Positions 1 through 64,000 of a stretch of DNA of 64,000 nt are shown here, piece by piece; the first letter of the stretch is position 1, and each line of letters starts with the position of its first letter. The stretch lies in NCBI RefSeq assembly GCF_900142575.1, contig NZ_FRBI01000008.1, positions 124,001 through 188,000 on the forward strand. The letters run 5' to 3'. Made by a program: the position numbers and the translations under genes. The DNA comes from Actinacidiphila paucisporea (lineage in GTDB: Bacteria > Actinomycetota > Actinomycetes > Streptomycetales > Streptomycetaceae). Under the pieces are notes generated by a model that did not search any database, had not been told where the DNA came from, and worked only from the letters and a program-made list of their open reading frames with translations.

Positions 1-1273
1 CGTGCCCGCCCGCCGCGTGCTCCGCGACCGCCTTGCCGAGGCCGAGGCCGAAGGGCGGCAGCCCGGCGAGCGCCAGGCCGCTGGTCATGAAGAGCGCCCC
101 GGCCCACGGCGAGCCGCGTTCGGTACCGTGCAGCCCGTGCTCGTCGACCGAGCCGTGCCGGTCGAGCAGGACGCCGGTCAGGCCGAACAGCGCGGCCTTC
201 ACCCCGGCGTGCCCGGCGACGTAGAGGGTGGTTCCCGCGGTGGCGGCCGGGTCGAGCAGGCTCAGGCCGAGCAGCCACAGGCCGGTGTGGCCGATGGTCG
301 AGAAGGCCAGCAGCCGCTTGAGGTGCCGCTGCTGCCAGCACATGACGGCGCCGACGAGCGCGGTCAGCCCGCCGAGCGCGCCCAGCGTATGGGTGAAGGC
401 CGCCGCCGGGATGCCGCCGGGGCCCCCGAAGACCGTCAGGTAGACGCGGGCGATGCCGTACACCCCGAGTTCGACCATCACCCCCGACATCAGCATGCAG
501 ACCGGCGTGGGCGCGACCGCGTGGGCGTCGGGCAGCCAGAAGTGGAAGGGCACGGTCGCGGACTTCACCAGCAGGCCCGCCATCACCAGGACGAACGCGG
601 TGACGGTGAGCGCGTCGGCGCGGTGGCCGGCGAGCGCGCCGCCGATCTGCGCCATGCCCAGCTCACCGGTGCGCGCGTAGAGCAGGCCGATGCCGAGCAG
701 CGTGCCGTACGCGGCGAGGGAGTTGACCACCCCGAAGGTCAGCGCGCCGTGCAGCGGCCGCGGGTCCTCGATCCGGTAACCGGTCAGGGCGTAGGCCACC
801 ACGCCCATCAGCTCGAAGAAGACGAACGCGTTGAACAGGTCGCCGGTCAGGGCGAATCCGCACATGCCCGCCTCGAAGAGCAGCAGCAGCGCGGGGAAGC
901 TGCCGCGGTGCCGTGCGGGCGGTTCGTCGAAGTACCGCCAGGAGTAGACCAGGACGGCGACCACCAGGGCGGCGACCAGCAGCGCGAGTCCGGCGCCGAG
1001 CCGGTCGCCGACCAGCACGATGCCGACGCTGTGCCCGTTTCGCGGGGTCCAGCCGCCGAGCCAGGACACCGCACGCCCGCCGCCGGCGTCTCCCACCCGG
1101 CTCCACAGCAGGGCCAGTTCGGCCAGCGTGGCGGCGGCGAAGGCGGTCGCCACCGCGTCGAGCGCGGTACGCGGCAGCACGCGGCCCGCCAGTACCAGGA
1201 CGGCCGCGCCGAGCAGCGGGGTCACGACGGCGAGCGGCAGCAGGTCGGCGCTCTGCCAGCCGGGGTACGGCAC
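1..1273 (-). CDS. mrpD: Cation/proton antiporter subunit D (MrpD/MnhD), 3' end outside the window
   Basis: Integral membrane subunit of a multisubunit Na+(K+)/H+ antiporter, related to the proton-pumping NuoM/NuoN subunits of complex I. The minus frame stays open to base 1, giving about 424 codons of hydrophobic protein with family motifs such as [40 protein letters not shown] and [12 protein letters not shown]. The Lys in LLVKSA and the His in HFWLPDAH match the conserved proton-path residues of the family. The start is a GTG eight bases after the stop of the C subunit, so it is the next gene of the same operon. The C-terminus and any genes beyond it are not visible. Confidence 0.9.
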
Positions 1274-1281
1274 GGGCGCCC

Positions 1282-1626
1282 TCAGCCCTTCAGCTCGGAG
1301 AGCGCCTCGGGGTCGACGGTCCCGGTGCGTTTGCGGATCTGGATGACCAGGCTGAGCAGCAGCGCGGTCACGGTGGCGCCGACCACGATGTCGGTGAGCA
1401 CCAGGGCCTGCACGACCGGGTCGACCACGGGTGTGCCGACGGGGATGTCGGAGAAGACCGGGGCGGTCCCGCCGCGCCGGAATCCGACGCCGAGCAGCAG
1501 GACGTACGTCGAGGACTGCGCGACGGCCAGGCAGCCGACCGCGTGGACCAGGTTGCGGCTGGTGACCATCCCGTACACGCCGACCAGGAAGATCCAGGCG
1601 GCCGCGAGGAAGGGCAGTACGGTCAT
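1282..1626 (-). CDS. mrpC: Cation/proton antiporter subunit C (MrpC/MnhC, NuoK-like)
   Basis: Small membrane subunit of the antiporter, homologous to NuoK. The 114 residues make three hydrophobic segments, with the typical [20 protein letters not shown] stretch in the first half and a charged C-terminus ([14 protein letters not shown]). The length is normal for MrpC. Its ATG overlaps the stop of the B subunit by 4 bp, so translation is probably coupled. It lies between B and D as in other Mrp operons. Confidence 0.92.
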
Positions 1627-2390
1627 CGGTCGTCCTCTCCCTGCCCGGTGGCGCGTGGCGTCTCCGGGGACTCGATCTCCACCGCCTGGTCGAGGAACTG
1701 GGCGACCAGCACGATCACGCCGGAGGCCACCTCCACGCCGACCGCGGCGTTCAGCAGCGGCACCAGGCCCGCCGACGACAGCTGGTTGAAGGTGCCCAGC
1801 GGCAGCACGTTCTGCAGATACGCGGCCCCCGCGAACAGCCCGGCGAGCCCCAGCGCGGTGAAAGCGCCGGCGGCCACCGCGTCCAGCGCGGCGAAGGCCG
1901 CCAGCGGGCGCACCCGGCGCAGCACGCGGTAGTCGGCGGCCACGTAGGCCAGATGCAGCCCGGTGGCCAGCACCACCCCGCCCTGGAAGCCGCCGCCCGG
2001 GCTGAGCTGGCCGTGCGCCACGACGTAGCCGCCGACCAGCACCGTGACCGGCAGCAGGGCGGCGCCGAGCAGCACGGTCGACGGCAGCACCCGGCCCGGC
2101 TCGGGCTCGGCCCGGTCCTCGTCCCGCGCGCGGCGCAGCAGGACGACGGCGCCCAGCACCGAGCCGAAGAGGATCGACTCCTCGCCGAGGGTGTCCAGGG
2201 CGCGCTGGTCGAAGTTGACCGAGGAGATCACGTTGGCGGTGCGGTGCCGCACCGCCGCGGCGACCGCCTTGCTGCCGTAGGGGTGGACGGCGGTGCCGAA
2301 GTGCGGCAGCCCGGTGCAGGCCAGGGCGAAGGCGACCGCGAAGACGGCCGCGGCGAGCAGGAAGACCACCTTACGGACCCGCCCGCTCAC
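1623..2390 (-). CDS. mrpB: MbhE-like domain fused to antiporter subunit B (MrpB/MnhB)
   Basis: Membrane subunit with two parts in its 255 residues. The N-terminal 85 or so residues include [20 protein letters not shown], which resembles the extreme C-terminus of MrpA, found as stand-alone MbhE in membrane-bound hydrogenases. The remainder is MnhB, shown by [20 protein letters not shown]. The GTG at 2390 is preferred because it overlaps the end of the previous gene by 4 bp; an upstream in-frame ATG would extend far into that gene. Conventional MrpB is about 140 residues, so this is a fusion. That is consistent with the MbhE-like segment not being carried by an MrpA in this operon. Confidence 0.88.
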
Positions 2391-2686
2391 CGCTCGTCCC
2401 CCTCGCCGCGCCCCTCGTCCCGCTCGGGCCCGGCCCGCGGGCCGCGCCGGACCTTGCGGACCGTCAGCAGGAACAGCAGCGGTGTCACCGCGCTGCCCAC
2501 CGCGAGCTGCGACAGCGCCACGTCGGGCGCCTGCAGAGCCAGGAAGAGCAGCGCCAGGCACACGCCGAGCACCGAGAGCAGCACCGACTGGCGTACCGGG
2601 TCGCGAGTGAGCGCCGCACAGGTGGCGGCGGCCCCCACCAGGACGAGGCCGACGGCCACCAGGAAGTCGACCGCTGAGGTGCTCAT
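2387..2686 (-). CDS. DUF4040 antiporter subunit (MrpA C-terminal/MbhD-like)
   Basis: A 99-residue membrane protein with three hydrophobic helices and the segment LQAPDVALSQLAVGSAVTPL. This is the conserved core of the DUF4040 domain, which is fused to the C-terminus of MrpA in classical Mrp systems and is free-standing as MbhD in archaeal-type complexes. The ATG at 2686 overlaps the stop of subunit G by 4 bp. A Lys/Arg-rich tail follows the last helix. It is one of the coupled membrane subunits of this operon; whether it pairs with a NuoL-like subunit encoded to the left of the window cannot be seen. Confidence 0.85.
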   Translation of the reverse strand: MSTSAVDFLVAVGLVLVGAAATCAALTRDPVRQSVLLSVLGVCLALLFLALQAPDVALSQLAVGSAVTPLLFLLTVRKVRRGPRAGPERDEGRGEGDER

Positions 2687-3003
2687 GCCGGCGGCCCCTG
2701 CGGCTCGCCGCTGCCTGCGGCCCGGTCCTCGGCCGCCATCGAGCGGCCGATGACCATGGTGGTGACAGGGCCCGACACGGCCGTCAGGGCGCCGATGACC
2801 AGCAGCTTCGCGGCCTGTCTGCCGGCGCCGGCGTCCACCGCGAGCGCGAGGCAGAGCAGCGGCACGCCGAGGCTCGTCGCCGGGGCCAGCGCGTGCAGCC
2901 GGCCGTACGGCGTGGGCAGCAGCGCCAGTGCCGCCGCGGACAGCAGCAGCGCCGCGCAGCCGCACCACAGCAGCGCCAGGGCCAGAACGTGGGTCGCGGT
3001 CAT
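2683..3003 (-). CDS. mrpG: Cation/proton antiporter subunit G (MrpG/MnhG)
   Basis: Small membrane subunit of 106 residues with three hydrophobic segments. The segment AALALLPTPYGRLHALAPAT matches the conserved loop of the MnhG family, usually written as PD.Y.RLHA. The stop overlaps the next gene and the start sits one base after the stop of subunit F, so it is embedded in the operon. The exact role of G within Mrp complexes is not established. It is usually required for full complex assembly. Confidence 0.9.
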   Translation of the reverse strand: MTATHVLALALLWCGCAALLLSAAALALLPTPYGRLHALAPATSLGVPLLCLALAVDAGAGRQAAKLLVIGALTAVSGPVTTMVIGRSMAAEDRAAGSGEPQGPPA

Positions 3004-3004
3004 C

Positions 3005-3286
3005 TCAGTCCCCTCCCCCCGCCCCTTCTGCCCGGGCGCCGCCGGCGAGGCAGCGGGCGAAGACCAGCGTCCCGGTGGGCGCCAGCACGGCCGTCACCAG
3101 GGCGACGTCGACGTACGAGGTGCGGTGCAGGCCGCGCGCCGTCAGCAGGAAGACGGCGACGGCCATCACTCCGGCCAGGGCCATCGCCGGGAGCCGCCGG
3201 GCCGGCTCGCCGCGGCAGGCCCGCCACAGGCACGGCCCGAGACCGGAGGGCAGCAGGACGCAGGCGGCCAGCAGCCAGGCGTTCAC
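3005..3286 (-). CDS. mrpF: Cation/proton antiporter subunit F (MrpF/MnhF)
   Basis: Small three-helix membrane subunit of 93 residues. The segments LACVLLPSGLGPCLWRACRG and TSYVDVALVTAVLAPTGTLV resemble MnhF, which has a conserved Asp in the last helix region (YVDVAL here). The GTG start at 3286 overlaps the stop of the E subunit by 4 bp and gives the usual family length; longer in-frame starts would duplicate the neighbouring gene. It is part of the same translationally coupled operon. Confidence 0.87.
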   Translation of the reverse strand: MNAWLLAACVLLPSGLGPCLWRACRGEPARRLPAMALAGVMAVAVFLLTARGLHRTSYVDVALVTAVLAPTGTLVFARCLAGGARAEGAGGGD

Positions 3287-3810
3287 GCCGGCCTCCGGCC
3301 GCCGAGGGCGCGCTCGACCGCCGAGGGGGCGGCCTTGTCGCCGAGCAGATGGACGGTCAGCTCCCGCCCCGCGATGTCGAGTACGCAGGCCCCGGGTGTC
3401 GCGGTCAGCAGCGCCGCGGCCAGGGCCGGGTCGGTGTCCGCGGGCACCCGGACGGCGACCGGCCGGTCGCCGTCGTGCCCGCCGGGCCGGGCGGGGGTAG
3501 CCGCCGGCCCCACGGCCGACGGGTCCCCGCGCCCGGCCGCGCGGGCGACCGCGACCGCGAGCTGCGCCGTCTCCGCGAACAGCGTCCACGGCAGCGCGGC
3601 GAAGGCGGCGGCGAGGCGGCGGCGGCCGTGCACGCGCGGGTGCTCGGCCCGGCGTACCGCCTCGGCGGCCACCCCGCCGAGGACGGCCAGTGAGCCGCCG
3701 ACCACGGCCTCCAGCGGTGTGACGTCGGTGATGAGGACGAGGTAGAGGACGAAGAGCAGGCCCGACCACCCGCCCACGGTGGCCGCAGTGGCCAGGACCC
3801 GGTGTGCCAT
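3283..3810 (-). CDS. mrpE: Cation/proton antiporter subunit E (MrpE/MnhE)
   Basis: First visible gene of the antiporter operon. The 175-residue protein has two or three N-terminal membrane helices (VGGWSGLLFVLYLVLITDVT) and a C-terminal soluble region with TATPGACVLDIAGRELTVHL, which matches the 'TPGT...D....L.VH' signature of MnhE. The ATG at 3810 is chosen because the hydrophobic segment begins shortly after it and the length is normal. The 184 bp upstream to the metal transporter gene are the only room for an operon promoter. Confidence 0.88.
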   Translation of the reverse strand: MAHRVLATAATVGGWSGLLFVLYLVLITDVTPLEAVVGGSLAVLGGVAAEAVRRAEHPRVHGRRRLAAAFAALPWTLFAETAQLAVAVARAAGRGDPSAVGPAATPARPGGHDGDRPVAVRVPADTDPALAAALLTATPGACVLDIAGRELTVHLLGDKAAPSAVERALGGRRPA

Positions 3811-3994
3811 CCCCGCTCGCCTCCTCACCTGGGGGCCGCTGCGCCTGCGCCGCGCATGCCCCGCTGCCCCGGTATACCGGCCGGCCGGCGCGCACACGGC
3901 AGAAGCGGGGGACACGCCTGAGCGTGCCACTCCTCTGCCATGCGCACCGTCTGTCCCGACCGGGCGCGGGGAAACCCCGGCGCCCGGTGGCGGG

Positions 3995-5047
3995 TCACCG
4001 CCGGGGCGGCTCGTCCTGGGAGGCCTGCTGGGCGACCGCCCGGTCGACCTCCTCCCTGCGGACCCGTGCCCGCTCCCGGTCCTGGTGGTCCGCGTCGACG
4101 ATGTCGAGGAAGACCTCGGCCAGCTCCGGGAACCTCTCCCGCAGTTCGCGCTTGATCCGCTCGCTGACCTCCTCGACCTCCTCGCTGTCCATGCCCTCCC
4201 GCAGGTCGACACGCGCGGCCAGCAGCGCCGAGTCCACCCCGAGCCGCATGGTCTGCAGGACGGCCACGGTGTCGATCTCCGGCTGCGCGGCGAGGAGTTC
4301 GTACGCCTCCTGCTGCAACCGGGGGTCGACGGCCTGCCCCACCAGGAGGTCGCGCGCGGAGCGGCCGAGCCAGTAGGCGACCAGGACCAGCAGCAGGGCG
4401 ATGGCCAGGGCGGCGGCGGCCTCCCAGCGCGGCGAGCCGGTGAGCTGGTGGCCGAGCACGCCGCCCGCGGCCAGCAGGACGCCCAGGACGGCCGTGGCGT
4501 CCTCGGCGAAGACCGTGCGGACGGTGGGGTCGACGCTTCCGGTGATCTCCCGCAGGAGGGAGTGCCCGTGGGAGCGGGCCTGACCTCGCAGCTGGACGAC
4601 CGCCCGCAGCAGCGAGGTGCTCTCGGCGACGAGCGACACGGCCAGGACGACATAGGTGGCCAGGAAGCGCTCGGAGCCCCCCGACTCCGGTGACAGCCAC
4701 CCGTGCAGACCCTGGTAGAACGAGAAGCAGCCGCCCGTCACGAAGATGCCGACCGCCGCGAGCAGCGCCCAGAAGTAGCGTTCCTTGCCGTAGCCGAAGG
4801 GGTGCTGCGCGTCCGGACTGCGGCGGCTGGCGCGCACGGAGACCAGCAGGAAGACCTCGTTGAGGGTGTCCGCGACCGAGTGCGCCGCCTCGGCGAGCAG
4901 CGCGGGGGAGGCGGTGATGGCGCCGACGACGGCCTTGGCGACGGCGATGGCCACGTTCGCCAGCAGCGCGATCAGTACGGTGCCCCGGGTCTCCTCGTCG
5001 TTCTTCGGACGTCCGGCGCCCGCGTCGGTGTCGGTGTCGGTGCTCAT
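3995..5047 (-). CDS. Cation diffusion facilitator (CDF) family transporter
   Basis: Predicted inner-membrane divalent metal/proton antiporter of 350 residues. After a short acidic N-terminus the membrane domain contains ALLAEAAHSVADTLNEVFLL, the family segment whose HSVAD box supplies metal ligands, and HPFGYGKERYFWALL, a second conserved CDF motif. After about residue 215 comes a cytoplasmic ferredoxin-like domain (IDTVAVLQTMRLGVDSALLA), followed by a charged tail. It lies upstream of and in the same direction as the antiporter operon but 184 bp away, so co-transcription is possible and not shown. The metal (Zn, Mn, Fe or Co) cannot be told from sequence. Confidence 0.9.
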   Translation of the reverse strand: MSTDTDTDAGAGRPKNDEETRGTVLIALLANVAIAVAKAVVGAITASPALLAEAAHSVADTLNEVFLLVSVRASRRSPDAQHPFGYGKERYFWALLAAVGIFVTGGCFSFYQGLHGWLSPESGGSERFLATYVVLAVSLVAESTSLLRAVVQLRGQARSHGHSLLREITGSVDPTVRTVFAEDATAVLGVLLAAGGVLGHQLTGSPRWEAAAALAIALLLVLVAYWLGRSARDLLVGQAVDPRLQQEAYELLAAQPEIDTVAVLQTMRLGVDSALLAARVDLREGMDSEEVEEVSERIKRELRERFPELAEVFLDIVDADHQDRERARVRREEVDRAVAQQASQDEPPRR

Positions 5048-5265
5048 GGGTGGTGGGATCCACTCCTCGCCGCGGTGGTGCGGCTTCCGCCGCTCTGTCC
5101 GGGCTCGGCTACCCGAGGATGTGGCAGGTTACGCGGGTGCCGGGCGATCCCGCTCGTACGGAGGCGGCGACGTCAGCGGGCGGGCATGACTGCGGCGAGC
5201 GGGGGCACACGGCCGCTTGTGTGCGGCCGGCTCCCGCGTGGGGTGAGCGTATGGCGCCGGTGCGG

Positions 5266-5823
5266 TCAGCCGGCGGTCACCGTGGTCTTCTTACGGGCCC
5301 GGTAGGCGGCCGCCTTGATCCTGTTGCCGCAGGACTCCATGCCGCACCACTGGCGGCGCATGCCGCGGGACCGATCGATGTAGACGCGGGTGCACTCGGG
5401 ATTGCCGCACTCCTTGAGCAGCGGCACGTCCGGACCGCCGAGCAGTTCGACGCCACGGCGGGCCACGGTCGACAGCGCCTCGGCGGGCGTCGCCTCGGTC
5501 CGGCGGCCCGCAGGGGTCAGTTGCGGTACCGCGGCCGGGGTGCGTGCCGTGGCGTTGACCAGGGCCAGCGCCTCGGGGTCGTAGTCCTCCCCGAGGCGTC
5601 GCGCGGTGATCAGCCGGTAGAGCGCCTCCCGTACGGCCCTCGCCCGGTCGACGTCCCCCTGCCCGCCCGGGGTGACCGCGTCGACCACCCCGGACTCCGC
5701 ATACCAGGCGTCCAGCCGGCCGGGCGTCGCGAACATCTCGAAGCGCAGCGACCGGCGGGCCCGCAGCGTCGCGGCGAAGTCGAGCGCCGGGTCGCCGCAG
5801 ACGAAGACGTGCTCAAGGTTCAT
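5266..5823 (-). CDS. CGNR zinc finger / ABATE domain protein
   Basis: Probable DNA-binding regulator of 185 residues. The N-terminal region (FVCGDPALDFAATLRARR) matches the ABATE domain that precedes the finger in this family. The C-terminal part carries CGNPECTRVYIDRS followed by RQWCGMESCGNRIKAAAYR, giving four cysteines for zinc and the eponymous CGNR sequence. A Lys/Arg-rich end follows. Such proteins are abundant in actinomycetes and their targets are mostly unknown. It is separated from the ABC-F gene by only 80 bp and reads the same way, so it may be downstream in that transcript. Confidence 0.9.
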   Translation of the reverse strand: MNLEHVFVCGDPALDFAATLRARRSLRFEMFATPGRLDAWYAESGVVDAVTPGGQGDVDRARAVREALYRLITARRLGEDYDPEALALVNATARTPAAVPQLTPAGRRTEATPAEALSTVARRGVELLGGPDVPLLKECGNPECTRVYIDRSRGMRRQWCGMESCGNRIKAAAYRARKKTTVTAG

Positions 5824-5903
5824 GTCACCACCCTGGCAGGTGACCGTCGCGGTCGCAAGATTCGCCCCGCCAGATCGGTGCTATGCGGGCAGCGCCGCCT
5901 CGC

Positions 5904-7538
5904 TCACCCCTCGGGCGCCCCGGTCTCGGCCAGTTCGCCGCCGGCCAGCCGCAGCCACCGGTCCACGCCGATCTCGCGCAGGAAGCGTGTGTCGTGGCTG
6001 ACCACCACGAAAGCACCCCGGTAGGCGTTCAGGGCGCCTTCCAGCTGGCCCGTGCCGAGCAGGTCGAGGTTGTTGGTCGGTTCGTCCAGCAGCAGCAGAT
6101 GCGGTGCCGGCTCCGCACACAGCACGCAGGCCAGGGTGGCGCGCAGCCGCTCGCCGCCGGACAGCACGCCGACGGGCAGATGGGCGCGGGCACCGCGGAA
6201 GAGGAAGCGGGCCAGCAGGTTCATCCGCTCCGCCGCCGGCCGGCCGGGCGCGTAGGCGGCGAAGTTCTCGGCGACCGTGCGGTCCGGGTCGAGCAGGTCG
6301 AGCCGCTGTGACAGGTACGCGATCCGCCCGTCGGCCCGCCTGACCTCGCCGCCCTCGGCGGTGAGGTCGCCGTGCACCAGCCGCAGCAGCGTGCTCTTCC
6401 CCGCCCCGTTGGGACCGGTCAGCGCGATCCGCTCGGGACCGCGGATCGCCAGGTCGACGCCCTGCCCGGCGAAGACCCGGCGGCCGCCGAGCGCCACCCG
6501 CAGCCGCTCGCCGAGGAAAAGGGTGCGTCCCGCGGGTACCTGGGTCTCCGGCAGGTCCAGGGTCAGGCGCTGCTCGTCGCGCAGCGACCGCCCCGCCTCG
6601 TCCAAGCGCGCCCTGGCCTCGTCCACCCGCCCTGCGTGCACCTGGCCGGCCCGGCCCGCCGACTCCTGGGCGCCGCGTTTCATGTTCCCGGCGAAGATCC
6701 GGGGCAGGCCGGCGCTCTTGAGATTGCGGGCGGCGTTGCTCGCACGGCGCTCGGCGCGCTCGCGGGCCTGCTGCAACTCCCGCTTCTCCCGCTTCAGTTC
6801 CTGCTCGGCATTGCGGACGTTCTTCTCCGCGACCTCCTGCTCGGCCTGCACGGCCCGCTCGTAGTCGGTGAAGGTCCCGCCGTACGCGCGCAGTTCGCCT
6901 CCGTCCAGCTCCGCGATGCGCTCCATGCGGTCGAGCAGCGCGCGGTCGTGGCTGACCAGCAGCAGGCAGCCGGTGAAGTCCTCGACCACGTCGTAGAGCT
7001 TGTTCCGCGCCTCGCGGTCGAGGTTGTTGGTGGGCTCGTCGAGCAGCAGCACGTCGGGCCGCGCGAGCAGCCTGGCCGCCAGGCCGAGGGAGACGACCTG
7101 GCCGCCGCTGAGGGTACGCAGGCTGCGGTCCAGGTCCAGGCCGGTCAGGCCCAGGCGATCCAACTGGGCGCGGGTGCGCTCCTCGACGTCCCAGTCGTCG
7201 CCGATGGCGGTGAAGTGCTCCTCGCCGACGTCGCCGGACTCGACGGCGTCCAGGGCGCGGATCACCTCGGCGATGCCGAGCACCTCGGCCACCGTGAGGT
7301 CGCCGGTCAGCGGGAGCGTCTGCGGGAGGTAGCCGAGCGTGCCGGCGGTGGACACCGACCCGGCGGTGGGCCGCAGCTCACCGGCGATCAGCCTGAGCAG
7401 GGTGCTCTTGCCGGAGCCGTTGGGCGCGACCAGGCCGGTGCGGCCGGCGCCGAGGGTGAAGGACAGGTCCTGGAAGACCGGTGTGTCGTCGGGCCAGGAG
7501 AAGGACAGGGCGGAGCAGACGACGGATGCGTCGGACAT
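5904..7538 (-). CDS. ABC-F family ATPase (ribosome-associated, possible antibiotic resistance type)
   Basis: Soluble protein of 544 residues with two ABC ATPase domains and no membrane segments, as in ABC-F proteins that act on the ribosome. The first domain has Walker [16 protein letters not shown], signature LSGGQ and Walker [12 protein letters not shown]. The second has [25 protein letters not shown] and [13 protein letters not shown] long charged linker rich in Arg, Lys and Glu lies between them, the part that reaches the ribosomal P/E region in known members. The ATG at 7538 follows a GGTCACCTCC leader. The family mixes housekeeping translation factors and antibiotic-protection proteins, and I cannot assign a drug. 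The upstream region has a short ORF and hairpins that suggest regulated expression. Confidence 0.9.
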
Positions 7539-7557
7539 GGAGGTGACCTCGGGGGAG

Positions 7558-7583
7558 CGGGGCAGCCACAGATTTCTGCCCCG
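7558..7583 (-). promoter_or_regulatory. Hairpin immediately upstream of the ABC-F start codon
   Basis: An 8-bp perfect inverted repeat (CGGGGCAG / CTGCCCCG) with a 10-base loop ends about 20 bases before the ATG of the ABC-F gene. In the transcript it could act as an attenuator arm or restrict ribosome access. No run of U follows, so it is not a classical terminator. Confidence 0.5.
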
Positions 7584-7669
7584 GTGGCGGGCATGGAAGA
7601 GGGGGACGACGACATGGCCACGGCGGCGGCGCTCCTCGGCGCCGGCCGGTGGCCGGTCGGATCCGGGTC

Positions 7670-7699
7670 TCACCCGGAGATGTCGTCGTCCACCACCAT
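7670..7699 (-). CDS. Putative leader peptide upstream of the ABC-F gene (9 aa)
   Basis: A nine-codon ORF encoding MVVDDDISG lies 131 bp upstream of the ABC-F start. It is preceded by GAGGAG seven bases before its ATG, one of the better ribosome-binding sites in this stretch. Its TGA stop falls in the loop of a small hairpin (CCGGGT-GAG-ACCCGG, 7663-7677), so a ribosome stalled or terminating here would change the fold. Ribosome-mediated attenuation through leader peptides is known for several ABC-F resistance genes; applying it here is inference. The sequence is too short for homology. Confidence 0.45.
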
Positions 7700-7829
7700 G
7701 TCCGCACTCCTCGACAAACGATCAACGTCGCCGGCCATTTTATCAGCGGGCGCCTTCCCGCCCGCGGATATCAGGACCGGCCCGTCTGCCCGGAGCCTGA
7801 CCGCCCCCGCCCGCGGGGGCCGGCGGCGC

Positions 7830-7856
7830 GGAATCGTACGGTCTCCCGGCGCGTTG
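7830..7856 (+). promoter_or_regulatory. Sigma-R-type promoter of msrA
   Basis: GGAAT at 7830-7834 and GTTG at 7853-7856 are separated by exactly 18 bases, matching the GGAAT-N18-GTT promoter recognised by the thiol-stress sigma factor SigR in streptomycetes. It lies about 90 bp before msrA, a gene known to belong to that regulon in Streptomyces coelicolor. The 409 bp between the ABC-F and msrA start codons otherwise hold only the divergent ABC-F leader. Confidence 0.7.
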
Positions 7857-7947
7857 AGTCCACAGGAGCCGGTGGGCCGGCGGCGGCGGTGAGCCGCGCC
7901 CCCACCCCGGCGGCTGTCCACGACGTGATGACTGGGAGAGGATCGAG

Positions 7948-8460
7948 ATGGCCACGCAGTTGCAGAAGGCGGTTCTGGCGGGCGGCTGCTTCTGGGGGAT
8001 GCAGGACCTGCTGCGCAAGCTGCCGGGAGTGACCGGGACCCGGGTCGGCTACACGGGTGGTGACGTGCCGAACGCCACCTACCGCAACCACGGCACCCAC
8101 GCCGAGGCCATCGAGATCACCTTCGATCCCGAGCGGACCGACTACCGCGCGATCCTGGAGACCTTCTTCCAGATCCACGACCCGAGCACGAAGAACCGTC
8201 AGGGCAACGACATCGGCCTGAGCTACCGCTCGGCGATCTACTACGTGGACGACGAGCAGAAGCGGATCGCCGAGGACACCATCGCCGACGTGGACGCCTC
8301 GGGCCTGTGGCCCGGCAAGGTGGTCACCGAGGTCGAGCCCGCGGGGCCCTTCTGGGAGGCCGAGCCCGAGCACCAGGACTACCTGGAGCGGTATCCCGAC
8401 GGTTACACCTGCCACTTCCCCCGGGCCGGCTGGCGGCTGCCCGCCCGCTCCCAGGGCTGA
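7948..8460 (+). CDS. msrA: Peptide-methionine (S)-S-oxide reductase MsrA
   Basis: Cytosolic repair enzyme that reduces the S-epimer of methionine sulfoxide in proteins, using thioredoxin. The 170 residues contain the catalytic [17 protein letters not shown] segment near the N-terminus, where the Cys of GCFWG is the nucleophile. Further family motifs are [31 protein letters not shown], the FFQIHDPST box and [12 protein letters not shown]. The ATG follows GGGAGAGGATCGAG, a good ribosome-binding site. A sigma-R-type promoter upstream fits induction by oxidative stress. Confidence 0.96.
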
Positions 8461-8520
8461 CCCCGCCCGTCCCGCGGCCGAGCCGCTGCGGGACGGCGGC
8501 ACCCGTGTTGTACTGGCCAG

Positions 8521-9444
8521 ATGGAGCGCAAGCACCCACTGGCCGGCTGGCGGTCCGGACACTCCGGGCGGACGGGAGCGGCGGCCGAAGAGGCCGCCGC
8601 CGCCGCCCGGCAGGCCGAGCAGGTGCGCGACAGGGTCCGGCTCACCATTGAGATCACCGCACGGGCCGGCGCGTACCGCAAGGGTCTGCTCGCCGCCGTC
8701 GGCCGCCTGAGCCCCGAGGAAGCGGTGATCGTCGCCGACCTGGAGCAGCACGGCCTGCAGGTCCCGCAACTGCACGACGTGCTGTGCGGCGGTCACGTGC
8801 TGGTGGACGACCCGGCGCTGTACGAGAAGTGGCGGGCGGCCAAGGGCAGCCACCCGCGGCTGTCCAGCCACCACCGCGACATCGACAAAGCGCGCTACCC
8901 CGACATCGGCATGCGCGGCCACGTCGTTCGCGAGAAGCTGCACGGCCGCACCGCGACCGGGACCTGGGTGCAGCTGGAGAAGACGCCGGCCGCCTTCGGC
9001 GGCAGCAAGATGCCCAGCGTCGACGACCTGCGGCACCTGATGGACTATGTGGTCTACCGCTTCACCGGCAGCAACGTCGGCCCCTGGGGTCTGTCCCGGA
9101 TGACCGAGCGGCGCCCGATGTACCTGTCGCCGATCGTGGCCGTCCCCACCTCGCTGACCCCGCCCGTCGCACGGTCGCTGACCCGGGCGCTGCGCAGGAT
9201 CGAGGAGTCCGACGACGTCACGGCGGTCTCCCAGCAGCTCGCGGCCCGCTTCCCGCCCCCGGACCGGGAGGACCTGGCCGGCGAGCTGGGTCAGGCGCTG
9301 TCCGACAGGGGCGGCCGCGGGCTGTTCGGCAATTCCGAGGTGTGGATCACCCAGACACCGTCCCGCACCGCTGCCGCCGTCCTGCGCGGGCGCAGCGACC
9401 AGGCGTCCGCCGGGACCGTATGGCCGACGGGAGGCCCGCGATGA
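8521..9444 (+). CDS. Unrecognised protein, first gene of a two-gene unit
   Basis: I do not recognise this 307-residue protein. The first 50 residues are Ala/Glu/Arg-rich and may form a helix or coiled coil. The middle is mixed alpha/beta and rich in His and Tyr, with the striking segments SSHHRDIDKARYPDIGMRGH and MDYVVYRFTGSNVGPWGLSR. No signal peptide, membrane segment or cofactor motif is visible. Its stop codon overlaps the start of the next gene (ATGA), so the two are almost certainly made together. The ATG lies seven bases after a TGTACT that could be a -10 box, so a leaderless transcript is possible. Codon use is like the neighbours, arguing for a genuine gene. Confidence 0.75.
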   Translation: MERKHPLAGWRSGHSGRTGAAAEEAAAAARQAEQVRDRVRLTIEITARAGAYRKGLLAAVGRLSPEEAVIVADLEQHGLQVPQLHDVLCGGHVLVDDPALYEKWRAAKGSHPRLSSHHRDIDKARYPDIGMRGHVVREKLHGRTATGTWVQLEKTPAAFGGSKMPSVDDLRHLMDYVVYRFTGSNVGPWGLSRMTERRPMYLSPIVAVPTSLTPPVARSLTRALRRIEESDDVTAVSQQLAARFPPPDREDLAGELGQALSDRGGRGLFGNSEVWITQTPSRTAAAVLRGRSDQASAGTVWPTGGPR

Positions 9445-10220
9445 GCGACGAGCAGAGCGACGGCGAATACCGGCCCGCCACCCCCGAGCAGCCGCCGGGC
9501 CAGGGACCGGGTGAGGCGGCCGTACCGTCCGGGCTGGTCACCGCCGTGGTCAACCTGGTGCACACCGGGCCCGTCATGCTCGGCGCCTACACCATCGCCG
9601 AGCTGACCGCGGTCGACGCGATCGTGGACTTCCTTGAAGCCAGGCCCTCCGAGGACGAGCTGACCGAGGCCGTCAGGTCGCTGGCCGCGCGGGAGCTGCT
9701 GCTGGCCGGCGAGAGCGGCGAGCAGGTGCAGGTGCGCGGCGACCTGGGCATCGCGGTGGCCTTCCAGCAGCGGGCCCGCATGGTGCTCGACGCCCGTATC
9801 ACCGGCTCGGAGCCGGGGGAGCCGTGGCGCATCCTGCTGATGCCGCAGCCCGAGCGGATCTGCCTGATGGTCCGCATCGACGCGCTCGGCGTCCACCAGA
9901 TCGGCCTGTACGTCCTGGACGAGGCCCTGCGGATGCTCGCCGAGTGGCTGCCCAGGGGCGCCGCGGCCGAGCACGACCGCGCCTTGGACGTCGACGCGCT
10001 GCTCGCGGGGGCGTCGCGCTCCGCCCTGGTCACCGTCACCCACTACACGGCGGAGGGGTCCGCGGAGATCGCCGGTGTGAGCACCGACCTGGTGCTGGCC
10101 CGGCACGACGGCCGCCTGCACGCGCTGGCCCGCGACCCCGACCGCCACGACCAGCTGGGCCCGACCCCGCTGGAGGGCAAGGAAGGCGTCCGCGACCGGC
10201 TCGCGGACCTGCTGGCGTAA
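9441..10220 (+). CDS. Unrecognised protein, second gene of a two-gene unit
   Basis: A 259-residue soluble protein that I cannot place in a family. The N-terminal 30 residues are Pro/Gly/Glu-rich and probably disordered. A helical segment (LTAVDAIVDFLEARPSEDEL) is followed by alternating strands, with paired hydrophobic runs such as ERICLMVRIDALGVHQIGLY, and an amphipathic C-terminal helix. The overall pattern is vaguely like EspG-type chaperones of ESX secretion, but no ESX genes are nearby and the resemblance is weak. The ATG overlaps the stop of the previous gene by 4 bp. A strong bidirectional hairpin follows. Confidence 0.75.
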   Translation: MSDEQSDGEYRPATPEQPPGQGPGEAAVPSGLVTAVVNLVHTGPVMLGAYTIAELTAVDAIVDFLEARPSEDELTEAVRSLAARELLLAGESGEQVQVRGDLGIAVAFQQRARMVLDARITGSEPGEPWRILLMPQPERICLMVRIDALGVHQIGLYVLDEALRMLAEWLPRGAAAEHDRALDVDALLAGASRSALVTVTHYTAEGSAEIAGVSTDLVLARHDGRLHALARDPDRHDQLGPTPLEGKEGVRDRLADLLA

Positions 10221-10266
10221 GTCCCGGGGCGCCGGCTGACCCCTCGGGCCCGGCGGGACGGCCGAA

Positions 10267-10308
10267 GGGGCCGGTGCGGTTCGCGCGGGCGCGAACCGCA
10301 CCGGCCCC
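10267..10308. terminator. Bidirectional hairpin terminator between convergent genes
   Basis: A perfect 20-base inverted repeat (10267-10286 and 10289-10308) with almost no loop, sitting between two convergent genes. There is no T-run, which is usual for actinomycete terminators. Confidence 0.8.
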
Positions 10309-10328
10309 ACGGCAGGGCAGGAGGGGTG

Positions 10329-12362
10329 TCAGGAGCAGGTGATGGCGGCGCCCGCCCAGTCGGCGTGGTCGCTGTCGTTGCCGTCACCGCCGTCGGTGAC
10401 GAGCAGGTGGACCTCCTGGGCGCCGGTGACGTCGGCGGTCAGCGGCCTGCTGCCGTCGGCGTTGGTCAGGACGCCGCTGTCGGCGACCTGCTTGCCGTCG
10501 GCCACGACCTGGAATTCCACCGAGCCCTTGCTGTTCTTCTTCTCGTCGTCCACGCCGACGGTGGCCGTCAGCGTGGTGCACTTGCCGGCGGTGTAGTAAG
10601 CCACGTCGCTCGGGGCGTGCACGCCGAGGCCCTTGGCGTAGACGGTGCCCTGCAGGGTGATCGGGTGGCCGTCGCCGGCCTGGCTCTCACCGTTGCTGGT
10701 GTCCAGCTCCACCGGGCCGTAGCCGTTGGCGGCCGACTCCCACGGCAGGTCGCTGAGGTAGGAGGTGCCGGCCGGCGGCGGTACCGCGACCGAGACCTGG
10801 CCGTTCAGCGGCCGGCTCACGGCGCTGTGCGGCAGCAGGCCGCTGTAGCCGACCGTGCCGGACAGCGCGTATGTGCCGGTCGTGGTCCCCGCGGGCACGT
10901 CGATGTGCCAGGTGGTGGCGAAGGTGCGGCCGCCGGGCAGCGCGACGGTGCTGGTGCGGCCCTGCGGCCGTATCGTCCAGCCCTCGGGCGCGGTCAGCTT
11001 GACCTTGACGTCCAGTGCCGGGGCCGTGCCGAGGTCGGTGGCGTAGGTGGTGACGTCGGCGCCCTGGCCGGGCTGGAGGTGGACGGTGGTGCCGTCGACA
11101 CCCGAGTCGACCAGCGGCGCGTCCTGCAGCGGGCGACCGGGCCTGCTCACCCGCAGCAGGGTGGTGCCGTGCGCGGGCACGGTCGCGGCCAGGGTGCCCG
11201 CCGACTGGTAGGAGCGGTGCTCCCACAGGTCCCGTACCTGGTAGCCGAGCGCGGAGCGGGACAGGCCGATCGCGGCGGCGGTGGTGGAGAGGTGCTGCGG
11301 CTGGTCGGACTCGTTGTAGAGGGCGACCGCGCGGTCGCCGTTCGCCAGCTGCTTGACGACCACCGAGGCGCCCCCTGCGGAGGACAGCACGGCGGCCTGC
11401 TTGCCGAGCGGGTCCTGGTCCAGGGCGATGACCTCCTTGTTGAGCAGGATGTCCATCGTCGCGGGGGTGGCCTTGCGCAGGTCGGTGCCGATGAGCAGCG
11501 GCGCGTCCATCATCGACCACAGCGAGAAGTGGGTGCGGTATTCCGTGTCGGTCATGCCGCCGTTGCCGACCTCCAGCATGTCCGGGTCGTTCCAGTGGCC
11601 CGGTCCCGCGGCGGCGGCCAGCGGCAGGTTCTGGGCGGTGATGGACTTCAGGCTGGCCCAGTTGTCGCTGATGTCGCCGGTGGTGCGCCACAGGTTGCCG
11701 ACCGCGGCGGCCCATTCCCACGGCTGCTGCTGGCCCCACTCGCACAGCGAGTAGACGATCGGGCGGCCGGTCGCCTTGAGCGCGTCGCCCATGGCGGTGT
11801 AGCGGTTCACGAAGTCGGCGCGGGTGCCGTCGCTCTTGTTGTTGCAGTTGTCGTACTTGAGGTAGTCCACGCCCCAGTCGGCGAAGCTCTGGGCGTCGGT
11901 GGTCTCGTGGCCGAGGCTGCCGGGGTAGCCGGCGCAGGTCGCGGTGCCCGCGTCCTCGTAGATGCCGAGCTTGAGGCCTTTGCTGTGGACGTAGTCCGCC
12001 GTGCCCTTGATGCCGTCGGGGAATTTCACCGGGTCGGGGACCAGGCGCCCGTCGGCGTCGCGGGAGTGGGTCAGCCAGCAGTCGTCGATGTTGACGTAGG
12101 TGTAGCCGGCCGCCTTGAGCCCCGAGCTGACGAAGTAGTCGGCGGTGTCCTCGATCAGCTGCTCGTTGACGTCGCAGCCGAAGGAGTTCCAGTCGTTGAA
12201 GCCCATCGGCGGGGTGATGGCCAGGCCGTTGTCCAGTGCCGCGGCGGAGGGCGCGGTGGCGACGCCGGCGGTGAAGGCGGCCAGACCGAGCCCGCCTGTC
12301 CACAGGGTTCCGGCGGTGACGCAAGCGAGGAGCCTGCGGGGGATCGGCATACGGGGTCCCAT
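10329..12362 (-). CDS. Secreted GH27 alpha-galactosidase with C-terminal NPCBM-like domain
   Basis: Extracellular retaining alpha-galactosidase removing terminal alpha-galactose from plant galactosides. An export signal covers about residues 1-42. The GH27 barrel starts at LAITPPMGFNDWNSFGCDVN and contains YLKYDNCN, where Asp171 is the expected nucleophile, and GHWNDPDMLEVG, where Asp259 is the expected acid/base. A beta-sandwich follows (to about residue 400), then a NEW3-like Ig domain (about 410-500) and a C-terminal NPCBM-like domain (about 530-677) with VYAKGLGVHAPSDVAYYTAG. An alternative ATG four codons in is possible. The gene is divergent from the GH35 gene, whose protein carries a related end module. 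Confidence 0.93.
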   Translation of the reverse strand: MGPRMPIPRRLLACVTAGTLWTGGLGLAAFTAGVATAPSAAALDNGLAITPPMGFNDWNSFGCDVNEQLIEDTADYFVSSGLKAAGYTYVNIDDCWLTHSRDADGRLVPDPVKFPDGIKGTADYVHSKGLKLGIYEDAGTATCAGYPGSLGHETTDAQSFADWGVDYLKYDNCNNKSDGTRADFVNRYTAMGDALKATGRPIVYSLCEWGQQQPWEWAAAVGNLWRTTGDISDNWASLKSITAQNLPLAAAAGPGHWNDPDMLEVGNGGMTDTEYRTHFSLWSMMDAPLLIGTDLRKATPATMDILLNKEVIALDQDPLGKQAAVLSSAGGASVVVKQLANGDRAVALYNESDQPQHLSTTAAAIGLSRSALGYQVRDLWEHRSYQSAGTLAATVPAHGTTLLRVSRPGRPLQDAPLVDSGVDGTTVHLQPGQGADVTTYATDLGTAPALDVKVKLTAPEGWTIRPQGRTSTVALPGGRTFATTWHIDVPAGTTTGTYALSGTVGYSGLLPHSAVSRPLNGQVSVAVPPPAGTSYLSDLPWESAANGYGPVELDTSNGESQAGDGHPITLQGTVYAKGLGVHAPSDVAYYTAGKCTTLTATVGVDDEKKNSKGSVEFQVVADGKQVADSGVLTNADGSRPLTADVTGAQEVHLLVTDGGDGNDSDHADWAGAAITCS

Positions 12363-12669
12363 CGTTCGTTCCGGGAGGATCGGTGTTCCTTGAGGGCGGC
12401 CCGGCCGGATGCGGCTCCTCCGGGCCTGTCAGGTCGGAACATAATCCGACGCAACTCAACAGTTGGCCACATGACAGCCCTCAACAGCCCGAGCTGTCAA
12501 GGGATCTGACGTGAACCGTTCCAACTCGTCACCCCTGCCCCATGCCTGGCCCTGTGCCTCGTTCGGGCAACCTTCGTCCGCACTATTGTGCCGTCGTTCA
12601 CCCGCTCCTATTGTTCGACTCCGATTGAATCTGTTTGGACTTGGCTCATCGGGCAGTGTGGAGGCCGCA
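12363..12669. promoter_or_regulatory. Divergent promoter region of the GH27 and GH35 genes with dyad symmetries
   Basis: This 307-bp gap is clearly AT-richer than its surroundings in the middle (about 12430-12660). It has CAACT-CAAC-AGTTG at 12452-12465 and TGACAGC/GCTGTCA at 12472-12478 and 12493-12499, both plausible operator half-site pairs. A TTGAATCtGTTT sequence near 12625 weakly resembles the TTGAATCGRTT sites seen at 25588 and 28496. I cannot assign -10/-35 elements with confidence. Confidence 0.5.
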
Positions 12670-15600
12670 GTGCACAGACAGCAGAACCGTTCCGGGGCGG
12701 CAGGACCGGGCCGCCGCGCGCGATGGTGGGCGGCCATCGCGGCGGGCACGGCCATCGCCCTGTCCGCGGGCATGACGGCGCCCGCGATGGCGGCCGGCGC
12801 CGCGCGCCACGACACCGCCGCGAGCGCTGATGCGGCGCCGGCGGCCACCACCGCGTCCAAGCCGCGGACGGTGACCTTCGACGGCTACTCCTTCCTGGTC
12901 GACGGCAAGCGCACCTACCTGTGGTCGGGCGAGTTCCACTACTTCCGGCTCCCCAGCCCCGACCTGTGGCTGGACATCTTCCAGAAGATGAAGGCGGCCG
13001 GCTTCAACGCCACCTCCCTGTACTTCGACTGGGACTACCACTCGCCCGCGCCGGGGGTCTACGACTTCACCGGCGTGCGCGACGTCGACAAGCTGCTCGA
13101 CATGGCCGAGCAGGCGGGGCTGTACGTGATCGCCCGCCCCGCGCCGTACATCAACGCCGAGGTCGACAGCGGCGGGCTGCCCGGGTGGCTGACCACCAAG
13201 GAGGAGAAGAACCGCACCGACGACCCGCAGTTCCTGAAGTACGCCGACGAGTGGCTGACCCAGATCGACCGGATCATCGCCCGCCACCAGGTGACCAACG
13301 GCACCGGCTCGGTGATCGCCTACCAGGTCGAGAACGAGTACTACAACGGCTCGGCCGACGCCCGCGCCTACATGAAGCACCTGGAGGACAAGGCCACCGC
13401 CGACGGCATCACGGTGCCGCTCACCGGCAACAACAACGGCACCTTCAACGCCGGTGACGGCGCCCTGGACGTCGACGGCCCCGACTCCTACCCGCAGGGC
13501 TTCAACTGCTCCAACCCCACCAAGTGGAACGGCGTCCCCGACCTCAGTTATGACCACCCGGCCGGCAAGCCGCTGTACTCGCCGGAATTCCAGGGCGGCG
13601 CCTTCGACCCGTGGGGCGGCCCCGGCTACGACAAGTGCGCCCAGCTGATCAACGACCAGTTCGCCGACGTCTTCTACAAGCAGAACATCGCCGTCGGCGC
13701 GACCGCCCAGAGCTTCTACATGACCTACGGCGGCACCAACTGGGGCTGGCTGGGCGAGCCGCAGAACTACACGTCCTACGACTACGGCGCCGCGATCCGG
13801 GAGAACCGGCAGCTCGACCCGAAGTACGACGAGGACAAGCTCATCGGCTACTTCACCCAGTCGGTGGCCCCGCTGACCAAGACCGACGCGATCAGGGCGA
13901 CCCCGCCGGACAACAGCGCCGTGGTCGACACCGCCCGGAAGAACCCCGACACCGGGACGCAGTTCCACGTCCTGCGGCACGGCGACTCCACCTCCACGAC
14001 GGTCGACACGACCCACATCTCCCTGGACTTCAACGCCCAGCCGGTCACCGACACCACCTACACCTGGGACGACACCGACGCCGCCCTGCAGTACGCGGGC
14101 ACCTGGTCGCACGTGGCGAACCAGAGCTACACCGGCGGCGACTACAAGAAGACCGAGTCGTTCTCCAACCAGGCCGGCGACTCCGTCACCGTCCCCTTCG
14201 ACGGCACCGCGGTCCGCTGGATCGGCCCGAAGACCGGCAACCACGGCTACGCCGACGTCTACATCGACGGTGCCAAGGCGGCCACCGTCGACGACTCCGG
14301 CAGCGAGAACCAGGCGGTGGTCTTCCAGAAGTCCGGCCTGGCGGCCGGGGCGCACACCCTGAAGATCGTCGCCACCGGCACCCACAGCTCGGCGTCCACC
14401 GACAACTTCGTCTCCGTCGACGCCGTCGACGTGCCGGCCGCCGGCACCGCGACACCGACCTACCCGGTCGTGCCGCAGCAGCCGGGCACCGCGATCACCC
14501 TCGACGGGCGCGACTCGCACATCATCGTGGCGAACGACAAGCTCGGCGACTCGCAACTCCAGTACTCGACCTCCGAGATCATGACCACGGCGACCATCGG
14601 CGACCGGGACGTCTCCGTGCTCTACGGCGACGCGGGCAGCGACGGCGAGACCGTGCTGCATTACACCTCCCGGCCCACCGTGACCAGCAGCGGTGGCCAG
14701 GTCACCACCACCTGGGACGCGGCCACCGGCGATCTGCGGCTGAACTACCGGCACCAGGGCCTGATCCGGATCGCCGTCAGCGGCGGCGGCCCGCGCCCGC
14801 AGTTGCTGCTCGTCGGCGACAAGGCCACGGCGGCGACCTTCTGGCGCCAGGACACCGCGACCGGCCCGGTACTGCTACGCGGCAGCCACCTGCTGCGCAC
14901 CGCCACCAGCGGGGACCACGGCCGTACGGTCGCGCTCACCGGCGACAACGCCGACGACAAGGACATCGAGGTCTTCACCTCGGCCGACCGCGTCAGCTGG
15001 AACGGCCGCGCCCTGAAGACCGAGGCGTCGGCCACCGGCAGCCTCACCGGGCAGATCCCCGTCGCCGCCCCGGTGCAGCTGCCGTCGCTGACGAACTGGA
15101 AGCACCAGGAGGAGTCCCCGGAAGCCGCGGCGGCCTTCGACGACTCCAGCTGGCAGGTGGCCGCCAAGACGACCACCAACAGCTCCTCGGGCGTCAACTC
15201 GCTGCCCGTGCTCTACGCCGACGACTACGGATTCCACACCGGCAACACCTGGTACCGCGGCCGCTTCCGCGCGGACGGCGGTGAGACCGGCGTCCACCTG
15301 GTCTCCGACTCCGGCGGCAAGGCACAGGCCTTCTCCGCCTGGCTCAACGGCACCTTCCTCGGCAGCTCCACCACCGGCAGCGCCGACTTCACCTTCCCCG
15401 CCGGGTCGGTGAAGCCGACCGGGGACAACGTCATATCCGTCCTGACGGTCAACATGGGCCACGAGGAGGACTACAACTCCTCCAACGGCAACAAGACCGC
15501 CCGCGGCCTGACCAGCGCCTCGCTCGTCGGGGCGCCCCTCACCCCGGTCACCTGGCGGCTGCAGGGCGTCCGCGGCGGCGAGGACCTGCTCGACACGGTC

Positions 15601-16860
15601 CGCGGCCCGCTGGCGAACGGCGGCCTGTACGGCGAGCGCGCCGGCTGGTCGCTGCCCGGCTACCCGGACGGCAAGTGGAAGACGGTCTCGCTGCCGACCA
15701 CCGACGACCGCCCCGGCGTGTCCTGGTACCGCACCGACGCCGCCCTGGACCTGCCGCGCGGCCAGGACACCTCGCTCGGCCTGACCTTCACCGACGACCC
15801 GTCGCGCCGCTACCGCGCCACGATCTTCGTCAACGGCTGGCAGGTCGGCAACTACGTCAACTACCTCGGCCCGCAGCACACCTTCCCGGTGCCCGACGGC
15901 ATCCTCGATCCCCATGGGCACAACAGCATCGCCATCGCGGTGTGGAACCTCGACGGCAGCACCGGCGGGCTCGGCAAGGTGGCGCTGACGAACTACGGCA
16001 GCTACGCCTCGTCGCTGCACGTCGCGCAGAACGCGAGCCCGCGCTACGACGGCGCCGCGTACGCGATGCCGGCCGCGCCCGGGGTCGGCGTGACGCTCGA
16101 CGTGCCGAACACCGTGCAGTCCGGGCAGGCCTTCACCGCCTCGGCGACCGTGGGCGTCCCGGCCGGCCGGCCGGCGGCGGCGGCGCTGACCGCGTCGCTC
16201 GCCGTGCCCGACGGCCGGACCGCGGCCGCCGACGGACCCACGTCCGCGGCCGTGCTGCTGCCCGGCAGGTCGGCCACCTTCCACTGGACGGTGAAGCCAC
16301 CGGCCGGAACGCTGCCCTCCGCGTCGGTGCTCGGCGCCACCGTCCACTACGTGCAGCGCGGCCGCGAGGCGACCGCCGGTGACGAGCGCGTCGTCGGCGC
16401 GATCCCGCCGGCCCCGGCGGCGGGCGAGGACGCGGTGAGCGACCTGCCGTTCCTGTCCTCCACCAACGGATGGGGACCGGTGGAGCGCGACAGCAGCGTC
16501 GGCGAGCAGTCGGCCGGCGACGGCCGACCGCTCAGCATAGCCGGCACCGCCTACGCCAAGGGCCTCGGCACCAACTCCGTGAGTGACGTGCAGCTCTACC
16601 TCGCGGGCACCTGCACCCGGCTGACCGCCCGGGTCGGCGTCGACGACGAGACCGGCGGCGGCGGTACGGTCACCTTCTCGGTGATCGCCGACGGCAGGAC
16701 GCTGGTCACCACCCCGACGGTCCGCGGCAAGCAGGCGGCCGTACCGATCGACGTCGACGTCACCGGAGCCAAGGTGCTCGACCTGGTGGTCGGCGACGCG
16801 GGCGACGGCAACGGCAACGACCACGGCGACTGGGGGACGCCCGTCGTGACCTGCGGCTGA
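12670..16860 (+). CDS. Secreted multidomain GH35 beta-galactosidase
   Basis: Large extracellular exo-beta-galactosidase of 1396 residues. A Sec-type signal occupies about residues 1-42. The GH35 barrel begins near TVTFDGYSFLVDGKRTYLWS. It has the acid/base Glu223 in VIAYQVENEYYNG and the nucleophile Glu306 in LYSPEFQGGAFDPWGG. Beta-rich regions follow, including a CBM-like insert (about 480-590) and jelly-roll domains typical of GH35 (WYRGRFRADGG, VSWYRTDAALDLP). An NEW3-like Ig domain leads to a C-terminal NPCBM-like module (AYAKGLGTNSVSDVQLYLAG). The GTG start is preferred over the upstream in-frame ATG at 12511: it has GGAGG five bases before it and is followed directly by the signal peptide. 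Confidence 0.92.
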   Translation: MHRQQNRSGAAGPGRRARWWAAIAAGTAIALSAGMTAPAMAAGAARHDTAASADAAPAATTASKPRTVTFDGYSFLVDGKRTYLWSGEFHYFRLPSPDLWLDIFQKMKAAGFNATSLYFDWDYHSPAPGVYDFTGVRDVDKLLDMAEQAGLYVIARPAPYINAEVDSGGLPGWLTTKEEKNRTDDPQFLKYADEWLTQIDRIIARHQVTNGTGSVIAYQVENEYYNGSADARAYMKHLEDKATADGITVPLTGNNNGTFNAGDGALDVDGPDSYPQGFNCSNPTKWNGVPDLSYDHPAGKPLYSPEFQGGAFDPWGGPGYDKCAQLINDQFADVFYKQNIAVGATAQSFYMTYGGTNWGWLGEPQNYTSYDYGAAIRENRQLDPKYDEDKLIGYFTQSVAPLTKTDAIRATPPDNSAVVDTARKNPDTGTQFHVLRHGDSTSTTVDTTHISLDFNAQPVTDTTYTWDDTDAALQYAGTWSHVANQSYTGGDYKKTESFSNQAGDSVTVPFDGTAVRWIGPKTGNHGYADVYIDGAKAATVDDSGSENQAVVFQKSGLAAGAHTLKIVATGTHSSASTDNFVSVDAVDVPAAGTATPTYPVVPQQPGTAITLDGRDSHIIVANDKLGDSQLQYSTSEIMTTATIGDRDVSVLYGDAGSDGETVLHYTSRPTVTSSGGQVTTTWDAATGDLRLNYRHQGLIRIAVSGGGPRPQLLLVGDKATAATFWRQDTATGPVLLRGSHLLRTATSGDHGRTVALTGDNADDKDIEVFTSADRVSWNGRALKTEASATGSLTGQIPVAAPVQLPSLTNWKHQEESPEAAAAFDDSSWQVAAKTTTNSSSGVNSLPVLYADDYGFHTGNTWYRGRFRADGGETGVHLVSDSGGKAQAFSAWLNGTFLGSSTTGSADFTFPAGSVKPTGDNVISVLTVNMGHEEDYNSSNGNKTARGLTSASLVGAPLTPVTWRLQGVRGGEDLLDTVRGPLANGGLYGERAGWSLPGYPDGKWKTVSLPTTDDRPGVSWYRTDAALDLPRGQDTSLGLTFTDDPSRRYRATIFVNGWQVGNYVNYLGPQHTFPVPDGILDPHGHNSIAIAVWNLDGSTGGLGKVALTNYGSYASSLHVAQNASPRYDGAAYAMPAAPGVGVTLDVPNTVQSGQAFTASATVGVPAGRPAAAALTASLAVPDGRTAAADGPTSAAVLLPGRSATFHWTVKPPAGTLPSASVLGATVHYVQRGREATAGDERVVGAIPPAPAAGEDAVSDLPFLSSTNGWGPVERDSSVGEQSAGDGRPLSIAGTAYAKGLGTNSVSDVQLYLAGTCTRLTARVGVDDETGGGGTVTFSVIADGRTLVTTPTVRGKQAAVPIDVDVTGAKVLDLVVGDAGDGNGNDHGDWGTPVVTCG

Positions 16861-16877
16861 CGCCCGCTCATGCGGCC

Positions 16878-16913
16878 ACGGGCCGGCGGGGGACCTTTCC
16901 CCCGCCGGCCCGT
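16878..16913. terminator. Bidirectional hairpin terminator
   Basis: A 15-bp perfect stem (16878-16892 with 16899-16913) and a 6-base loop sit between the convergent GH35 gene and the hydrolase gene. Confidence 0.85.
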
Positions 16914-16957
16914 CCGGCATGCGCGCCACACGGTCCTCGCCGCCGGACCGGCGGGCG

Positions 16958-17791
16958 TCAGGCCAGGAAGGCCGCGGTCGTCGCGGTGAAGGCGGCGGGG
17001 TCGTCCAGCCAGGGGTAGTGGCCCGCGGCCGGCTGGACGGTGAGGGCGGCGCGCGGGAGGAGGGCGGCGACCTCGGCGGTCGGCTGCGGGGGGCTGTTCA
17101 GGTCGAACTCGCCGGTCAGCAGCAGGACGGGGGAGGGGAGGGCGGCCAGGGCGGCGCGGGTGGCGGCCGGGGTGAAGGCGTCGCCGGCGCCGAAGAGGGC
17201 GACGGCCGTGTCGTTCGCCGGGCGGCCCAGCGCGTGGTGCTCGCGGGCCGCGGCGTCCCAGCGGCCGTAGCGGAAGGGGACGACGGCCTCGGCGTCGGCG
17301 GGGGTGCCCGCACCCGAGGTGAGCGCTTCAAGGGCGGTGAAGGCCGCGGGGAACCACGGCTCGTGCGCGCGGCCCCGGGCGACCTCGCGGCGGGTGGCGC
17401 CGCTGATCGTGATGCCGACTGCCCGGGTGCTGGGCCCGATCAGGGCGAGCCTGCGCAGCCGCCGCGGGTGGCGGGCCGCGTACTGCATCGCGGTGTTGGT
17501 GCCGCCGGAGTGGGCGAGCAGGTCGATCAGCGGCAGGCCGAGGTGGACGCGCAGCGCCTCGACGTCCTCGACCTGGCGGTCGCTGCGGTAGGAGGAGGTG
17601 TCCGCGGGCACGGCGGAGCCGCCGGTGCCGCGGGGGTCGAGGAGGATCAGCCGGCGGTGCGCGGACAGGCCGCCCAGGTCGCCGAGGTAGCGGGCGTCGG
17701 TCGGGCCGCCCGGCAGGCAGAGCAGCGGGTCGCCGTCGCCGGCCGTGCGGTAGGCGAGCAGGGTCCCGTCGGGAGCGGTGAAAGTGGGCAC
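16958..17791 (-). CDS. Alpha/beta-fold hydrolase
   Basis: Cytosolic serine hydrolase of 277 residues resembling proline iminopeptidase-like and epoxide-hydrolase-like members of the fold. Motifs in order are the oxyanion segment LLCLPGGPTDARYLGDLGGL, the LLDPRGTGGS loop, the nucleophile elbow LLAHSGGTNTAMQYA, LLLTGEFDLNSPP around the acid residue, and the catalytic His in AAGHYPWLDDP. The substrate is not predictable. It is divergent from an HTH regulator across 76 bp containing a perfect palindrome, so that regulator probably controls it. Confidence 0.9.
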   Translation of the reverse strand: MPTFTAPDGTLLAYRTAGDGDPLLCLPGGPTDARYLGDLGGLSAHRRLILLDPRGTGGSAVPADTSSYRSDRQVEDVEALRVHLGLPLIDLLAHSGGTNTAMQYAARHPRRLRRLALIGPSTRAVGITISGATRREVARGRAHEPWFPAAFTALEALTSGAGTPADAEAVVPFRYGRWDAAAREHHALGRPANDTAVALFGAGDAFTPAATRAALAALPSPVLLLTGEFDLNSPPQPTAEVAALLPRAALTVQPAAGHYPWLDDPAAFTATTAAFLA

Positions 17792-17818
17792 GGAGCGCAG
17801 TCTGGCAGGCCATCACCC

Positions 17819-17862
17819 GGTTGTACAACCAGGTTATATTCGGTGGGCTCGGGTATACACCC
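17819..17862. promoter_or_regulatory. Palindromic operator pair between the hydrolase and HTH genes
   Basis: GGTTGTACAACC (17819-17830) is a perfect 12-bp palindrome. GGGTATACACCC (17851-17862) is an imperfect relative centred 32 bp away, roughly three helical turns. They fill most of the divergent promoter region and end just before the regulator's start codon, as expected for autoregulation. Confidence 0.55.
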
Positions 17863-17867
17863 CAGAT

Positions 17868-18464
17868 ATGGCAGAGCACACGCACCGCACGCCCGAGACG
17901 CTGACCGAGGAGCAGGCCGCCCGCATGCTCGCGGACATGAACGACGTCATCCGGGCCGGCGAGGAGATGCGCAAGCTGCGTACGGAGATGATCAGGGTCT
18001 TCGCCGGCTTCGGCTGGACCCAGGACAAGATCGCCCGGCTCACCGAGGTCAGCCAGCCCGCGGTGTCCAAGCAGATGGCCAGGCACCGCACGGGCGAGCA
18101 GCCGCCCCCGCTAGGGCTCGACCTCGACCAGCACGACACGCCCTGGCTCGAAGGGCGGCTGTGGGCGCTAGCCGAGGCGATCGCCGAGACCTGCGACGCG
18201 GCCGCCTGCGCACGCCTGGTCCACGCCATGGCCAGGGGCCGCAGGCGCTTCACCCCGCAGCACGTGGACGAGCTGCGCCGGCTGGTCGAGGAGGACCTGC
18301 GGCTGCGCCACGCGGAACTGCCCGCCGGCTACCGGGCCGCGTACGACACGATCAGCCGCGGCCTCGACGTGCCCGCCACCGCGCCCGCCGCCCCCGCCGC
18401 GCCGGCCTCGGTGCGCCGCGCGCTGGCCCGCCAGGTCCAGCGCGACCGGCTCGCCGGGGGCTGA
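17868..18464 (+). CDS. HTH-domain transcriptional regulator
   Basis: A 198-residue protein whose helix-turn-helix is GFGWTQDKIARLTEVSQPAV followed by SKQMARH, near residues 45-75. The N-terminal helix (EEQAARMLADMNDVIRAGEE) may support dimerisation. The C-terminal 120 residues are helical, rich in Arg and Ala, with no recognised ligand domain and a Pro/Ala-rich tail. The ATG at 17868 is preferred to an upstream frame extension that would run through the operator. It faces the hydrolase gene, its likely target. Confidence 0.8.
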   Translation: MAEHTHRTPETLTEEQAARMLADMNDVIRAGEEMRKLRTEMIRVFAGFGWTQDKIARLTEVSQPAVSKQMARHRTGEQPPPLGLDLDQHDTPWLEGRLWALAEAIAETCDAAACARLVHAMARGRRRFTPQHVDELRRLVEEDLRLRHAELPAGYRAAYDTISRGLDVPATAPAAPAAPASVRRALARQVQRDRLAGG

Positions 18465-18476
18465 CCGCCCCCGCGG

Positions 18477-19094
18477 TCACAGGCTCGCGAAGAGCCCCTC
18501 CAGCGGGGCCGGCACGCGGTCGGGGTCGAGCGCCTCGACCAGGACGCGGCCGTAACGGATCTTGCGCCCCTTCTTCGTCCCGAGGAAGCGCCGCAACCGC
18601 TGCTCCGCGGTGCGGCCGCGCTGGGCCGGCTGGCCCAGGAAGGTCTGCAGCGCCCGCGCGTCGCCCTCCGCCCGGACCAGCTCGGCCACCCGGGCCGCGC
18701 CCAGGGCCCGGATCAGCTCGTCCTCCAGGTCCGCCGCGCACACGAAGAAGTCGCGCTCCGGCAGGCCGGCCGCCGCCAGCGCGCGGGCGTAGAAGCGGCG
18801 CTCACCCTCGTCGCACAGCCCCGTCAGGCGCAGGCCGAGGCCCGCCGGCCCGAGCAGCCGGACGAAGCGCCCGACGCTCATCGCGCCGCCCATCGGCAGC
18901 ACGCAGACCCCCTCGGCCGCCAGGTCCCTGCCGCGGCTCGCGGCCAGCGCGTCGACCGCGGCGGCGTCGCTCGGCCCTTCGAGCAGGACCGCCGTCGTCG
19001 CCGGCAGCGGCCCCGCCAGCTCGCGGGCCCGGTCGCCGGGGCCACCGGCCGCCCACGCGGTGACCGCCTCGCGGAACGCCGCCATGTCAGCCAT
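18477..19094 (-). CDS. Stand-alone TOPRIM (OLD-nuclease-like) protein
   Basis: A 205-residue protein with the TOPRIM pattern: VLLEGPSDAAAVDALAASRG gives the conserved Glu and the Ser-Asp pair, VLPMGGAMSVGRF the following strand and glycine, and TGLCDEGERRFYARAL the acidic strand. FVCAADLEDELIRALG resembles the segment after TOPRIM in OLD-family nucleases. The ATPase domain normally preceding TOPRIM in OLD proteins is absent, so this is the isolated catalytic half. The C-terminus is Arg/Lys-rich and may bind nucleic acid. It converges tail to tail on the HTH gene with a 12-bp gap. Confidence 0.8.
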   Translation of the reverse strand: MADMAAFREAVTAWAAGGPGDRARELAGPLPATTAVLLEGPSDAAAVDALAASRGRDLAAEGVCVLPMGGAMSVGRFVRLLGPAGLGLRLTGLCDEGERRFYARALAAAGLPERDFFVCAADLEDELIRALGAARVAELVRAEGDARALQTFLGQPAQRGRTAEQRLRRFLGTKKGRKIRYGRVLVEALDPDRVPAPLEGLFASL

Positions 19095-19169
19095 GGCAGG
19101 AGTCTGCCCCCTCCGCGGCCACCGCGGTACGGGATTTCCCCCGTCAGGGCGGCCCCAGCGCCCCGGTCC

Positions 19170-20288
19170 TCACAGGCCGCCGCCCGTGGCGCCGCCGTTC
19201 ATCGCCGCGTGGAAGGGGTCGCCGGGACCGACCTCACCGGCCTTCACGGTGGTGTCGGTGAAGGCGGACTTGTAGAGCGCGGCGGCCAGTTCGAGACTCG
19301 TGCGCCCGTCCGCGCCGCTGGCCCGCGGCCGCCGCCCGGCCCGCAGGTCGGCGACCAGCGGGCGCAGCTGGGCCAGGTGGGAGCTGGGCACGTTCTCACC
19401 CATGCCGCGCCAGGCGGCCAGCTCCTCCAGGGCGACGTCGGGCGCGGGGGTGATCCGCCAGTCGTCGTTGGAGTGCTGGTAGAGGTGGGTCAGCTCCACG
19501 GTGGCCCGCTCGCAGTCGATCCTTATCCGGCTCACCTCCTGCGGGCTGAGCACGCTGTTGACCACGGTGGCCAGCGCGCCGCTCTCGAAGCGCACCAGCG
19601 CGGTCGACACGTCCTCGGTCTCCACGTCGTGCACCAGCCGCCCGGTCATGGCCCGTACCTCGGACCACGGCCCGAGGAGGTCGAGCAGCAGGTCCATCTG
19701 GTGGATGCCGTGGCCCATGGTGGGGCCGCCGCCCTCCGCGGCCCAATTGCCGCGCCAGGGCACCCGGTAGTAGTCCGCGCCGCGGTACCAGGTGGTCTGG
19801 CAGTGGGCGACCAGCGGCCGGCCCATCGCCCCGCGGGCGATCAGCGACCGGATGTGGCCGGCGCCCGAGCCGAACCGGTGCTGGAAGACGATCGCCGCGT
19901 ACGGCCCGCCGTCACCGCCCTCGGCCGCCTCCATGGCGGCGTACTCCGCCAGCGAGCGCGACGGCGGCTTCTCGCACCACACCCACGCACCCGCCCGCAG
20001 CGCCGCCACCGCTTGCTCGCGGTGCACCGCGGGCGGCGTGCAGACGCTCACCAGGTCGGGGCGCTGCTCGGCGAGCAGCTTGCCGAGGTCGGTGTAGGCG
20101 TACGGCACGGAGCCCGCGGAGCAGAAGGCGCGGCAGGCCGCCTCGTCGATGTCGAAGGCCGCGACGACCTCCACCTCGCCGCCCAGCGCGCGGTAGGCCG
20201 GCAGATGCGCCTCGCGCGCGATGGCGCCCGTCCCGACGATCGCGACCCGTACCGGCCGGCCCTCCAGGCCGCTGGTGCGCTCAGGCAT
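19170..20288 (-). CDS. Gfo/Idh/MocA family sugar dehydrogenase
   Basis: NAD(P)-dependent oxidoreductase of 372 residues. The N-terminal Rossmann fold has VAIVGTGAIAREAHLPAYRA, the conserved cofactor-domain end has WVWCEKPPSRSLAEY with the EKP motif, and a C-terminal alpha/beta domain contains GGGPTMGHGIHQMDLLLDLL, which supplies the His of the usual catalytic site. It is the last gene of the sugar ABC transporter operon and its ATG overlaps the stop of the DUF624 gene, so it probably acts on the imported sugar or its product. The substrate is unknown. Confidence 0.9.
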   Translation of the reverse strand: MPERTSGLEGRPVRVAIVGTGAIAREAHLPAYRALGGEVEVVAAFDIDEAACRAFCSAGSVPYAYTDLGKLLAEQRPDLVSVCTPPAVHREQAVAALRAGAWVWCEKPPSRSLAEYAAMEAAEGGDGGPYAAIVFQHRFGSGAGHIRSLIARGAMGRPLVAHCQTTWYRGADYYRVPWRGNWAAEGGGPTMGHGIHQMDLLLDLLGPWSEVRAMTGRLVHDVETEDVSTALVRFESGALATVVNSVLSPQEVSRIRIDCERATVELTHLYQHSNDDWRITPAPDVALEELAAWRGMGENVPSSHLAQLRPLVADLRAGRRPRASGADGRTSLELAAALYKSAFTDTTVKAGEVGPGDPFHAAMNGGATGGGL

Positions 20289-20940
20289 CGGAGTCCTCCG
20301 GCAGGCTCGCGTTCCGGTTGCGGGCGACGACGGCCGAGACCGCGAAGGCGAGAGGTCCGGCCATGAAGCCGGCGAAGGCCGGCACGATGGCGATCAGCGC
20401 GGCCGTGAAGGCCATCGCGGTCACCACCAGCGGCAGCGTGGACAGAGTCGCCCGCGCGTGCTCCGCGGCGTCGCGGACCGCGTCCCGCCAGGTCAGACCC
20501 GCACCGGCACGGCAGGCGACCGCCAGCAGCACGAAGCCCGCGAGCAGCCCGCCGAGCAGCACCAGTGCCGCCGCCTCCAGCGCGTAGCCGGGCATCCGGG
20601 CGCCGAGGACCACATGGACCTCGAACCAGGTCGCCGCGGCCACCGCGAGCAGCACGCCCTCCACCGCGAGGCCGGCCGACAGGTCCCGGCGTACGACGGC
20701 GGCGAAGGTGCGCAGCAGCGGCAGTTCCCGCTTGCGGTGCCAGCCCGCGACCACCTCGGCCGCGGCGCACCACGCGGCGCCGGCGGTGACCACCGGCAGC
20801 GCGAACAGCAGGAAGAGCGCTCCGACGGCCATCGTCTCGGCCGCCGTCCGCACCTGCTCGCCCCGCTCGGGGCTCAGCGCCCAGCCCGGCCGCCCCCGGC
20901 GGCGGGCGTCCGGCGATCCCTGGAAAGCCATCGGCGTCAT
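20281..20940 (-). CDS. DUF624 (YesL-like) membrane protein
   Basis: Membrane protein of 219 residues with about five hydrophobic segments, for example AVGALFLLFALPVVTAGAAW and ALIAIVPAFAGFMAGPLAFA. This layout, with a polar loop after the second helix (AGWHRKRELPLLRTF), fits the DUF624/YesL family. These proteins accompany carbohydrate ABC transporters, including the rhamnogalacturonan yes locus of Bacillus subtilis. Its molecular function is not established. ATGA overlap with the upstream permease gene shows translational coupling; the ATG at 20940 is used for that reason, with a second Met three codons on. Confidence 0.85.
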   Translation of the reverse strand: MTPMAFQGSPDARRRGRPGWALSPERGEQVRTAAETMAVGALFLLFALPVVTAGAAWCAAAEVVAGWHRKRELPLLRTFAAVVRRDLSAGLAVEGVLLAVAAATWFEVHVVLGARMPGYALEAAALVLLGGLLAGFVLLAVACRAGAGLTWRDAVRDAAEHARATLSTLPLVVTAMAFTAALIAIVPAFAGFMAGPLAFAVSAVVARNRNASLPEDSDA

Positions 20941-21833
20941 CCCTTCAGACCGCTGGACGTGGCCCCGTCGACCAGCAGCCGCTGGAAGGCGAGGAAGAAC
21001 AGGAACACCGGCAGCAGCGCCAGGATCGACATCGCCATCATCGGGCCGTACGACGTCGCCCCGGTCTGGTCGACGAAGAGCGACAGACCGATCGGCACGG
21101 TGAACCTGTCGGTGTCGTTGAGATACACCAGTTGCGTGAAGAAGTCGTTCCACGTCCAGATGAAGCTGAAGATCGCGCTGGTGATCAGCGCCGGCCGGGT
21201 CAGCGGCAGCAGGATGTAGAGGAACGTGCGGTACGGGCCGCAGCCGTCGATCCTGGCCGCCTCGTCGATCTCCCGCGGGATGCCGCGCATGAACTGGACC
21301 ATCAGGAAGATGAAGAAGGCCTCGGTGGCCAGGAACTTCGGCGCGACGATCGGCAGGTCGGTGTTGATCCAGCCGAACTGCTTGAAGATGGCGTACTGCG
21401 GCACGATCAGCACGTGGTAGGGCAGCAGGATCGTCACCACCATGCCCGCGAAGAGCACGGACCGCCCGCGGAATTCCAGCCGGCTGAAGGCGTACGCGGC
21501 GAACGAGCAGGACAGCAGGGTGCCCACCACCGCGAGCACCGAGATGAACAGGGAGTTGAGGAAGAACCTCCCGAAGGTGACCCCCGGGTTGGCGTGCCAG
21601 CCGTCGGGGAAATTCTGCAGCGTCCAGTGCAGCGGCCAGGGCCGGTTGGACGTGACGATCTCGGTGGCCGGCTTGAAGGACGTGCCCAGCATCCAGATGA
21701 CCGGGTAGATCACCACGAGGACGATGACCACGACCCCCACGTGCCACAGCACCGTACGGCCGGGCCGCCGCCCGGCGTTCCGGCGCGCGGCGGCCGGTGG
21801 ACCGGGCAGCGCGGCCGCGGTACGACTGCTCAT
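20937..21833 (-). CDS. Sugar ABC transporter permease, MalG type
   Basis: Inner-membrane permease of 298 residues with six predicted helices. The EAA loop that contacts the ATPase is EIDEAARIDGCGPYRTFLYI, and the preceding region (FLMVQFMRGIPR) is typical of MalG-like subunits. The N-terminal 25 residues are Ala/Pro/Arg-rich and cytoplasmic. The start overlaps the stop of the partner permease by 4 bp. No ATPase gene lies in the window, as is common in streptomycetes, where a shared MsiK-type ATPase serves many sugar importers. Confidence 0.93.
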   Translation of the reverse strand: MSSRTAAALPGPPAAARRNAGRRPGRTVLWHVGVVVIVLVVIYPVIWMLGTSFKPATEIVTSNRPWPLHWTLQNFPDGWHANPGVTFGRFFLNSLFISVLAVVGTLLSCSFAAYAFSRLEFRGRSVLFAGMVVTILLPYHVLIVPQYAIFKQFGWINTDLPIVAPKFLATEAFFIFLMVQFMRGIPREIDEAARIDGCGPYRTFLYILLPLTRPALITSAIFSFIWTWNDFFTQLVYLNDTDRFTVPIGLSLFVDQTGATSYGPMMAMSILALLPVFLFFLAFQRLLVDGATSSGLKG

Positions 21834-22801
21834 CGGTTTCCTCCATCCCCGTAGAAGACCCAGACCCTGGAGACCCTGAACATCAGCGCGGTCAGCACCG
21901 CGACAGCCGCCAGCAGGACCCAGGCCATGGCGGACGCGTAGCCGAACTGGAAGTCGGTGAAGCCCTTCTGGTACAGGTACAGCGTGTAGAAGAGCGTGGA
22001 GTCCGCGGGCCCGCCGGTGCCGCCGCTGATCACGAACGCCGGGGTGAAGGCCTGGAAGGAGTTGATCGTCTCCAGCAGCACGTTGAAGAAGATGACCGGC
22101 GACAGCATCGGCAGCGTGATGTGCCGGAACCGCTCCCACTTGTTGGCGCCGTCGACGTCCACCGCGTCGTACAGCTCCGACGGGATCTGCTTCAGACCGG
22201 CCAGGAAGATCACCATCGGCGCCCCGAACTGCCAGCAGGCCAGCAGGATGATGGCGGGCAGCGCCCAGCTCGGGTCGTTGATGAAGTCGGTCTTCGGCAG
22301 TCCCAGCGAGGCGAGCCCGTCGCTCACCGCGCCGCCCTGCGAGAACAGTGAGCGCCACACCAGCGCCACGGCCACGCTCGTCCCCAGCAGCGACGGCAGG
22401 TAGAACAGCGAGCGGTAGACCCCGATGCCGCGCCGCTTGCGGTTCAGCAGCATCGCCACACCCAGCGCGAGCGCGAGCTTGACCGGCGTCACCACGACGA
22501 CGTAGATCAGCGTCACGCGCACCGAGTGCATGAAGCGGGGGTCGGCCGTGAACATCTGGTGGTAGTTGGCGAAGCCGACCCACTTCGGCGACTGCAGCAG
22601 GTCGTAGTTCGTGAACGAAAGATACAGCGAGTACACCAGCGGCCCGATAGTGAAGATCGCGATCCCGGCGAGCCAGGGCAGCAGAAATACATAACCGGCG
22701 GTTCGATCGGCGAAGCCCTGCTTCCGATTCGTGCGGTGTTCCCTCGTCGCAGGCGTCGGCGACGCCGATGCCCGCTTGTCAAGCCTGGCCGTCGAACTCA
22801 C
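21830..22801 (-). CDS. Sugar ABC transporter permease, MalF/UgpA type
   Basis: Inner-membrane permease of 323 residues. After a charged N-terminus of about 30 residues comes YVFLLPWLAGIAIFTIGPLV, the first helix typical of MalF/UgpA subunits, followed by YSLYLSFTNYDLLQSPKWVG. The EAA loop is ELYDAVDVDGANKWERFRHI followed by TLPMLSP. It forms the heterodimeric channel with the next gene and would take substrate from the lipoprotein encoded 42 bp upstream. Confidence 0.93.
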   Translation of the reverse strand: MSSTARLDKRASASPTPATREHRTNRKQGFADRTAGYVFLLPWLAGIAIFTIGPLVYSLYLSFTNYDLLQSPKWVGFANYHQMFTADPRFMHSVRVTLIYVVVVTPVKLALALGVAMLLNRKRRGIGVYRSLFYLPSLLGTSVAVALVWRSLFSQGGAVSDGLASLGLPKTDFINDPSWALPAIILLACWQFGAPMVIFLAGLKQIPSELYDAVDVDGANKWERFRHITLPMLSPVIFFNVLLETINSFQAFTPAFVISGGTGGPADSTLFYTLYLYQKGFTDFQFGYASAMAWVLLAAVAVLTALMFRVSRVWVFYGDGGNR

Positions 22802-22843
22802 CAGCTTCCTCCTTCTCCTGTCAGGCCCCTGGGCGAACGGCCG

Positions 22844-24154
22844 TCAGCTGCCGAGGATCTGCTCGGCCTGCTGCATGAAGGAGCCGCCGCCGTCGGCGGG
22901 GCTCTGCTGGCCGAAGCTGACGCCGCCGTAGATGCGCTGCATCAGGGTGATCAGCTGGCCGTCGCCCTTCGGCGGGGCGGTCGGCGTCGCCGCCAGCTGC
23001 GAGGCGTTGGCCGCCTCGAAGTCGGCGACGACCTTGTCGTTGCCGGTGGCGGTGGCCGCCAGCTGCTTGCGCACGGCGACGTTGGGGAAGAGTCCGCGGC
23101 TGGTGCCCAAGGCGGCGCCCGCCGCCGGGTCGTTGATCAGGAAGCTCAGCAACTTGGCCGCCTCGGCGGGGTGCTTGGACTTGGAGTAGACCGACAGCAG
23201 CATCGACGGCTTGGCGTACATCCCCGTCCGGCCGCCGACCGTCGGCAGCGGCACCAGCGCCAGCTTGTCCTTGGTCGCGGCCGCGTGGCTGGCGTAGATG
23301 CTGTCGTAGTCCCACTCGGCGGCAGCGGTGCCCTTGGCCAGCGGGTCCTCGGCGGGGCCGTTGGTCAGCGTGGCGGTCAGGTTCGCCGCCGTCGCCGCAC
23401 CGGACTTGCGCAGGTTGTCGCAGTACGTCCAGAAGGCCGCCAGCTCGTCCTTGCCGAAGCCGAGCTTGCCCTCGGGGGTGTAGAGCTGCTTGCCCTGCTG
23501 GAGCAGCCAGGACTGGAAGGCGGCCCAGGTGGTGCCGGGGTCGGTGATGCCGTACAGCTTCCCGCCGGACTTGGCCTTCACCTCGGCGCCGTACGTCGCC
23601 ACGTCGTCCCACGTCCAGCCCGCCTTCGGGACGGCCACGCCGAGGGCTTCGAGCTTGGTGACGTCCACGACGATGCTCTGCGTGGCCTGCCCGAAGGGGA
23701 TCGCGACCTGCTTGGCGCCGGCCTTGCCGCTGCCGGCGAACTTCGGGTCGAGCCCGGAGATGCCGACGGCGCCGGGACCGGCGGCCAGGTCCAGCAGGGT
23801 GTTGCTCTGCGCGTACTGGCTCTGGTTGCCCCAGTCGATCTGCATCAGGTCGGGCGCGCCGCCGCCGGCTATCTGGGTGGCGAGCTTCTGGTTGTACGGC
23901 CCGAAGGTGGCGTACTGCGTGCTCACCGTGATGGTCGGGTTGGCCTTCTCGAAGGCCGCGACGGCGGCCTGGGTGGCCTTGGCCCGGGAGGCGTCGCCCC
24001 ACCAGGAGAAGGACAGTTTGACCTTGCCGCCGGAGCCGCCCGAGCCGCCGGAACCCCCTCCGCACGCGGTGAGCGACAGCGACGCGACCACTGCCGCGGC
24101 GACGGCTGTGACCTGGACCGAGCGACGGTGCGCGGTGGTGGTCTGGGTTCTCAT
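22844..24154 (-). CDS. Sugar-binding lipoprotein of an ABC transporter
   Basis: Extracellular solute-binding protein, 436 residues, anchored as a lipoprotein: the signal peptide ends in ASLSLTACGGG, making Cys31 the lipidated residue. A Gly/Ser spacer leads to the mature domain beginning KVKLSFSWWGDASRA, typical of the oligosaccharide-binding family 1. Trp-rich patches (WTWDDVATYG, WAAFQSWLLQQG) may stack on sugar rings. It starts the five-gene operon with two permeases, a YesL-like protein and a dehydrogenase. A LacI-type palindrome lies about 100 bp before the start. The neighbourhood suggests pectic oligosaccharides, but this is inferred from context. Confidence 0.92.
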   Translation of the reverse strand: MRTQTTTAHRRSVQVTAVAAAVVASLSLTACGGGSGGSGGSGGKVKLSFSWWGDASRAKATQAAVAAFEKANPTITVSTQYATFGPYNQKLATQIAGGGAPDLMQIDWGNQSQYAQSNTLLDLAAGPGAVGISGLDPKFAGSGKAGAKQVAIPFGQATQSIVVDVTKLEALGVAVPKAGWTWDDVATYGAEVKAKSGGKLYGITDPGTTWAAFQSWLLQQGKQLYTPEGKLGFGKDELAAFWTYCDNLRKSGAATAANLTATLTNGPAEDPLAKGTAAAEWDYDSIYASHAAATKDKLALVPLPTVGGRTGMYAKPSMLLSVYSKSKHPAEAAKLLSFLINDPAAGAALGTSRGLFPNVAVRKQLAATATGNDKVVADFEAANASQLAATPTAPPKGDGQLITLMQRIYGGVSFGQQSPADGGGSFMQQAEQILGS

Positions 24155-24254
24155 GGGAGGTGCCTTTCTGGGAAGTGCCTGATTTCGGGTGACGGGGGGG
24201 CGGTGCGGGGGTGCGGCCGGCCGCGTGCACGGCGGCCGGCGGTGCATGCGGGGG

Positions 24255-24266
24255 TAAGCGCTTGCA
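24255..24266. promoter_or_regulatory. LacI-type operator upstream of the sugar ABC operon
   Basis: TAAGCGCTTGCA contains the palindrome AAGCGCTT, the core recognised by many LacI-family repressors. It lies between the enolase-family gene and the solute-binding gene. The same AAGCGCTTGC string occurs at 28775-28784 before the rhamnogalacturonan lyase gene. Confidence 0.6.
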
Positions 24267-24318
24267 CTGCGGGCGTGCGGACGGCGGCGAGGCGATGGCC
24301 CGGTTCAGCGCGGTGCGG

Positions 24319-25494
24319 TCACCAGGACCTGACCGTTTCCGCCTCGATGTAGTCCAGGTCGAAGCTCTCGCCGAGGCCCGGCTCGGGGCTGAGGTGGACG
24401 TAGCCCTCGGCGTCGATCGGGTCCACGGCTCGGGTCAGGTGCGGTGGCACCTCGTCGAAGTCGTGGAAGGGGTGCAGCAGGCCGCGTTCGTACCAGCGGC
24501 TGTTGGAGACCGCCCCCAGCACGGCGAGCGTGCCCGCGCCGCCGCCGTGCATCTCGCAGTCCATGCCGAAGGCCTCGGCGAGCTGCACGGTCTTGAGCGC
24601 GGGGCCGATACCGCCGGCGGTGTGCACCCCGATCCTGAGGATGTCGCAGGCGCCGGCCATGACCCACTCGGCTCTGGCCTGCAACCGGCCCTCGACGCTC
24701 TCCGGGCCGATGACCAGGGTGTCCAACTGGTCGGCGAGCCAGCGGTAGGACTGGGTGGAGTGCTCCTCCATCGGCTCCTCGAACCAGTGGAAGCCCAGCC
24801 TGTCCAGCGCGCGCCCCAGGTCGAGCGCGTCGGACCGGCTGTACCAGTGGTTGGCGTCCAGCATCAGCGGTACGTCGGGTCCGACCGCCTCGCGGACCGC
24901 CGCGCAGGCCCTGATGTCCATCGCCACGCTGGGCGCGAAGGACACCGGCGGCATCCAGGTGTGCAGCTTGATCCCGTGGTAGCCGTCCGCGACCAGCTTC
25001 TCCGCGAAGGAGGCGTAGTCCTCGGGGGTGGCGAGCCCGCCGGGGATCTCGTCGCCGCACATCGTGCTTCCGTAGGCGGGGACGCGGTCGCGCATCCCGC
25101 CGAGCAGCTTCCACACCGGGAGCCCGAGCCGCCGCCCCGCCAGGTCCCACAGCGCCTGCTCGACGGCGGCGAGCGTACGGTCGCCCAGCGTGCCGGCGCT
25201 GCCCCGCTGCCGCCGCGCCAGCTCCTGCCACAACCGCGCCCGGTCGAACGGATCCTGCCCGAGCAGCACCGGCCGTACGTGGTGCGCGAGTTGGTCCTCG
25301 CCGGTATGAGCGGCGCCGGCCAGGCAGCGCCCCTGGTTGCCCTCGCTGTCGGTGAGCGTGAGCAGCACCCGGTTCACGCTCCGCCGGTCTCCGGGGTGGG
25401 CGTGCCCGTCGGAATCGCTCACCAGCCGGGTCGTCGTACGGAACAGCCGGGCCGACACGGCCACGATCGTGGTGGGAGCTATACCGGACACCAT
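24319..25494 (-). CDS. Enolase-superfamily sugar-acid dehydratase/racemase (mandelate racemase subgroup)
   Basis: Cytosolic Mg2+ enzyme of about 391 residues. An N-terminal capping domain ends near AVEQALWDLAGRRLGLPVWK, and the barrel carries the catalytic and metal-binding elements. These are HGIKLHTWMPP, a K-x-H form of the K-x-K base motif, the ligand strands LMLDANHWY, FHWFEEPME and VIGPESVEGR, and DCEMHGGGAG with the general-base His. Four in-frame Met codons exist; the one at 25494 is preferred because GAGGGG stands just before it and the earlier ones overlap a TGAAC-GTA-GTTCA palindrome. Neighbouring uronate dehydrogenase suggests an aldarate or aldonate substrate, unproven. Confidence 0.85.
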   Translation of the reverse strand: MVSGIAPTTIVAVSARLFRTTTRLVSDSDGHAHPGDRRSVNRVLLTLTDSEGNQGRCLAGAAHTGEDQLAHHVRPVLLGQDPFDRARLWQELARRQRGSAGTLGDRTLAAVEQALWDLAGRRLGLPVWKLLGGMRDRVPAYGSTMCGDEIPGGLATPEDYASFAEKLVADGYHGIKLHTWMPPVSFAPSVAMDIRACAAVREAVGPDVPLMLDANHWYSRSDALDLGRALDRLGFHWFEEPMEEHSTQSYRWLADQLDTLVIGPESVEGRLQARAEWVMAGACDILRIGVHTAGGIGPALKTVQLAEAFGMDCEMHGGGAGTLAVLGAVSNSRWYERGLLHPFHDFDEVPPHLTRAVDPIDAEGYVHLSPEPGLGESFDLDYIEAETVRSW

Positions 25495-25516
25495 AGCGCC
25501 CCTCATTTCATCCATG

Positions 25517-25529
25517 TGAACGTAGTTCA
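25517..25529. promoter_or_regulatory. TGAAC-GTA-GTTCA palindrome before the enolase-family gene
   Basis: A perfect 5+5 inverted repeat with a 3-base centre lies just upstream of the preferred start codon, in a position suited to repression. The size resembles GntR-type operators, but the regulator is unknown. Confidence 0.4.
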
Positions 25530-25587
25530 TCGCTCTAGATGGTTGGGGACGCTACGGGGCCTCCGTCAGCAACGTCAATAGGCTGCG

Positions 25588-25600
25588 TTGAATCGATTTT
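25588..25600. promoter_or_regulatory. LacI-type site (TTGAATCGATTTT) in the enolase/uronate dehydrogenase gap
   Basis: TTGAATCGATTTT is close to the TGAATCGATTCA palindrome used by several LacI-family regulators. The related TATGAATCGATGCA lies at 25790-25803. The two sites are about 200 bp apart within the 467-bp divergent gap that separates the enolase-family gene from the uronate dehydrogenase gene. The rest of that gap shows no convincing gene. Confidence 0.45.
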
Positions 25601-25789
25601 GCACCGGGGATGGCCTCGGCGTCGAGAGGTGCGGCAGGATTGCCCGATCCCGCGATCGCGACTGCCGACCACCGTCTGACCGGGGCGTAGGCCGTGCGGG
25701 TCGGGCTGGCGCCTGGGCCCTGCGGGAGCCCGCGACGACCGGACCTCGGCGCGGGGTCGAACCCGTGGCGTGCGAACGTATGGATGCGG

Positions 25790-25803
25790 TATGAATCGAT
25801 GCA
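25790..25803. promoter_or_regulatory. Second LacI-type site (TATGAATCGATGCA) upstream of uronate dehydrogenase
   Basis: Shares the core TGAATCGAT with the site at 25588 and lies about 160 bp before the uronate dehydrogenase start. Two copies in one divergent promoter could allow looping. Confidence 0.4.
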
Positions 25804-25961
25804 GAGGTGCCGGCACGCTCCCGCAGGTGGGCGGGGGCCGGGCCGCCGCGGGCCGGGCGCGGCACGGGCCACCGGATGCCCGCGGGGGCCTGGTCCCGGC
25901 GTGGCAGCAGCAGCCGCAACCGCCGCCGCACCACCCGTATTACACGAACGAGGTCGCAGAC

Positions 25962-26750
25962 ATGCAACGCACCCTGCTGGTCACCGGAGCCGCCGGCATG
26001 CTCGGCAGGTTCCTGCTGCGCCGACCGCCGGAAGGCTGGGCGCTGCGGCTCTCCGACGTCGCCGTGCCGGAGGCGGCGCCCGGAGAGGACTGGCGGCAGC
26101 TGGACGTCACCGATCCGGTCGCGACCGCCGCGGCCTGCGACGGGGTGGACGCCGTGCTGCACCTGGGCGGCGTCGCCAACAACCTCGCGGCGACCCGCGA
26201 CCGGCTGATCCCCGTCAACGTCGGCGGTACGCGCAACGTGCTCGACGCCGCCACCGCCGCCGGGGTCCGCCGGGTCCTGCTCGCGAGCAGCAACCACGCG
26301 GTGGGCTTCCACCGCAGGCCGCCCGGCGGGCGACCGCTGCCCGACGACGTCGCGTGCCGCCCCGACTCGCTGTACGGCGTGACCAAGGCGGCGATGGAGT
26401 CGCTCGGCGGCTTCTACGCCGACCGGTACGGCACCGAGGTGGTGCTGCTGCGGATCGGCTCCTGCTTCGAGCGGCCGACCTCGGCGCGCATGCTCGCGAC
26501 CTGGCTCTCGCCGGGCGACTTCTGCCGCCTGGTCGGCGCCGCGCTCCGCGCGCCGGTCACCGGCTGCGTGCCGGTGTGGGGCGTGTCGGCGAACACCCGC
26601 CGCTGGTGGTCGACCGAGGGCGGCGACGCCCTCGGCTACCACCCGCGCGACGACGCCGAGGCCTTCGCCGCCGAGGTGCCGCCCGAGCCCGCCGAGCAGG
26701 TCCCGGCCGCCGAAACGGTCGGCGGCTCCTTCCCCGCCGGCACCCGGTGA
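25962..26750 (+). CDS. udh: Uronate dehydrogenase
   Basis: NAD-dependent short-chain oxidoreductase of 262 residues that oxidises D-galacturonate or D-glucuronate to the aldarolactone (EC 1.1.1.203). The cofactor site is LLVTGAAGMLGRFLL. The sequence VLLASSNHAVGFHRRP is characteristic of Udh, with the SSNH serine next to the active site, and SLYGVTKAAMESL supplies the Tyr-Lys pair. Later segments LLRIGSCFERP, ARMLATWLSPGDFCRLV and VPVWGVSANTRRWW also align with the Agrobacterium-type enzyme. It is divergent from the enolase-family gene, fitting an oxidative uronate pathway. Confidence 0.9.
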   Translation: MQRTLLVTGAAGMLGRFLLRRPPEGWALRLSDVAVPEAAPGEDWRQLDVTDPVATAAACDGVDAVLHLGGVANNLAATRDRLIPVNVGGTRNVLDAATAAGVRRVLLASSNHAVGFHRRPPGGRPLPDDVACRPDSLYGVTKAAMESLGGFYADRYGTEVVLLRIGSCFERPTSARMLATWLSPGDFCRLVGAALRAPVTGCVPVWGVSANTRRWWSTEGGDALGYHPRDDAEAFAAEVPPEPAEQVPAAETVGGSFPAGTR

Positions 26751-26770
26751 CGTCGGGGCCGACGGCAGGC

Positions 26771-26800
26771 CGGCCTGGCCCCGGGAGCGGGGCCAGGCCG
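26771..26800. terminator. Bidirectional hairpin terminator
   Basis: A 12-bp perfect stem (26771-26782 with 26789-26800) and a 6-base loop between the convergent uronate dehydrogenase and chitinase genes. Confidence 0.85.
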
Positions 26801-26819
26801 TAGAGGGTTCCTGACCAGC

Positions 26820-26843
26820 GGGTCAGCGGGTCAGCGGGTCAGC
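26820..26843. repeat. Three tandem copies of GGGTCAGC
   Basis: Three perfect 8-bp copies in the short gap between the hairpin and the chitinase stop codon. Probably slippage; no function inferred. Confidence 0.8.
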
Positions 26844-26869
26844 GGGGTTCGGGTCCGCGGGGCGGCTGG

Positions 26870-28117
26870 TCAGCAGGCGCCGAGGTCCTGCCAGACACCC
26901 CACTCGCCGGTCGTGCCGGGCTCCTCGCCCTGCGTCCACCACTTGGCGTTCCAGTTGTGGCCCTTCCAGGAGGCCTTGTTGCCGGCGGTGTAGATCTGCG
27001 TGGAGCTCCAGGAGGCGGTGGTGCAGGTCGTGCCGCCGGTGGTCCCGCCCGCGGTGGTGCCGCCGGTCGTGGTCCCGCCCGCGGTGGTGCCGCCGGTGGT
27101 GGTGCCGCCCGTGGTCGTCCCTCCGGTGGTGCCGCCCGAGCCGCCCGCGTACCGCATGAAGGTGTCGGTGAAGGCCAGGCTGCTCTGGCTGATCTGGCTG
27201 CACGTCGGCAGCGAGTTGGCGCTGCCGCCGCACGGCTGGTCGCGGTTGATCGACCAGAAGGCCAGTCGCGCGATGCTGTGCTGCGCCGCGAAGGTCTCCA
27301 CCGTCTGGGCGTCCGCCAGGGTGAAGGTGGACCCGTCGTCGTTCTTGCCGATCATCGGGGTGATCCCGAGGTTGGCGTAGCCGTAGCCCGAGTCGACGGA
27401 CTGCATCTGGGCCAGCGTGGCCTGGGCCGCGGAGACCGAGCCCTGGCCCATCTCGGTGCCGGTGCCCGCGTAGAAGTCCATGGTCATGATGTTGACCACG
27501 TCGATCCTGACGCCCGCGTTCTTGGCGGCCTTGAGGATGTTCACGCCGTCGTTGGTCAGCCCGCTCGTCAGGACGGGCAGGGTCACCGAGAACTTGAGGT
27601 TGGGGTTGGAGGCCTTGAGGTCCTTCATCGCCTGCATCTGCCGTGCCGTCGCGGCCGTGTCCGCGATCGCGGCGCCCTCGATGTCGAAGTCCAGCTGGCT
27701 GACGCCGTAGTCGTTGACGAGGGCCTGGTAACCGGCGTCGATCGAGCCCTGGTTGGCACAGGTCCAGGCGAGCGGCAGGCCGCTGGCGCCGCCGGAGGAG
27801 ATGATGAGGGAGGCGCCCTCGGATTTCGCCTTGGCGATCAGCGGGTCGGTGAAGGAGTCGGCGCCGATGGGGAGGGTGTCGCCCCATATCTGGTTGCAGC
27901 CGGAGCCGAGCACGAAGGCCGCCGTGTAGGCCTTGAGCCCATGCCCGGTGATGGCGGTGTCGAGCAGGCCTTCCTGGCTGTTCGACATGTCGACGTAGGG
28001 GGCCACGGAGTAGGCGCCGGCCGCCGCGGCATTGCCGGCGGGGGCCAGGGCGATGACCGCGCCTGCGGTCGCGAGCGTGAGCACGGAGGCGGCAGCCGCC
28101 CATTTCGCAAGGTGCAT
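26870..28117 (-). CDS. Secreted GH18 chitinase with C-terminal chitin-binding domain
   Basis: Extracellular endochitinase-type protein of 415 residues. A signal peptide covers about residues 1-33. The GH18 barrel contains LIISSGGASGLPLAW and the catalytic DxDxE motif in SQLDFDIEGAA (Asp143, Asp145, Glu147 as proton donor). VVNIMTMDFYAG and RLAFWSINRDQP are further family strands. A Gly/Thr linker (about residues 327-364) leads to a 50-residue CBM5/12-type domain with WSSTQIYTAGNKASWKGHNW and KWWTQGEEPG. The ATG follows AGGGACTCCC. Upstream are a perfect palindrome and a site resembling the DasR operator, which controls chitinolysis in streptomycetes. Confidence 0.93.
   Translation of the reverse strand: MHLAKWAAAASVLTLATAGAVIALAPAGNAAAAGAYSVAPYVDMSNSQEGLLDTAITGHGLKAYTAAFVLGSGCNQIWGDTLPIGADSFTDPLIAKAKSEGASLIISSGGASGLPLAWTCANQGSIDAGYQALVNDYGVSQLDFDIEGAAIADTAATARQMQAMKDLKASNPNLKFSVTLPVLTSGLTNDGVNILKAAKNAGVRIDVVNIMTMDFYAGTGTEMGQGSVSAAQATLAQMQSVDSGYGYANLGITPMIGKNDDGSTFTLADAQTVETFAAQHSIARLAFWSINRDQPCGGSANSLPTCSQISQSSLAFTDTFMRYAGGSGGTTGGTTTGGTTTGGTTAGGTTTGGTTAGGTTGGTTCTTASWSSTQIYTAGNKASWKGHNWNAKWWTQGEEPGTTGEWGVWQDLGAC
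27031..27140. repeat. Low-complexity repeat encoding the chitinase Gly-Thr linker
   Basis: Imperfect 12-18 base units made of gtggtcccgccc and gtggtgccgccg variants encode repeats of GGTT(T/A) between the catalytic and chitin-binding domains. It is coding sequence, not a separate element. Confidence 0.85.
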
Positions 28118-28172
28118 GGGAGTCCCTCGGGCGTGGAAGCGGTGGGGGGAACGTGCGTTTCTCGGACCTGAG

Positions 28173-28186
28173 TTGGTACGTACCAA
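28173..28186. promoter_or_regulatory. Perfect palindrome TTGGTACGTACCAA upstream of the chitinase gene
   Basis: A 14-bp perfect palindrome 56 bp before the chitinase start. Its outer TTGG/CCAA half-sites resemble those of GntR/HutC-type operators; the cognate regulator is unknown. Confidence 0.55.
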
Positions 28187-28210
28187 ACAGCGCGCAGCCA
28201 TGCCGCGTCA

Positions 28211-28226
28211 AGAGGACTAGACCAAC
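28211..28226. promoter_or_regulatory. DasR-like (dre) element upstream of the chitinase gene
   Basis: AGAGGACTAGACCAAC matches 11 of 16 positions of the dre consensus ACTGGTCTAGACCACT, with the right half CTAGACCA intact. DasR represses chitinase and N-acetylglucosamine genes in Streptomyces. Its position about 100 bp before the gene is suitable; binding is inferred only. Confidence 0.5.
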
Positions 28227-28495
28227 TTCTCGGTTCTCTCCGCGTGCCGCGGCCGAGTGGCGGAATGGCGTCGGGAAGCGCCCGGACGCGGCGCGGGAGC
28301 CGCGTCGGCGGGCGGCCGTCCAGGTGGCGGCCGACGTCCCGTTCGCGGCGTGGCCGGACGACGAAGGCCCGGACCGGGGCCCCTTCGAAAGTGACCGCAC
28401 GGCGCCTCGCGCCCAGTCGGCGGGTTGTGGTCCGCCCCTCCGGGCGGCGGCAGGTGTGCCCACGCCGTGCCGGAAGGGCCCTGATGGGCAGGATA

Positions 28496-28510
28496 TTTCA
28501 ACCGATTCAA
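28496..28510. promoter_or_regulatory. LacI-like site (TTGAATCGGTTGAAA on minus)
   Basis: Near-palindrome sharing the TTGAATCG half with the sites at 25588 and 25790, about 400 bp upstream of the lyase gene. Possibly part of the same regulon. Confidence 0.35.
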
Positions 28511-28773
28511 TGGCCGGACCCCCGCCGGCCCCCGCTGTCCGGCTGCGGCCGCCGATCTGAGTGCGGGCCGGATGCGCGCCCTCCCGCTCGCGCGGGCGCG
28601 CGGTGCGGCTCGCCGTCAAGGCTGTTGACCTGCGCTTTCGTCGTGCGGCATCGGTAGCGCGCCCGCAGGTCGGTGGCAGGGCGCACTGGCCGGGGCACCG
28701 GCGGTGCGCCCGGAAAGCGGCTTGCGGCACGCCTCTTCCCTTCCGGGGACCCACTCGCTAGCTTGGTCGCGAG

Positions 28774-28785
28774 AAAGCGCTTGCT
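28774..28785. promoter_or_regulatory. LacI-type operator upstream of rhamnogalacturonan lyase
   Basis: AAAGCGCTTGCT contains the AAGCGCTT palindrome and shares ten bases (AAGCGCTTGC) with the site before the sugar ABC operon at 24255. It lies about 120 bp before the lyase start, close to where the promoter should be. Confidence 0.6.
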
Positions 28786-28905
28786 ACGTTTCAATTCCCC
28801 CACGGTGTCCCTGGCGGAGCTGTGTCCCGCACCGCCGTGCGCCCGATTCCGGGCCGGCGCCCTGATCGTTCGTGTGCCCGACCGTCACCAGCACGAGGAG
28901 CCTTG

Positions 28906-31335
28906 ATGTCCTGGCAAGAAAGCCACCTGACGCGTAGATCCACGCTCGGCCTCATCGGTGCCGGCGCGGCCGCGACCGTCCTGGGCGCCGAGGGCACCGC
29001 GTCCGCGGAACCCGCCGCGCAGAGCGCGGGCCACGGCGCGGGCCACACCGCCGGGGTCACCCTCCTGGTCGACGGCGAGCCGGCCGCGGTCGGCAGCTAC
29101 GCCTTTCCCGCCGAGGCCGGGGAAGTCGTCCTGGACAACGGCCTGGTGCGCTTCACCTTCGGGCGGGACGACGCGGCAGGCGGCGTGGTCACCGGCTGGA
29201 CGGACACCTCGATCACCGCGACCTCCGTCGTGGTCGACGGCACCGAACTGGCGCACAACCTCAACGGCGTCGACCCCCGCGACCCGGACCGCCGGCACTC
29301 GTTCTACATCGACGCCGCGGGCGGCAAGTCCCGGCTGATCTGCGGCGAGGTCAAGGTCGTCCGGGTGAGCCGCGACCTGGTCGAGGTCGCGTTCGTCGAC
29401 CTGACCAGCGAGCCGCTGCGCCACGAGCACCACCTGATCATGCGCACCGGCAAGCGCGGCCTGTACGGCTACGACATCCTCACCGCCACCGCGGCGACCT
29501 CGATCAGCGAGATCAGGATGAACACCCGCTGGGACCGCGCCATCCTCGACCACTGCTACAACTGGGAGCGCGGCAAGGGCCAGCAGCCCACGTACGCCTA
29601 CCTCGCCACCCAGCAGAGCGTCGGCGACGAGACGTGGCTGGTGGACGGCGTCAACAACCCTGAGCTGCCCTCCCCGGGCAGCAACGCGGGCGGTACGAAG
29701 CCGGGGGACGTCTACACCAAGTACGACTGGAGCCACTACCACTACGAGAACCCGATGTTCGGCCACTACGGCAACGGCTTCGGCGTGTGGTTCACCCCGC
29801 TGAGCGGCGTGTCGGACAAGACCCTCGCGGGCTTCTACGGTGTCGGCCCGCAGCGCCAGGACCTGGCCATCCACCAGGACGCGCTGATCCTCAACTACTT
29901 CTCGCCCAACCACTACGGCCTGCCCTCCTACAGCCTGCCCGCGGGCTACCGGCGGCTGTACGGCCCGTGGTTCAGCTACGTCACGGTCGGCGACCCGGCG
30001 CACCCGGACGACGTGATCGACCAGGCCGCGCTCATCGCCCAGCAGGAGATCGAGGAGAACCGCGCGGGGTCGGCGTGGGTCAGCGACCCGCTGTACCCGC
30101 CCCCCGGGCGGCGGACCACGGTCACCGGCCGGATACGTATCGCCGACGGCCGCCCCGCCGCCGACCTGTGGGTGCTGCTGAGCACCCAGGACGTGGACGA
30201 CGTCTACACCATCCACGAGGCCACGCACTTCGTGAGGACCGACGAGAACGGCTTCTTCACCATCCCCGGCGTGCCGCCCGCCTGGCAGCCGGGCACGACC
30301 GACGCCGGCACGTACGTCCTCTACGCTTTCGCCGCCGACGGCTCGATCACCGGCCAGTACAAGCAGACCGGTGTCCCGGTGGGCGGGCGCGAGCAGAACC
30401 TGGGCACGATCACCTGGTCGCCGGTCGAGCACTCCACCTTCCTGTGGCAGATCGGCCGGGCCGACCGCACCGGCGGCGAGTACGCGCTGGCCACCAAGTC
30501 GCCGGTGCGGCCCAGCCCGCGCGACTACTTCAAGCCGGGACTGATCCCGCCGAGCCTGTCATTCACCATCGGCAAGGACTGGGAGCCCGAGGACTGGTAT
30601 TACGCCCAGGTCGGCTCCGGGATCTGGACGGTGCACTTCCCGCTCGACGCGCCGCTGGACGGCACCGCCTACCTGACGGTGTCCTCGTCCATGCAGTCGG
30701 GCAAGCCGCCGGTCGTCACCGTCAACGGCACGGCGGCGGGCATCGTCGGATCGCTGCCGAACCACAACGACTCCACGATCGGCCGGCAGGCCGACCGCAG
30801 CGGCTATCCGCGGCTCGCGGTGCTGACCTTCCCGGCCTCGCTGCTGAAGGCGGGCGACAACACCCTCACCTTCACCACCGGTGACGGCGGCGCGTCCGGC
30901 ACCCCGCAGCCCAACCCGCCCTCCGGCGGCTTCGGCTGGGACACCGTCGTCCTGGAGGTCGACGGCACGCAGGCCGCCAGGCCGGCCCGGCTGGCCGGCA
31001 GGGTGACGAGCCTGGGCACGTCGCACGGGTCGAGCACCTGGCGGGTGGAGGTCGCCAACCACGGTTCTGGACCGGCCAACGACGTACGCCTGGTGTCCCT
31101 CGACTGGTCGGACGGCCGGCGGCAGGGCGGTACGGACCGGCCCGCCGTGGTGGGCGCCGACCCGAACAGCTTCCCGGTCCCGGTGGCCGCCACGATCCCG
31201 CCCGGCGGGACCGCGTCGCTGACCGTGACGACCCGCGGCGGCCGCCCGCCGGGCGGCTCGGGAGCGCTGGAGTTCGGCCTGTCCGCCAACGGCGGCCGCA
31301 CCCGGGCCACCGCCGAAGGCCGCCCGGGGCACTGA
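28906..31335 (+). CDS. Secreted PL4 rhamnogalacturonan lyase
   Basis: Extracellular lyase cleaving the rhamnogalacturonan I backbone of pectin by beta-elimination; 809 residues. The N-terminus has a Tat signal (LTRRSTLGLIGAGAAATVLG). The N-terminal catalytic sandwich has YHYENPMFGHYGNGFGVWFT and PMFGHYGNG-type segments. A middle FnIII-like domain follows (TTVTGRIRIADGRPAADLWV, TDENGFFTIPGVPP). A C-terminal CBM-like jelly roll contains SFTIGKDWEPEDWYYAQVGS and an Asn-Gly sugar-binding-like region. An extra 110-residue beta domain is appended at the end. The ATG follows GAGGAG. The LacI-type site upstream links it to the ABC transporter operon. Confidence 0.9.
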   Translation: MSWQESHLTRRSTLGLIGAGAAATVLGAEGTASAEPAAQSAGHGAGHTAGVTLLVDGEPAAVGSYAFPAEAGEVVLDNGLVRFTFGRDDAAGGVVTGWTDTSITATSVVVDGTELAHNLNGVDPRDPDRRHSFYIDAAGGKSRLICGEVKVVRVSRDLVEVAFVDLTSEPLRHEHHLIMRTGKRGLYGYDILTATAATSISEIRMNTRWDRAILDHCYNWERGKGQQPTYAYLATQQSVGDETWLVDGVNNPELPSPGSNAGGTKPGDVYTKYDWSHYHYENPMFGHYGNGFGVWFTPLSGVSDKTLAGFYGVGPQRQDLAIHQDALILNYFSPNHYGLPSYSLPAGYRRLYGPWFSYVTVGDPAHPDDVIDQAALIAQQEIEENRAGSAWVSDPLYPPPGRRTTVTGRIRIADGRPAADLWVLLSTQDVDDVYTIHEATHFVRTDENGFFTIPGVPPAWQPGTTDAGTYVLYAFAADGSITGQYKQTGVPVGGREQNLGTITWSPVEHSTFLWQIGRADRTGGEYALATKSPVRPSPRDYFKPGLIPPSLSFTIGKDWEPEDWYYAQVGSGIWTVHFPLDAPLDGTAYLTVSSSMQSGKPPVVTVNGTAAGIVGSLPNHNDSTIGRQADRSGYPRLAVLTFPASLLKAGDNTLTFTTGDGGASGTPQPNPPSGGFGWDTVVLEVDGTQAARPARLAGRVTSLGTSHGSSTWRVEVANHGSGPANDVRLVSLDWSDGRRQGGTDRPAVVGADPNSFPVPVAATIPPGGTASLTVTTRGGRPPGGSGALEFGLSANGGRTRATAEGRPGH

Positions 31336-31346
31336 GCGCGTACGGG

Positions 31347-31398
31347 CCCCCGCCCGGCAGGTGGCCGGACACGTCGTCCGGCCGCCGCCGGGCGGGGG
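31347..31398. terminator. Nested bidirectional hairpin terminator
   Basis: An outer 12-bp stem (31347-31358 with 31387-31398) encloses an inner 8-bp stem (31363-31370 with 31376-31383) between the convergent lyase and amidase genes. Confidence 0.8.
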
Positions 31399-31414
31399 AC
31401 CCGCGGCCGTCCGC

Positions 31415-32545
31415 TCAGCGGCAGAAGGCCTCCCGCACCGTGCCGCCGACCACGGCGCACCAGGTGCTGAGGTCGACCTTGCCGTTCGGGGTCAGGCCGT
31501 GCAGGTGCTGCATGGACTGCACCGCCTTCATCGTCGGGTGGTCGAACTCCCCGCTGGCGGTCACCTCCGCGTAGCCCTTGCGGACCAGCATGAACTGGAG
31601 CGCGGTGACGGGCAGCCCGGTGGCGTGCTTGTCGAGCGGCGGGGCGAGCGCCTCCCAGGTGGCGGTGTCGAAGGTGGCGTCCGGGGTCACCGGGATGCCG
31701 TGGGTGGTCTGGAAGTCGGCGAGCGCGGCATTCATGTCGCGACCGAAGACGCCGTTCGCGGTGAGCGCGTATCCGGCGTTGTCGAGCAGGTACTGCCCCA
31801 CCTGGACGACCGGGCTGTCGACGAAGCGCCAGATGTCCGGCCACCGCCGCTCGGGCGCCGCGGAGGACGGGACGCCCAGCTCGTGCAGCACCCGCGTGCG
31901 GATCGTCGGGAACTGCGCGTAGAAGGCGATGCCCGGGCAGTCGGTGATCCGGAAGTCCCAGTGGCCGAAGATGTCCCACGCGTTGAGGCGGAACTGGCGG
32001 CACACCGCGACGCACAGCTGCACGAGCGAGTCGAGCAGCGCCTCGGGCGGCGTCTCGGTGATGTACGTGCCCTCGTTCTCGATGCCGATGGCGTTGCCGT
32101 TCTCACCCGGACAGTGGGCCGACACCACCTGGTGCCCGCCGGCGTCCAGGGTCTCCAGGCTGCGGTGCCTGCCCTCCAGGACGTAGCCGCCCCGGCTGAC
32201 GGTGAAGTGCTGGCCGGTGTCCGCCCAGCCGTTGGTGTCCATGTGCAGGTTCTGGCAGTCCTTGGCCAGCTGGACGGCGTGCTCGCGCGAGTAGTCCGTG
32301 ACGTTCGGGAACGCCATGTGGTGCAGGATGATCTTGTTCGTCGTGTTGCCGGTGATCTGGATCGGGCTGGACGGCGGCCGGGCGCCCCAGCTGTCGCAGT
32401 CGATGATCCAGGGGAACTCGGCCGAGGGCGCTGCCTCGGCGGTACCGGAGAAGGCGAGTTCGGTGCCGACAACCGCGGCGACCGCGGTTCCCAGTCCGAC
32501 CCTGAACAGCGTTCGGCGATCCACCTCGTGCTCGTGCAAGGCCAT
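31415..32545 (-). CDS. Exported PGRP/amidase-2 peptidoglycan amidase with two PG-binding domains
   Basis: Zinc amidase predicted to cut the MurNAc-L-Ala bond of peptidoglycan; 376 residues. A Tat-type signal (VDRRTLFRVGLGTAVAAVVG) is followed by a PGRP domain with SWGARPPSS. Its zinc ligands fit His75/76 in KIILHHMAF, His195 in FGHWDF and Cys203 in ITDCPG. About residues 245-300 and 305-370 form two peptidoglycan_binding_1 repeats (TANGVFGRDMNAALADFQTT and TASGEFDHPTMKAVQSMQ). The ATG follows CGGAG. It could serve in cell-wall turnover or attack competing bacteria; the window does not decide. Confidence 0.92.
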   Translation of the reverse strand: MALHEHEVDRRTLFRVGLGTAVAAVVGTELAFSGTAEAAPSAEFPWIIDCDSWGARPPSSPIQITGNTTNKIILHHMAFPNVTDYSREHAVQLAKDCQNLHMDTNGWADTGQHFTVSRGGYVLEGRHRSLETLDAGGHQVVSAHCPGENGNAIGIENEGTYITETPPEALLDSLVQLCVAVCRQFRLNAWDIFGHWDFRITDCPGIAFYAQFPTIRTRVLHELGVPSSAAPERRWPDIWRFVDSPVVQVGQYLLDNAGYALTANGVFGRDMNAALADFQTTHGIPVTPDATFDTATWEALAPPLDKHATGLPVTALQFMLVRKGYAEVTASGEFDHPTMKAVQSMQHLHGLTPNGKVDLSTWCAVVGGTVREAFCR

Positions 32546-32738
32546 GCATACTCCGCAGTGGACAGTGGGCGGCAGCTTTCGACTGCCGATGACTACCGGA
32601 GAATAAGGAGCGAGCGGGCGCCCGGCCGGGAACTTCTCAAGATTGGGGTCCGCTTGAGGGGAAGATCCCCTTTGCGGCCCGCCCCGCGCCGTTCCCGCGC
32701 CGTCTCCGTGCCGCGCCTGCGCCGTCCACGTGCCCGGA

Positions 32739-32768
32739 ATGGGTAGCCGGACCGCGCATGGGTAGCCG
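32739..32768 (+). promoter_or_regulatory. Direct repeat ATGGGTAGCCG, possible sigma-B-type -10 elements
   Basis: Two perfect 11-bp copies (32739-32749 and 32758-32768), each containing GGGTA, which matches the -10 element of sigma-B-like stress promoters in streptomycetes. They lie 45-75 bp before a small membrane protein gene and a universal stress gene. A -35 is not obvious. Confidence 0.4.
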
Positions 32769-32812
32769 AGGTGCGCACGGAGTTTCCCCGGCCGAGCATC
32801 GGAGGACCCACC

Positions 32813-33061
32813 ATGGCGGTCACCCACCCCGCACAGCCAGTGAACCCGCACCTGCCGGACGAGGGGCTGAGCGTCCCGGAGGACGCGGTGCAACTGGCCG
32901 GTCACACCTCGCCCGCCGAGTCGGGCGTCTCCTCGCTCGACGCGCCGGAGCGCGACCCGCTCAGCCGCGGCTGGGCCACCGCCCCGGTCATCGGCATCAT
33001 GCTCGTGGTCGCGGTCTTCGCCGCGGGCGCGCTGGGGATGGCGATCGAACTCATGCTGTGA
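32813..33061 (+). CDS. Small single-pass membrane protein, DUF6480-like
   Basis: An 82-residue protein with a Pro/Glu/Ser-rich soluble N-terminus (about 50 residues) and one C-terminal membrane helix (APVIGIMLVVAVFAAGALGM). The layout and the SRGWATAPVIG junction resemble the DUF6480 proteins common in Streptomyces, a family without known function; the match is by pattern only. The ATG follows GGAGG. It precedes the universal stress gene in the same direction, suggesting a stress-related unit. Confidence 0.65.
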   Translation: MAVTHPAQPVNPHLPDEGLSVPEDAVQLAGHTSPAESGVSSLDAPERDPLSRGWATAPVIGIMLVVAVFAAGALGMAIELML

Positions 33062-33204
33062 CCTGCGGTGACTCCTTGTCGCGAGAGGGCCCCCGACGTG
33101 GCGGTTGTCACGCCGGCGCCGGGAATCGATCGGTCCGCCGGGCGGCTGTCCCAGTCGGCGGGCCGCGGACCTCTGGGGCCCCTTCGGGCAAGGAAGTTGA
33201 TCGT

Positions 33205-33639
33205 ATGTACAAGAACATCCTGGCCGCCGTCGACGGTACGTCCCACGGCGCAGGGGTGCTGGACACCGTGGCGTCGCTCGCCGGACTGACCGGGGCGGCC
33301 GTCCACGTCATACACATCAGGCCCGCCCAGGTCGTCACGGACGGCATCTCCGGCGGCGTCTACACCACCGAGGAGGCCGCCGAGGGCCGTCAGGTCGTCG
33401 AGGAGGCCCTGGCCCGCCTGCGCGCCGACGGCGTCAGCGCCGACGGCGAGGTGGACGAGGGCCTGCGCGAGGACCTGGCGGGCATCCTTGTCGACCGTGC
33501 CTCGGCTCTCGGCAGCGACCTAATCGCGGTCGGCCCCGGCCACTACAGCGGTATCTCCGCGCTGCTCCACAGCAGTGTCAGCCGCGGTGTCGCGAAGACG
33601 TCCCCGGTCTCGGTCCTCCTCGTCCGCACCGAGGCCTGA
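33205..33639 (+). CDS. Universal stress protein (UspA family)
   Basis: Cytosolic 144-residue single-domain Usp. The N-terminal strand YKNILAAVDGTSHGAGVLDT includes the nucleotide-binding Asp of the family, and VHVIHIRPAQVV is the second strand. The usual ATP motif G-2x-G-9x-G(S/T) appears as GPGHYSGISALLHSSVS with the last Gly replaced by Ser, so ATP binding is possible but weakened. SPVSVLLVR is the final strand. The ATG follows AAGGAAG. A strong hairpin terminator follows. Confidence 0.9.
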   Translation: MYKNILAAVDGTSHGAGVLDTVASLAGLTGAAVHVIHIRPAQVVTDGISGGVYTTEEAAEGRQVVEEALARLRADGVSADGEVDEGLREDLAGILVDRASALGSDLIAVGPGHYSGISALLHSSVSRGVAKTSPVSVLLVRTEA

Positions 33640-33659
33640 CCCCGGAGGCAACGCATCGG

Positions 33660-33693
33660 CCCGGCCCGACCGCGCATCCGCGGTCGGGCCGGG
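33660..33693 (+). terminator. Hairpin terminator after the universal stress gene
   Basis: A 15-bp perfect stem (33660-33674 with 33679-33693) and a 4-base loop, followed shortly by GTTTTCC. Confidence 0.85.
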
Positions 33694-33759
33694 TCGATCC
33701 GTTTTCCTCGTGCGGCGAGATGTCCCCTCCTGGGCCCCCCGCACGAGCTGGGCGACCCG

Positions 33760-33955
33760 CTAGGGCCTGTCCGGCGGATCTTGCCGGGCCTGCGACGCCC
33801 GGCACCGCACCCCTCCCCCTGCCTTCGGCGGGAGGTGCCCCCAGCGTTGTCGAATCATCCTTGTACGACCCGGTACGAGGACGATTCTCCGCCTTGCGAT
33901 GTACGGCACCGGACGCCGCAGGCTGATCCGCCAAGATCCGCCGGACAGGCCCTAG
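33760..33955. mobile_element. MITE-like element with 24-bp perfect terminal inverted repeats
   Basis: Perfect inverted repeats 33760-33783 and 33932-33955 (ends CTAGGGCCTGTCCGGCGGAT) bound a 196-bp segment with no gene. The outermost CTAG is self-complementary and could be the duplicated target site, as IS5-group elements favour YTAR targets. The internal sequence CCTTCGGCGGGAGGTGCCCC resembles repeats I recall from other Streptomyces chromosomes. It sits in the 621-bp gap between the stress gene and the first mannosidase. The remainder of that gap holds only a terminator and the mannosidase promoter. Confidence 0.75.
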
Positions 33956-34115
33956 GCGGTGACCGCGGTCCGGAGGTGCGAGTCGGCCTGAAACGGTTCA
34001 CCGTTTGACGAACTCGTGCCGGCGGCCTCTCGGCCCCCGCAACGCCGCGCTGACCTGCGGCGATTGACGGGCTGCCACCTTCCGGAGCGGCTCGAATCAC
34101 CGGCTCGGCAATATT

Positions 34116-34132
34116 GATGCGTGTTGCATCAT
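34116..34132. promoter_or_regulatory. TGATGC-GTGTT-GCATCA inverted repeat upstream of the first GH92 gene
   Basis: A perfect 6+6 inverted repeat with a 5-base centre in the AT-richer part of the promoter region, about 140 bp before the start. Possible second operator. Confidence 0.35.
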
Positions 34133-34224
34133 TGACGCTGCCGGGTACGGAGTACAGGATTCCTCACGGCTCACTTGTGTGTCCGGCACCTCAGGCCTCT
34201 GGCGTGACAGGTGTAGTTGACCCT

Positions 34225-34240
34225 CTGACAACGTTGTCAG
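34225..34240. promoter_or_regulatory. LacI-type operator CTGACAACGTTGTCAG before the first GH92 gene
   Basis: A 16-bp perfect palindrome ending 20 bp before the GH92 start codon, centred on the CG typical of LacI-family operators. Near-identical sites occur twice before the GH2 gene (45569 and 45615). Confidence 0.7.
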
Positions 34241-34260
34241 GGGGGCGGAGAGAGGAAAGT

Positions 34261-37200
34261 ATGGCTCCACGAACGCAGCGCCTGCGGACCGCCGCGGCGA
34301 CCGCGGCCACAGCGCTCCTCGCCGCGGCGGCGGCGATGCTTCCGGCCCAGCCCGCCGGTGCCACCGGCGCCGCCGGAAGCGGCGGCGACCTCACGCACCT
34401 CGTCGACTCCTTCATCGGCACCCAGAACGACGGCAACACCTACCCCGGCGCGGCCGTCCCCTTCGGCATGGTGCAACTGTCGCCCGACACCGGGCACAAC
34501 ACCGGCTACGACTACAACCAGGACCACATCCTCGGCTTCAGCGCCGTCCACCTGTCGGGCGTGGGCTGCGGCCTCGGCGGCGACCTGCCGGTGCTGCCGA
34601 CGACCGGCGCGATCACCGCGACCGACGACACGCAGTACGCGGCCCGGTTCAGCCACGCCGACGAGACCGCGTCGCCCGGCTCGTACAAGGTGAAGCTCGG
34701 CACCGGCATCACCGCGGAGCTGACCGCCACCGACCGCACCGGCTGGCAGCGTTACACCTTTCCCGCCACCGACCAGGCCAACGTCCTGCTCAACTCCGGC
34801 CAGGCGCTGCACAAGGTCACCTCCAGCACCGTCAGGGTGCTCGATGACCGCACGGTCGTCACCGCCATCACCGGCAGCGGCTTCTGCCAGGACACCCGGC
34901 CGTACACGGTGTACACCGAGACCCGCTTCGACCGCCCCTTCACGGCCTACGGCACCTGGAACGGCGCCGACGTGACCGCCGGGAGCCGCACCTCCACCTC
35001 CACCGGCCTCGGCGGCGCCTACGTCCGCTTCGACACCACCGCGAACCGCAGCGTCACCGCGGTCACCTCGCTGTCCTGGGTGGACGCCCGCGGCGCCGCC
35101 GCGAACCTCGCCGCCGAGGGCCGCGGCGGCTTCGACGCCACCGCTGCCGCCGCCAAGCGGGCCTGGCAGGACCGGCTCGGCCAGATCCGCGTGCAGGGCG
35201 GCACCGACGAGCAGCAGCGCACCTTCTACTCCTCGCTCTACCGCTCCTTCCTCGCGCCGAACATCGGCAGCGACGTCGACGGCCGCTACACCGGCTGGGA
35301 CGACAAGGTGCACTCCGGCGACGGCTCGACGTACTACCAGAACTGGTCGCTGTGGGACACCTACCGCACCCAGCAGCAGCTGCTCTCGCTGCTGGCGCCG
35401 CGCGAGTCCCGCGACATGGCGCTGTCGCTGCTGCGGGTCGCCCAGCAGAGCGGCAGCCTGCCGCGCTGGGGCTACGCCACCGTCGAGACGAACATCATGA
35501 CCGGCGACCCCGTCACACCCTTCCTGGTCGACGCCTACCGCCAGGGCCTGCTCAAGGGCCACGAGGAGGAGGCCTACCAGGCGCTGAAGAAGCACGTGGA
35601 CACCGTCCCGCCGGCGTCCTCGCCCGCGGCCGGGCGGCAGGCCGACGCCGAGTACCTGGCCGGCGGCTACGTCCCGTACGACCCGGCGCACCCGGGCAAG
35701 CCGGGTGACAACGACTTCCAGCACGGGCCGTCGGCGACGCTCGAGTACGCCCTCGCCGACGCGGCACTGGGCGGTATGGCCCGCGACCTCGGCCACACCG
35801 CCGACGCGCGGCGGTACCTGGCCAGGGGCCAGAACTACCGCAACGTCTTCGACCCGCGCACCGGCTTCTTCCGCGCCCGCGACACCGACGGCGGCTTCGT
35901 CGGCCCCGCCGACCCGGCGGCGAGCACCGGCTTCCACGAGGGCACCGCCTGGCAGTACATGTGGCTGGTCCCGCAGGACGTGCCCGGCCTGGTCGGCCTG
36001 ATCGGCAGCAGCCAGGCGGCCAACGCCCGGCTGGACTCCTTCTTCGCCTACGACCAGCTGGTCGCGGACCCCGCGGGAACCGCCCGCGACGTGTGGGTCA
36101 ACGGGCCGTACTCGTACTACAACCAGGACAAGTACAACCCGCAGAACGAGCCCGACCTCAGCGCCCCCTACACCTACCTGTCGACCGGTCAGCCGTGGAA
36201 GACCACCGACGTGGTGCACGCCGCGCTGACCCTCTTCACCGACGCGCCGAACGGCGTCACCGGCAACGACGATCTCGGCACCATGTCGGCCTGGCAGGTG
36301 CTCTCCGCGATCGGCGTCTACCCGATGGCGCCGGGCACCGACCTGTGGGGCCTGTCGACCCCGCTGTTCAGCCGGGTCGACCTCACCCTCGACCGGCACT
36401 ACTACCCGCACGGCCGGCTGGCGATCACCGCGCCCGGCAGCTCGGGCACCGACCGCTACATCCAGTCGGCGCGGCTCGGCGGCCGCGGTCTGACCCACAC
36501 CTACGTCACCACCGGCGACATCAGGGCGGGCAAGGACATCGCGCTCACCGTCGGCGGCTCGCCCTCGGCGTGGGGCACCGCGCCCTCCGACGCGCCGCCC
36601 GCCCTGGACACCGCCACCGACACCACGCGCCGCACCGCCGCCTCGGTCTCCCCGTCCCCGGTCGGCGTGCTCGGCGGCGGCACCGCGGCCGACGTCACGG
36701 TCGACGCGGTCCTCACCGCGCCGGGCACGGCGTCCGGCACCGTCACGGTGACCGCGCCCGCCCCGCTCACCGCGGACCCGGCGCACAGCTCCTTCACCGT
36801 CGCCTCCGGCATGCTGCCCGCCACCCACGAGGTGCCGGTGCACATCACCGCCCCCGCGGGCACCCCCGACGGGACCTACCCGGTCACCGTCGGGGTTGCG
36901 CAGGCCGGCGGCCCCGCCGTCACCAGGACGGTGCAGGTCTCGGTGACGACGGCGACCTGCCAGGGCGCCACCGGCTCCTGCCCGCAGGACCTGTCGGCCC
37001 AGTACACGGTCGACGGCGTCGGTACGGCGGGCGGCACCGGCGCGGACTTCGACGGCACGGGGACGAGCTTCCCGGCCGAGCAACTGCCCGCGCCCGGCAC
37101 GGGCGTGCTCGGCGGGCACGCCTACCGCTTCCCCGACACCGCGGGCAGCGCGCCGAACTTCGCGACCGCCCACGGCCAGACGGTGCCGCTGACGGCCCGC

Positions 37201-37518
37201 GCCTACTCGGCGCTCGACGTCCTGCTCACCGCCCACCACGGCGACGTCCGGGCCACCGGCACCGTCCACTACGCCGACGGCACCACCGCGGACGTCCCGC
37301 TGACCGCGACCGACTGGGCGGCCGGCGGCCCCCGGCTCGGCGAGGACCGGGCGGTCCACGCCGGCAGCCGCTACAACGCGCAGGGCGCACCGGACGGCGT
37401 CGCGGTCGACATCTGGCATCTGACCGTACCGCTGGACCCCGCGCGGACCGCGGTCTCCCTCACCCTGCCCGACGACCCGCGTCTGGCCCTCTACGCGCTC
37501 AGCGGGCGCAACGCATGA
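34261..37518 (+). CDS. Secreted GH92 alpha-mannosidase
   Basis: Extracellular calcium-dependent exo-alpha-mannosidase of the type that trims alpha-1,2-linked mannose from fungal mannans or N-glycans; 1085 residues. A signal peptide covers about residues 1-36. The N-terminal domain starts with VDSFIGTQNDGNTYPGAAVP, and the catalytic (alpha/alpha)6 domain includes SLWDTYRTQQQLLSLLAP. Catalytic residues are expected at Glu560 in FHEGTAWQYMW and Asp670/671 in TGNDDLGTMSAWQVLSAIG. After about residue 770 are Ig-like domains (NEW3-type) and a final beta domain. The ATG at 34261 follows GAGAGGAAAGT; an in-frame upstream extension would read through the operator. Confidence 0.93.
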   Translation: MAPRTQRLRTAAATAATALLAAAAAMLPAQPAGATGAAGSGGDLTHLVDSFIGTQNDGNTYPGAAVPFGMVQLSPDTGHNTGYDYNQDHILGFSAVHLSGVGCGLGGDLPVLPTTGAITATDDTQYAARFSHADETASPGSYKVKLGTGITAELTATDRTGWQRYTFPATDQANVLLNSGQALHKVTSSTVRVLDDRTVVTAITGSGFCQDTRPYTVYTETRFDRPFTAYGTWNGADVTAGSRTSTSTGLGGAYVRFDTTANRSVTAVTSLSWVDARGAAANLAAEGRGGFDATAAAAKRAWQDRLGQIRVQGGTDEQQRTFYSSLYRSFLAPNIGSDVDGRYTGWDDKVHSGDGSTYYQNWSLWDTYRTQQQLLSLLAPRESRDMALSLLRVAQQSGSLPRWGYATVETNIMTGDPVTPFLVDAYRQGLLKGHEEEAYQALKKHVDTVPPASSPAAGRQADAEYLAGGYVPYDPAHPGKPGDNDFQHGPSATLEYALADAALGGMARDLGHTADARRYLARGQNYRNVFDPRTGFFRARDTDGGFVGPADPAASTGFHEGTAWQYMWLVPQDVPGLVGLIGSSQAANARLDSFFAYDQLVADPAGTARDVWVNGPYSYYNQDKYNPQNEPDLSAPYTYLSTGQPWKTTDVVHAALTLFTDAPNGVTGNDDLGTMSAWQVLSAIGVYPMAPGTDLWGLSTPLFSRVDLTLDRHYYPHGRLAITAPGSSGTDRYIQSARLGGRGLTHTYVTTGDIRAGKDIALTVGGSPSAWGTAPSDAPPALDTATDTTRRTAASVSPSPVGVLGGGTAADVTVDAVLTAPGTASGTVTVTAPAPLTADPAHSSFTVASGMLPATHEVPVHITAPAGTPDGTYPVTVGVAQAGGPAVTRTVQVSVTTATCQGATGSCPQDLSAQYTVDGVGTAGGTGADFDGTGTSFPAEQLPAPGTGVLGGHAYRFPDTAGSAPNFATAHGQTVPLTARAYSALDVLLTAHHGDVRATGTVHYADGTTADVPLTATDWAAGGPRLGEDRAVHAGSRYNAQGAPDGVAVDIWHLTVPLDPARTAVSLTLPDDPRLALYALSGRNA

Positions 37519-37613
37519 CGCGGACGGACCGCCGGCTCACCGGCACGAGCACCGCCGGCACCAGCGCCGCCGGCACGAGAACAGAGAGCACGAGAACAGA
37601 AAGGCAGCACCGC

Positions 37614-40600
37614 ATGAGAAGTGGCCGAACCCGCCGCACGCTCACCAGACCACTGCTGGCCGCAGTGGTCGTCCTGGGCCTGACCGCACCGGCGTCCGCC
37701 CTCGCGCACGCCGAGTCGGCCGGCTCGGGGCAAGGCCCCGCCTTCGCGACGTCCTTCGAGTCCGGTGACCCGCAGCCGACCTGGACCGATACCGCGGAGA
37801 CCGACGCCAAGGGCGACCCGGAGGTCTCCGGGGTGACCGCGGGCACCCTGCCCGTGCTGCCCGGCAGCGTCAAGGACAAGATCGCCGAGGTCACGGCCAG
37901 TTCGGACAACCCGCCGAACGAGGTCGCCAAGAACGCCGCCGACGAGGACGCCAACACCAAGTGGCTCACCTTCGCCGGCACCGGCTGGCTGCAGTACAAG
38001 CTGTCCGAGGACGTGACGGTCAAGAAGTACGCCCTCACCTCCGCCAACGACTCCCCGGAGCGCGACCCGAAGGACTTCACCCTCCAGGGCTCCGCCGACG
38101 GCGCCGGCTGGACCACCCTCGACACCCGCAGCGGCGTGAAGTTCAGCGGCCGGCTCAAGAGCAACGTCTACGACGTCGCGAACCCCGGCGCGTACCGCTA
38201 CTACCGGCTGAACGTCACGGCGAACACCAGCGGCGGCATCGTGCAGCTCGCCGACCTGATCCTGTCCGACGGCTCCGCGCCCCCGCCCCCGGTGTCGGGC
38301 ATGACCAGCGACATCGGCGCCGGCCCCTCCTCGGGTCCGAACGTCAAGCCGAGCGTCGGCTTCACCGGCCTGAAGGCGCTGGAGTACGCGGGCAGCCACA
38401 CCCGCTCCGGTGCCGTGCACGCCTGGAACAAGCTCTACGACGTGCACATCCCGGTGCACCGTGACACGCAGCTGTCGTACGACATCTTCCCCGAGCTGAC
38501 CGGCGGCGACCTGAAGTACCCCAGCACGTACGCCTCGATCGACCTGCACTTCACCGACGGCAGCTACCTCAGCAGGCTGCGGACCCCGGCGCAGGACCAG
38601 AACGGCGTCACGCTCAGCCCTGACGGCCAGGGCGCGGGCAAGATCCTCTACGCCTCGCAGTGGAACGCCGTCGCCTCGGCGATCGGCAAGGTGGCGGCCG
38701 GCAAGACGATCGACCGTATCCTGCTCGGCTACGACGACCCGGCCGGCAGCGCGGAGGCGGGCGCCAACACCCAGTTCAAGGGCTGGATCGACGACCTCGC
38801 CATCGGCGCGGCCCCGGCCCGCGACACCTCGGCGAGCTACGCCGAGCACGTCGACACCCGGCGCGGCACCAATGCCTCCGGCTCCTTCTCGCGCGGCAAC
38901 AACCTGCCGCTGACGGCGGTTCCGAACGGCTTCAACTTCTTCACGCCGGTCACCGACGCGGGCTCGACCGGCTGGGAGTACAGCTACGCCGCGCAGAACA
39001 ACGCCGACAACCTGCCGACCCTCCAGGCGCTCGGCATCAGCCACGAGCCCAGCCCCTGGATGGGGGACCGCGACACCTTCCAGGTGATGCCGTCCGCCGC
39101 GGCCGGCACGCCGGACCTGAACCGGAGCAAGCGGGCGCTGGCCTTCGACCACAAGGACGAGGTGGCGCAGCCGCACTACTACGGCGTCACCTTCAAGAAC
39201 GGCATCAAGGCCGAGATAGCGCCCACCGACCACGCCGCCGAATTCCGCTTCACCTTCCCCGGCGACAACGGTGACCTGCTGTTCGACAACGTCAACAACA
39301 ACGGCGGTCTCACCTTCGACGCCGCCGCGGGCACCCTCGACGGCTACTCCGACGTCAACACCGGCGGCGGCGAGGCCGCGACGCGGATGTACGTGCACGG
39401 CGAGTTCGACCGGACCCCGGGCACGGCCACCAAGGTCACCGGGCAGGGCCGGGACAACGTCACCGGCTACGCAGGGTTCGACACCTCGGGCGACAAGACG
39501 GTGACGATGCGGATCGCCACCTCGTTCATCGGCGCCGACCAGGCGAAGAAGAACCTGGACCTGGAGATCCCCAAGGGCACCTCCTTCGACACCGTCAAGA
39601 ACCGGGCCGAGCGGCAGTGGAACGCCAAGCTCGGCAAGGTCGAGGTCCAGGGCGCCGGTGACGACCAGCTCACCACGCTGTACTCGAACCTCTACCGGAT
39701 GAACCTGTATCCCAACTCCGGTGCGGAGAACACCGGTACGGCCGCCAAGCCGGTCTACCAGTACGCCAGCCCGTTCTCCCCGGCCACCGGGGCCAGCACG
39801 CCCACCCGGACCGGCGCGAAGATCGTGGACGGCAAGGTCTACGTCAACAACGGCTTCTGGGACACCTACCGCAGCGAGTGGCCCGCCTACTCGCTGCTGG
39901 AGTCCGACACCGCGGGCGAACTCGCCGACGGCTTCGTCCAGCAGTACAAGGACGGCGGCTGGACCGCCCGCTGGTCCTCGCCGGGATACGCCGACCTGAT
40001 GACCGGCACCAGCTCCGACGTGGCCTTCTCCGACGCCCTCGCCAAGGGCGTCGACAACTTCGACGCCAAGGCGGCCTACGAGGCGGCGGTGAAGAACGCC
40101 ACCGTCTTCCCGACGGCCGGCGGCGTCGGCCGCAAGGGCCTGGACACCTCGGTGTTCGACGGCTACACCGACACCTCGGTCGACGGCAGCGTCTCGTGGT
40201 CGCTGGACGGCTACATCAACGACTACGGCATCGGCACGATGGCCGCCAGGCTCGCCAAGGCCCCGCACACCTCCGAGGCCGACCGCGAGCGCTACCAGGA
40301 GGAGTCGGCGTACTTCCTGGGCCGCGCCCGGAACTACACCACGCTGTTCAACCCGAACGTCGGCTTCTTCGAGGGCCGCACGGCGGACGGCTCGTGGCGC
40401 GTCCCGGACGCGCAGTACGACCCGCAGCAGTGGGGCAACGAGTACACCGAGACCAACGCGTGGAACTACGCCTTCACGGTGCCGCAGGACCCGAACGGCC
40501 TTGCCGCGCTCTACGGCGGCCAGAAGGGCCTGGAGAAGAAGCTCGACGCCTTCTTCGGCACCCAGGAGACCGCGGACGGCGACGCCGGCGGCTACGGCGG

Positions 40601-41579
40601 CACCATCCACGAGATGCTGGAGGCCCGCGACGTCCGGATGGGCGAGCTGGGCATGAGCAACCAGCCCTCCTTCGGCATCCCCTACATGTACGACTACGCG
40701 GGGGCGCCGGCCAAGACGCAGGCCGCCGTACGGCAGATCCAGCAGCGGCTGTTCACCGGCAGCTCGATCGGCCAGGGCTACCCGGGTGACGAGGACAACG
40801 GCGCCACGTCCACCTGGCAGATATTCAGCGCGCTGGGCTTCTACCCGCTCCAGGTCGGCAGCGACAGCTACGTGATCGGCTCCCCGCTGTTCACCAAGGC
40901 CACCGTCCACCTGGACAACGGCAAGGACATCGTCGTCAACGCGCCGAACAACAGCCGCGACAACGTCTACGTCCAGTCGCTCAAGGTCAACGGCAAGAGC
41001 TGGGACAAGGTCTACCTGACGCAAGGACAGCTGTCGGCCGGCGCGGTGCTCGACTTCACGATGGGCGCCAAGCCGTCCTCGTGGGGCACCGGGAAGAACG
41101 CGCTGCCGGCCTCGCTGACCCCGGCCGGCGGCACCCCCGACCCGCTCACCGACACCACGGGACCCGGCCTCGGCGCCGGCTCGGCCGCCGGCGGCACGGA
41201 CGTGGCCGGCCTGTTCGACAACACCTCGGCCACCCAGGTGGACCTGCCGGGCGCCAACCCGGCCGTCACGTACGCCTACAGCGGTACGGGCGGCAAGCCC
41301 GCCACGGCGAGGAAGGCGGCCTTCTACACCCTCACCTCGGGCAGCACCGCCGCCGCCCAGGACCCGAAGAGCTGGCAGCTCCAGGGCTCCTCGGACGGCA
41401 CGCACTGGCGGACGCTGGACACCAGGAGCGGCCAGGCCTTCACCGACCGGCTGCAGACCCGACCGTTCGAGATCGCGCACCCCGGCGCGTACACCTCCTA
41501 CCGGCTGGTGGTGACCGCCAACAACGGCAGCAGGGACACGACCTCACTGGCGGAGGTGGAGCTGCTGGCCCACCGCTGA
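37614..41579 (+). CDS. Secreted GH92 alpha-mannosidase with flanking F5/8-type C domains
   Basis: Second GH92 enzyme, 1321 residues, probably expressed with the first (96-bp gap). A signal peptide covers about 1-33. An F5/8-type C (CBM32-like) domain lies at about 80-190 (DEDANTKWLTFAGTGWLQYK) and a beta-sandwich at about 220-400. The GH92 region starts near YAEHVDTRRGTNASGSFSRG, with Glu946 in YTETNAWNYAFTVPQD and GDEDNGATSTWQIFSALGFY as expected catalytic segments. A second F5/8-type C domain ends the protein. An in-frame ATG at 37515 overlapping the previous stop would add 33 Thr/Arg-rich residues before the signal; the ATG at 37614 is preferred. Confidence 0.92.
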   Translation: MRSGRTRRTLTRPLLAAVVVLGLTAPASALAHAESAGSGQGPAFATSFESGDPQPTWTDTAETDAKGDPEVSGVTAGTLPVLPGSVKDKIAEVTASSDNPPNEVAKNAADEDANTKWLTFAGTGWLQYKLSEDVTVKKYALTSANDSPERDPKDFTLQGSADGAGWTTLDTRSGVKFSGRLKSNVYDVANPGAYRYYRLNVTANTSGGIVQLADLILSDGSAPPPPVSGMTSDIGAGPSSGPNVKPSVGFTGLKALEYAGSHTRSGAVHAWNKLYDVHIPVHRDTQLSYDIFPELTGGDLKYPSTYASIDLHFTDGSYLSRLRTPAQDQNGVTLSPDGQGAGKILYASQWNAVASAIGKVAAGKTIDRILLGYDDPAGSAEAGANTQFKGWIDDLAIGAAPARDTSASYAEHVDTRRGTNASGSFSRGNNLPLTAVPNGFNFFTPVTDAGSTGWEYSYAAQNNADNLPTLQALGISHEPSPWMGDRDTFQVMPSAAAGTPDLNRSKRALAFDHKDEVAQPHYYGVTFKNGIKAEIAPTDHAAEFRFTFPGDNGDLLFDNVNNNGGLTFDAAAGTLDGYSDVNTGGGEAATRMYVHGEFDRTPGTATKVTGQGRDNVTGYAGFDTSGDKTVTMRIATSFIGADQAKKNLDLEIPKGTSFDTVKNRAERQWNAKLGKVEVQGAGDDQLTTLYSNLYRMNLYPNSGAENTGTAAKPVYQYASPFSPATGASTPTRTGAKIVDGKVYVNNGFWDTYRSEWPAYSLLESDTAGELADGFVQQYKDGGWTARWSSPGYADLMTGTSSDVAFSDALAKGVDNFDAKAAYEAAVKNATVFPTAGGVGRKGLDTSVFDGYTDTSVDGSVSWSLDGYINDYGIGTMAARLAKAPHTSEADRERYQEESAYFLGRARNYTTLFNPNVGFFEGRTADGSWRVPDAQYDPQQWGNEYTETNAWNYAFTVPQDPNGLAALYGGQKGLEKKLDAFFGTQETADGDAGGYGGTIHEMLEARDVRMGELGMSNQPSFGIPYMYDYAGAPAKTQAAVRQIQQRLFTGSSIGQGYPGDEDNGATSTWQIFSALGFYPLQVGSDSYVIGSPLFTKATVHLDNGKDIVVNAPNNSRDNVYVQSLKVNGKSWDKVYLTQGQLSAGAVLDFTMGAKPSSWGTGKNALPASLTPAGGTPDPLTDTTGPGLGAGSAAGGTDVAGLFDNTSATQVDLPGANPAVTYAYSGTGGKPATARKAAFYTLTSGSTAAAQDPKSWQLQGSSDGTHWRTLDTRSGQAFTDRLQTRPFEIAHPGAYTSYRLVVTANNGSRDTTSLAEVELLAHR

Positions 41580-41591
41580 CGCCACGCCGGA

Positions 41592-41634
41592 ACGCCGGAC
41601 CCCGCCGCCCGTCCAGGGCGGCGGGGTCCGGCGT
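41592..41634. terminator. Bidirectional hairpin terminator
   Basis: A 19-bp perfect stem (41592-41610 with 41616-41634) and a 5-base loop between the convergent GH92 and GPP34 genes. Confidence 0.88.
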
Positions 41635-41645
41635 GCCCGCACGGA

Positions 41646-42251
41646 CTACTCGCCGCGCCACACGTTGTCGAAGGCCGCCTGCTCGATGTCCCGCCGCTGC
41701 CGTACGGCGTCCAGCTCCATCACCGCCTCGCCGGTCGTCGCCAGCACCGTCACGACCTCCTCGTCGGCGACCGCGGGGGCCGGCTCCACCGCTTCCGCGG
41801 GGATGCCCAGGGTGGCGGCCAGCAGCGTCAGCACCGGCTCGCGCGAGGTCCAGCGCTCGGCCGCGGCGCGGCGGGCCGGCGAGTCCACCAGCTCCGCCGG
41901 ACCCGGGCGGCCCGGGAGCAGCCGCCGGTGCCCGCGGGTGACCAGCCCGCCGTCCTCCAGGGCGGCAAGATAGGCCGCGGACAGCGCCCGGCCCCTGCGC
42001 CACAGCCAGTCCTCGACCGACTCGTACGGCAGCCGCCGCACCAGCGCCGCCTCGGCCTCGGCCAGCAGCCGGTCGCCCGGCGTCGCCCCTACGCCCGGCA
42101 CGATCAGGTCGCCGTCCAGCGAGGCGAGGCCGCCGTCGAGCAGGTCGACCAGCTCCGCGCCCGCGAGGGCGAGCGAGAGGTCGCCCGACTCCACGGGGCG
42201 GCCGGACTCCACGTCCATGGCGACGATCATCAGGTCCTGCGCTGTGGTCAT
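41646..42251 (-). CDS. GPP34 (GOLPH3/Vps74-like) family protein
   Basis: A 201-residue helical protein of the GPP34 family, known in eukaryotes as the phosphoinositide-binding Golgi protein GOLPH3 and common with unknown function in actinomycetes. Signature segments are GDLSLALAGAELVDLLDGG near the N-terminus and RRGRALSAAYLAALEDGGLV in the middle. The ATG at 42251 is used because GGAG lies eight bases before it; another Met lies four codons upstream. No membrane segment is present. It is divergent from a VOC-family gene. Confidence 0.85.
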   Translation of the reverse strand: MTTAQDLMIVAMDVESGRPVESGDLSLALAGAELVDLLDGGLASLDGDLIVPGVGATPGDRLLAEAEAALVRRLPYESVEDWLWRRGRALSAAYLAALEDGGLVTRGHRRLLPGRPGPAELVDSPARRAAAERWTSREPVLTLLAATLGIPAEAVEPAPAVADEEVVTVLATTGEAVMELDAVRQRRDIEQAAFDNVWRGE

Positions 42252-42458
42252 GGGGCACTCCACGTCAGGGTGGGGGCGGCTGGTGCTCCGCCCGGCCGGG
42301 CGACACGTCCTTGCCTACAGCACCGACGGTAACCCGGCAGGGCGGGTCGCCGTGCCGAGCGCCCTGTTCAGGTGGCCTGTAGCGTGAGGAGGAGGATTCC
42401 GGGCGGGATGCCGGGACGGGCGATCGACGGCCGGGGACGAGTGGAGAAGGGGCTCTGC

Positions 42459-42974
42459 ATGGGAGCGGATGCGGCCGGCGCCGACCGTGCCGGGCGGCCC
42501 GACGGGCAGGCCGGGCAGCCGGACGGGCAGGCCGGCGGGCACGGCGGCCCCGCGGACGCGCGCGGGCCGAAGATGGCCTCCGTGGTGGTCTTCGTGCGCG
42601 ACCTCGACCGGGCCGTCGACTTCTACCAGGACCTGCTGCTGATGCGGGTCGCGGTCCGCGCGACCTCGGCGACGCTGCTGGTCGGCGCGGACGACACGCA
42701 GCTGTACCTGCGCGTCATGGGCTCCGGCGGCGAGCACCCGCTCGGTGCCATCGGCGTGCAGTACGTCATCTGGACCGCGGACAGCGCCGAGGACCTCCAG
42801 CGCTGCGAGCGGCTGCTCAAGGAGCGCGACGCGCACGTCGCCTCCAGGGAGTCCGGCGAGGGCGTGACGGTGGTCGAGGGCCGCGACCCCGACGGCCTGC
42901 CGCTGGTCATCACCCATCCCGGGCCGCACGGTGCGGCCCGGCAGGAGATCATGGCGCGGATCTACGCCTGGTGA
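42459..42974 (+). CDS. VOC (glyoxalase/dioxygenase) family protein
   Basis: A 171-residue protein. After about 45 Gly/Pro/Asp-rich residues comes a single vicinal-oxygen-chelate domain: ASVVVFVRDLDRAVDFYQDL, then ATLLVGADDTQLYLRVMG and GVTVVEGRDPDGLPLVITHP. The usual metal ligands of glyoxalase I are not clearly present (the N-terminal His is Val here), so it may be a binding or non-enzymatic member. It precedes the phosphatase gene by 45 bp, possibly co-transcribed. Confidence 0.8.
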   Translation: MGADAAGADRAGRPDGQAGQPDGQAGGHGGPADARGPKMASVVVFVRDLDRAVDFYQDLLLMRVAVRATSATLLVGADDTQLYLRVMGSGGEHPLGAIGVQYVIWTADSAEDLQRCERLLKERDAHVASRESGEGVTVVEGRDPDGLPLVITHPGPHGAARQEIMARIYAW

Positions 42975-43019
42975 CGGGCGCGGCGGTCCTGCCGGTCCGC
43001 CCGGCGAGGAGGTGCGGGC

Positions 43020-44270
43020 ATGACCGAGGACACCGCGGACGGCGAGCCGCGCCGTGACCGGTCGGTGGCGTCCCTGGAGGAGAGGCTGCGCCGGCTCACC
43101 GACGGCCAGGGCAGGCAGCGCCGGCTGCTGGACGCGGTCGTGGCCATCAGCGCCGACATGGACACGCGCACCGTGCTGCGCCACATCGTGACCGCGGGGA
43201 CCCACCTGATCGACGCCCGCCACGGCGCACTGGGGGTGCTCGGTGAGGACGGCGCCGTCGTCGACCTCATCACGGTCGGCGCGCCCGAGTGCGACACGTC
43301 GGGCGCCCCGGCGGGCCACCCGTCGACCCGCGCGGTGCTGGGCGTACCGCTGACCGTACGCGGCACCGTCTACGGGAACCTGTGCCTGACCGGCAAGAAC
43401 GACGGCACGCCCTTCACCGACGACGACGAGGCCCTGCTGACCGCGCTGGCCAGCGCCGCGAGCGTCAGCATCGAGAACGCCCGGCTCTACGAGCGGCTCA
43501 AATACACCACCGAGCAGTTCCAGCGGCGCATGCTGCCCGACCTGCCCGACCTGGGGCCCATCGAGGTACGCGCCCGCTACCAGCCGGCCTCCGAGCTGCC
43601 CAGGCTCGGCGGCGACTGGTACGACGTGCTGGTGCTGCCCGACGGCGTGCCGTGCGTCGTGGTCGGCGACGTCACCGGGCACGACCCGGGCGTCGCGCCT
43701 GTCATGGGGCAGTTCCGCTACATGCTGCACGCCCTGGCCCACGACCGGGGCGGGCCGCCCGGCACCGTCGTGTCGAAGCTGGACGACGTCGTCGGCACCC
43801 TCGACGACCCGCCCGCCGCCACCCTGGTGTTCGGCCGGCTGGAGGAGCGGCACCCCGGGCGGTACACCTTCCACTGGACCAACGCCGGCCACCCGCCGCC
43901 GCTGCTGATCCCGCAGGAGGGCGCCGTCCGCTTCCTCGCCCCGCCCCGGCACGGCATCCCGGTCGGCGTCGACCCCCGGCTGCCGCGCCCCGACCACGAG
44001 CACCCGCTGCCGCCGGGCAGCACACTGGTGCTGTTCACCGACGGCCTGGTCGAGCGCCGCGACCAGGACATCGACGAGAGCCTGCGCGCGCTGGCCGCGC
44101 ACGCGGGCTCGCTGGCCACGGTGACGCCGGACGCGCTGTGCGACGAGCTCCTCGCCCACCACGGCCAGGTCTTCGACGACGACGTGGCGATCCTGGTCGT
44201 CCGCGTCCCGCCGCTGCCCGGCAGCAGACCCGGTCCCCAGCCGCGGTCCCAGTCCTGGTCCCCGTCCTAG
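43020..44270 (+). CDS. GAF domain PP2C-type (SpoIIE) serine phosphatase
   Basis: Signalling protein of 416 residues. A short coiled segment is followed by a GAF domain (about 40-155; HIVTAGTHLIDARHGALGVL). The SpoIIE/PP2C domain (about 185-400) has PRLGGDWYDVLVLPDG, VVVGDVTGHDPGVAPVMGQF, LVLFTDGLVERRDQDID and VFDDDVAILVVRVP. The Asp residues in GDWYD, VVGDV, FTDG and FDDD match the metal-binding set. Such proteins usually dephosphorylate anti-anti-sigma factors, so it may feed a sigma-B-type network. The ATG follows GAGGAGG. Its stop overlaps the end of the convergent DUF488 gene by 4 bp. Confidence 0.93.
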   Translation: MTEDTADGEPRRDRSVASLEERLRRLTDGQGRQRRLLDAVVAISADMDTRTVLRHIVTAGTHLIDARHGALGVLGEDGAVVDLITVGAPECDTSGAPAGHPSTRAVLGVPLTVRGTVYGNLCLTGKNDGTPFTDDDEALLTALASAASVSIENARLYERLKYTTEQFQRRMLPDLPDLGPIEVRARYQPASELPRLGGDWYDVLVLPDGVPCVVVGDVTGHDPGVAPVMGQFRYMLHALAHDRGGPPGTVVSKLDDVVGTLDDPPAATLVFGRLEERHPGRYTFHWTNAGHPPPLLIPQEGAVRFLAPPRHGIPVGVDPRLPRPDHEHPLPPGSTLVLFTDGLVERRDQDIDESLRALAAHAGSLATVTPDALCDELLAHHGQVFDDDVAILVVRVPPLPGSRPGPQPRSQSWSPS

Positions 44271-44638
44271 CCCTGGTCCTCGCCCGCCAGCCACTGCGTG
44301 AGGACCGCGGCCTGGCTGTGGTCTACGTCCTTGGTGGCCGTCAGCAGTGTCAGCCGCCGGCCGTCGCCCGCGAGGCCGCGCAGGTGCTCGGCGGCCGCCT
44401 GGTGCTCCGCGTCGCGCAGTTCGGCGCGGTAGCGGCGGCGGAATTCGGCGAAGCGGTCCGGCTCGTGGCCGTACCAGCGGCGCAGGTCCGTCGAGGGGGC
44501 GACGTCCCGCAGCCACTCGTCCAGGTGCGCGTCCTGCTTGCGCAGGCCCCGCGGCCAGACCCGGTCCACGAGCACCCGCGTACCGTCTCCGGGCGCGGCC
44601 TCCTCGTAGACTCGGCGGTAGGTGATCGACTCGGCCAT
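44267..44638 (-). CDS. DUF488 family protein
   Basis: A 123-residue cytosolic protein with the DUF488 hallmarks VLVDRVWPRGLRKQDAHLDE and DLRRWYGHEPDRFAEFRRRY, and a final LTLLTATKDVDHSQAAVL. The family is widespread and lacks a firm function. The ATG at 44638 is the family start. It is divergent from the uracil-DNA glycosylase-type gene and convergent with the phosphatase gene. Confidence 0.9.
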   Translation of the reverse strand: MAESITYRRVYEEAAPGDGTRVLVDRVWPRGLRKQDAHLDEWLRDVAPSTDLRRWYGHEPDRFAEFRRRYRAELRDAEHQAAAEHLRGLAGDGRRLTLLTATKDVDHSQAAVLTQWLAGEDQG

Positions 44639-44735
44639 GGCGGCACCTCTCCCTGACGGGTCGCCCCCGGCGGGTCCCATTTCACCGGCGGTCCACGCCG
44701 CCGGTCCGGTACGCGGGGGAGAGGCGGAGGAGGCC

Positions 44736-45518
44736 ATGGCAGCCGGTACGCCGGGCGCCGTCCCGGATGACCCGGACGCCCCGGGCTTTCCCGCGGCGGC
44801 CGCCGCCCGGGCCGGCTCGGTGCCCGCGCTGGACGGCGCGCTGACCACCTGCCGGGCCTGCCCGCGGCTGGTCGCCTGGCGCGAGGAGGCCGGCCGGGTC
44901 AAGCGGCGGGCGTACGCCGACTGGACGTACTGGGCCAGGCCCGTGCCCGGGTTCGGCCCGCAGGACGCCCCGCTGGCGATCGTCGGGCTCGCCCCCGCCG
45001 CGCACGGCGGCAACCGCACCGGGCGGATGTTCACCGGCGACCCGTCGGGCGACGTGCTCTACGCCGCCCTGCACGCGGTGGGCCTGGCCTCCCGGCCCAC
45101 CGCCGCGGACCGCGGCGACGGCCTCGAACTGTTCGGCGTACGCGTCACCGGCCCCGTGCACTGCGCCCCGCCGGACAACCGGCCCACCACCGCGGAACGC
45201 GACACCTGCCGCCCCTGGCTGGCCCGCGAGTTCCAGCTGCTGCGCCCGACGCTGCGGGCCGCCGTCGTGCTCGGCGGCTTCGGCTGGCAGGCGCTGCTGC
45301 CGGTGCTGCGCGACGCCGGCTGGCAACTGCCGCGGCCTCAACCGGCGTTCGGGCACGCCGCCCATGTGCTGCTGCACGACGCCGGCGGCGAGCTGCACCT
45401 CTTCGGCAGCTACCACCCGAGTCAGCGCAATGTCTCGACCCGCACGCTGACCCCCGCGATGCTCCGCGACGTGTTGCGCACCGCGGGCCGAACAGCAGGT
45501 CTGCCGGTGCGCGACTGA
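44736..45518 (+). CDS. Uracil-DNA glycosylase, family 5-like (UdgB)
   Basis: DNA repair enzyme of 260 residues that removes deaminated bases. CRACPRLVAWREEAGRVKRR carries two of the cysteines of an iron-sulphur cluster. The active-site motif is GLAPAAHGGNRTGRMFTGD, where Ala replaces the catalytic Asp/Glu of other families as in family 5. GSYHPSQRNVSTRTLTPAML is the C-terminal His motif, and two further Cys (CAPPDNRPTTAERDTC) fit the cluster. The ATG at 44736 follows GGAGG; an upstream in-frame start at 44622 is less likely. Confidence 0.9.
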   Translation: MAAGTPGAVPDDPDAPGFPAAAAARAGSVPALDGALTTCRACPRLVAWREEAGRVKRRAYADWTYWARPVPGFGPQDAPLAIVGLAPAAHGGNRTGRMFTGDPSGDVLYAALHAVGLASRPTAADRGDGLELFGVRVTGPVHCAPPDNRPTTAERDTCRPWLAREFQLLRPTLRAAVVLGGFGWQALLPVLRDAGWQLPRPQPAFGHAAHVLLHDAGGELHLFGSYHPSQRNVSTRTLTPAMLRDVLRTAGRTAGLPVRD

Positions 45519-45568
45519 CACGGACCCAGGCAGAGGGATTGACAAGCGGCGGCGGGGGTTCCAGTCTA

Positions 45569-45582
45569 TGGCAACGTTGTCA
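45569..45582. promoter_or_regulatory. LacI-type operator 1 upstream of the GH2 gene
   Basis: TGGCAACGTTGTCA, one mismatch from the perfect TGACAACGTTGTCA palindrome at 34226-34239. Confidence 0.65.
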
Positions 45583-45614
45583 GTCTCGATCAGGGCTTCG
45601 GTTCCACCGCGCTA

Positions 45615-45628
45615 CGGCAACGTTGTCA
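45615..45628. promoter_or_regulatory. LacI-type operator 2 upstream of the GH2 gene
   Basis: CGGCAACGTTGTCA, centred 46 bp from operator 1 and 69 bp before the GH2 start. A pair at this spacing suits cooperative repression. Confidence 0.65.
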
Positions 45629-45696
45629 TCAGGGGTCGGCGTACCTGCCCCTGACCGCTGGTCAGCAGGACTCGTACTCGTGATTGGACCTCGCGC

Positions 45697-48600
45697 ATGG
45701 CGCATCAGTCGCAACCGTCGGCCCACCCCTCCCGGCGGACCGTCGTCGCCAGCGGCTCGACCCTGCTGGCCGGATTCGGACTGGCCGCCGTCCCGGGAGT
45801 GAGCGCCGCCGCGGACCCCGGCGACCGGCCGGCCGGGCCCGCGGTGCCGGGTGGACCGGCCGCGCCCGGCGAACTGGCCGCCTACCGACCGGTCGAGGTC
45901 TCCTCGACCGACTACGCGCCCACCCCGGCCGCGTTCGCCGTCGACACGGTCAACTCACCCGGCGTGCGCGGCACCGGATGGCGGGCGGCGGACGGCGACC
46001 CCCAGTGGATCTCCGTCGACCTGCAGGCCGACTGCCAGGTCACCGCGATCCGGCTCACCTTCGAAGGCGAAGCGCACGACCCGGTCTTCACCAGGCCCGC
46101 CTCGGGGAACTGGTCCGACGGCACGACAGGGCAGGAGATCCTGTCCAGTTACGCCGTCGACTTCGTCGTCGAGACCTCCCGCGACCGGCGCTCGTGGACC
46201 AGCGTCCACCGCACCACCGCCGGCACCGGCGGCGTCGTGGACATCGCCCTCGACCAGCCGGTCGTCGCCCGCTGGGTGCGGATGACCTCGCGCAAGCGGT
46301 CGAACCCCAACCCGCTGGGGCTCAACGGCTTCGAGGTCTACGGCACCCCGCCCGCCCACCGGGCCGTCGCCACCGGCTGGACCGACTGGGGCCGCCACGA
46401 CCACCGGCCGCCCGCGCTGACCGTCGCCGCCGACGGGACCGTGCCGCTGGAGTCCGGCTGGACGCTGACCATGGACGACTGGGCCGGCGGCGAGGGCGCG
46501 GACCTGTCGCGTACCACCGTCGACACCAGCGGCTGGCTGCCCGCGACCGTACCCGGCACCGTGCTGGCGTCCCTGGTCGACCAGGGCAAGCTGCCCGACC
46601 CGGTCGCGGGCCTGAACAACCTGCACATCCCCGAGGCGCTGTCGCGCCACTCCTGGTGGTACAAGCGGGACTTCGAGCTGCCGAGCGGCCTGCGCACCGG
46701 CGCCGGCCGCCGGGTCTGGCTGGAGTTCGACGGGGTCAACCACCAGGCCGACATCTGGCTCAACGGCCGGCACGTCGGCGGGCTGACCTACCCCTTCGCC
46801 CGCTCGGCCCACGAGGTCACCGGCCTGCTGGCGGCCGGCGGCAACGGGCTCGCCGTGAAGATCACGCCGATGCCGATCCCCGGCAGCCCCGGCGACAAGG
46901 GGCCCGCGGGGGAGTCCTGGGTGGACGCGGGCGCCGGGCAGATGAACCTCAACTCGCCCACCTACCTGGCCGTCTCCGGCTGGGACTGGATGCCGGCGGT
47001 GCGGGACCGGGTCTCCGGGATCTGGAACCACGTCAGGCTCCGCTCCACCGGCGACGTCCTGATCGGCGACCCGCGGGTGGACACCGTACTGCCCGGTCTG
47101 CCCGACACCTCCGTCGCGGAGCTGACCCTCACCGTGCCGGTGCGCAACGCCGCGGACGCCGACCGCACCGCGACGGTCTCGGCCTCCTTCGGCGACGTCC
47201 ACGTCTCCCGTACGGTCACCGTCCCCGCCGGGCAGAGCCTCGACGTCACCTTCGCCCCCGACGCCTTCAGCCGGCTGCGGCTGCGCGACCCCGAGCTGTG
47301 GTGGCCCAACGGGCTCGGCGACGCCGTCCTGCACGACCTCGCCACGACGGTCTCCGTCGGCGGCACCGTGAGCGACCGGCGCACCACCCGCTTCGGCATC
47401 CGCCAGTTCGGCTACGAGTACGCGGTGCCGCTGCCCTTCACCGGCGGCGGCGACGCCTGCACCCAGTCGGTGGACGTCGGCCCGCGGACCGCCCGCCACG
47501 TGCGGATCCACTGCCTGACCAGGGCGACCAACTGGGGCGCCTCACTGTGGACGGTCGCTGTCGTGGACAGCTCGCAGCCGTCCGTGGACCTCGCGCTGCA
47601 CGCGTCCGCGACCTCCTCCACCGTGGACGAGGACGACCACGGACCCGGCAACGCCACCGACGGCGACCCCGCCACCCGCTGGTCCTCCGCCTTCCAGGAC
47701 GACCAGTGGCTCCAGCTGGACCTGGGGTCCGTCCGCTCCTTCGACCGGGTCGACCTCACCTGGGAGCAGGCGTACGCCAAGACGTACGTGGTGCAGGTCT
47801 CCACCGACGGCTCGGCCTGGACGGACGCCGCGGCGGTGGACAACTCCGCCGTGCCGCTGCCCTTCAACGGCGGTGACGCGAGCCTGCAGACGGAGGAGTT
47901 CGGCGCCCGGACGGCCCGCTACGTGCGGATCGACTGCGGTGTGCGGCAGACCAGTTGGGGCAACTCGCTGTGGTCCCTCTCGGTGGTCGACAGCAACCGC
48001 CCCGGCACCGACCTGGCCCTGCACCGCGGTGTCACCGCCTCCAGCGAGGACCCGTCCAACCCGGCGGCCAACGCCACCGACGGCGATCCGAACTCCCGCT
48101 GGTCGTCCCTCTACGCCGACCACCAGTGGATCCAGGTCGACCTCGGCTCGCCGCAGGCCTTCGACCGGGTGGTGATCCTCTGGGAGGCCGCCTACCCCAA
48201 GACCTACACCATCCAGGTCTCGGACGACGGCCAGGCCTGGACGGACGTGAAGTCCGTGAAGAATTCACCCGACCCGCTGCGCATCAGCGTCAACGGCGTA
48301 CGGGTGCTGTGCCGCGGCGGCAACTGGGGCTGGGACGAACTGCTGCGCCGGATGCCCGCGGAGCGGATGGACGCGGCCGTGCGCATGCACCGCGACATGA
48401 ACTTCACCATGATCCGCAACTGGGTCGGCAGCAGCGACCGCGAGGAGTTCTTCGCCAGCTGCGACGAGCACGGCATCCTCGTGTGGAACGACTTCCCGAA
48501 CGCCTGGGGCATGGACCCGCCGGACCACGACGCCTACAACGCCCTCGCCCGCGACACCGTGCTGCGCTACCGCAGCCACCCCTGCGTGGTGGTCTGGTGC

Positions 48601-49791
48601 GGTGCCAACGAGGGCAACCCGCCCAAGGCGATCGACGACGGCATGCGCGACGCCGTGCGGTCCCAGGCCCCCGGCATCCTCTACCAGAACAACTCGGCCG
48701 GCGGCGTCATCACCGGCGGCGGCCCGTACAACTGGATCGAGCCCGAGCGCTACTACGACCCGGCGTCGTACGGCAGCAACAGCTTCGGCTTCCACACCGA
48801 GATCGGCATGCCGGTGGTCTCCACCGCCGAGAGCATGCGCAACCTCGTCGGCGACAGCCCCGAGTGGCCGATCGGCGGCGCCTGGTACTACCACGACTGG
48901 AGCGAACGCGGGAATCAGGCCCCGCAGAACTACAAGGCCGCGATCGAGGCCAGGCTCGGCACCGCACGGGACCTGGACGACTTCGCGCGCAAGGCGCAGT
49001 TCGTCAACTACGAGAACACCCGCAGCATGTTCGAGGCGTGGAACGCCCATCTGTGGGACGACGCCAGCGGCCTGATGCTGTGGATGTCGCACCCCGCCTG
49101 GCACAGCACCGTGTGGCAGACCTACGACTACGACTTCGACGTCAACGGGACGTACTACGGGGCCAGGTCGGCCTGCGAGCCCTTGCACGTCCAGGCCGAC
49201 CCGGTGACCTGGCAGGTCATCGCGGTCAACCACACCGCGAGCGAGCTGCGCGGCGCCCAGGTCACCGCCCGGGCCTACGACCTCGCCGGCCGCCCGCTCG
49301 GCGCCGCCCGCACCGCCCGGGTGGACGTCGGCTCCGCCGCCACAGCCGAGGCCTTCACCGCCGGGTGGACCGGCGACCTGCCCGACCTGCACCTTCTGCG
49401 GCTGGTCCTGGCGGACGGACGGGGCCGCGAGCTGTCCCGCAACACCTACTGGCGCTACCGCACCCCCGCCGCCATGACCGCGCTCAGCACCGCCCGGCAG
49501 GTCCGCACCTCGGCCACGATCGGCCGGGTCACCGCCGACGGTTCGCGCCGCGGGCTGACCGCGACCGTACGCAACCGGGGGTCGGCCGTCGCCGCGATGG
49601 TCCGGCTGTCGCTGCTCGACCAGCACACCGGCGAGCGGGTGCTGCCGACGCTCTACGGCGACAACTACCTGTGGCTGCTCCCCGGCGAGTCCCGTACGGT
49701 CCCGCTGTCCTGGCCCGCGCACGCCCTGCCCTCGGGCCGGCCCGAGCTGCGGGTGGAGGGCTACAACAGCCCGGCGGTCACCGCGAGGTGA
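45697..49791 (+). CDS. Exported GH2 exo-beta-mannosidase/glucosaminidase-type enzyme with internal CBM32 insert
   Basis: Secreted 1364-residue glycosidase. The N-terminus has a Tat signal (SRRTVVASGSTLLAGFGLAA). An F5/8-type C domain (about 60-215) comes first. The GH2 sugar-binding domain contains SRHSWWYKRDFELPSG and the Ig-like domain ends at RFGIRQFGYEY. About 280 residues of CBM32-like sequence then interrupt the protein before RISVNGVRVLCRGGNWGWDE, where the GH2 barrel resumes. Catalytic Glu972 lies in VVWCGANEGNPP and the likely nucleophile Glu1035 in SFGFHTEIGMPV. A C-terminal beta domain follows. The substrate class (beta-mannoside or beta-glucosaminide) is uncertain. Shared LacI-type operators link it to the GH92 genes. 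Confidence 0.88.
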   Translation: MAHQSQPSAHPSRRTVVASGSTLLAGFGLAAVPGVSAAADPGDRPAGPAVPGGPAAPGELAAYRPVEVSSTDYAPTPAAFAVDTVNSPGVRGTGWRAADGDPQWISVDLQADCQVTAIRLTFEGEAHDPVFTRPASGNWSDGTTGQEILSSYAVDFVVETSRDRRSWTSVHRTTAGTGGVVDIALDQPVVARWVRMTSRKRSNPNPLGLNGFEVYGTPPAHRAVATGWTDWGRHDHRPPALTVAADGTVPLESGWTLTMDDWAGGEGADLSRTTVDTSGWLPATVPGTVLASLVDQGKLPDPVAGLNNLHIPEALSRHSWWYKRDFELPSGLRTGAGRRVWLEFDGVNHQADIWLNGRHVGGLTYPFARSAHEVTGLLAAGGNGLAVKITPMPIPGSPGDKGPAGESWVDAGAGQMNLNSPTYLAVSGWDWMPAVRDRVSGIWNHVRLRSTGDVLIGDPRVDTVLPGLPDTSVAELTLTVPVRNAADADRTATVSASFGDVHVSRTVTVPAGQSLDVTFAPDAFSRLRLRDPELWWPNGLGDAVLHDLATTVSVGGTVSDRRTTRFGIRQFGYEYAVPLPFTGGGDACTQSVDVGPRTARHVRIHCLTRATNWGASLWTVAVVDSSQPSVDLALHASATSSTVDEDDHGPGNATDGDPATRWSSAFQDDQWLQLDLGSVRSFDRVDLTWEQAYAKTYVVQVSTDGSAWTDAAAVDNSAVPLPFNGGDASLQTEEFGARTARYVRIDCGVRQTSWGNSLWSLSVVDSNRPGTDLALHRGVTASSEDPSNPAANATDGDPNSRWSSLYADHQWIQVDLGSPQAFDRVVILWEAAYPKTYTIQVSDDGQAWTDVKSVKNSPDPLRISVNGVRVLCRGGNWGWDELLRRMPAERMDAAVRMHRDMNFTMIRNWVGSSDREEFFASCDEHGILVWNDFPNAWGMDPPDHDAYNALARDTVLRYRSHPCVVVWCGANEGNPPKAIDDGMRDAVRSQAPGILYQNNSAGGVITGGGPYNWIEPERYYDPASYGSNSFGFHTEIGMPVVSTAESMRNLVGDSPEWPIGGAWYYHDWSERGNQAPQNYKAAIEARLGTARDLDDFARKAQFVNYENTRSMFEAWNAHLWDDASGLMLWMSHPAWHSTVWQTYDYDFDVNGTYYGARSACEPLHVQADPVTWQVIAVNHTASELRGAQVTARAYDLAGRPLGAARTARVDVGSAATAEAFTAGWTGDLPDLHLLRLVLADGRGRELSRNTYWRYRTPAAMTALSTARQVRTSATIGRVTADGSRRGLTATVRNRGSAVAAMVRLSLLDQHTGERVLPTLYGDNYLWLLPGESRTVPLSWPAHALPSGRPELRVEGYNSPAVTAR

Positions 49792-49847
49792 GCCGGCGGC
49801 GGACCGGCGTTCTCGTTATCGCGGGGCGCCGGTCCGGTCTCCTTGGC

Positions 49848-50867
49848 ATGAGGCACGCAACGACACGCAGGGGCCACCAGCGACGGCACCGGGTCCGCCC
49901 CGCCTGGCCGCGGGCCGCGGCGGCGCTCGCGGCGGTGGCCGCCGTCGCGCTCGTCGCCTGGCTGGCGGCACCGGGCGACGCCGGACCGGAAGGCGGCGGC
50001 CCGGCCGCCGCCCGGCCGGCCGCGAGCAGTACGCCGGCTGCTCCCGCCACCGCACCGGCCCCGGCCGTGTCCTCGGCCACGGCCACGGCCGCGTCGGCGG
50101 CCGCGCGGCCGCCGACGCCCGGCCGCCGGGCCACCCCTGCCGAGCAGGCGGCGCCGCAGAAGACCGCGGCGCCGCCGCGGAAGCAGTCCGCGCCCGGCGG
50201 GCAGCGCAGCATCGTCATCGTCAACCACACTTCGCAGACGGTCTGGGCCGTGGCCACCGGCACTGCCGCGTACCCCAAGGGCCGCCGGCTGGCCCCGGGC
50301 GCCAGCACCTCGCTGCTGGTCGGCACCTCCTGGGGCGGCCGGATATGGGGCCGCACCGGCTGCACCGGCGACGCCTCGGGCCACTGCCTGACCGGCGACT
50401 GCACCACCACCTGCGGCGGCCCCGTCACCCCCACCACACTCGGCGAATTCACCTTCGACGCCTTCGACGGCATGGACTTCTACGACGTGAGCATGGTCGA
50501 CGGGTCCAACCTGCCGATGTACATCAACATCTCCCACACCGCCAGCACCGACCCGCTCACCCCCACCGGCTGCTACCGCGGCGCCTGCACCCACCCGGTC
50601 GCCTGCCCCGCCGCCATGCGGGCCACCGCCGCCGGCGGCCAGGTCATCGGCTGCAAGCCGCCCTGCGCGGCCTTCGGGGGTGACACCTACTGCTGCCGCG
50701 GCGCCTGGTCCGGACGCGAGAACTGCCTCCCGGCGAAGTGGCCGGTCGACTACACCCAGGTCTTCAAGAAGGCCGAGCCCTACGCCTACTCGTACGCCTT
50801 CGACGACGGGGCCACCATGGCCTGCAAGGGCGCCTGCTACTACCGGGTGACCTTCGGTACGGGCTGA
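49848..50867 (+). CDS. Thaumatin-like protein, exported or membrane-anchored
   Basis: A 339-residue protein. A basic N-terminus precedes a membrane helix (AAALAAVAAVALVAWLAAPG), followed by a Pro/Ala/Thr-rich linker to about residue 118. The rest is a thaumatin-type domain: IVIVNHTSQTVWAVATGT, SWGGRIWGRTGC, CLTGDCTTTCGG and TLGEFTFDAFDGMDFYDVSM (the family's acidic cleft region), then many cysteines that could form the disulphides. Plant thaumatin-like proteins can bind or hydrolyse beta-1,3-glucan and inhibit fungi; that role here is inference. The ATG has only a weak ribosome-binding site. Confidence 0.87.
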   Translation: MRHATTRRGHQRRHRVRPAWPRAAAALAAVAAVALVAWLAAPGDAGPEGGGPAAARPAASSTPAAPATAPAPAVSSATATAASAAARPPTPGRRATPAEQAAPQKTAAPPRKQSAPGGQRSIVIVNHTSQTVWAVATGTAAYPKGRRLAPGASTSLLVGTSWGGRIWGRTGCTGDASGHCLTGDCTTTCGGPVTPTTLGEFTFDAFDGMDFYDVSMVDGSNLPMYINISHTASTDPLTPTGCYRGACTHPVACPAAMRATAAGGQVIGCKPPCAAFGGDTYCCRGAWSGRENCLPAKWPVDYTQVFKKAEPYAYSYAFDDGATMACKGACYYRVTFGTG

Positions 50868-50929
50868 CCGCATGGCCGGCCCCGAAGCGGGACGGGCCGC
50901 GACCGGCGGCTCGGCCTAGCATGGGCCGA

Positions 50930-51745
50930 ATGCGCGACGACACGCCCGACGAGGCCCACCGGGCCCGGCTCAGCCGGGTCTTCGACGAGGACGCGGAACT
51001 CTACGACCGGGCCAGGCCCGGCTACCCGCCGGGACTTTTCGACGACCTCGCCGAACTGGCCGGCACCGGGCCGGGATGCCGGGTCCTGGAAGTCGGCGCC
51101 GGCACCGGCAAGGCCACCGTGCCGCTCGCCGAACGCGGCTGCCGGATCACCGCCGTCGAGCTGGGCGCGGGCATGGCCGCCGTCGCCCGGCGGCAGCTGG
51201 CCGCCTTCGACGCGGTCGAGGTCGTGACCGCGGACTTCGAGACCTGGCCGCTCCCGGCCGAGCCGTTCGACGCGGTCGTCTCGGCGACGGCCTTCCACTG
51301 GATCGACCCGGCGGTCCGCACCACCAAGTCCGCCGACGCGCTGCGCCCCGGCGGCGCGCTCGCCGTCGTCGCCACCCTGCACGTGGCAGGCGGCACCCGG
51401 GACTTCTTCGCCGAGGCCCAGGCCTGCTACGAACGCTTCGACCCGGCCACCAGGCCGGGCATACGGCTGCCCGCCGCCGCGGACATCGACACCTCGGCCC
51501 ACGCGGCCGAGATCGCCCGCAGCGGCCGCTTCGGCCCGCTCGCCGTCCGGAACCACGAATGGGACCTGACGTACACCACGGAGCAGTACCTGGAGGTCCT
51601 GCGCACATACTCCGGCCACCGAGCCCTGCCGTCCGCGGCGCGCGAGGGGCTGCTCGCCTGTATCGCGGGGCTGATCGACGGGGGCTACGGCGGACGCGTC
51701 ACCAAGCGGTACCTCACACAGCTGCGGGTGTCGCGGGCACGGTGA
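50930..51745 (+). CDS. Class I SAM-dependent methyltransferase
   Basis: A 271-residue cytosolic methyltransferase. The SAM-binding motif is CRVLEVGAGTGKATVPLAER, with ITAVELGAGM as motif II and FDAVVSATAFHWIDP as the motif-IV region, close to trans-aconitate methyltransferase-like proteins. The substrate is unknown. An ATG three codons upstream (50921) is an alternative start; neither has a clear ribosome-binding site. It is convergent with the PhzF-like gene. Confidence 0.88.
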   Translation: MRDDTPDEAHRARLSRVFDEDAELYDRARPGYPPGLFDDLAELAGTGPGCRVLEVGAGTGKATVPLAERGCRITAVELGAGMAAVARRQLAAFDAVEVVTADFETWPLPAEPFDAVVSATAFHWIDPAVRTTKSADALRPGGALAVVATLHVAGGTRDFFAEAQACYERFDPATRPGIRLPAAADIDTSAHAAEIARSGRFGPLAVRNHEWDLTYTTEQYLEVLRTYSGHRALPSAAREGLLACIAGLIDGGYGGRVTKRYLTQLRVSRAR

Positions 51746-51773
51746 GGCGGCCGGCGGGCGTCCGCCGCGGGCC

Positions 51774-52613
51774 TCAGACGATCCTGGTGCCCGTACCGCT
51801 CACCCGGACCCGGGCGTCCCCCGCGCGCAGTTCGACCGTAAGGGTGCCGGGACGGCCCATGTCGGCGCCCTGGTACAGGGTCAGCACGGCGTCCGCCGGG
51901 ACCAGCGCGAGGTCCCGCGCGTACGCGCCGAAGGCCGCCGCGGCCGCGCCGGTCGCCGGGTCCTCGACGACGCCGCCGACCGGGAACGGGTCGCGGACGT
52001 GGAAGGTGCGGTCCGCCTCGCGCCACACCAGCTGGACGGTCGTCAGGTCGAGCCGGTGCATCAGCGCTCCGAGCCGCGCGAAGTCGTAGTCGAGGTCGGC
52101 CAGCCGGGCGCGGGTCGCGGCGGCGAGCACCAGGTGGCGGGCGCCCGCGAAGGCGATCCTGGGCGGCAGCGCCGGGTCCAGGTCGGCGGCGGCCCAGCCG
52201 AGCGCGGCCAGCGCCTCCGCGACGTCCGCCGGGTCGGCGGCCTCGACGTACGGTTCGACGCTCGTCAGCGTCGCGCGCAGCTCGCCGCCCTCCCTGGCCA
52301 CGCTGACCGGCACGGTCCCCGCGGCGGTGGCGAACTCCAGCTCGCCCGGGCCGTCCCGCTCGGCCAGCGCGACCGCGGTGGCGACGGTGGCGTGCCCGCA
52401 GAAGGACACCTCGGCCTTCGGGCTGAAGTAGCGGATCGTGTACGCACCTTCCCCGGTCCGCTCGGTCAGGAAGGCCGACTCGCTGTAGCCCAGCTCGGCC
52501 GCGACGGCCAGCATCCGCGCCTCGTCGAAGCCGGACGCGTCCAGGACGACACCGGCGGGGTTGCCGCCCGCGGGGTCGGCGGAAAAGGCTGTGTAGTGCA
52601 GAATCTCGCTCAC
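51774..52613 (-). CDS. PhzF family isomerase-like protein
   Basis: A 279-residue protein of the PhzF/diaminopimelate-epimerase fold. DPAGGNPAGVVLDASGF and GYSESAFLTE carry the conserved N-terminal motifs; Glu45 matches the catalytic Glu of PhzF. EVSFCGHATVATAVAL and VVEDPATGAAAAAFGAYARD complete the two half-domains. No phenazine genes are nearby, so a specialised role is not suggested. Most such stand-alone members have unknown substrates. Confidence 0.92.
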   Translation of the reverse strand: MSEILHYTAFSADPAGGNPAGVVLDASGFDEARMLAVAAELGYSESAFLTERTGEGAYTIRYFSPKAEVSFCGHATVATAVALAERDGPGELEFATAAGTVPVSVAREGGELRATLTSVEPYVEAADPADVAEALAALGWAAADLDPALPPRIAFAGARHLVLAAATRARLADLDYDFARLGALMHRLDLTTVQLVWREADRTFHVRDPFPVGGVVEDPATGAAAAAFGAYARDLALVPADAVLTLYQGADMGRPGTLTVELRAGDARVRVSGTGTRIV

Positions 52614-52715
52614 GCCTCACCCCAACCGCACGGTCCGCCAAACCATTCCCGTCCCGCCACCCGCACTGCCGCGCGGGCGGGCGGCGTACCCCCGTGAGCG
52701 AGCGCGCAGCGGCCC

Positions 52716-53705
52716 TCAGGTGTGGCCGATCACCGGGTGCGGGCGGTACGGGGCTGTCAGCCGGGTGGTGTGCTCGGAGGGAAGGCGGAGGGAGACGGAG
52801 GCCACCGCGTCGTCCACGTGGTGGGGTTTGGTCGCGCCGATGATCGGGGCCGTCACGGTTGGCTGGGCGAGGAGCCAGGCGAGGGCGATGCGGGCCGGGG
52901 GGACGCTGTGGGCGGCGGCGACCTCCGTGAGGGCGTCCACGACGTCGAAGTCGGTCTCGGCGTGGGCGTCGAAGCGGGTGTCGGCCAGCGGGTCGGAGGC
53001 CGCGCGGAGGGTTCGGCGGGCGCCGGTGCGGGTGCGGTTGCCGGCGAGGAGGCCGCGGGCGAGGGGGCTGTAGGGGATGACGCCGACGCCCTGGTCCGCG
53101 CACAGCGGCAGCATCTCGCGCTCCTCCTCGCGGTAGACGAGGTTGTAGTGGCTCTGCATCGAGACGAAGCCGGGGCCGCCCGCCGCCCGGGCGGCGTACT
53201 GCGCCTTCGCGAACTGCCAGGCGTACATCGAACTCGCCCCGATATAACGTGCCTTGCCGGAGCCGACGACGTCGTCCAGCGCGGCCATCGTCTCCTCGAC
53301 CGGGACGTCGAGGTCGTAGCGGTGGATCTGGTAAAGGTCCACGTAGTCGGTGCCGAGCCGGGTCAGGGAGGCGTCGATCGCCGCCATGATGTGCCGGCGG
53401 GACAGGCCGCGGTCCTCGGGGCCCGGACCGGTGGGGAAGTAGACCTTGGTGGCCAGGACGTAGTCCTCGCGGCGGGCGAAGAGCCGGGACAGCAGCCGGC
53501 CGGTGATCTCCTCGCCGGTGCCGCCCGCATAGCTGTCGGCGGTGTCGAAGAAGGTGATCCCGGCGTCGACGGCCCGCCGCACGATCGGCTCGGCGGCGTC
53601 CTCCCTGAGCTGCCACTCGCGCGCCGGCGTGTCGCCGAAGCTCATCATGCCCAGGCAGATCCGCGAGACCGTCAGCTCCGAGGACCCCAGCGCCGCGTAT
53701 TCCAT
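52716..53705 (-). CDS. Aldo/keto reductase
   Basis: NADP-dependent reductase of 329 residues. The catalytic tetrad is visible: Asp and Tyr in GITFFDTADSYAGGTG, Lys in YVLATKVYF, and His in DLYQIHRYD. C-terminal ALAWLLAQPTVTAPIIGATK binds the cofactor. The ATG follows a weak GGAGGCACGG leader. It is clearly related to the reductase at 55914-56885, which has the same YIGASSMYAWQF and EEREMLPLCADQGVGVIP segments. Confidence 0.92.
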   Translation of the reverse strand: MEYAALGSSELTVSRICLGMMSFGDTPAREWQLREDAAEPIVRRAVDAGITFFDTADSYAGGTGEEITGRLLSRLFARREDYVLATKVYFPTGPGPEDRGLSRRHIMAAIDASLTRLGTDYVDLYQIHRYDLDVPVEETMAALDDVVGSGKARYIGASSMYAWQFAKAQYAARAAGGPGFVSMQSHYNLVYREEEREMLPLCADQGVGVIPYSPLARGLLAGNRTRTGARRTLRAASDPLADTRFDAHAETDFDVVDALTEVAAAHSVPPARIALAWLLAQPTVTAPIIGATKPHHVDDAVASVSLRLPSEHTTRLTAPYRPHPVIGHT

Positions 53706-53797
53706 CCGTGCCTCCTGCCGCCGGGGACCGGGAGGCGGACCCCGCGCCACACCGTACGGGACCGCGAGGGCGCGGCGCGCGGCCATATTCTGCTGCC

Positions 53798-54262
53798 GTG
53801 CACATCTGCTTCGTCTGTACGGGCAACATCTGCCGGTCGCCGTCCGCCGCGCTCGTCCTCGCCGAGCGGTTGCGCGGGGCGGGCCTCGACGACCGGGTGC
53901 GGGTCAGCAGTGCCGGGCTCGGCGGCTGGCACGCCGGTGACGCCGTCGACTCGCGGGCCGCCCTCGTGCTGGCCGCGCACGGCTTCCCGGTGGACCACGT
54001 CGCGGCCCAGCTCGGCCCCGGGCACCTGGACGCCGACCTGCTGGTCGCGATGGACCGGGGCCACGAGACGGCGCTGCGCCGGGTGGTGGACGACCCGTCA
54101 CGCGTCAGGCTGCTGCGCTCCTTCGACCCGGACGCGACCGGCGACCCCGACGTGCCCGACCCGTACTACGGCGGCCCCGAGGGCTTCGAAGAGGTGCTGG
54201 ACATGGTCGTGGCCGCGATGCCGGGGCTGCTGGAATGGGTGCGCGAGCACCTCGACGCATGA
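53798..54262 (+). CDS. Low-molecular-weight protein tyrosine phosphatase
   Basis: A 154-residue cytosolic phosphatase. The P-loop CTGNICRS gives the nucleophile Cys7 and Arg13, and the general-acid Asp121 is in VPDPYYGG. The GTG at 53798 is chosen because the family's first strand (HICFVC) begins right after it. TATTCT lies seven bases before the GTG, so the transcript may be leaderless. The stop overlaps the next start (ATGA), coupling it to the kinase. Confidence 0.93.
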   Translation: MHICFVCTGNICRSPSAALVLAERLRGAGLDDRVRVSSAGLGGWHAGDAVDSRAALVLAAHGFPVDHVAAQLGPGHLDADLLVAMDRGHETALRRVVDDPSRVRLLRSFDPDATGDPDVPDPYYGGPEGFEEVLDMVVAAMPGLLEWVREHLDA

Positions 54263-55134
54263 GCACCGAGGGGCCAGCCGCCGAGGGGCCCGCCGCCGCG
54301 GCGGCCCGGCTGACGGGGCGCCGGGTGACGGGGGAGCGCCGGCTGTCCGGCACGCTCAGCGAAGTCGTCCTGGACGGCGGCGCGGTGGTGATGGTCAAGC
54401 GCGCGGACGGGCCCGGCGCGGTACGGGCCGAGGCGGCCGGCCTGCGCTGGCTGGCCGACGCCGGCACGGTCCCGGTGCCCGCGGTCCACGGCGACGACGA
54501 CCGGTGGCTGGTGACCGACCGGGTCGCGACCGGCCGGCCCGACCCGCAGGCGGCGGCCCGTTTCGGCCGGGACCTCGCCGGGCTGCACGCCGCGGGCGCA
54601 CCCGCCTTCGGCGCCGCGCCGCCCGGCGGCCCGGCGGACGCCTGGATCGGGGCGGCGCCGATGCGCAACACGCCCGGCGCGGACTGGCCGCACTGGTATG
54701 CCGAGCACCGCGTGCTGCCGTATCTGCGGCAGGCCGTGGACGCCGGCGCCATGGCGAGCGCCGGGGCCGCGGTCGTGGCGGAGGTCTGCGACCGGCTCCC
54801 GGAGCTGGCGGGCCCCGCGGAGCCGCCGGCCCGGCTGCACGGGGACCTGTGGAGCGGCAATGTGCTGTGGGGCGCCGACGGGCGCGTGCGGGTGATCGAC
54901 CCGGCCGCGCACGGCGGGCACCGGGAGACCGACCTGGCCATGCTCCGGCTCTTCGGCTGCCCGCAGTGGGACCGGGTCTTCGGCGCCTACCGCGAGGCGG
55001 CGCCGCCGGCCGACGGCTTCGCCGCCCGCGTCCCGCTGCACCAGCTCTTCCCGCTGCTGGTGCACACCGTGCTCTTCGGCGGCGGCTACGCGGACCAGGC
55101 GGTCGCGGCGGCCCGCGCCGCCCTGGCGGGCTGA
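54259..55134 (+). CDS. Fructosamine kinase family protein
   Basis: A 291-residue member of the aminoglycoside-phosphotransferase fold. VVMVKRADGPGAVRAEAAGL carries the ATP-binding Lys and Glu, RLHGDLWSGNVLW is the catalytic HGD loop, and VRVIDPAAHGGHRETDLAML holds the metal-binding Asp. Fructosamine-3-kinases repair glycated proteins. Coupling to a low-molecular-weight phosphatase is a pairing seen in other bacteria and fits protein deglycation, though this is inference. Confidence 0.9.
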   Translation: MSTEGPAAEGPAAAAARLTGRRVTGERRLSGTLSEVVLDGGAVVMVKRADGPGAVRAEAAGLRWLADAGTVPVPAVHGDDDRWLVTDRVATGRPDPQAAARFGRDLAGLHAAGAPAFGAAPPGGPADAWIGAAPMRNTPGADWPHWYAEHRVLPYLRQAVDAGAMASAGAAVVAEVCDRLPELAGPAEPPARLHGDLWSGNVLWGADGRVRVIDPAAHGGHRETDLAMLRLFGCPQWDRVFGAYREAAPPADGFAARVPLHQLFPLLVHTVLFGGGYADQAVAAARAALAG

Positions 55135-55266
55135 TCGCGGGCTGATCGCGGTCACGGTCGTCGGCTAGTCTGCGTGCCGTACGCGGAGGCGGGGACAAGG
55201 ACGTCGGCCTCGGCGGCGGGGGCACCGCGAAGCCCCTCCCTCGAAACGGCGAGATGGTGAGTGACC

Positions 55267-55902
55267 ATGACCGACGTCCCCAGCGGCCACCGCTTCGTGA
55301 TCCTGCACGGCTGGGAGAACCACCGGCCCGCCGGCCACTGGCAGCACTGGCTGGCCGGGCGGCTGACCGGCCTGGGCCACGAGGTGGCCTACCCGCAGCT
55401 GCCTGACCCCGACGACCCCGGACTCGCCGAGTGGCTGGGGGAGTTGCGTACGCTGCTCGCCGAGCCGGCAGGGCGGCAGGTCACCGTCGTGTGCCACAGC
55501 CTGGCCTGCGCGCTGTGGCTGCACGCCGTCGCCCGCGGGGAGGTGGCGGTGCCGGTCGCGCGGGCGCTGCTGGTCGCTCCGCCCTCTGCGGGCTTCCTGC
55601 GGCAGTACCCGCAGGTCGCGGCCTTCGCGCCGCCGCCCCTGACCGCCGGGCAGGTGGCCGGCGCCGCCGGGCGTACGCGCGTCGTCTGCGGTGACGACGA
55701 CCCGTGCTGCCCGGAAGGCGCGCTCGCCGAGTTCGCCGTGCCGCTGGGCCTGCCCGCCGACGTCGTCACCGGCGGCGGACATCTCACCGTCGCCTCGGGG
55801 TACGGCCCTTGGCCCGGCGTACTCGACTGGTGCCTGGCCCCCGAGGGCGAGGGACCGGTGCGGGGCCTCGACCCGGCCGGGGGCGCCGGGGCGCGGACGT
55901 AG
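55267..55902 (+). CDS. RBBP9/YdeN-type alpha/beta hydrolase
   Basis: A 211-residue serine hydrolase. FVILHGWENHRPAGHWQHWL starts the fold, VVCHSLACALWLHA is the nucleophile elbow, VVCGDDDPCCPEGAL gives the Asp and TGGGHLTVASGYG the His. The N-terminal HGW.N.....W.W pattern matches the RBBP9 family. A GTG two codons upstream is an alternative start. The end lies 11 bp before the next gene, suggesting co-transcription. Confidence 0.9.
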   Translation: MTDVPSGHRFVILHGWENHRPAGHWQHWLAGRLTGLGHEVAYPQLPDPDDPGLAEWLGELRTLLAEPAGRQVTVVCHSLACALWLHAVARGEVAVPVARALLVAPPSAGFLRQYPQVAAFAPPPLTAGQVAGAAGRTRVVCGDDDPCCPEGALAEFAVPLGLPADVVTGGGHLTVASGYGPWPGVLDWCLAPEGEGPVRGLDPAGGAGART

Positions 55903-55913
55903 GCTGGTGGACC

Positions 55914-56885
55914 ATGGACTACCTGAAACTGGGCACGACCGGTCTCGACGTCTCCCGCATCTGCCTGGGCTGTATGAGCTACGGCGTCGCCGACCGCGGC
56001 AACCACAGCTGGACGCTGGACGAGGAGGCGAGCCGGCCGTTCGTGCGGCAGGCCGTCGAGGGCGGGATCAACTTCTTCGACACCGCGAACGTCTACTCCG
56101 ACGGCACCAGCGAGGAGATCGTCGGCCGGGCCCTGGCCGACTCCGCCCGCCGTGACGAGATCGTGCTGGCCACCAAGGTGCACGGCCGGATGCGGTCGGG
56201 ACCCAACGGCGGCGGGCTGTCCCGCAAGGCGATCATGACCGAGATCGACCACAGCCTGCGCCGGCTCGGCACCGACTACGTCGACCTCTACCAGATCCAC
56301 CGCTGGGACTCCACGACTCCCGTCGAGGAGACGATGGAGGCCCTGCACGACGTGGTGAAGGCCGGCAAGGCCCGCTACATCGGGGCGAGTTCGATGTACG
56401 CCTGGCAGTTCTCCAAGGCGCAGTACGTGGCCGAGCGGAACGGCTGGACCCGTTTCGTCAGCATGCAGAACCACTACAACCTGCTCTACCGCGAGGAGGA
56501 GCGGGAGATGCTGCCGCTGTGCGCGGACCAGGGCGTCGGCGTCATCCCGTGGAGCCCGCTGGCCAGGGGCCGGCTGACCCGGGCCTGGGACACCACCAGT
56601 GCGCGCAGCGAGACCGACGAGTTCGGCAAGACCCTCTACCAGGAGACCGACCGGCACATCGTGGACGCGGTGGCGGCCGTCGCGGACGAGCGCGGTGTCA
56701 CCCGCGCGCAGGTCGCGCTGGCCTGGCTGCTGCGGCAGCCCACGGTGACCGCGCCGATCGTCGGCGCGACCAGACCGCAGCACCTGGACGACGCGATCGC
56801 CGCGGTCGACCTGCGGCTGGACGACGACGAGTGCAAGCGGCTCGAAGAGCACTACACCCCGCGCGGCGTCGCCGGCTTCGCGTAA
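55914..56885 (+). CDS. Aldo/keto reductase (paralogue of the gene at 52716)
   Basis: NADP-dependent reductase of 323 residues. The tetrad is Asp and Tyr in NFFDTANVYSDG, Lys in IVLATKVHGRM, and His in DLYQIHRWD. Cofactor-binding QVALAWLLRQPTVTAPIVGA follows. It shares long stretches with the reductase at 52716-53705, so the pair arose by duplication, now separated by a phosphatase, kinase and hydrolase. The ATG lies 11 bp after the previous stop. A strong terminator follows. Confidence 0.92.
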   Translation: MDYLKLGTTGLDVSRICLGCMSYGVADRGNHSWTLDEEASRPFVRQAVEGGINFFDTANVYSDGTSEEIVGRALADSARRDEIVLATKVHGRMRSGPNGGGLSRKAIMTEIDHSLRRLGTDYVDLYQIHRWDSTTPVEETMEALHDVVKAGKARYIGASSMYAWQFSKAQYVAERNGWTRFVSMQNHYNLLYREEEREMLPLCADQGVGVIPWSPLARGRLTRAWDTTSARSETDEFGKTLYQETDRHIVDAVAAVADERGVTRAQVALAWLLRQPTVTAPIVGATRPQHLDDAIAAVDLRLDDDECKRLEEHYTPRGVAGFA

Positions 56886-56902
56886 GCCGCCGGGGACGAC
56901 GC

Positions 56903-56947
56903 GGGGGAGCGGCCCGGCCGTCCGGCCGGACCGCTCCCCCTTTCTTC
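56903..56947 (+). terminator. Intrinsic terminator after the aldo/keto reductase
   Basis: A 10-bp stem (56903-56912 with 56931-56940) extended by six further pairs and followed by TTTCTTC, so it has the rare T-rich tail. It also separates the convergent GH95-like gene. Confidence 0.85.
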
Positions 56948-56958
56948 GGTGCTCACCG

Positions 56959-59900
56959 CTACGCCGTGGTCACCGCCACGGCGGCGGCTCGCGCCGGGGT
57001 GCCGGTCGGGTCCTCGGCGGTGGCCCGGAAGGTGTGCGGCCCGGCGGCGAGGCCGCCGGCGCCCGTGCAGGTCCAACTGCCGCTGTCGGAGACCGCGGCC
57101 GTGCACAGCGGCGCGTCGTCGGACGTCACCGTCACTGTCGCGCCGGGCTCCGCGGAGCCCGCCACGACGGGCGCGGCGCCGACGGTCTCGCCCGCCGCGG
57201 GCGAGGCGATCGCCACCGGCGGTGCGAAGTCGGCGACGTCGGGAACGCCGTCACCGCTGACCTTCACCGCGACGCTGTGCACCGTCACCTGGCCGCCGCC
57301 GTTGCGCAGCCGGAAGTCGGCCGCCGAGTGCTGCTGCCCGCCGAAGTACGCGTCGGTGGCGGTCACCGTCGCGGTCTTCCAGGTGTTGCTGCCGGTCAGC
57401 GGGATCCCGGCGGTCGACTTGTAGGGGTCGGAGCTGCCGTTGTCGTACTGCACAGAGAACGAGCCGGTGCCCTGGTCGTAGTAGGAGACGGTGAAGGTCG
57501 CCGAGTAGTAGCCGGCGTGGGCGACCGAGTCGTCGACGTCGAAGTAGATGTTGCCCTGTGTGCTGGTACGCGCCGACAGGCCGCCGACCACCGCGGCCGT
57601 CGTCGGGCCGTCGAAGCCGCCGGAGGGCCGCTCGTCCTGGCTCATGCCGTAGGCGTGGTTGTCGGTGCCGACGACCGCGCCGACCACGGCGGTGCCCGGC
57701 GGCAGGTCGGAGGCGTCGAAGGCGACCCCGGCCGACGCCTCGCCGACCAGGCCGGTCGGGTCGGTGGCCGTCGCGGTGGCGGTCTGCCGCCCCGGGGTGA
57801 GGCCGCCGCCGGGGGCGCAGCTCCACACGCCGCTGTCGTCCGCGGTGGCGGTGCACAGCACCCCGGACGCCTCCCGCACGGTCACCGTGCCGTCGGGGAT
57901 CGCCGTACCGGACACCGCGGAGGCGAGCTTGACGGTGGCGCCGGCGCGCGGGGTGGTGATCACCGGGGCCGGCGGGAAGGCGTGCCGGTCGGGCACCCAG
58001 GCGCCGGTGACCGTCATGCCGACGCTGTGCACGGTGACCGGGCCCGCCGAAGAGTGCAGGCGCAGGTCGGCGCCGTCCTTCTGCAGGCCGCCGAAGTAGC
58101 CGCCGGACAGGGTGATGTCGGCGGTCTTCCAGGTGCCGGTGCCGGTCAGCGCGATGGTGCCGGCCTCGCGGTAGCGGTCCTTGGGCCCGGCGTCGTACTG
58201 CAGGGACAGCGAGCCGGTGCCCGAGTCGTAGTACGACACGGTGACCCTGGCGTCGTAGGAGCCGGTCGCGGCCGTGTCGTCGCCGACGTCGAAGGACAGG
58301 TCGCCGGTGGCGGTACGGGCCGAGAGCCCGGCCACGTCGGCGGCGGTGGTGGGGGAGCCGGGGTCCTCGATCCGGGTGAGGCCGTAGGCCCGGTCGGTGG
58401 CGCCGAGTACGGTGCCGACGGTGGAGCTGCCGGACCGGGTGCCCGCGTCGAGGCCGAGCTGCACGCCGCCCAGGTGCCTGGCCGTGGCCGGTGCGCTGCC
58501 GGTGACCGGCGCGAACGGCAGGGCGGTGGTGGGGGCGGCGGCCTGCTGGACCAGGTACGTCCTGCCGGACTTCACGGGCACGTTCAGCAGGGCGGCGGTG
58601 GACGCCTTGAGGACGACATGGCCGTTCTCGCCGTCGACGACTTCGGTGGGCTGCCCGGGCCACGGGTTCTCGACCCGCTGGGTGCCGGAGGTGCCCGCCT
58701 CGATCGCGGCGGTGACCAGCCTGCCGCCCTGCACCTGCACGTCGGCCTTGCTCCTGCCCTTGATGAAGACGGTGCCCGCGCCGTCCCACTCGGCGGGCCA
58801 GGCCGGTGCGAAGCGGAGGATGCCGTCGTAGTCCTGCGCGAGCGCCTCGCCGACCGCGGTCGCGACGCCCGACTCCTGCTCGATGTACGGCTGGTAGCCG
58901 ACGGAGTTGCCGAGGTCGGCGAAGCCGTTGGGGTAGACCTGGTGTCCCTCGGTCAGCGCGACCAGGTTGCTGCGCACCTCGGCGGGATCCTGCAGCCGGG
59001 CCGCGTCGATGGCGTCCATCGACCAGTCGTTGCCGCCCTTGTTGGGGCGATGGGCGTAGCTGCGCTGCTCCAGCGAGAAGAGGTTGGGGTCCTGGTCACT
59101 GACGGTGTTCCAGGGCCACAGCGGTTCCAGCTCGATGTTCTCGCCGTTCCTGCGCTGGGCGGCCGGCTCGTAGGAGATCGCCAGCATGTCGGTGCCGGTC
59201 GCGTCCGCCGCCGCCGTCTCGGCGGCGGTGTAACCGGGGTTGAGCAGCCGGCTGCGGGTGGCCTGGTCGGTGCGCGGGTAGGGCGGGATCTGCCGCTGGG
59301 CGGTGGCGACCCGGGCGACCAGCACCTTGTCGGCGCCGTGGTCGGTGCCGAGCAGGGTCGCGATCCGGCCGATCAGCGGGAAGACCGCCTGGTCGAGCGC
59401 GATGTCGGTGGTCGGGTCCTGCACGGCCCACTGGGTCTCGTGGGCGTTGGCGTTCGCGTGCAGCAGCCCGTCGGCGCCGGGGGTCTGGTAGGCGAGCTGG
59501 AATTGGGTGACCGACTTGATGAACGGCCAGTACCGCTTCAGCGCGGCCTTGTCGCCGGTGGCCTCGTACTGCTCCCACATGTAGAGGGCGATCTCCGGTC
59601 CCGAGGAGATGTCCAGGGCGTTCCAGTTGGGGCTGCCGGGCTCGCTGCACGAGCCGTTCTCGCCGGCGCCGGGGGAGATGCCGTTGCCGTTGAAGCGCAT
59701 GGTCTCCGGCACGCAGGACCCGGGGCGGCCGCCCATCTGCTGCTTCGTCCAGGCCTCGATGGCGGGCAGGTCGTCGGCGTACATGTCGAAGATCGGGGTG
59801 TTGAGCCGGTAGTTGCCGCTGCTCATGTTGGCGGCGATCTGGGTGCGCAGATTCCACAGCCAGTACGCCGACGGTGTCCACGTCTGGGCGTCCTTGTTCC

Positions 59901-60930
59901 AGGCGAACATGTCGGCCTCGCCCGCCTGGCTGCCCGGGTGGATGCCCTCCTTCATCGACGCCGCCTCCTCGTAGAGGTAGAGCGTGCGCAGGTTCTCGAT
60001 GTAGTCGGCGCTGCCGTCGGCCGAACTCATCGAGATCAGGCCCGAGTTCGCCCAGAAGTCGCCCCACCGGCGGTCCTGCCCCTGCAGCAGGCCGCGTTCG
60101 GCGGCGGTGGCGTCGCGGCCGATCACCTCGGCGGCGGTCCTGGCGGCGTCGCCGCCGGTCCAGCCGGGGGAGGCGACGACGACCCGGAAGGTGCCGTCGG
60201 CGTGCGGGGTGAGGCTGACCTTGATCTGGGTGGGGCCGGCGACGGTGGTGGTCACCTGGCGGCCGCCGGCGGTGATGGCGGCGAGCGAGCCGAACGTCGC
60301 CCCGGTCCCGATCGGCGGGGCGCCGTCGGCCCAGGTTTCGGCGAGGGTGCCGACGGTGCCGGACACGGCGGCGGTGGGCCTGCGGGGCGACCACAGGTTG
60401 AGGGTGGCGGTCTGCGGCACGCTCGGGTCGGCGCCGGAGACGTCGACGATCAGCTCGTCCTTGCCGGCGGCGACCCAGGCCTTCATCGACATGCCGCCGC
60501 CGGACTCGCGCAGCACCCCGTCGGTGAGGTCGAGCTGTCCGTGGAAGTCGGCGGCGTGCGAGAGGGCGGTCAGGCCGGGGATGGTGAGCTGCCCCGGCGA
60601 CTTGCGGTCCGGCATGGTGTCGGAGCGGTTGAGCTGGGCGGTGAAGCCGCCCGCGGCCCAGGCGGCCACCCCCAGCGATCCGTTGCCCAGCGGCATCGAG
60701 GCGACGGGGTCGGAGTTCGGTGAACCGAGCACGAGGTCGGAGCGGCTGACGACACCGGTCGGGTCGAGTGTGAAGTCTCCGTGCTGCCAGGCGGTGGTCG
60801 GCCCCGCGGCGGCCGTCGCGGTCCCCGCGTCGGCCACGGCGGCGCCCGCGAGCGCGGTGAGCGCCGCCGAGCACAGCGCGACGACCCGTCTGTACGCGAC
60901 CCGCCGGCGACGGCGGGGGAAGTTCTGCAC
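56959..60930 (-). CDS. Large secreted GH95-like (alpha/alpha)6-barrel glycosidase with duplicated C-terminal modules
   Basis: Exported enzyme of 1323 residues starting at a GTG with GGAGGG five bases upstream. A basic N-terminus and signal peptide cover about 1-42. The N-terminal beta domain has SMPLGNGSLGVAAWAAGGFT. The barrel has WNLRTQIAANMSSGNYRLNT, NANAHETQWAVQDPTTDIAL and LEPLWPWNTV, resembling GH95 alpha-L-fucosidases and DUF5703-type proteins. After residue 833 two copies of a 245-residue module repeat, each a CBM-like domain (VSYYDSGTGSLSLQYDAG; VSYYDQGTGSFSVQYDNG) plus an Ig-like domain. Family assignment is by motif resemblance; the exact sugar is uncertain. Confidence 0.75.
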   Translation of the reverse strand: MQNFPRRRRRVAYRRVVALCSAALTALAGAAVADAGTATAAAGPTTAWQHGDFTLDPTGVVSRSDLVLGSPNSDPVASMPLGNGSLGVAAWAAGGFTAQLNRSDTMPDRKSPGQLTIPGLTALSHAADFHGQLDLTDGVLRESGGGMSMKAWVAAGKDELIVDVSGADPSVPQTATLNLWSPRRPTAAVSGTVGTLAETWADGAPPIGTGATFGSLAAITAGGRQVTTTVAGPTQIKVSLTPHADGTFRVVVASPGWTGGDAARTAAEVIGRDATAAERGLLQGQDRRWGDFWANSGLISMSSADGSADYIENLRTLYLYEEAASMKEGIHPGSQAGEADMFAWNKDAQTWTPSAYWLWNLRTQIAANMSSGNYRLNTPIFDMYADDLPAIEAWTKQQMGGRPGSCVPETMRFNGNGISPGAGENGSCSEPGSPNWNALDISSGPEIALYMWEQYEATGDKAALKRYWPFIKSVTQFQLAYQTPGADGLLHANANAHETQWAVQDPTTDIALDQAVFPLIGRIATLLGTDHGADKVLVARVATAQRQIPPYPRTDQATRSRLLNPGYTAAETAAADATGTDMLAISYEPAAQRRNGENIELEPLWPWNTVSDQDPNLFSLEQRSYAHRPNKGGNDWSMDAIDAARLQDPAEVRSNLVALTEGHQVYPNGFADLGNSVGYQPYIEQESGVATAVGEALAQDYDGILRFAPAWPAEWDGAGTVFIKGRSKADVQVQGGRLVTAAIEAGTSGTQRVENPWPGQPTEVVDGENGHVVLKASTAALLNVPVKSGRTYLVQQAAAPTTALPFAPVTGSAPATARHLGGVQLGLDAGTRSGSSTVGTVLGATDRAYGLTRIEDPGSPTTAADVAGLSARTATGDLSFDVGDDTAATGSYDARVTVSYYDSGTGSLSLQYDAGPKDRYREAGTIALTGTGTWKTADITLSGGYFGGLQKDGADLRLHSSAGPVTVHSVGMTVTGAWVPDRHAFPPAPVITTPRAGATVKLASAVSGTAIPDGTVTVREASGVLCTATADDSGVWSCAPGGGLTPGRQTATATATDPTGLVGEASAGVAFDASDLPPGTAVVGAVVGTDNHAYGMSQDERPSGGFDGPTTAAVVGGLSARTSTQGNIYFDVDDSVAHAGYYSATFTVSYYDQGTGSFSVQYDNGSSDPYKSTAGIPLTGSNTWKTATVTATDAYFGGQQHSAADFRLRNGGGQVTVHSVAVKVSGDGVPDVADFAPPVAIASPAAGETVGAAPVVAGSAEPGATVTVTSDDAPLCTAAVSDSGSWTCTGAGGLAAGPHTFRATAEDPTGTPARAAAVAVTTA

Positions 60931-60957
60931 GATGCCCTCCAGGGCGGTACGGCTTCA

Positions 60958-60972
60958 GTCAACGGCGTTGAC
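60958..60972. promoter_or_regulatory. Palindrome GTCAACG-G-CGTTGAC upstream of the GH95-like gene
   Basis: Perfect 7+7 inverted repeat with a single central base, 28 bp before the start codon and overlapping the likely 5' leader. Candidate repressor site. Confidence 0.5.
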
Positions 60973-61051
60973 GTAGTAGTCCGATGAATGCGCCTGCTCC
61001 CGTGCATGGCTCCAGTACGGCGTGCGGAAACAGGACGCCGGGCTCACGTAA

Positions 61052-61060
61052 CATCGGATG
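61052..61060. promoter_or_regulatory. CATCGGATG palindrome upstream of the GH95-like gene
   Basis: Perfect odd palindrome about 120 bp before the GH95-like start. A related TCCGATGA lies at 60990-60997. Together with the 60958 site the 239-bp gap has at least three operator-like sequences. Confidence 0.4.
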
Positions 61061-61169
61061 ACTGTCGTTCTAGACCATCCAAGGCGACGGCGTAAAGACC
61101 CGGGACGCAGCAAAGTGCCGGTCCGCGGGAAGCCCGCGAACCGGCACCTCGTCCCCCTGTCGCGCGGTG

Positions 61170-62879
61170 TCACCCGGCGGCGGTCGTCGGCATCCCGAGG
61201 TCGACCGGGCCGCCGGCCCCGCGTGCGGCGGGCTTGCAGGCGTCGTGGCAGTCCTTCTCCAGGCTGCAGCACAGCGAGCAGATCGCACCGCTGTGGAAGG
61301 GGCAGCCGGCGATGTCGGGGCGCTCGAAGTCCTCGGCGCAGACCGTGCAGGTCATGGTCGCCGCCGACAGCAGGCCGTCCTCGGCGAACAGCGGCTCCGC
61401 CAGGTCGTCGGTCCGCGCGATGTAGTAGCGGCCCTTGGTGGCCACCGCGAGCACGGGGGAGAGCACCATCGCCACGACCAGTGCGATGAAGGGCGAGAAG
61501 GCCTTGCCGTACGCGCCGAAGGCGTGGAAGTAGGCGGCGATGGACACCGCGGACGCCACCAGCATCGAGCCGAAGCCCACCGGGTTGAAGTTGTACAGGT
61601 GCGCTCGCTTGAACTCGATGAAGGACGGGCTGAGTTTGAGCGGCTTGTTGATCACCAGGTCGGCGACGACCGCGCCGATCCAGGCGATGGCCACGTTGGA
61701 GTAGAAGCCCAGCACCGTGTTGAGGAAGCCGAAGACGCCGCCCTCCATCAGGGCCAAGGCGATGCCGACGTTGAGGAAGATGTAGACGACCCGGCCGGGG
61801 TGGCGGTGGGTCAGCCGGGAGAAGAAGTTCGACCAGGACAGCGACCCCGAGTAGGCGTTCGTCGTGTTGATCTTGATCTGCGAGAGGATCACGAAGAAGG
61901 TCGCCAGGCCCAGCGCCACCGGCGCCGCGAAGGTGTGGATACCGGAGACGTACTGCTGGATCGGCTCGTTGGCCTTGGCCAGGCCGATGTGGCCGGCGAT
62001 GTAGAAGGCCAGGAAGGCGCCGCCGATCTGCTTGGCCGCGCCCAGCACCACCCAGCCGGGGCCGGCCGCGAGCACCGCGGTCCACCAGCGGCGGGCGTTG
62101 GCCGGGGTCTTGTCCGGCATGAAGCGCAGGTAGTCGACCTGCTCGCCGATCTGCGCGATAAGTGACAGCGCCACACCGGCGCCCGCGCCCACCCCGATCA
62201 GGCTGACCGAGGAACCCGTGGGCGAGTTGCCCGCGAAGTGCGTGAACCGCGAGAAGGCGTGCGGGTCCTGGATCGCGATCGACACGAAGGGCGCCACCAT
62301 CAGCACCAGCCACACCGGCTGCGTCCACACCTGCATGGTCGACAGCGCGGTCATCCCGTAGAAGACCAGCGGCAGGATGATCAGCGCGCAGATCAGATAG
62401 CCCACCGCGAGCGGGATGTGCAGCCCGAGGTCGAGCGCCTGGGCCATGATCGAGCCTTCGAGGGCGAAGAAGATGAAGGTGAAGCTCGCGTAGATGATGG
62501 ACGTGAGAGTGGAGCCGAGATAACCGAATCCGGCGCCCCTGGTCAACAGGTCCATGTCGATGGAGTATTTCGCCGAGTAATACGAGATCGGAATTCCGGT
62601 GAGGAAGATGGTGACCGCGGCGGCCAGGATCGCGATCAGCGCGCTGCTGAATCCGTGGGAGATCGCGATGGAGCCGCCGATCGCGAAGTCGGCGAGATAG
62701 GCGATGCCGCCGAGCGCGGTGGTGGCCACCACGTAGGGGGTCCAGCGGCGGAAGGACTTGGGCGCGTAGCGCAGCGAGTAGTCCTCCAGCGTGGTGTTCT
62801 TCGTCCAGCCGTTGTAGCGGCGGGTCGTCGTACCGGTGGCGCCGCCGGGAGGCGCCGGTGTGTCGACCGTGTCCGTCAC
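61170..62879 (-). CDS. NCS1 family permease with C-terminal eight-cysteine domain
   Basis: Cytosine/purine/allantoin-type (NCS1) transporter of 569 residues with about twelve membrane helices. RYNGWTKNTTLEDYSLRYAP leads into the first helix. LIGVGAGAGVALSLIAQIGE and SQIKINTTNAYSGSLSWSNF are typical NCS1 segments. Unlike normal permeases it continues after the last helix into a soluble tail with CTVC, GC, ICSLCC and DCHDAC (residues about 514-551), eight cysteines and a His able to bind one or two metals. The GTG start follows AAAGGGAG. A periplasmic-binding-type protein is encoded upstream in the same direction. Confidence 0.88.
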   Translation of the reverse strand: MTDTVDTPAPPGGATGTTTRRYNGWTKNTTLEDYSLRYAPKSFRRWTPYVVATTALGGIAYLADFAIGGSIAISHGFSSALIAILAAAVTIFLTGIPISYYSAKYSIDMDLLTRGAGFGYLGSTLTSIIYASFTFIFFALEGSIMAQALDLGLHIPLAVGYLICALIILPLVFYGMTALSTMQVWTQPVWLVLMVAPFVSIAIQDPHAFSRFTHFAGNSPTGSSVSLIGVGAGAGVALSLIAQIGEQVDYLRFMPDKTPANARRWWTAVLAAGPGWVVLGAAKQIGGAFLAFYIAGHIGLAKANEPIQQYVSGIHTFAAPVALGLATFFVILSQIKINTTNAYSGSLSWSNFFSRLTHRHPGRVVYIFLNVGIALALMEGGVFGFLNTVLGFYSNVAIAWIGAVVADLVINKPLKLSPSFIEFKRAHLYNFNPVGFGSMLVASAVSIAAYFHAFGAYGKAFSPFIALVVAMVLSPVLAVATKGRYYIARTDDLAEPLFAEDGLLSAATMTCTVCAEDFERPDIAGCPFHSGAICSLCCSLEKDCHDACKPAARGAGGPVDLGMPTTAAG

Positions 62880-62996
62880 GAGAACTCCCTTTTCCGTCCG
62901 CGGTGTGCGATCCACCGCCTGGGATACATCCCGGGCGGCGTTGGAAGAGTCCCGCCGGTTTGTTTCTCGGTGATGTCGGGGTCTTTAAATACGTGA

Positions 62997-63022
62997 CGCG
63001 TCGCCGGGAATTGGGCGACGCG
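62997..63022. promoter_or_regulatory. Hairpin in the gap before the permease gene
   Basis: CGCGTCGCC (62997-63005) pairs with GGCGACGCG (63014-63022) across an 8-base loop. It could terminate the upstream binding-protein transcript or act in the permease leader. The 354-bp gap contains no gene. Confidence 0.45.
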
Positions 63023-63179
63023 CGTAGATGAAAGGGAGTGATCGGCCGGGATAAGGCGGTGGTCCGCTCCTGGTGTCCGGCCGGCGGAATTCCGCGGCGA
63101 ATCCGGAACCGCGGTCGGCGGGCGGCCGGGGCGCGCGGGGTGCGGGACGGCGCTGTCCTGGGCTGCCCGGCGGCAGATG

Positions 63180-63208
63180 CTTCCCCTAGAAAGTATTTCC
63201 TGGGGAAG
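63180..63208. promoter_or_regulatory. 29-bp interrupted palindrome downstream of the binding-protein gene
   Basis: CTTCCCC and GGGGAAG flank GAAA-GTA-TTTC symmetrically about base 63194. The AT-rich centre looks more like an operator than a terminator. It lies 26 bp after the binding-protein stop and 300 bp before the permease start. Confidence 0.45.
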
Positions 63209-63233
63209 GTACTGTCAATGCCCGGAGGTGGGC

Positions 63234-64000
63234 TCACAGTTGGGCGATGACGGCGAAGTCGAAGGTGTCCGCCCTGGCCAGGTAGACCCGCTGGTCGAGG
63301 TGGTTGCCGCGCAGCCGCAGGGCGCCGCGTGGCCCCTCGTAGCCGACCGAGTCGCGGACGGCGTGCATCGCGCGCACGTCCGCCGAGCCCGCACGCTCGG
63401 CCAGTGCGCCGAGCAGCCGCAGCCCCTCGAAGCAGGACTCGCCGAGACTGCCCACCACGGGCGCGTCCACGCCGAAGCGGCGGGCGAAGCGCCGGTTGAA
63501 GTCCAGGCTCTCCGCGGTGGCCAGCGTCTCGAAGTAGCCGGCCGCCGCCCACAGTCCCGCGGTGCCGTCGGCGCCGCTGGCCAGCAGCATGTTCTCGTCC
63601 ATGTGGGTGCTCAGCCGCTGGCAGCGGGCGGGCAGCCCGCGGGCGGCGAAGGCCCGGTTGAAGCGCACCGCGTCCGCGCCGACCAGCAGCATCAGCACGG
63701 CGTCGGCCTCGCTGCGCTCGATCCGCCGCAGGACGGGACCGAAGTCGGCGCTGCCCAGCGGCAGCAGCGCCTCGCCGACCGTGCGCCCGCCGCACTCCCG
63801 CGCGTGCCGGCGGGCGGCGGCCGCGGTGACCCGCGGCCACACGTAGTCGTTGCCGACCGTGAACCAGCGCCGCACGCCGGTCACTTCGGCCAGCAGCCGC
63901 ATCGCGGGCAGCAGATGGCGCCGGTCGGTCTCCCCGGTGAGAAAGACCCCCGGAGTGCGCTCGCCGCCCTCGTACTGCGCGGTGTAGACGTACGGCACCA
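63234..64000 (-). CDS. AmiC/urea-type substrate-binding protein, N-terminus outside the window
   Basis: C-terminal 255 residues of a type-I periplasmic-binding protein, open to the right edge. VYTAQYEGGERTPGVFLTGE, WFTVGNDYVWPRVTAAAARR and GEALLPLGSADFGPVLRRIE align with the amide/short-chain-amide and urea-binding group (AmiC, FmdD, NspD-like). The final YLARADTFDFAVIAQL is the usual end of this group. Whether it is exported or acts as a cytoplasmic sensor like AmiC cannot be told, because the N-terminus is missing. It may act with the NCS1 permease downstream. Confidence 0.85.
   Translation of the reverse strand, partial: VPYVYTAQYEGGERTPGVFLTGETDRRHLLPAMRLLAEVTGVRRWFTVGNDYVWPRVTAAAARRHARECGGRTVGEALLPLGSADFGPVLRRIERSEADAVLMLLVGADAVRFNRAFAARGLPARCQRLSTHMDENMLLASGADGTAGLWAAAGYFETLATAESLDFNRRFARRFGVDAPVVGSLGESCFEGLRLLGALAERAGSADVRAMHAVRDSVGYEGPRGALRLRGNHLDQRVYLARADTFDFAVIAQL

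Follow-up and report, generated by a model that had tools for sequence, protein, structure and literature searches.

Putative Tandem of Circularly Permuted CBM32 Modules within the Chain of a GH2 Enzyme of Actinacidiphila paucisporea

Introduction

The DNA analysed here, a stretch of 64,000 nucleotides from Actinacidiphila paucisporea (the window), encodes a GH2 enzyme whose chain is interrupted by repeated CBM32 (F5/8 type C) sequence. An earlier sequence-only reading described about 280 extra residues between the motifs FGIRQFGYEY and RISVNGVRVL, arranged as a C-terminal half, a full unit and an N-terminal half of the module. The locus raises the questions of which parts of this insert make up a module, how the halves pair, and how such a sequence came to lie within a catalytic chain.

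Layout of the Gene and Position of the Insert

The gene and its protein were divided into the following features.

45697..49791, + strand: unbroken ORF for a GH2 enzyme of 1364 aa (ORF and translation; Pfam Glyco_hydro_2_N2, Glyco_hydro_2 and Ig_GlcNase)
45847..46350, + strand: N-terminal CBM32-like domain, aa 51-218 (one of four Pfam F5_F8_type_C stretches)
46369..47421, + strand: GH2 jelly-roll and Ig-like sandwich domains, aa 225-575 (Pfam; structural match to CsxA 2vzt)
47422..47847, + strand: putative permuted CBM32 module A, aa 576-717, with the C half at 47422-47574 and the N half at about 47584-47847 (repeat; unit profile; structural rows)
47848..48276, + strand: putative permuted CBM32 module B, aa 718-860, with the C half at 47848-48000 and the N half at about 48010-48276 (unit profile; 6eon match to the model)
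48277..49788, + strand: GH2 TIM barrel and C-terminal Ig-like domains, aa 861-1364 (alignments to CsxA and beta-mannosidases)

The insert comprised 285 residues, from A576 (nt 47422) to P860 (nt 48276), between flanks starting at aa 566 (FGIRQFGYEY) and aa 862 (RISVNGVRVL), in agreement with the roughly 280 residues estimated earlier. Its repeats start with VPLPFTGGGD at aa 577 (nt 47425) and VPLPFNGGD at aa 719 (nt 47851), and this distance of 142 aa, or 426 nt, reproduces the proposed period; a repeat finder returned spacings of 420, 423 and 426. The two units, A and B, were 58.7% identical over 143 aa of protein (BLAST E 1.9e-57) and 69.5% identical across 420 aligned bases of DNA, and the order along the insert was C half, N half, C half, N half (C1, N2, C2 and N3). 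The flanks, which had been said to be contiguous in ordinary GH2 enzymes, belong together, since only 11-12 residues lie between them in two close orthologues, the insert-less L214 and L215, where they are joined by EPPTSSGDGAVP and EPPSSGGGTVP.

The N-terminus of the protein was judged by eye to be twin-arginine-like (SRRTVVASGSTLLAGFG). The whole protein matched Pfam PF00754 (F5_F8_type_C) with 220.3 bits, above the curated cut-off of 28.2 (E 8.5e-66), in four stretches that included the N-terminal domain. When this N-terminal domain was compared with a profile in C-N phase, it aligned with positions 56-118 and then 117-138, with a third piece, in the C half, below significance; the domain apparently has the usual N-to-C order.

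Enzyme Type

Over the sandwich, barrel and Ig domains, the protein resembles CsxA (PDB 2vzs and others), which has no match to the insert; in the long model of the enzyme, the nearest solved GH2 was CsxA (2vzt), with Z 30.5 over 772 residues, 3.6 A and 27% identity. The two differ at the acid/base motif, which reads N-E (GANEG) in the window and S-D (G-S-D-F) in 2vzs, while 2vzo reads S-E. The active site of the window's enzyme was assigned to the acid/base E972 in GANEG, the nucleophile E1035 in FHTE and Trp909 in IRNWVG, and these three positions were invariant in 52 aligned sequences, the window's included. When aligned with beta-mannosidases, IRNWVG corresponds to RVWGGG of 6ddt and RMWGGG of 6byg, and GANE to GNNE.

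According to PMC12243196, S-D replaces N-E in GH2_16 (CsxA), with a Glu near C2, and the beta-mannosidases of GH2_13 and GH2_17 carry N-E together with a Trp near C2/C3. The window's enzyme, with N-E and Trp909, lacks the motif of the GH2_16 exo-beta-D-glucosaminidases and has that of the GH2_13/GH2_17 beta-mannosidases, with which it shares both the N-E motif and the Trp. Its active site is therefore likely of the beta-mannosidase type, even though the GH2 enzyme of known structure closest to it, CsxA, is a glucosaminidase. The enzyme may perhaps be of the GH2_17 kind; the same paper describes GH2_17 as endo-beta-mannosidases and gives three characterised members, all from plants and none from the bacterial majority (PMC12243196).

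Copy Number in Relatives

A query made of the insert and its flanks, which favours insert-bearing genes, was used first, and the best 80 of 158 relatives were kept. All 80 carried the full insert; they came mostly from Streptomyces and Actinacidiphila, and also from Nonomuraea, Planotetraspora, Streptosporangium and Actinomadura. An insert-free query, the TIM barrel and Ig part of 504 aa, was then applied to 394 genomes of the window's own family, the first family, which was taken as Streptomycetaceae from the named relatives. Among the matches listed, beyond which only the weakest fall, 68 places gave a near-complete match at an identity of at least 57.9%; this count leaves out partial TIM barrel matches (e.g., G486, G582, G346, G323 and G384) and homologues below 50% identity. 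Again among the matches listed, 54 of the 68 places held a two-unit gene in one frame from sandwich to barrel and 12 a one-unit gene, and the other two were a two-unit gene with a frame break near query aa 769 (L199, in G358) and a gene cut by a contig end with N-C-N visible (L163). In one of the 54 two-unit genes, that of G532, the match contains a TGA.

The second family was taken as Streptosporangiaceae, because L166 and L210 coincide with the named L069 and L064 in the core tree described below. In 200 of its genomes, at E 1e-60, 16 places were found, of which 11 held two units, three held one and two held none. In an evenly spread sample of 394 genomes from the class, the same threshold gave matches in 10, nine of the first family (the window's included) and one of the second. 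The insert is thus widespread in at least two actinobacterial families.

In the parsed genes holding both flanks, sandwich and barrel were 283-288 aa apart with C-N-C-N, 144-147 aa with C-N and 6-22 aa without a unit, and no other distance was seen in them. The catalytic motifs of the no-unit L214 and L215 were intact. The insert was also absent from six more distant homologues, with 31-37% identity in the barrel. The sequence-only reading had held that orthologues carrying the insert as a normal fixed family domain would refute it. The insert is not confined to this gene, and fixation largely holds, given the two-unit majorities (54/68 and 11/16), and is incomplete, since one-unit and no-unit genes exist; the module itself is a permuted and not a normal one.

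Different states also occur side by side. Within the first family, six genomes (G331, G340, G381, G390, G393 and G405) contained both a two-unit and a one-unit gene, and in G422 a one-unit gene lies beside the gene cut by a contig end. The genomes of L214 (G1096) and L215 (G1131) encode, besides the no-unit gene (75% and 74% identity in the barrel), a separate GH2 with two units that belongs to the other clade (L221 and L220, respectively). The one-unit GH2 genes L154 (G381) and L155 (G390) lie in open frames of 2210 and 2343 aa, in which the N-terminal CBM32 is preceded by some 1000 or more additional residues. A 3629-bp contig labelled as a Mucilaginibacter MAG (L015) carried this actinobacterial two-unit GH2 at 79% identity and looks misbinned. 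None of the 60 pattern-matching stretches in a viral collection encoded a relative.

As regards the surroundings of the gene, a thaumatin-family gene (49788-50867, + strand; Pfam PF00314, E 2.1e-49) follows immediately, its GTG start overlapping the GH2 stop codon. Within the few kb of flank available at each of the 80 loci, such a gene adjoined the GH2 gene in only two (L001 and L002), with a piece in L068. Upstream lies a gene of the uracil-DNA glycosylase family (44622-45515, + strand; Pfam PF03167), with no evident link to glycans. The gene neighbourhood gives no functional hint. Elsewhere in the same genome, a 386-aa frame (G000:C60:60500-61348; L082, L206) resembles only the C-terminal part of the GH2 protein, at 47%, and pieces of this part were also seen in several relatives (e.g., G301, G346, G411 and G419).

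Evidence for a Circularly Permuted CBM32

The nature of the unit was indicated by the one-unit genes. The 12 that were aligned contain only a C half followed by an N half, with the conserved CBM32 positions, and since nothing else is present, only a permuted domain can be formed there. By extension, the window would hold two whole permuted modules. The sequence-only reading was right about the circular permutation and the tandem, while its set of modules (half, full, half) was not the best reading: judging from these alignments, that description is a matter of register, and the evolutionary unit is a whole permuted CBM32 of about 143 aa, present twice.

Profile comparisons agreed with this. 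A small profile built from seven units, the window's two and five single ones, matched the ordinary CBM32 4zxe in exchanged order, profile positions 53-140 at chain positions 5-93 and then 7-48 at 95-136. A large profile of 146 units, the window's own included, covered the insert as two complete units, aa 576-717 (positions 1-142) and aa 718-860 (positions 1-145). The single-unit L146 reached 139.6 bits against PF00754, its N-terminal domain counted in. The canonical N-to-C order within one contiguous unit was not found in the insert unit, which marks it as a permuted derivative, and the halves stand, by sequence, in swapped order within the same family, as is expected of a circularly permuted CBM. 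In 20 other CBM32-bearing loci, some of them overlapping and with a C half often too weak to call, the order was N then C wherever both halves were recognised. One frame, that of L106, starts with a C half at the point where its locus is cut.

The closest solved CBM by sequence was the CBM32 of a glucanase/chitosanase (PDB 4zxe, 2rv9 and 4zz8), with which both halves align (E 6.2e-31 for the unit profile). That domain runs N then C, whereas the window has C then N, inside the GH2 chain. This resemblance offers no more than a hint as to the ligands of the insert.

A link by circular permutation between two calcium-dependent CBM families has been described (Montanier et al. 2010, as cited in PMC4444583). 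Circularly permuted CBMs are an already known kind; no report of a permuted CBM32, or of one inside a catalytic chain, was found in the open-licence literature, searched by titles and abstract openings. The families of the earlier pair, reportedly CBM36 and CBM60, likewise include circularly permuted CBMs but are other than the CBM32 of the window.

Evolution of the Insert

In 67 proteins, the A and B units of one protein were 50.7-71.8% identical (mean 60.3). The window's A unit shared on average 66.7% with other A units and its B unit 71.1% with other B units. As A and B are closer to units of the same type in other proteins than to each other, the duplication appears to be old, and by this measure the insert is an old family trait and not an artefact.

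A core tree was built from the GH2 core without the insert, with 52 rows in which two-unit genes were sampled (22 random plus the named ones); rooted between two paralogue clades, it required five changes among the three states. A first tree, which had long-branch outgroups and from which near-identical rows had been thinned first, required four. In the core tree, the two clades stood apart with a support of 99, the larger being mostly two-unit and the other mostly one-unit. Within the larger clade, the one-unit L160 fell in a clade of support 98, the one-unit L162 grouped with the two-unit L005 and L011 (support 94), and the no-unit L214 and L215 (support 99) stood beside the two-unit L212 and L213 (support 100). 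These placements point to losses, to one unit in L160 and L162 and to none in L214 and L215; in the first tree, with its distant outgroups, L160 and L162 were likewise found among two-unit genes.

In the one-unit clade, the two-unit L218, L220 and L221 formed a clade (support 100), and in a tree of the units their A and B units were sisters (support 90), which suggests an independent second duplication in this sister clade. In the larger clade, the A and B units were largely apart across species, one deep split having a support of only 15. Altogether, the trees support the loss of copies to one or none and two independent duplications.

The halves of the reduced genes were also compared with those of the 67 proteins. 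For the single unit of L162, 62 of 67 comparisons placed the C half nearer to C1 than to C2, and only three of 67 placed the N half nearer to N2 than to N3. Its composition, C1-like plus N3-like, is that expected of a deletion by recombination between the repeats. The halves of L160 were ambiguous, with C1 preferred over C2 in 33 of 67 and N2 over N3 in 51 of 67.

With regard to the source of the unit, many other proteins of the genus align without interruption to one unit, from query position 16-25 to about 140, through a C half and the next N half, and those encoded at C21, C55 and C62 in the window's own genome form arrays that start with an N half. The insert probably stems from a single period of such an ordinary array that was cut in mid-module.

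Pairing of the Halves and Alternative Readings

The reading preferred here, to which a probability of about 0.76 is given, is that two whole CBM32 modules, each circularly permuted, follow one another in the insert as [C1-N2][C2-N3], within a loop of a secreted GH2 enzyme of the beta-mannosidase type. The sequences contribute to this reading the order of the halves, the period, the single-copy relatives and the series of no, one or two copies, and the trees contribute the duplications and losses. The pairing itself is a prediction.

An AlphaFold model of the insert, built with 81 sequences, was mostly beta and reached pLDDT 88.4 and pTM 0.83, in a repeat setting where C1-N2 and N2-C2 contacts are hard to tell apart. 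Its best VIA-align match was 6eon (residues 643-779), which covered C2 plus N3, at model residues 163-284, with 121 residues aligned at 2.3 A and Z 13.2. This domain, of the galactanase BT0290, follows the same chain order as C2-N3 over the 121 residues and is apparently permuted; it shares 18% identity with the window's insert and belongs to a different enzyme. It was absent from a sequence search with E up to 10, and no paper on BT0290 was found in the open-licence literature. Of the 50 structural rows listed, 22 lay within module A (model 12-159) and 10 within module B (151-298), 18 spanned both modules, and none covered N2-C2 alone; only the first row has Z > 8, and the others, at Z < 8, may reflect common arrangements. 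Foldseek gave one match under 0.001, again 6eon, with an alignment of 434 columns at 20 A rmsd, so that the 2.3 A fit comes from VIA-align. Structure prediction, which had been proposed as a check on whether the halves fold together, modelled C2 with N3. On balance, the predicted structure favours C2-N3 pairing as permuted siblings.

A model of the long GH2 protein, built with 51 of 76 homologues thinned at 88%, had a mean pLDDT of 75.9 as a whole and a poor TIM barrel; it was dropped for judging the insert, since GH2 chains fill both of its match lists. The idea that a disulphide joins the conserved Cys residues of C1 and C2 was also given up, since the 12 aligned single-unit genes have Cys, Gly, Ala or Asp at this position.

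In the principal alternative, C1 and N3 would form one discontinuous permuted CBM32 on the GH2 loop, with N2-C2 nested at its tip as an ordinary CBM32. Such an arrangement has the appeal that both inserts would have their ends close together, and N2-C2 is indeed contiguous in the usual order, phmmer aligning it end to end with 2rv9. The one unit of L162 looks as if N2-C2 had been cleanly removed, an outcome that nesting predicts equally well as paired siblings. Co-variation of the halves, measured by a mirror-tree approach over 67 rows with the GH2 core as control, is compatible with nesting and did not separate the pairings: partial r was 0.35 for C1-N2, 0.34 for C2-N3, 0.28 for C1-N3 and 0.36 for N2-C2, with overlapping intervals. 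The structural comparison speaks against it, as the best match of the insert model spans C2-N3 and no row covers N2-C2 alone. Moreover, chains such as 4zxe should then lead the match lists, yet ordinary CBM32 chains were absent among the 50 rows listed by VIA-align and Foldseek; this absence is suggestive only, and a permuted insert would by itself make such chains hard to align with the model. The 18 rows spanning both modules and the poor Foldseek alignment of 6eon take a little weight from the permuted siblings and lend a little to nesting, which is nevertheless judged improbable.

A further, somewhat more doubtful idea is that the C-N-C-N chain can close in two registers, giving either two permuted siblings or a permuted module with an ordinary one nested inside it. 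If true, the insert would be a natural repeat of ambiguous domain register, possibly switching among members of the family, and the series of no, one or two copies would be available for its study.

It would be quite unexpected for only the middle N2-C2 to fold, with the outer halves as worn-down remnants serving as linkers. The contiguous phmmer match to a solved CBM32 does correspond to N2-C2, but this reading is already contradicted by the single-unit relatives, which consist of just a C half and an N half, and by the outer halves, which keep the invariant residues of the inner ones. Over the 81 sequences, R39, R45, W49 and W54 were invariant in C1, as were R180, R186, W190 and W195 in C2, and the block pLDDT was at least 88 in C1 and above 90 in N3, the outermost ends excepted.

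Finally, a recent origin of the insert, an error of assembly or its restriction to this strain, for which nothing speaks beyond the suggestion in the sequence-only reading, is already refuted and has a negligible chance of being right, given the insert in 80/80 kept loci (with a query biased by holding it), the two-unit majorities recovered across many genomes of two families with the insert-free query, and an A-B divergence within proteins that exceeds same-type divergence across proteins and marks an old duplication.

Proposed Architecture and Implications

In the preferred reading of permuted siblings, [C1-N2][C2-N3] would sit in the loop that leads from the Ig-like domain to the first TIM-barrel strand. 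In each module, a short link (VDSSQPSVDLALH in module A) would connect the usual ends of CBM32, and the chain would be open in the loop preceding the strand ...RTARYVRI. A fragment one period long, cut mid-module from an ordinary N-C-N-C array of CBM32, may have landed in the GH2 loop, and the landed module may later have been doubled by unequal recombination. The two modules, together with the N-terminal CBM32, could anchor the enzyme to a glycan that is insoluble or branched. Since some orthologues are without them, the modules appear to be accessory and dispensable for the GH2 fold.

For the annotation of such proteins, a domain call of the type "half, full, half" may mask whole permuted modules and should be read with caution. 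The family provides an unusually clean natural set of enzymes with no, one or two permuted CBM32 modules in one loop and with the catalytic motifs kept, so that evolution has, in effect, already run the deletion experiment. Two testable questions follow: how a CBM placed inside the catalytic chain affects the action on a polymer, and how a circular permutation originates and spreads, perhaps from an array period that was cut mid-module and duplicated at least twice.
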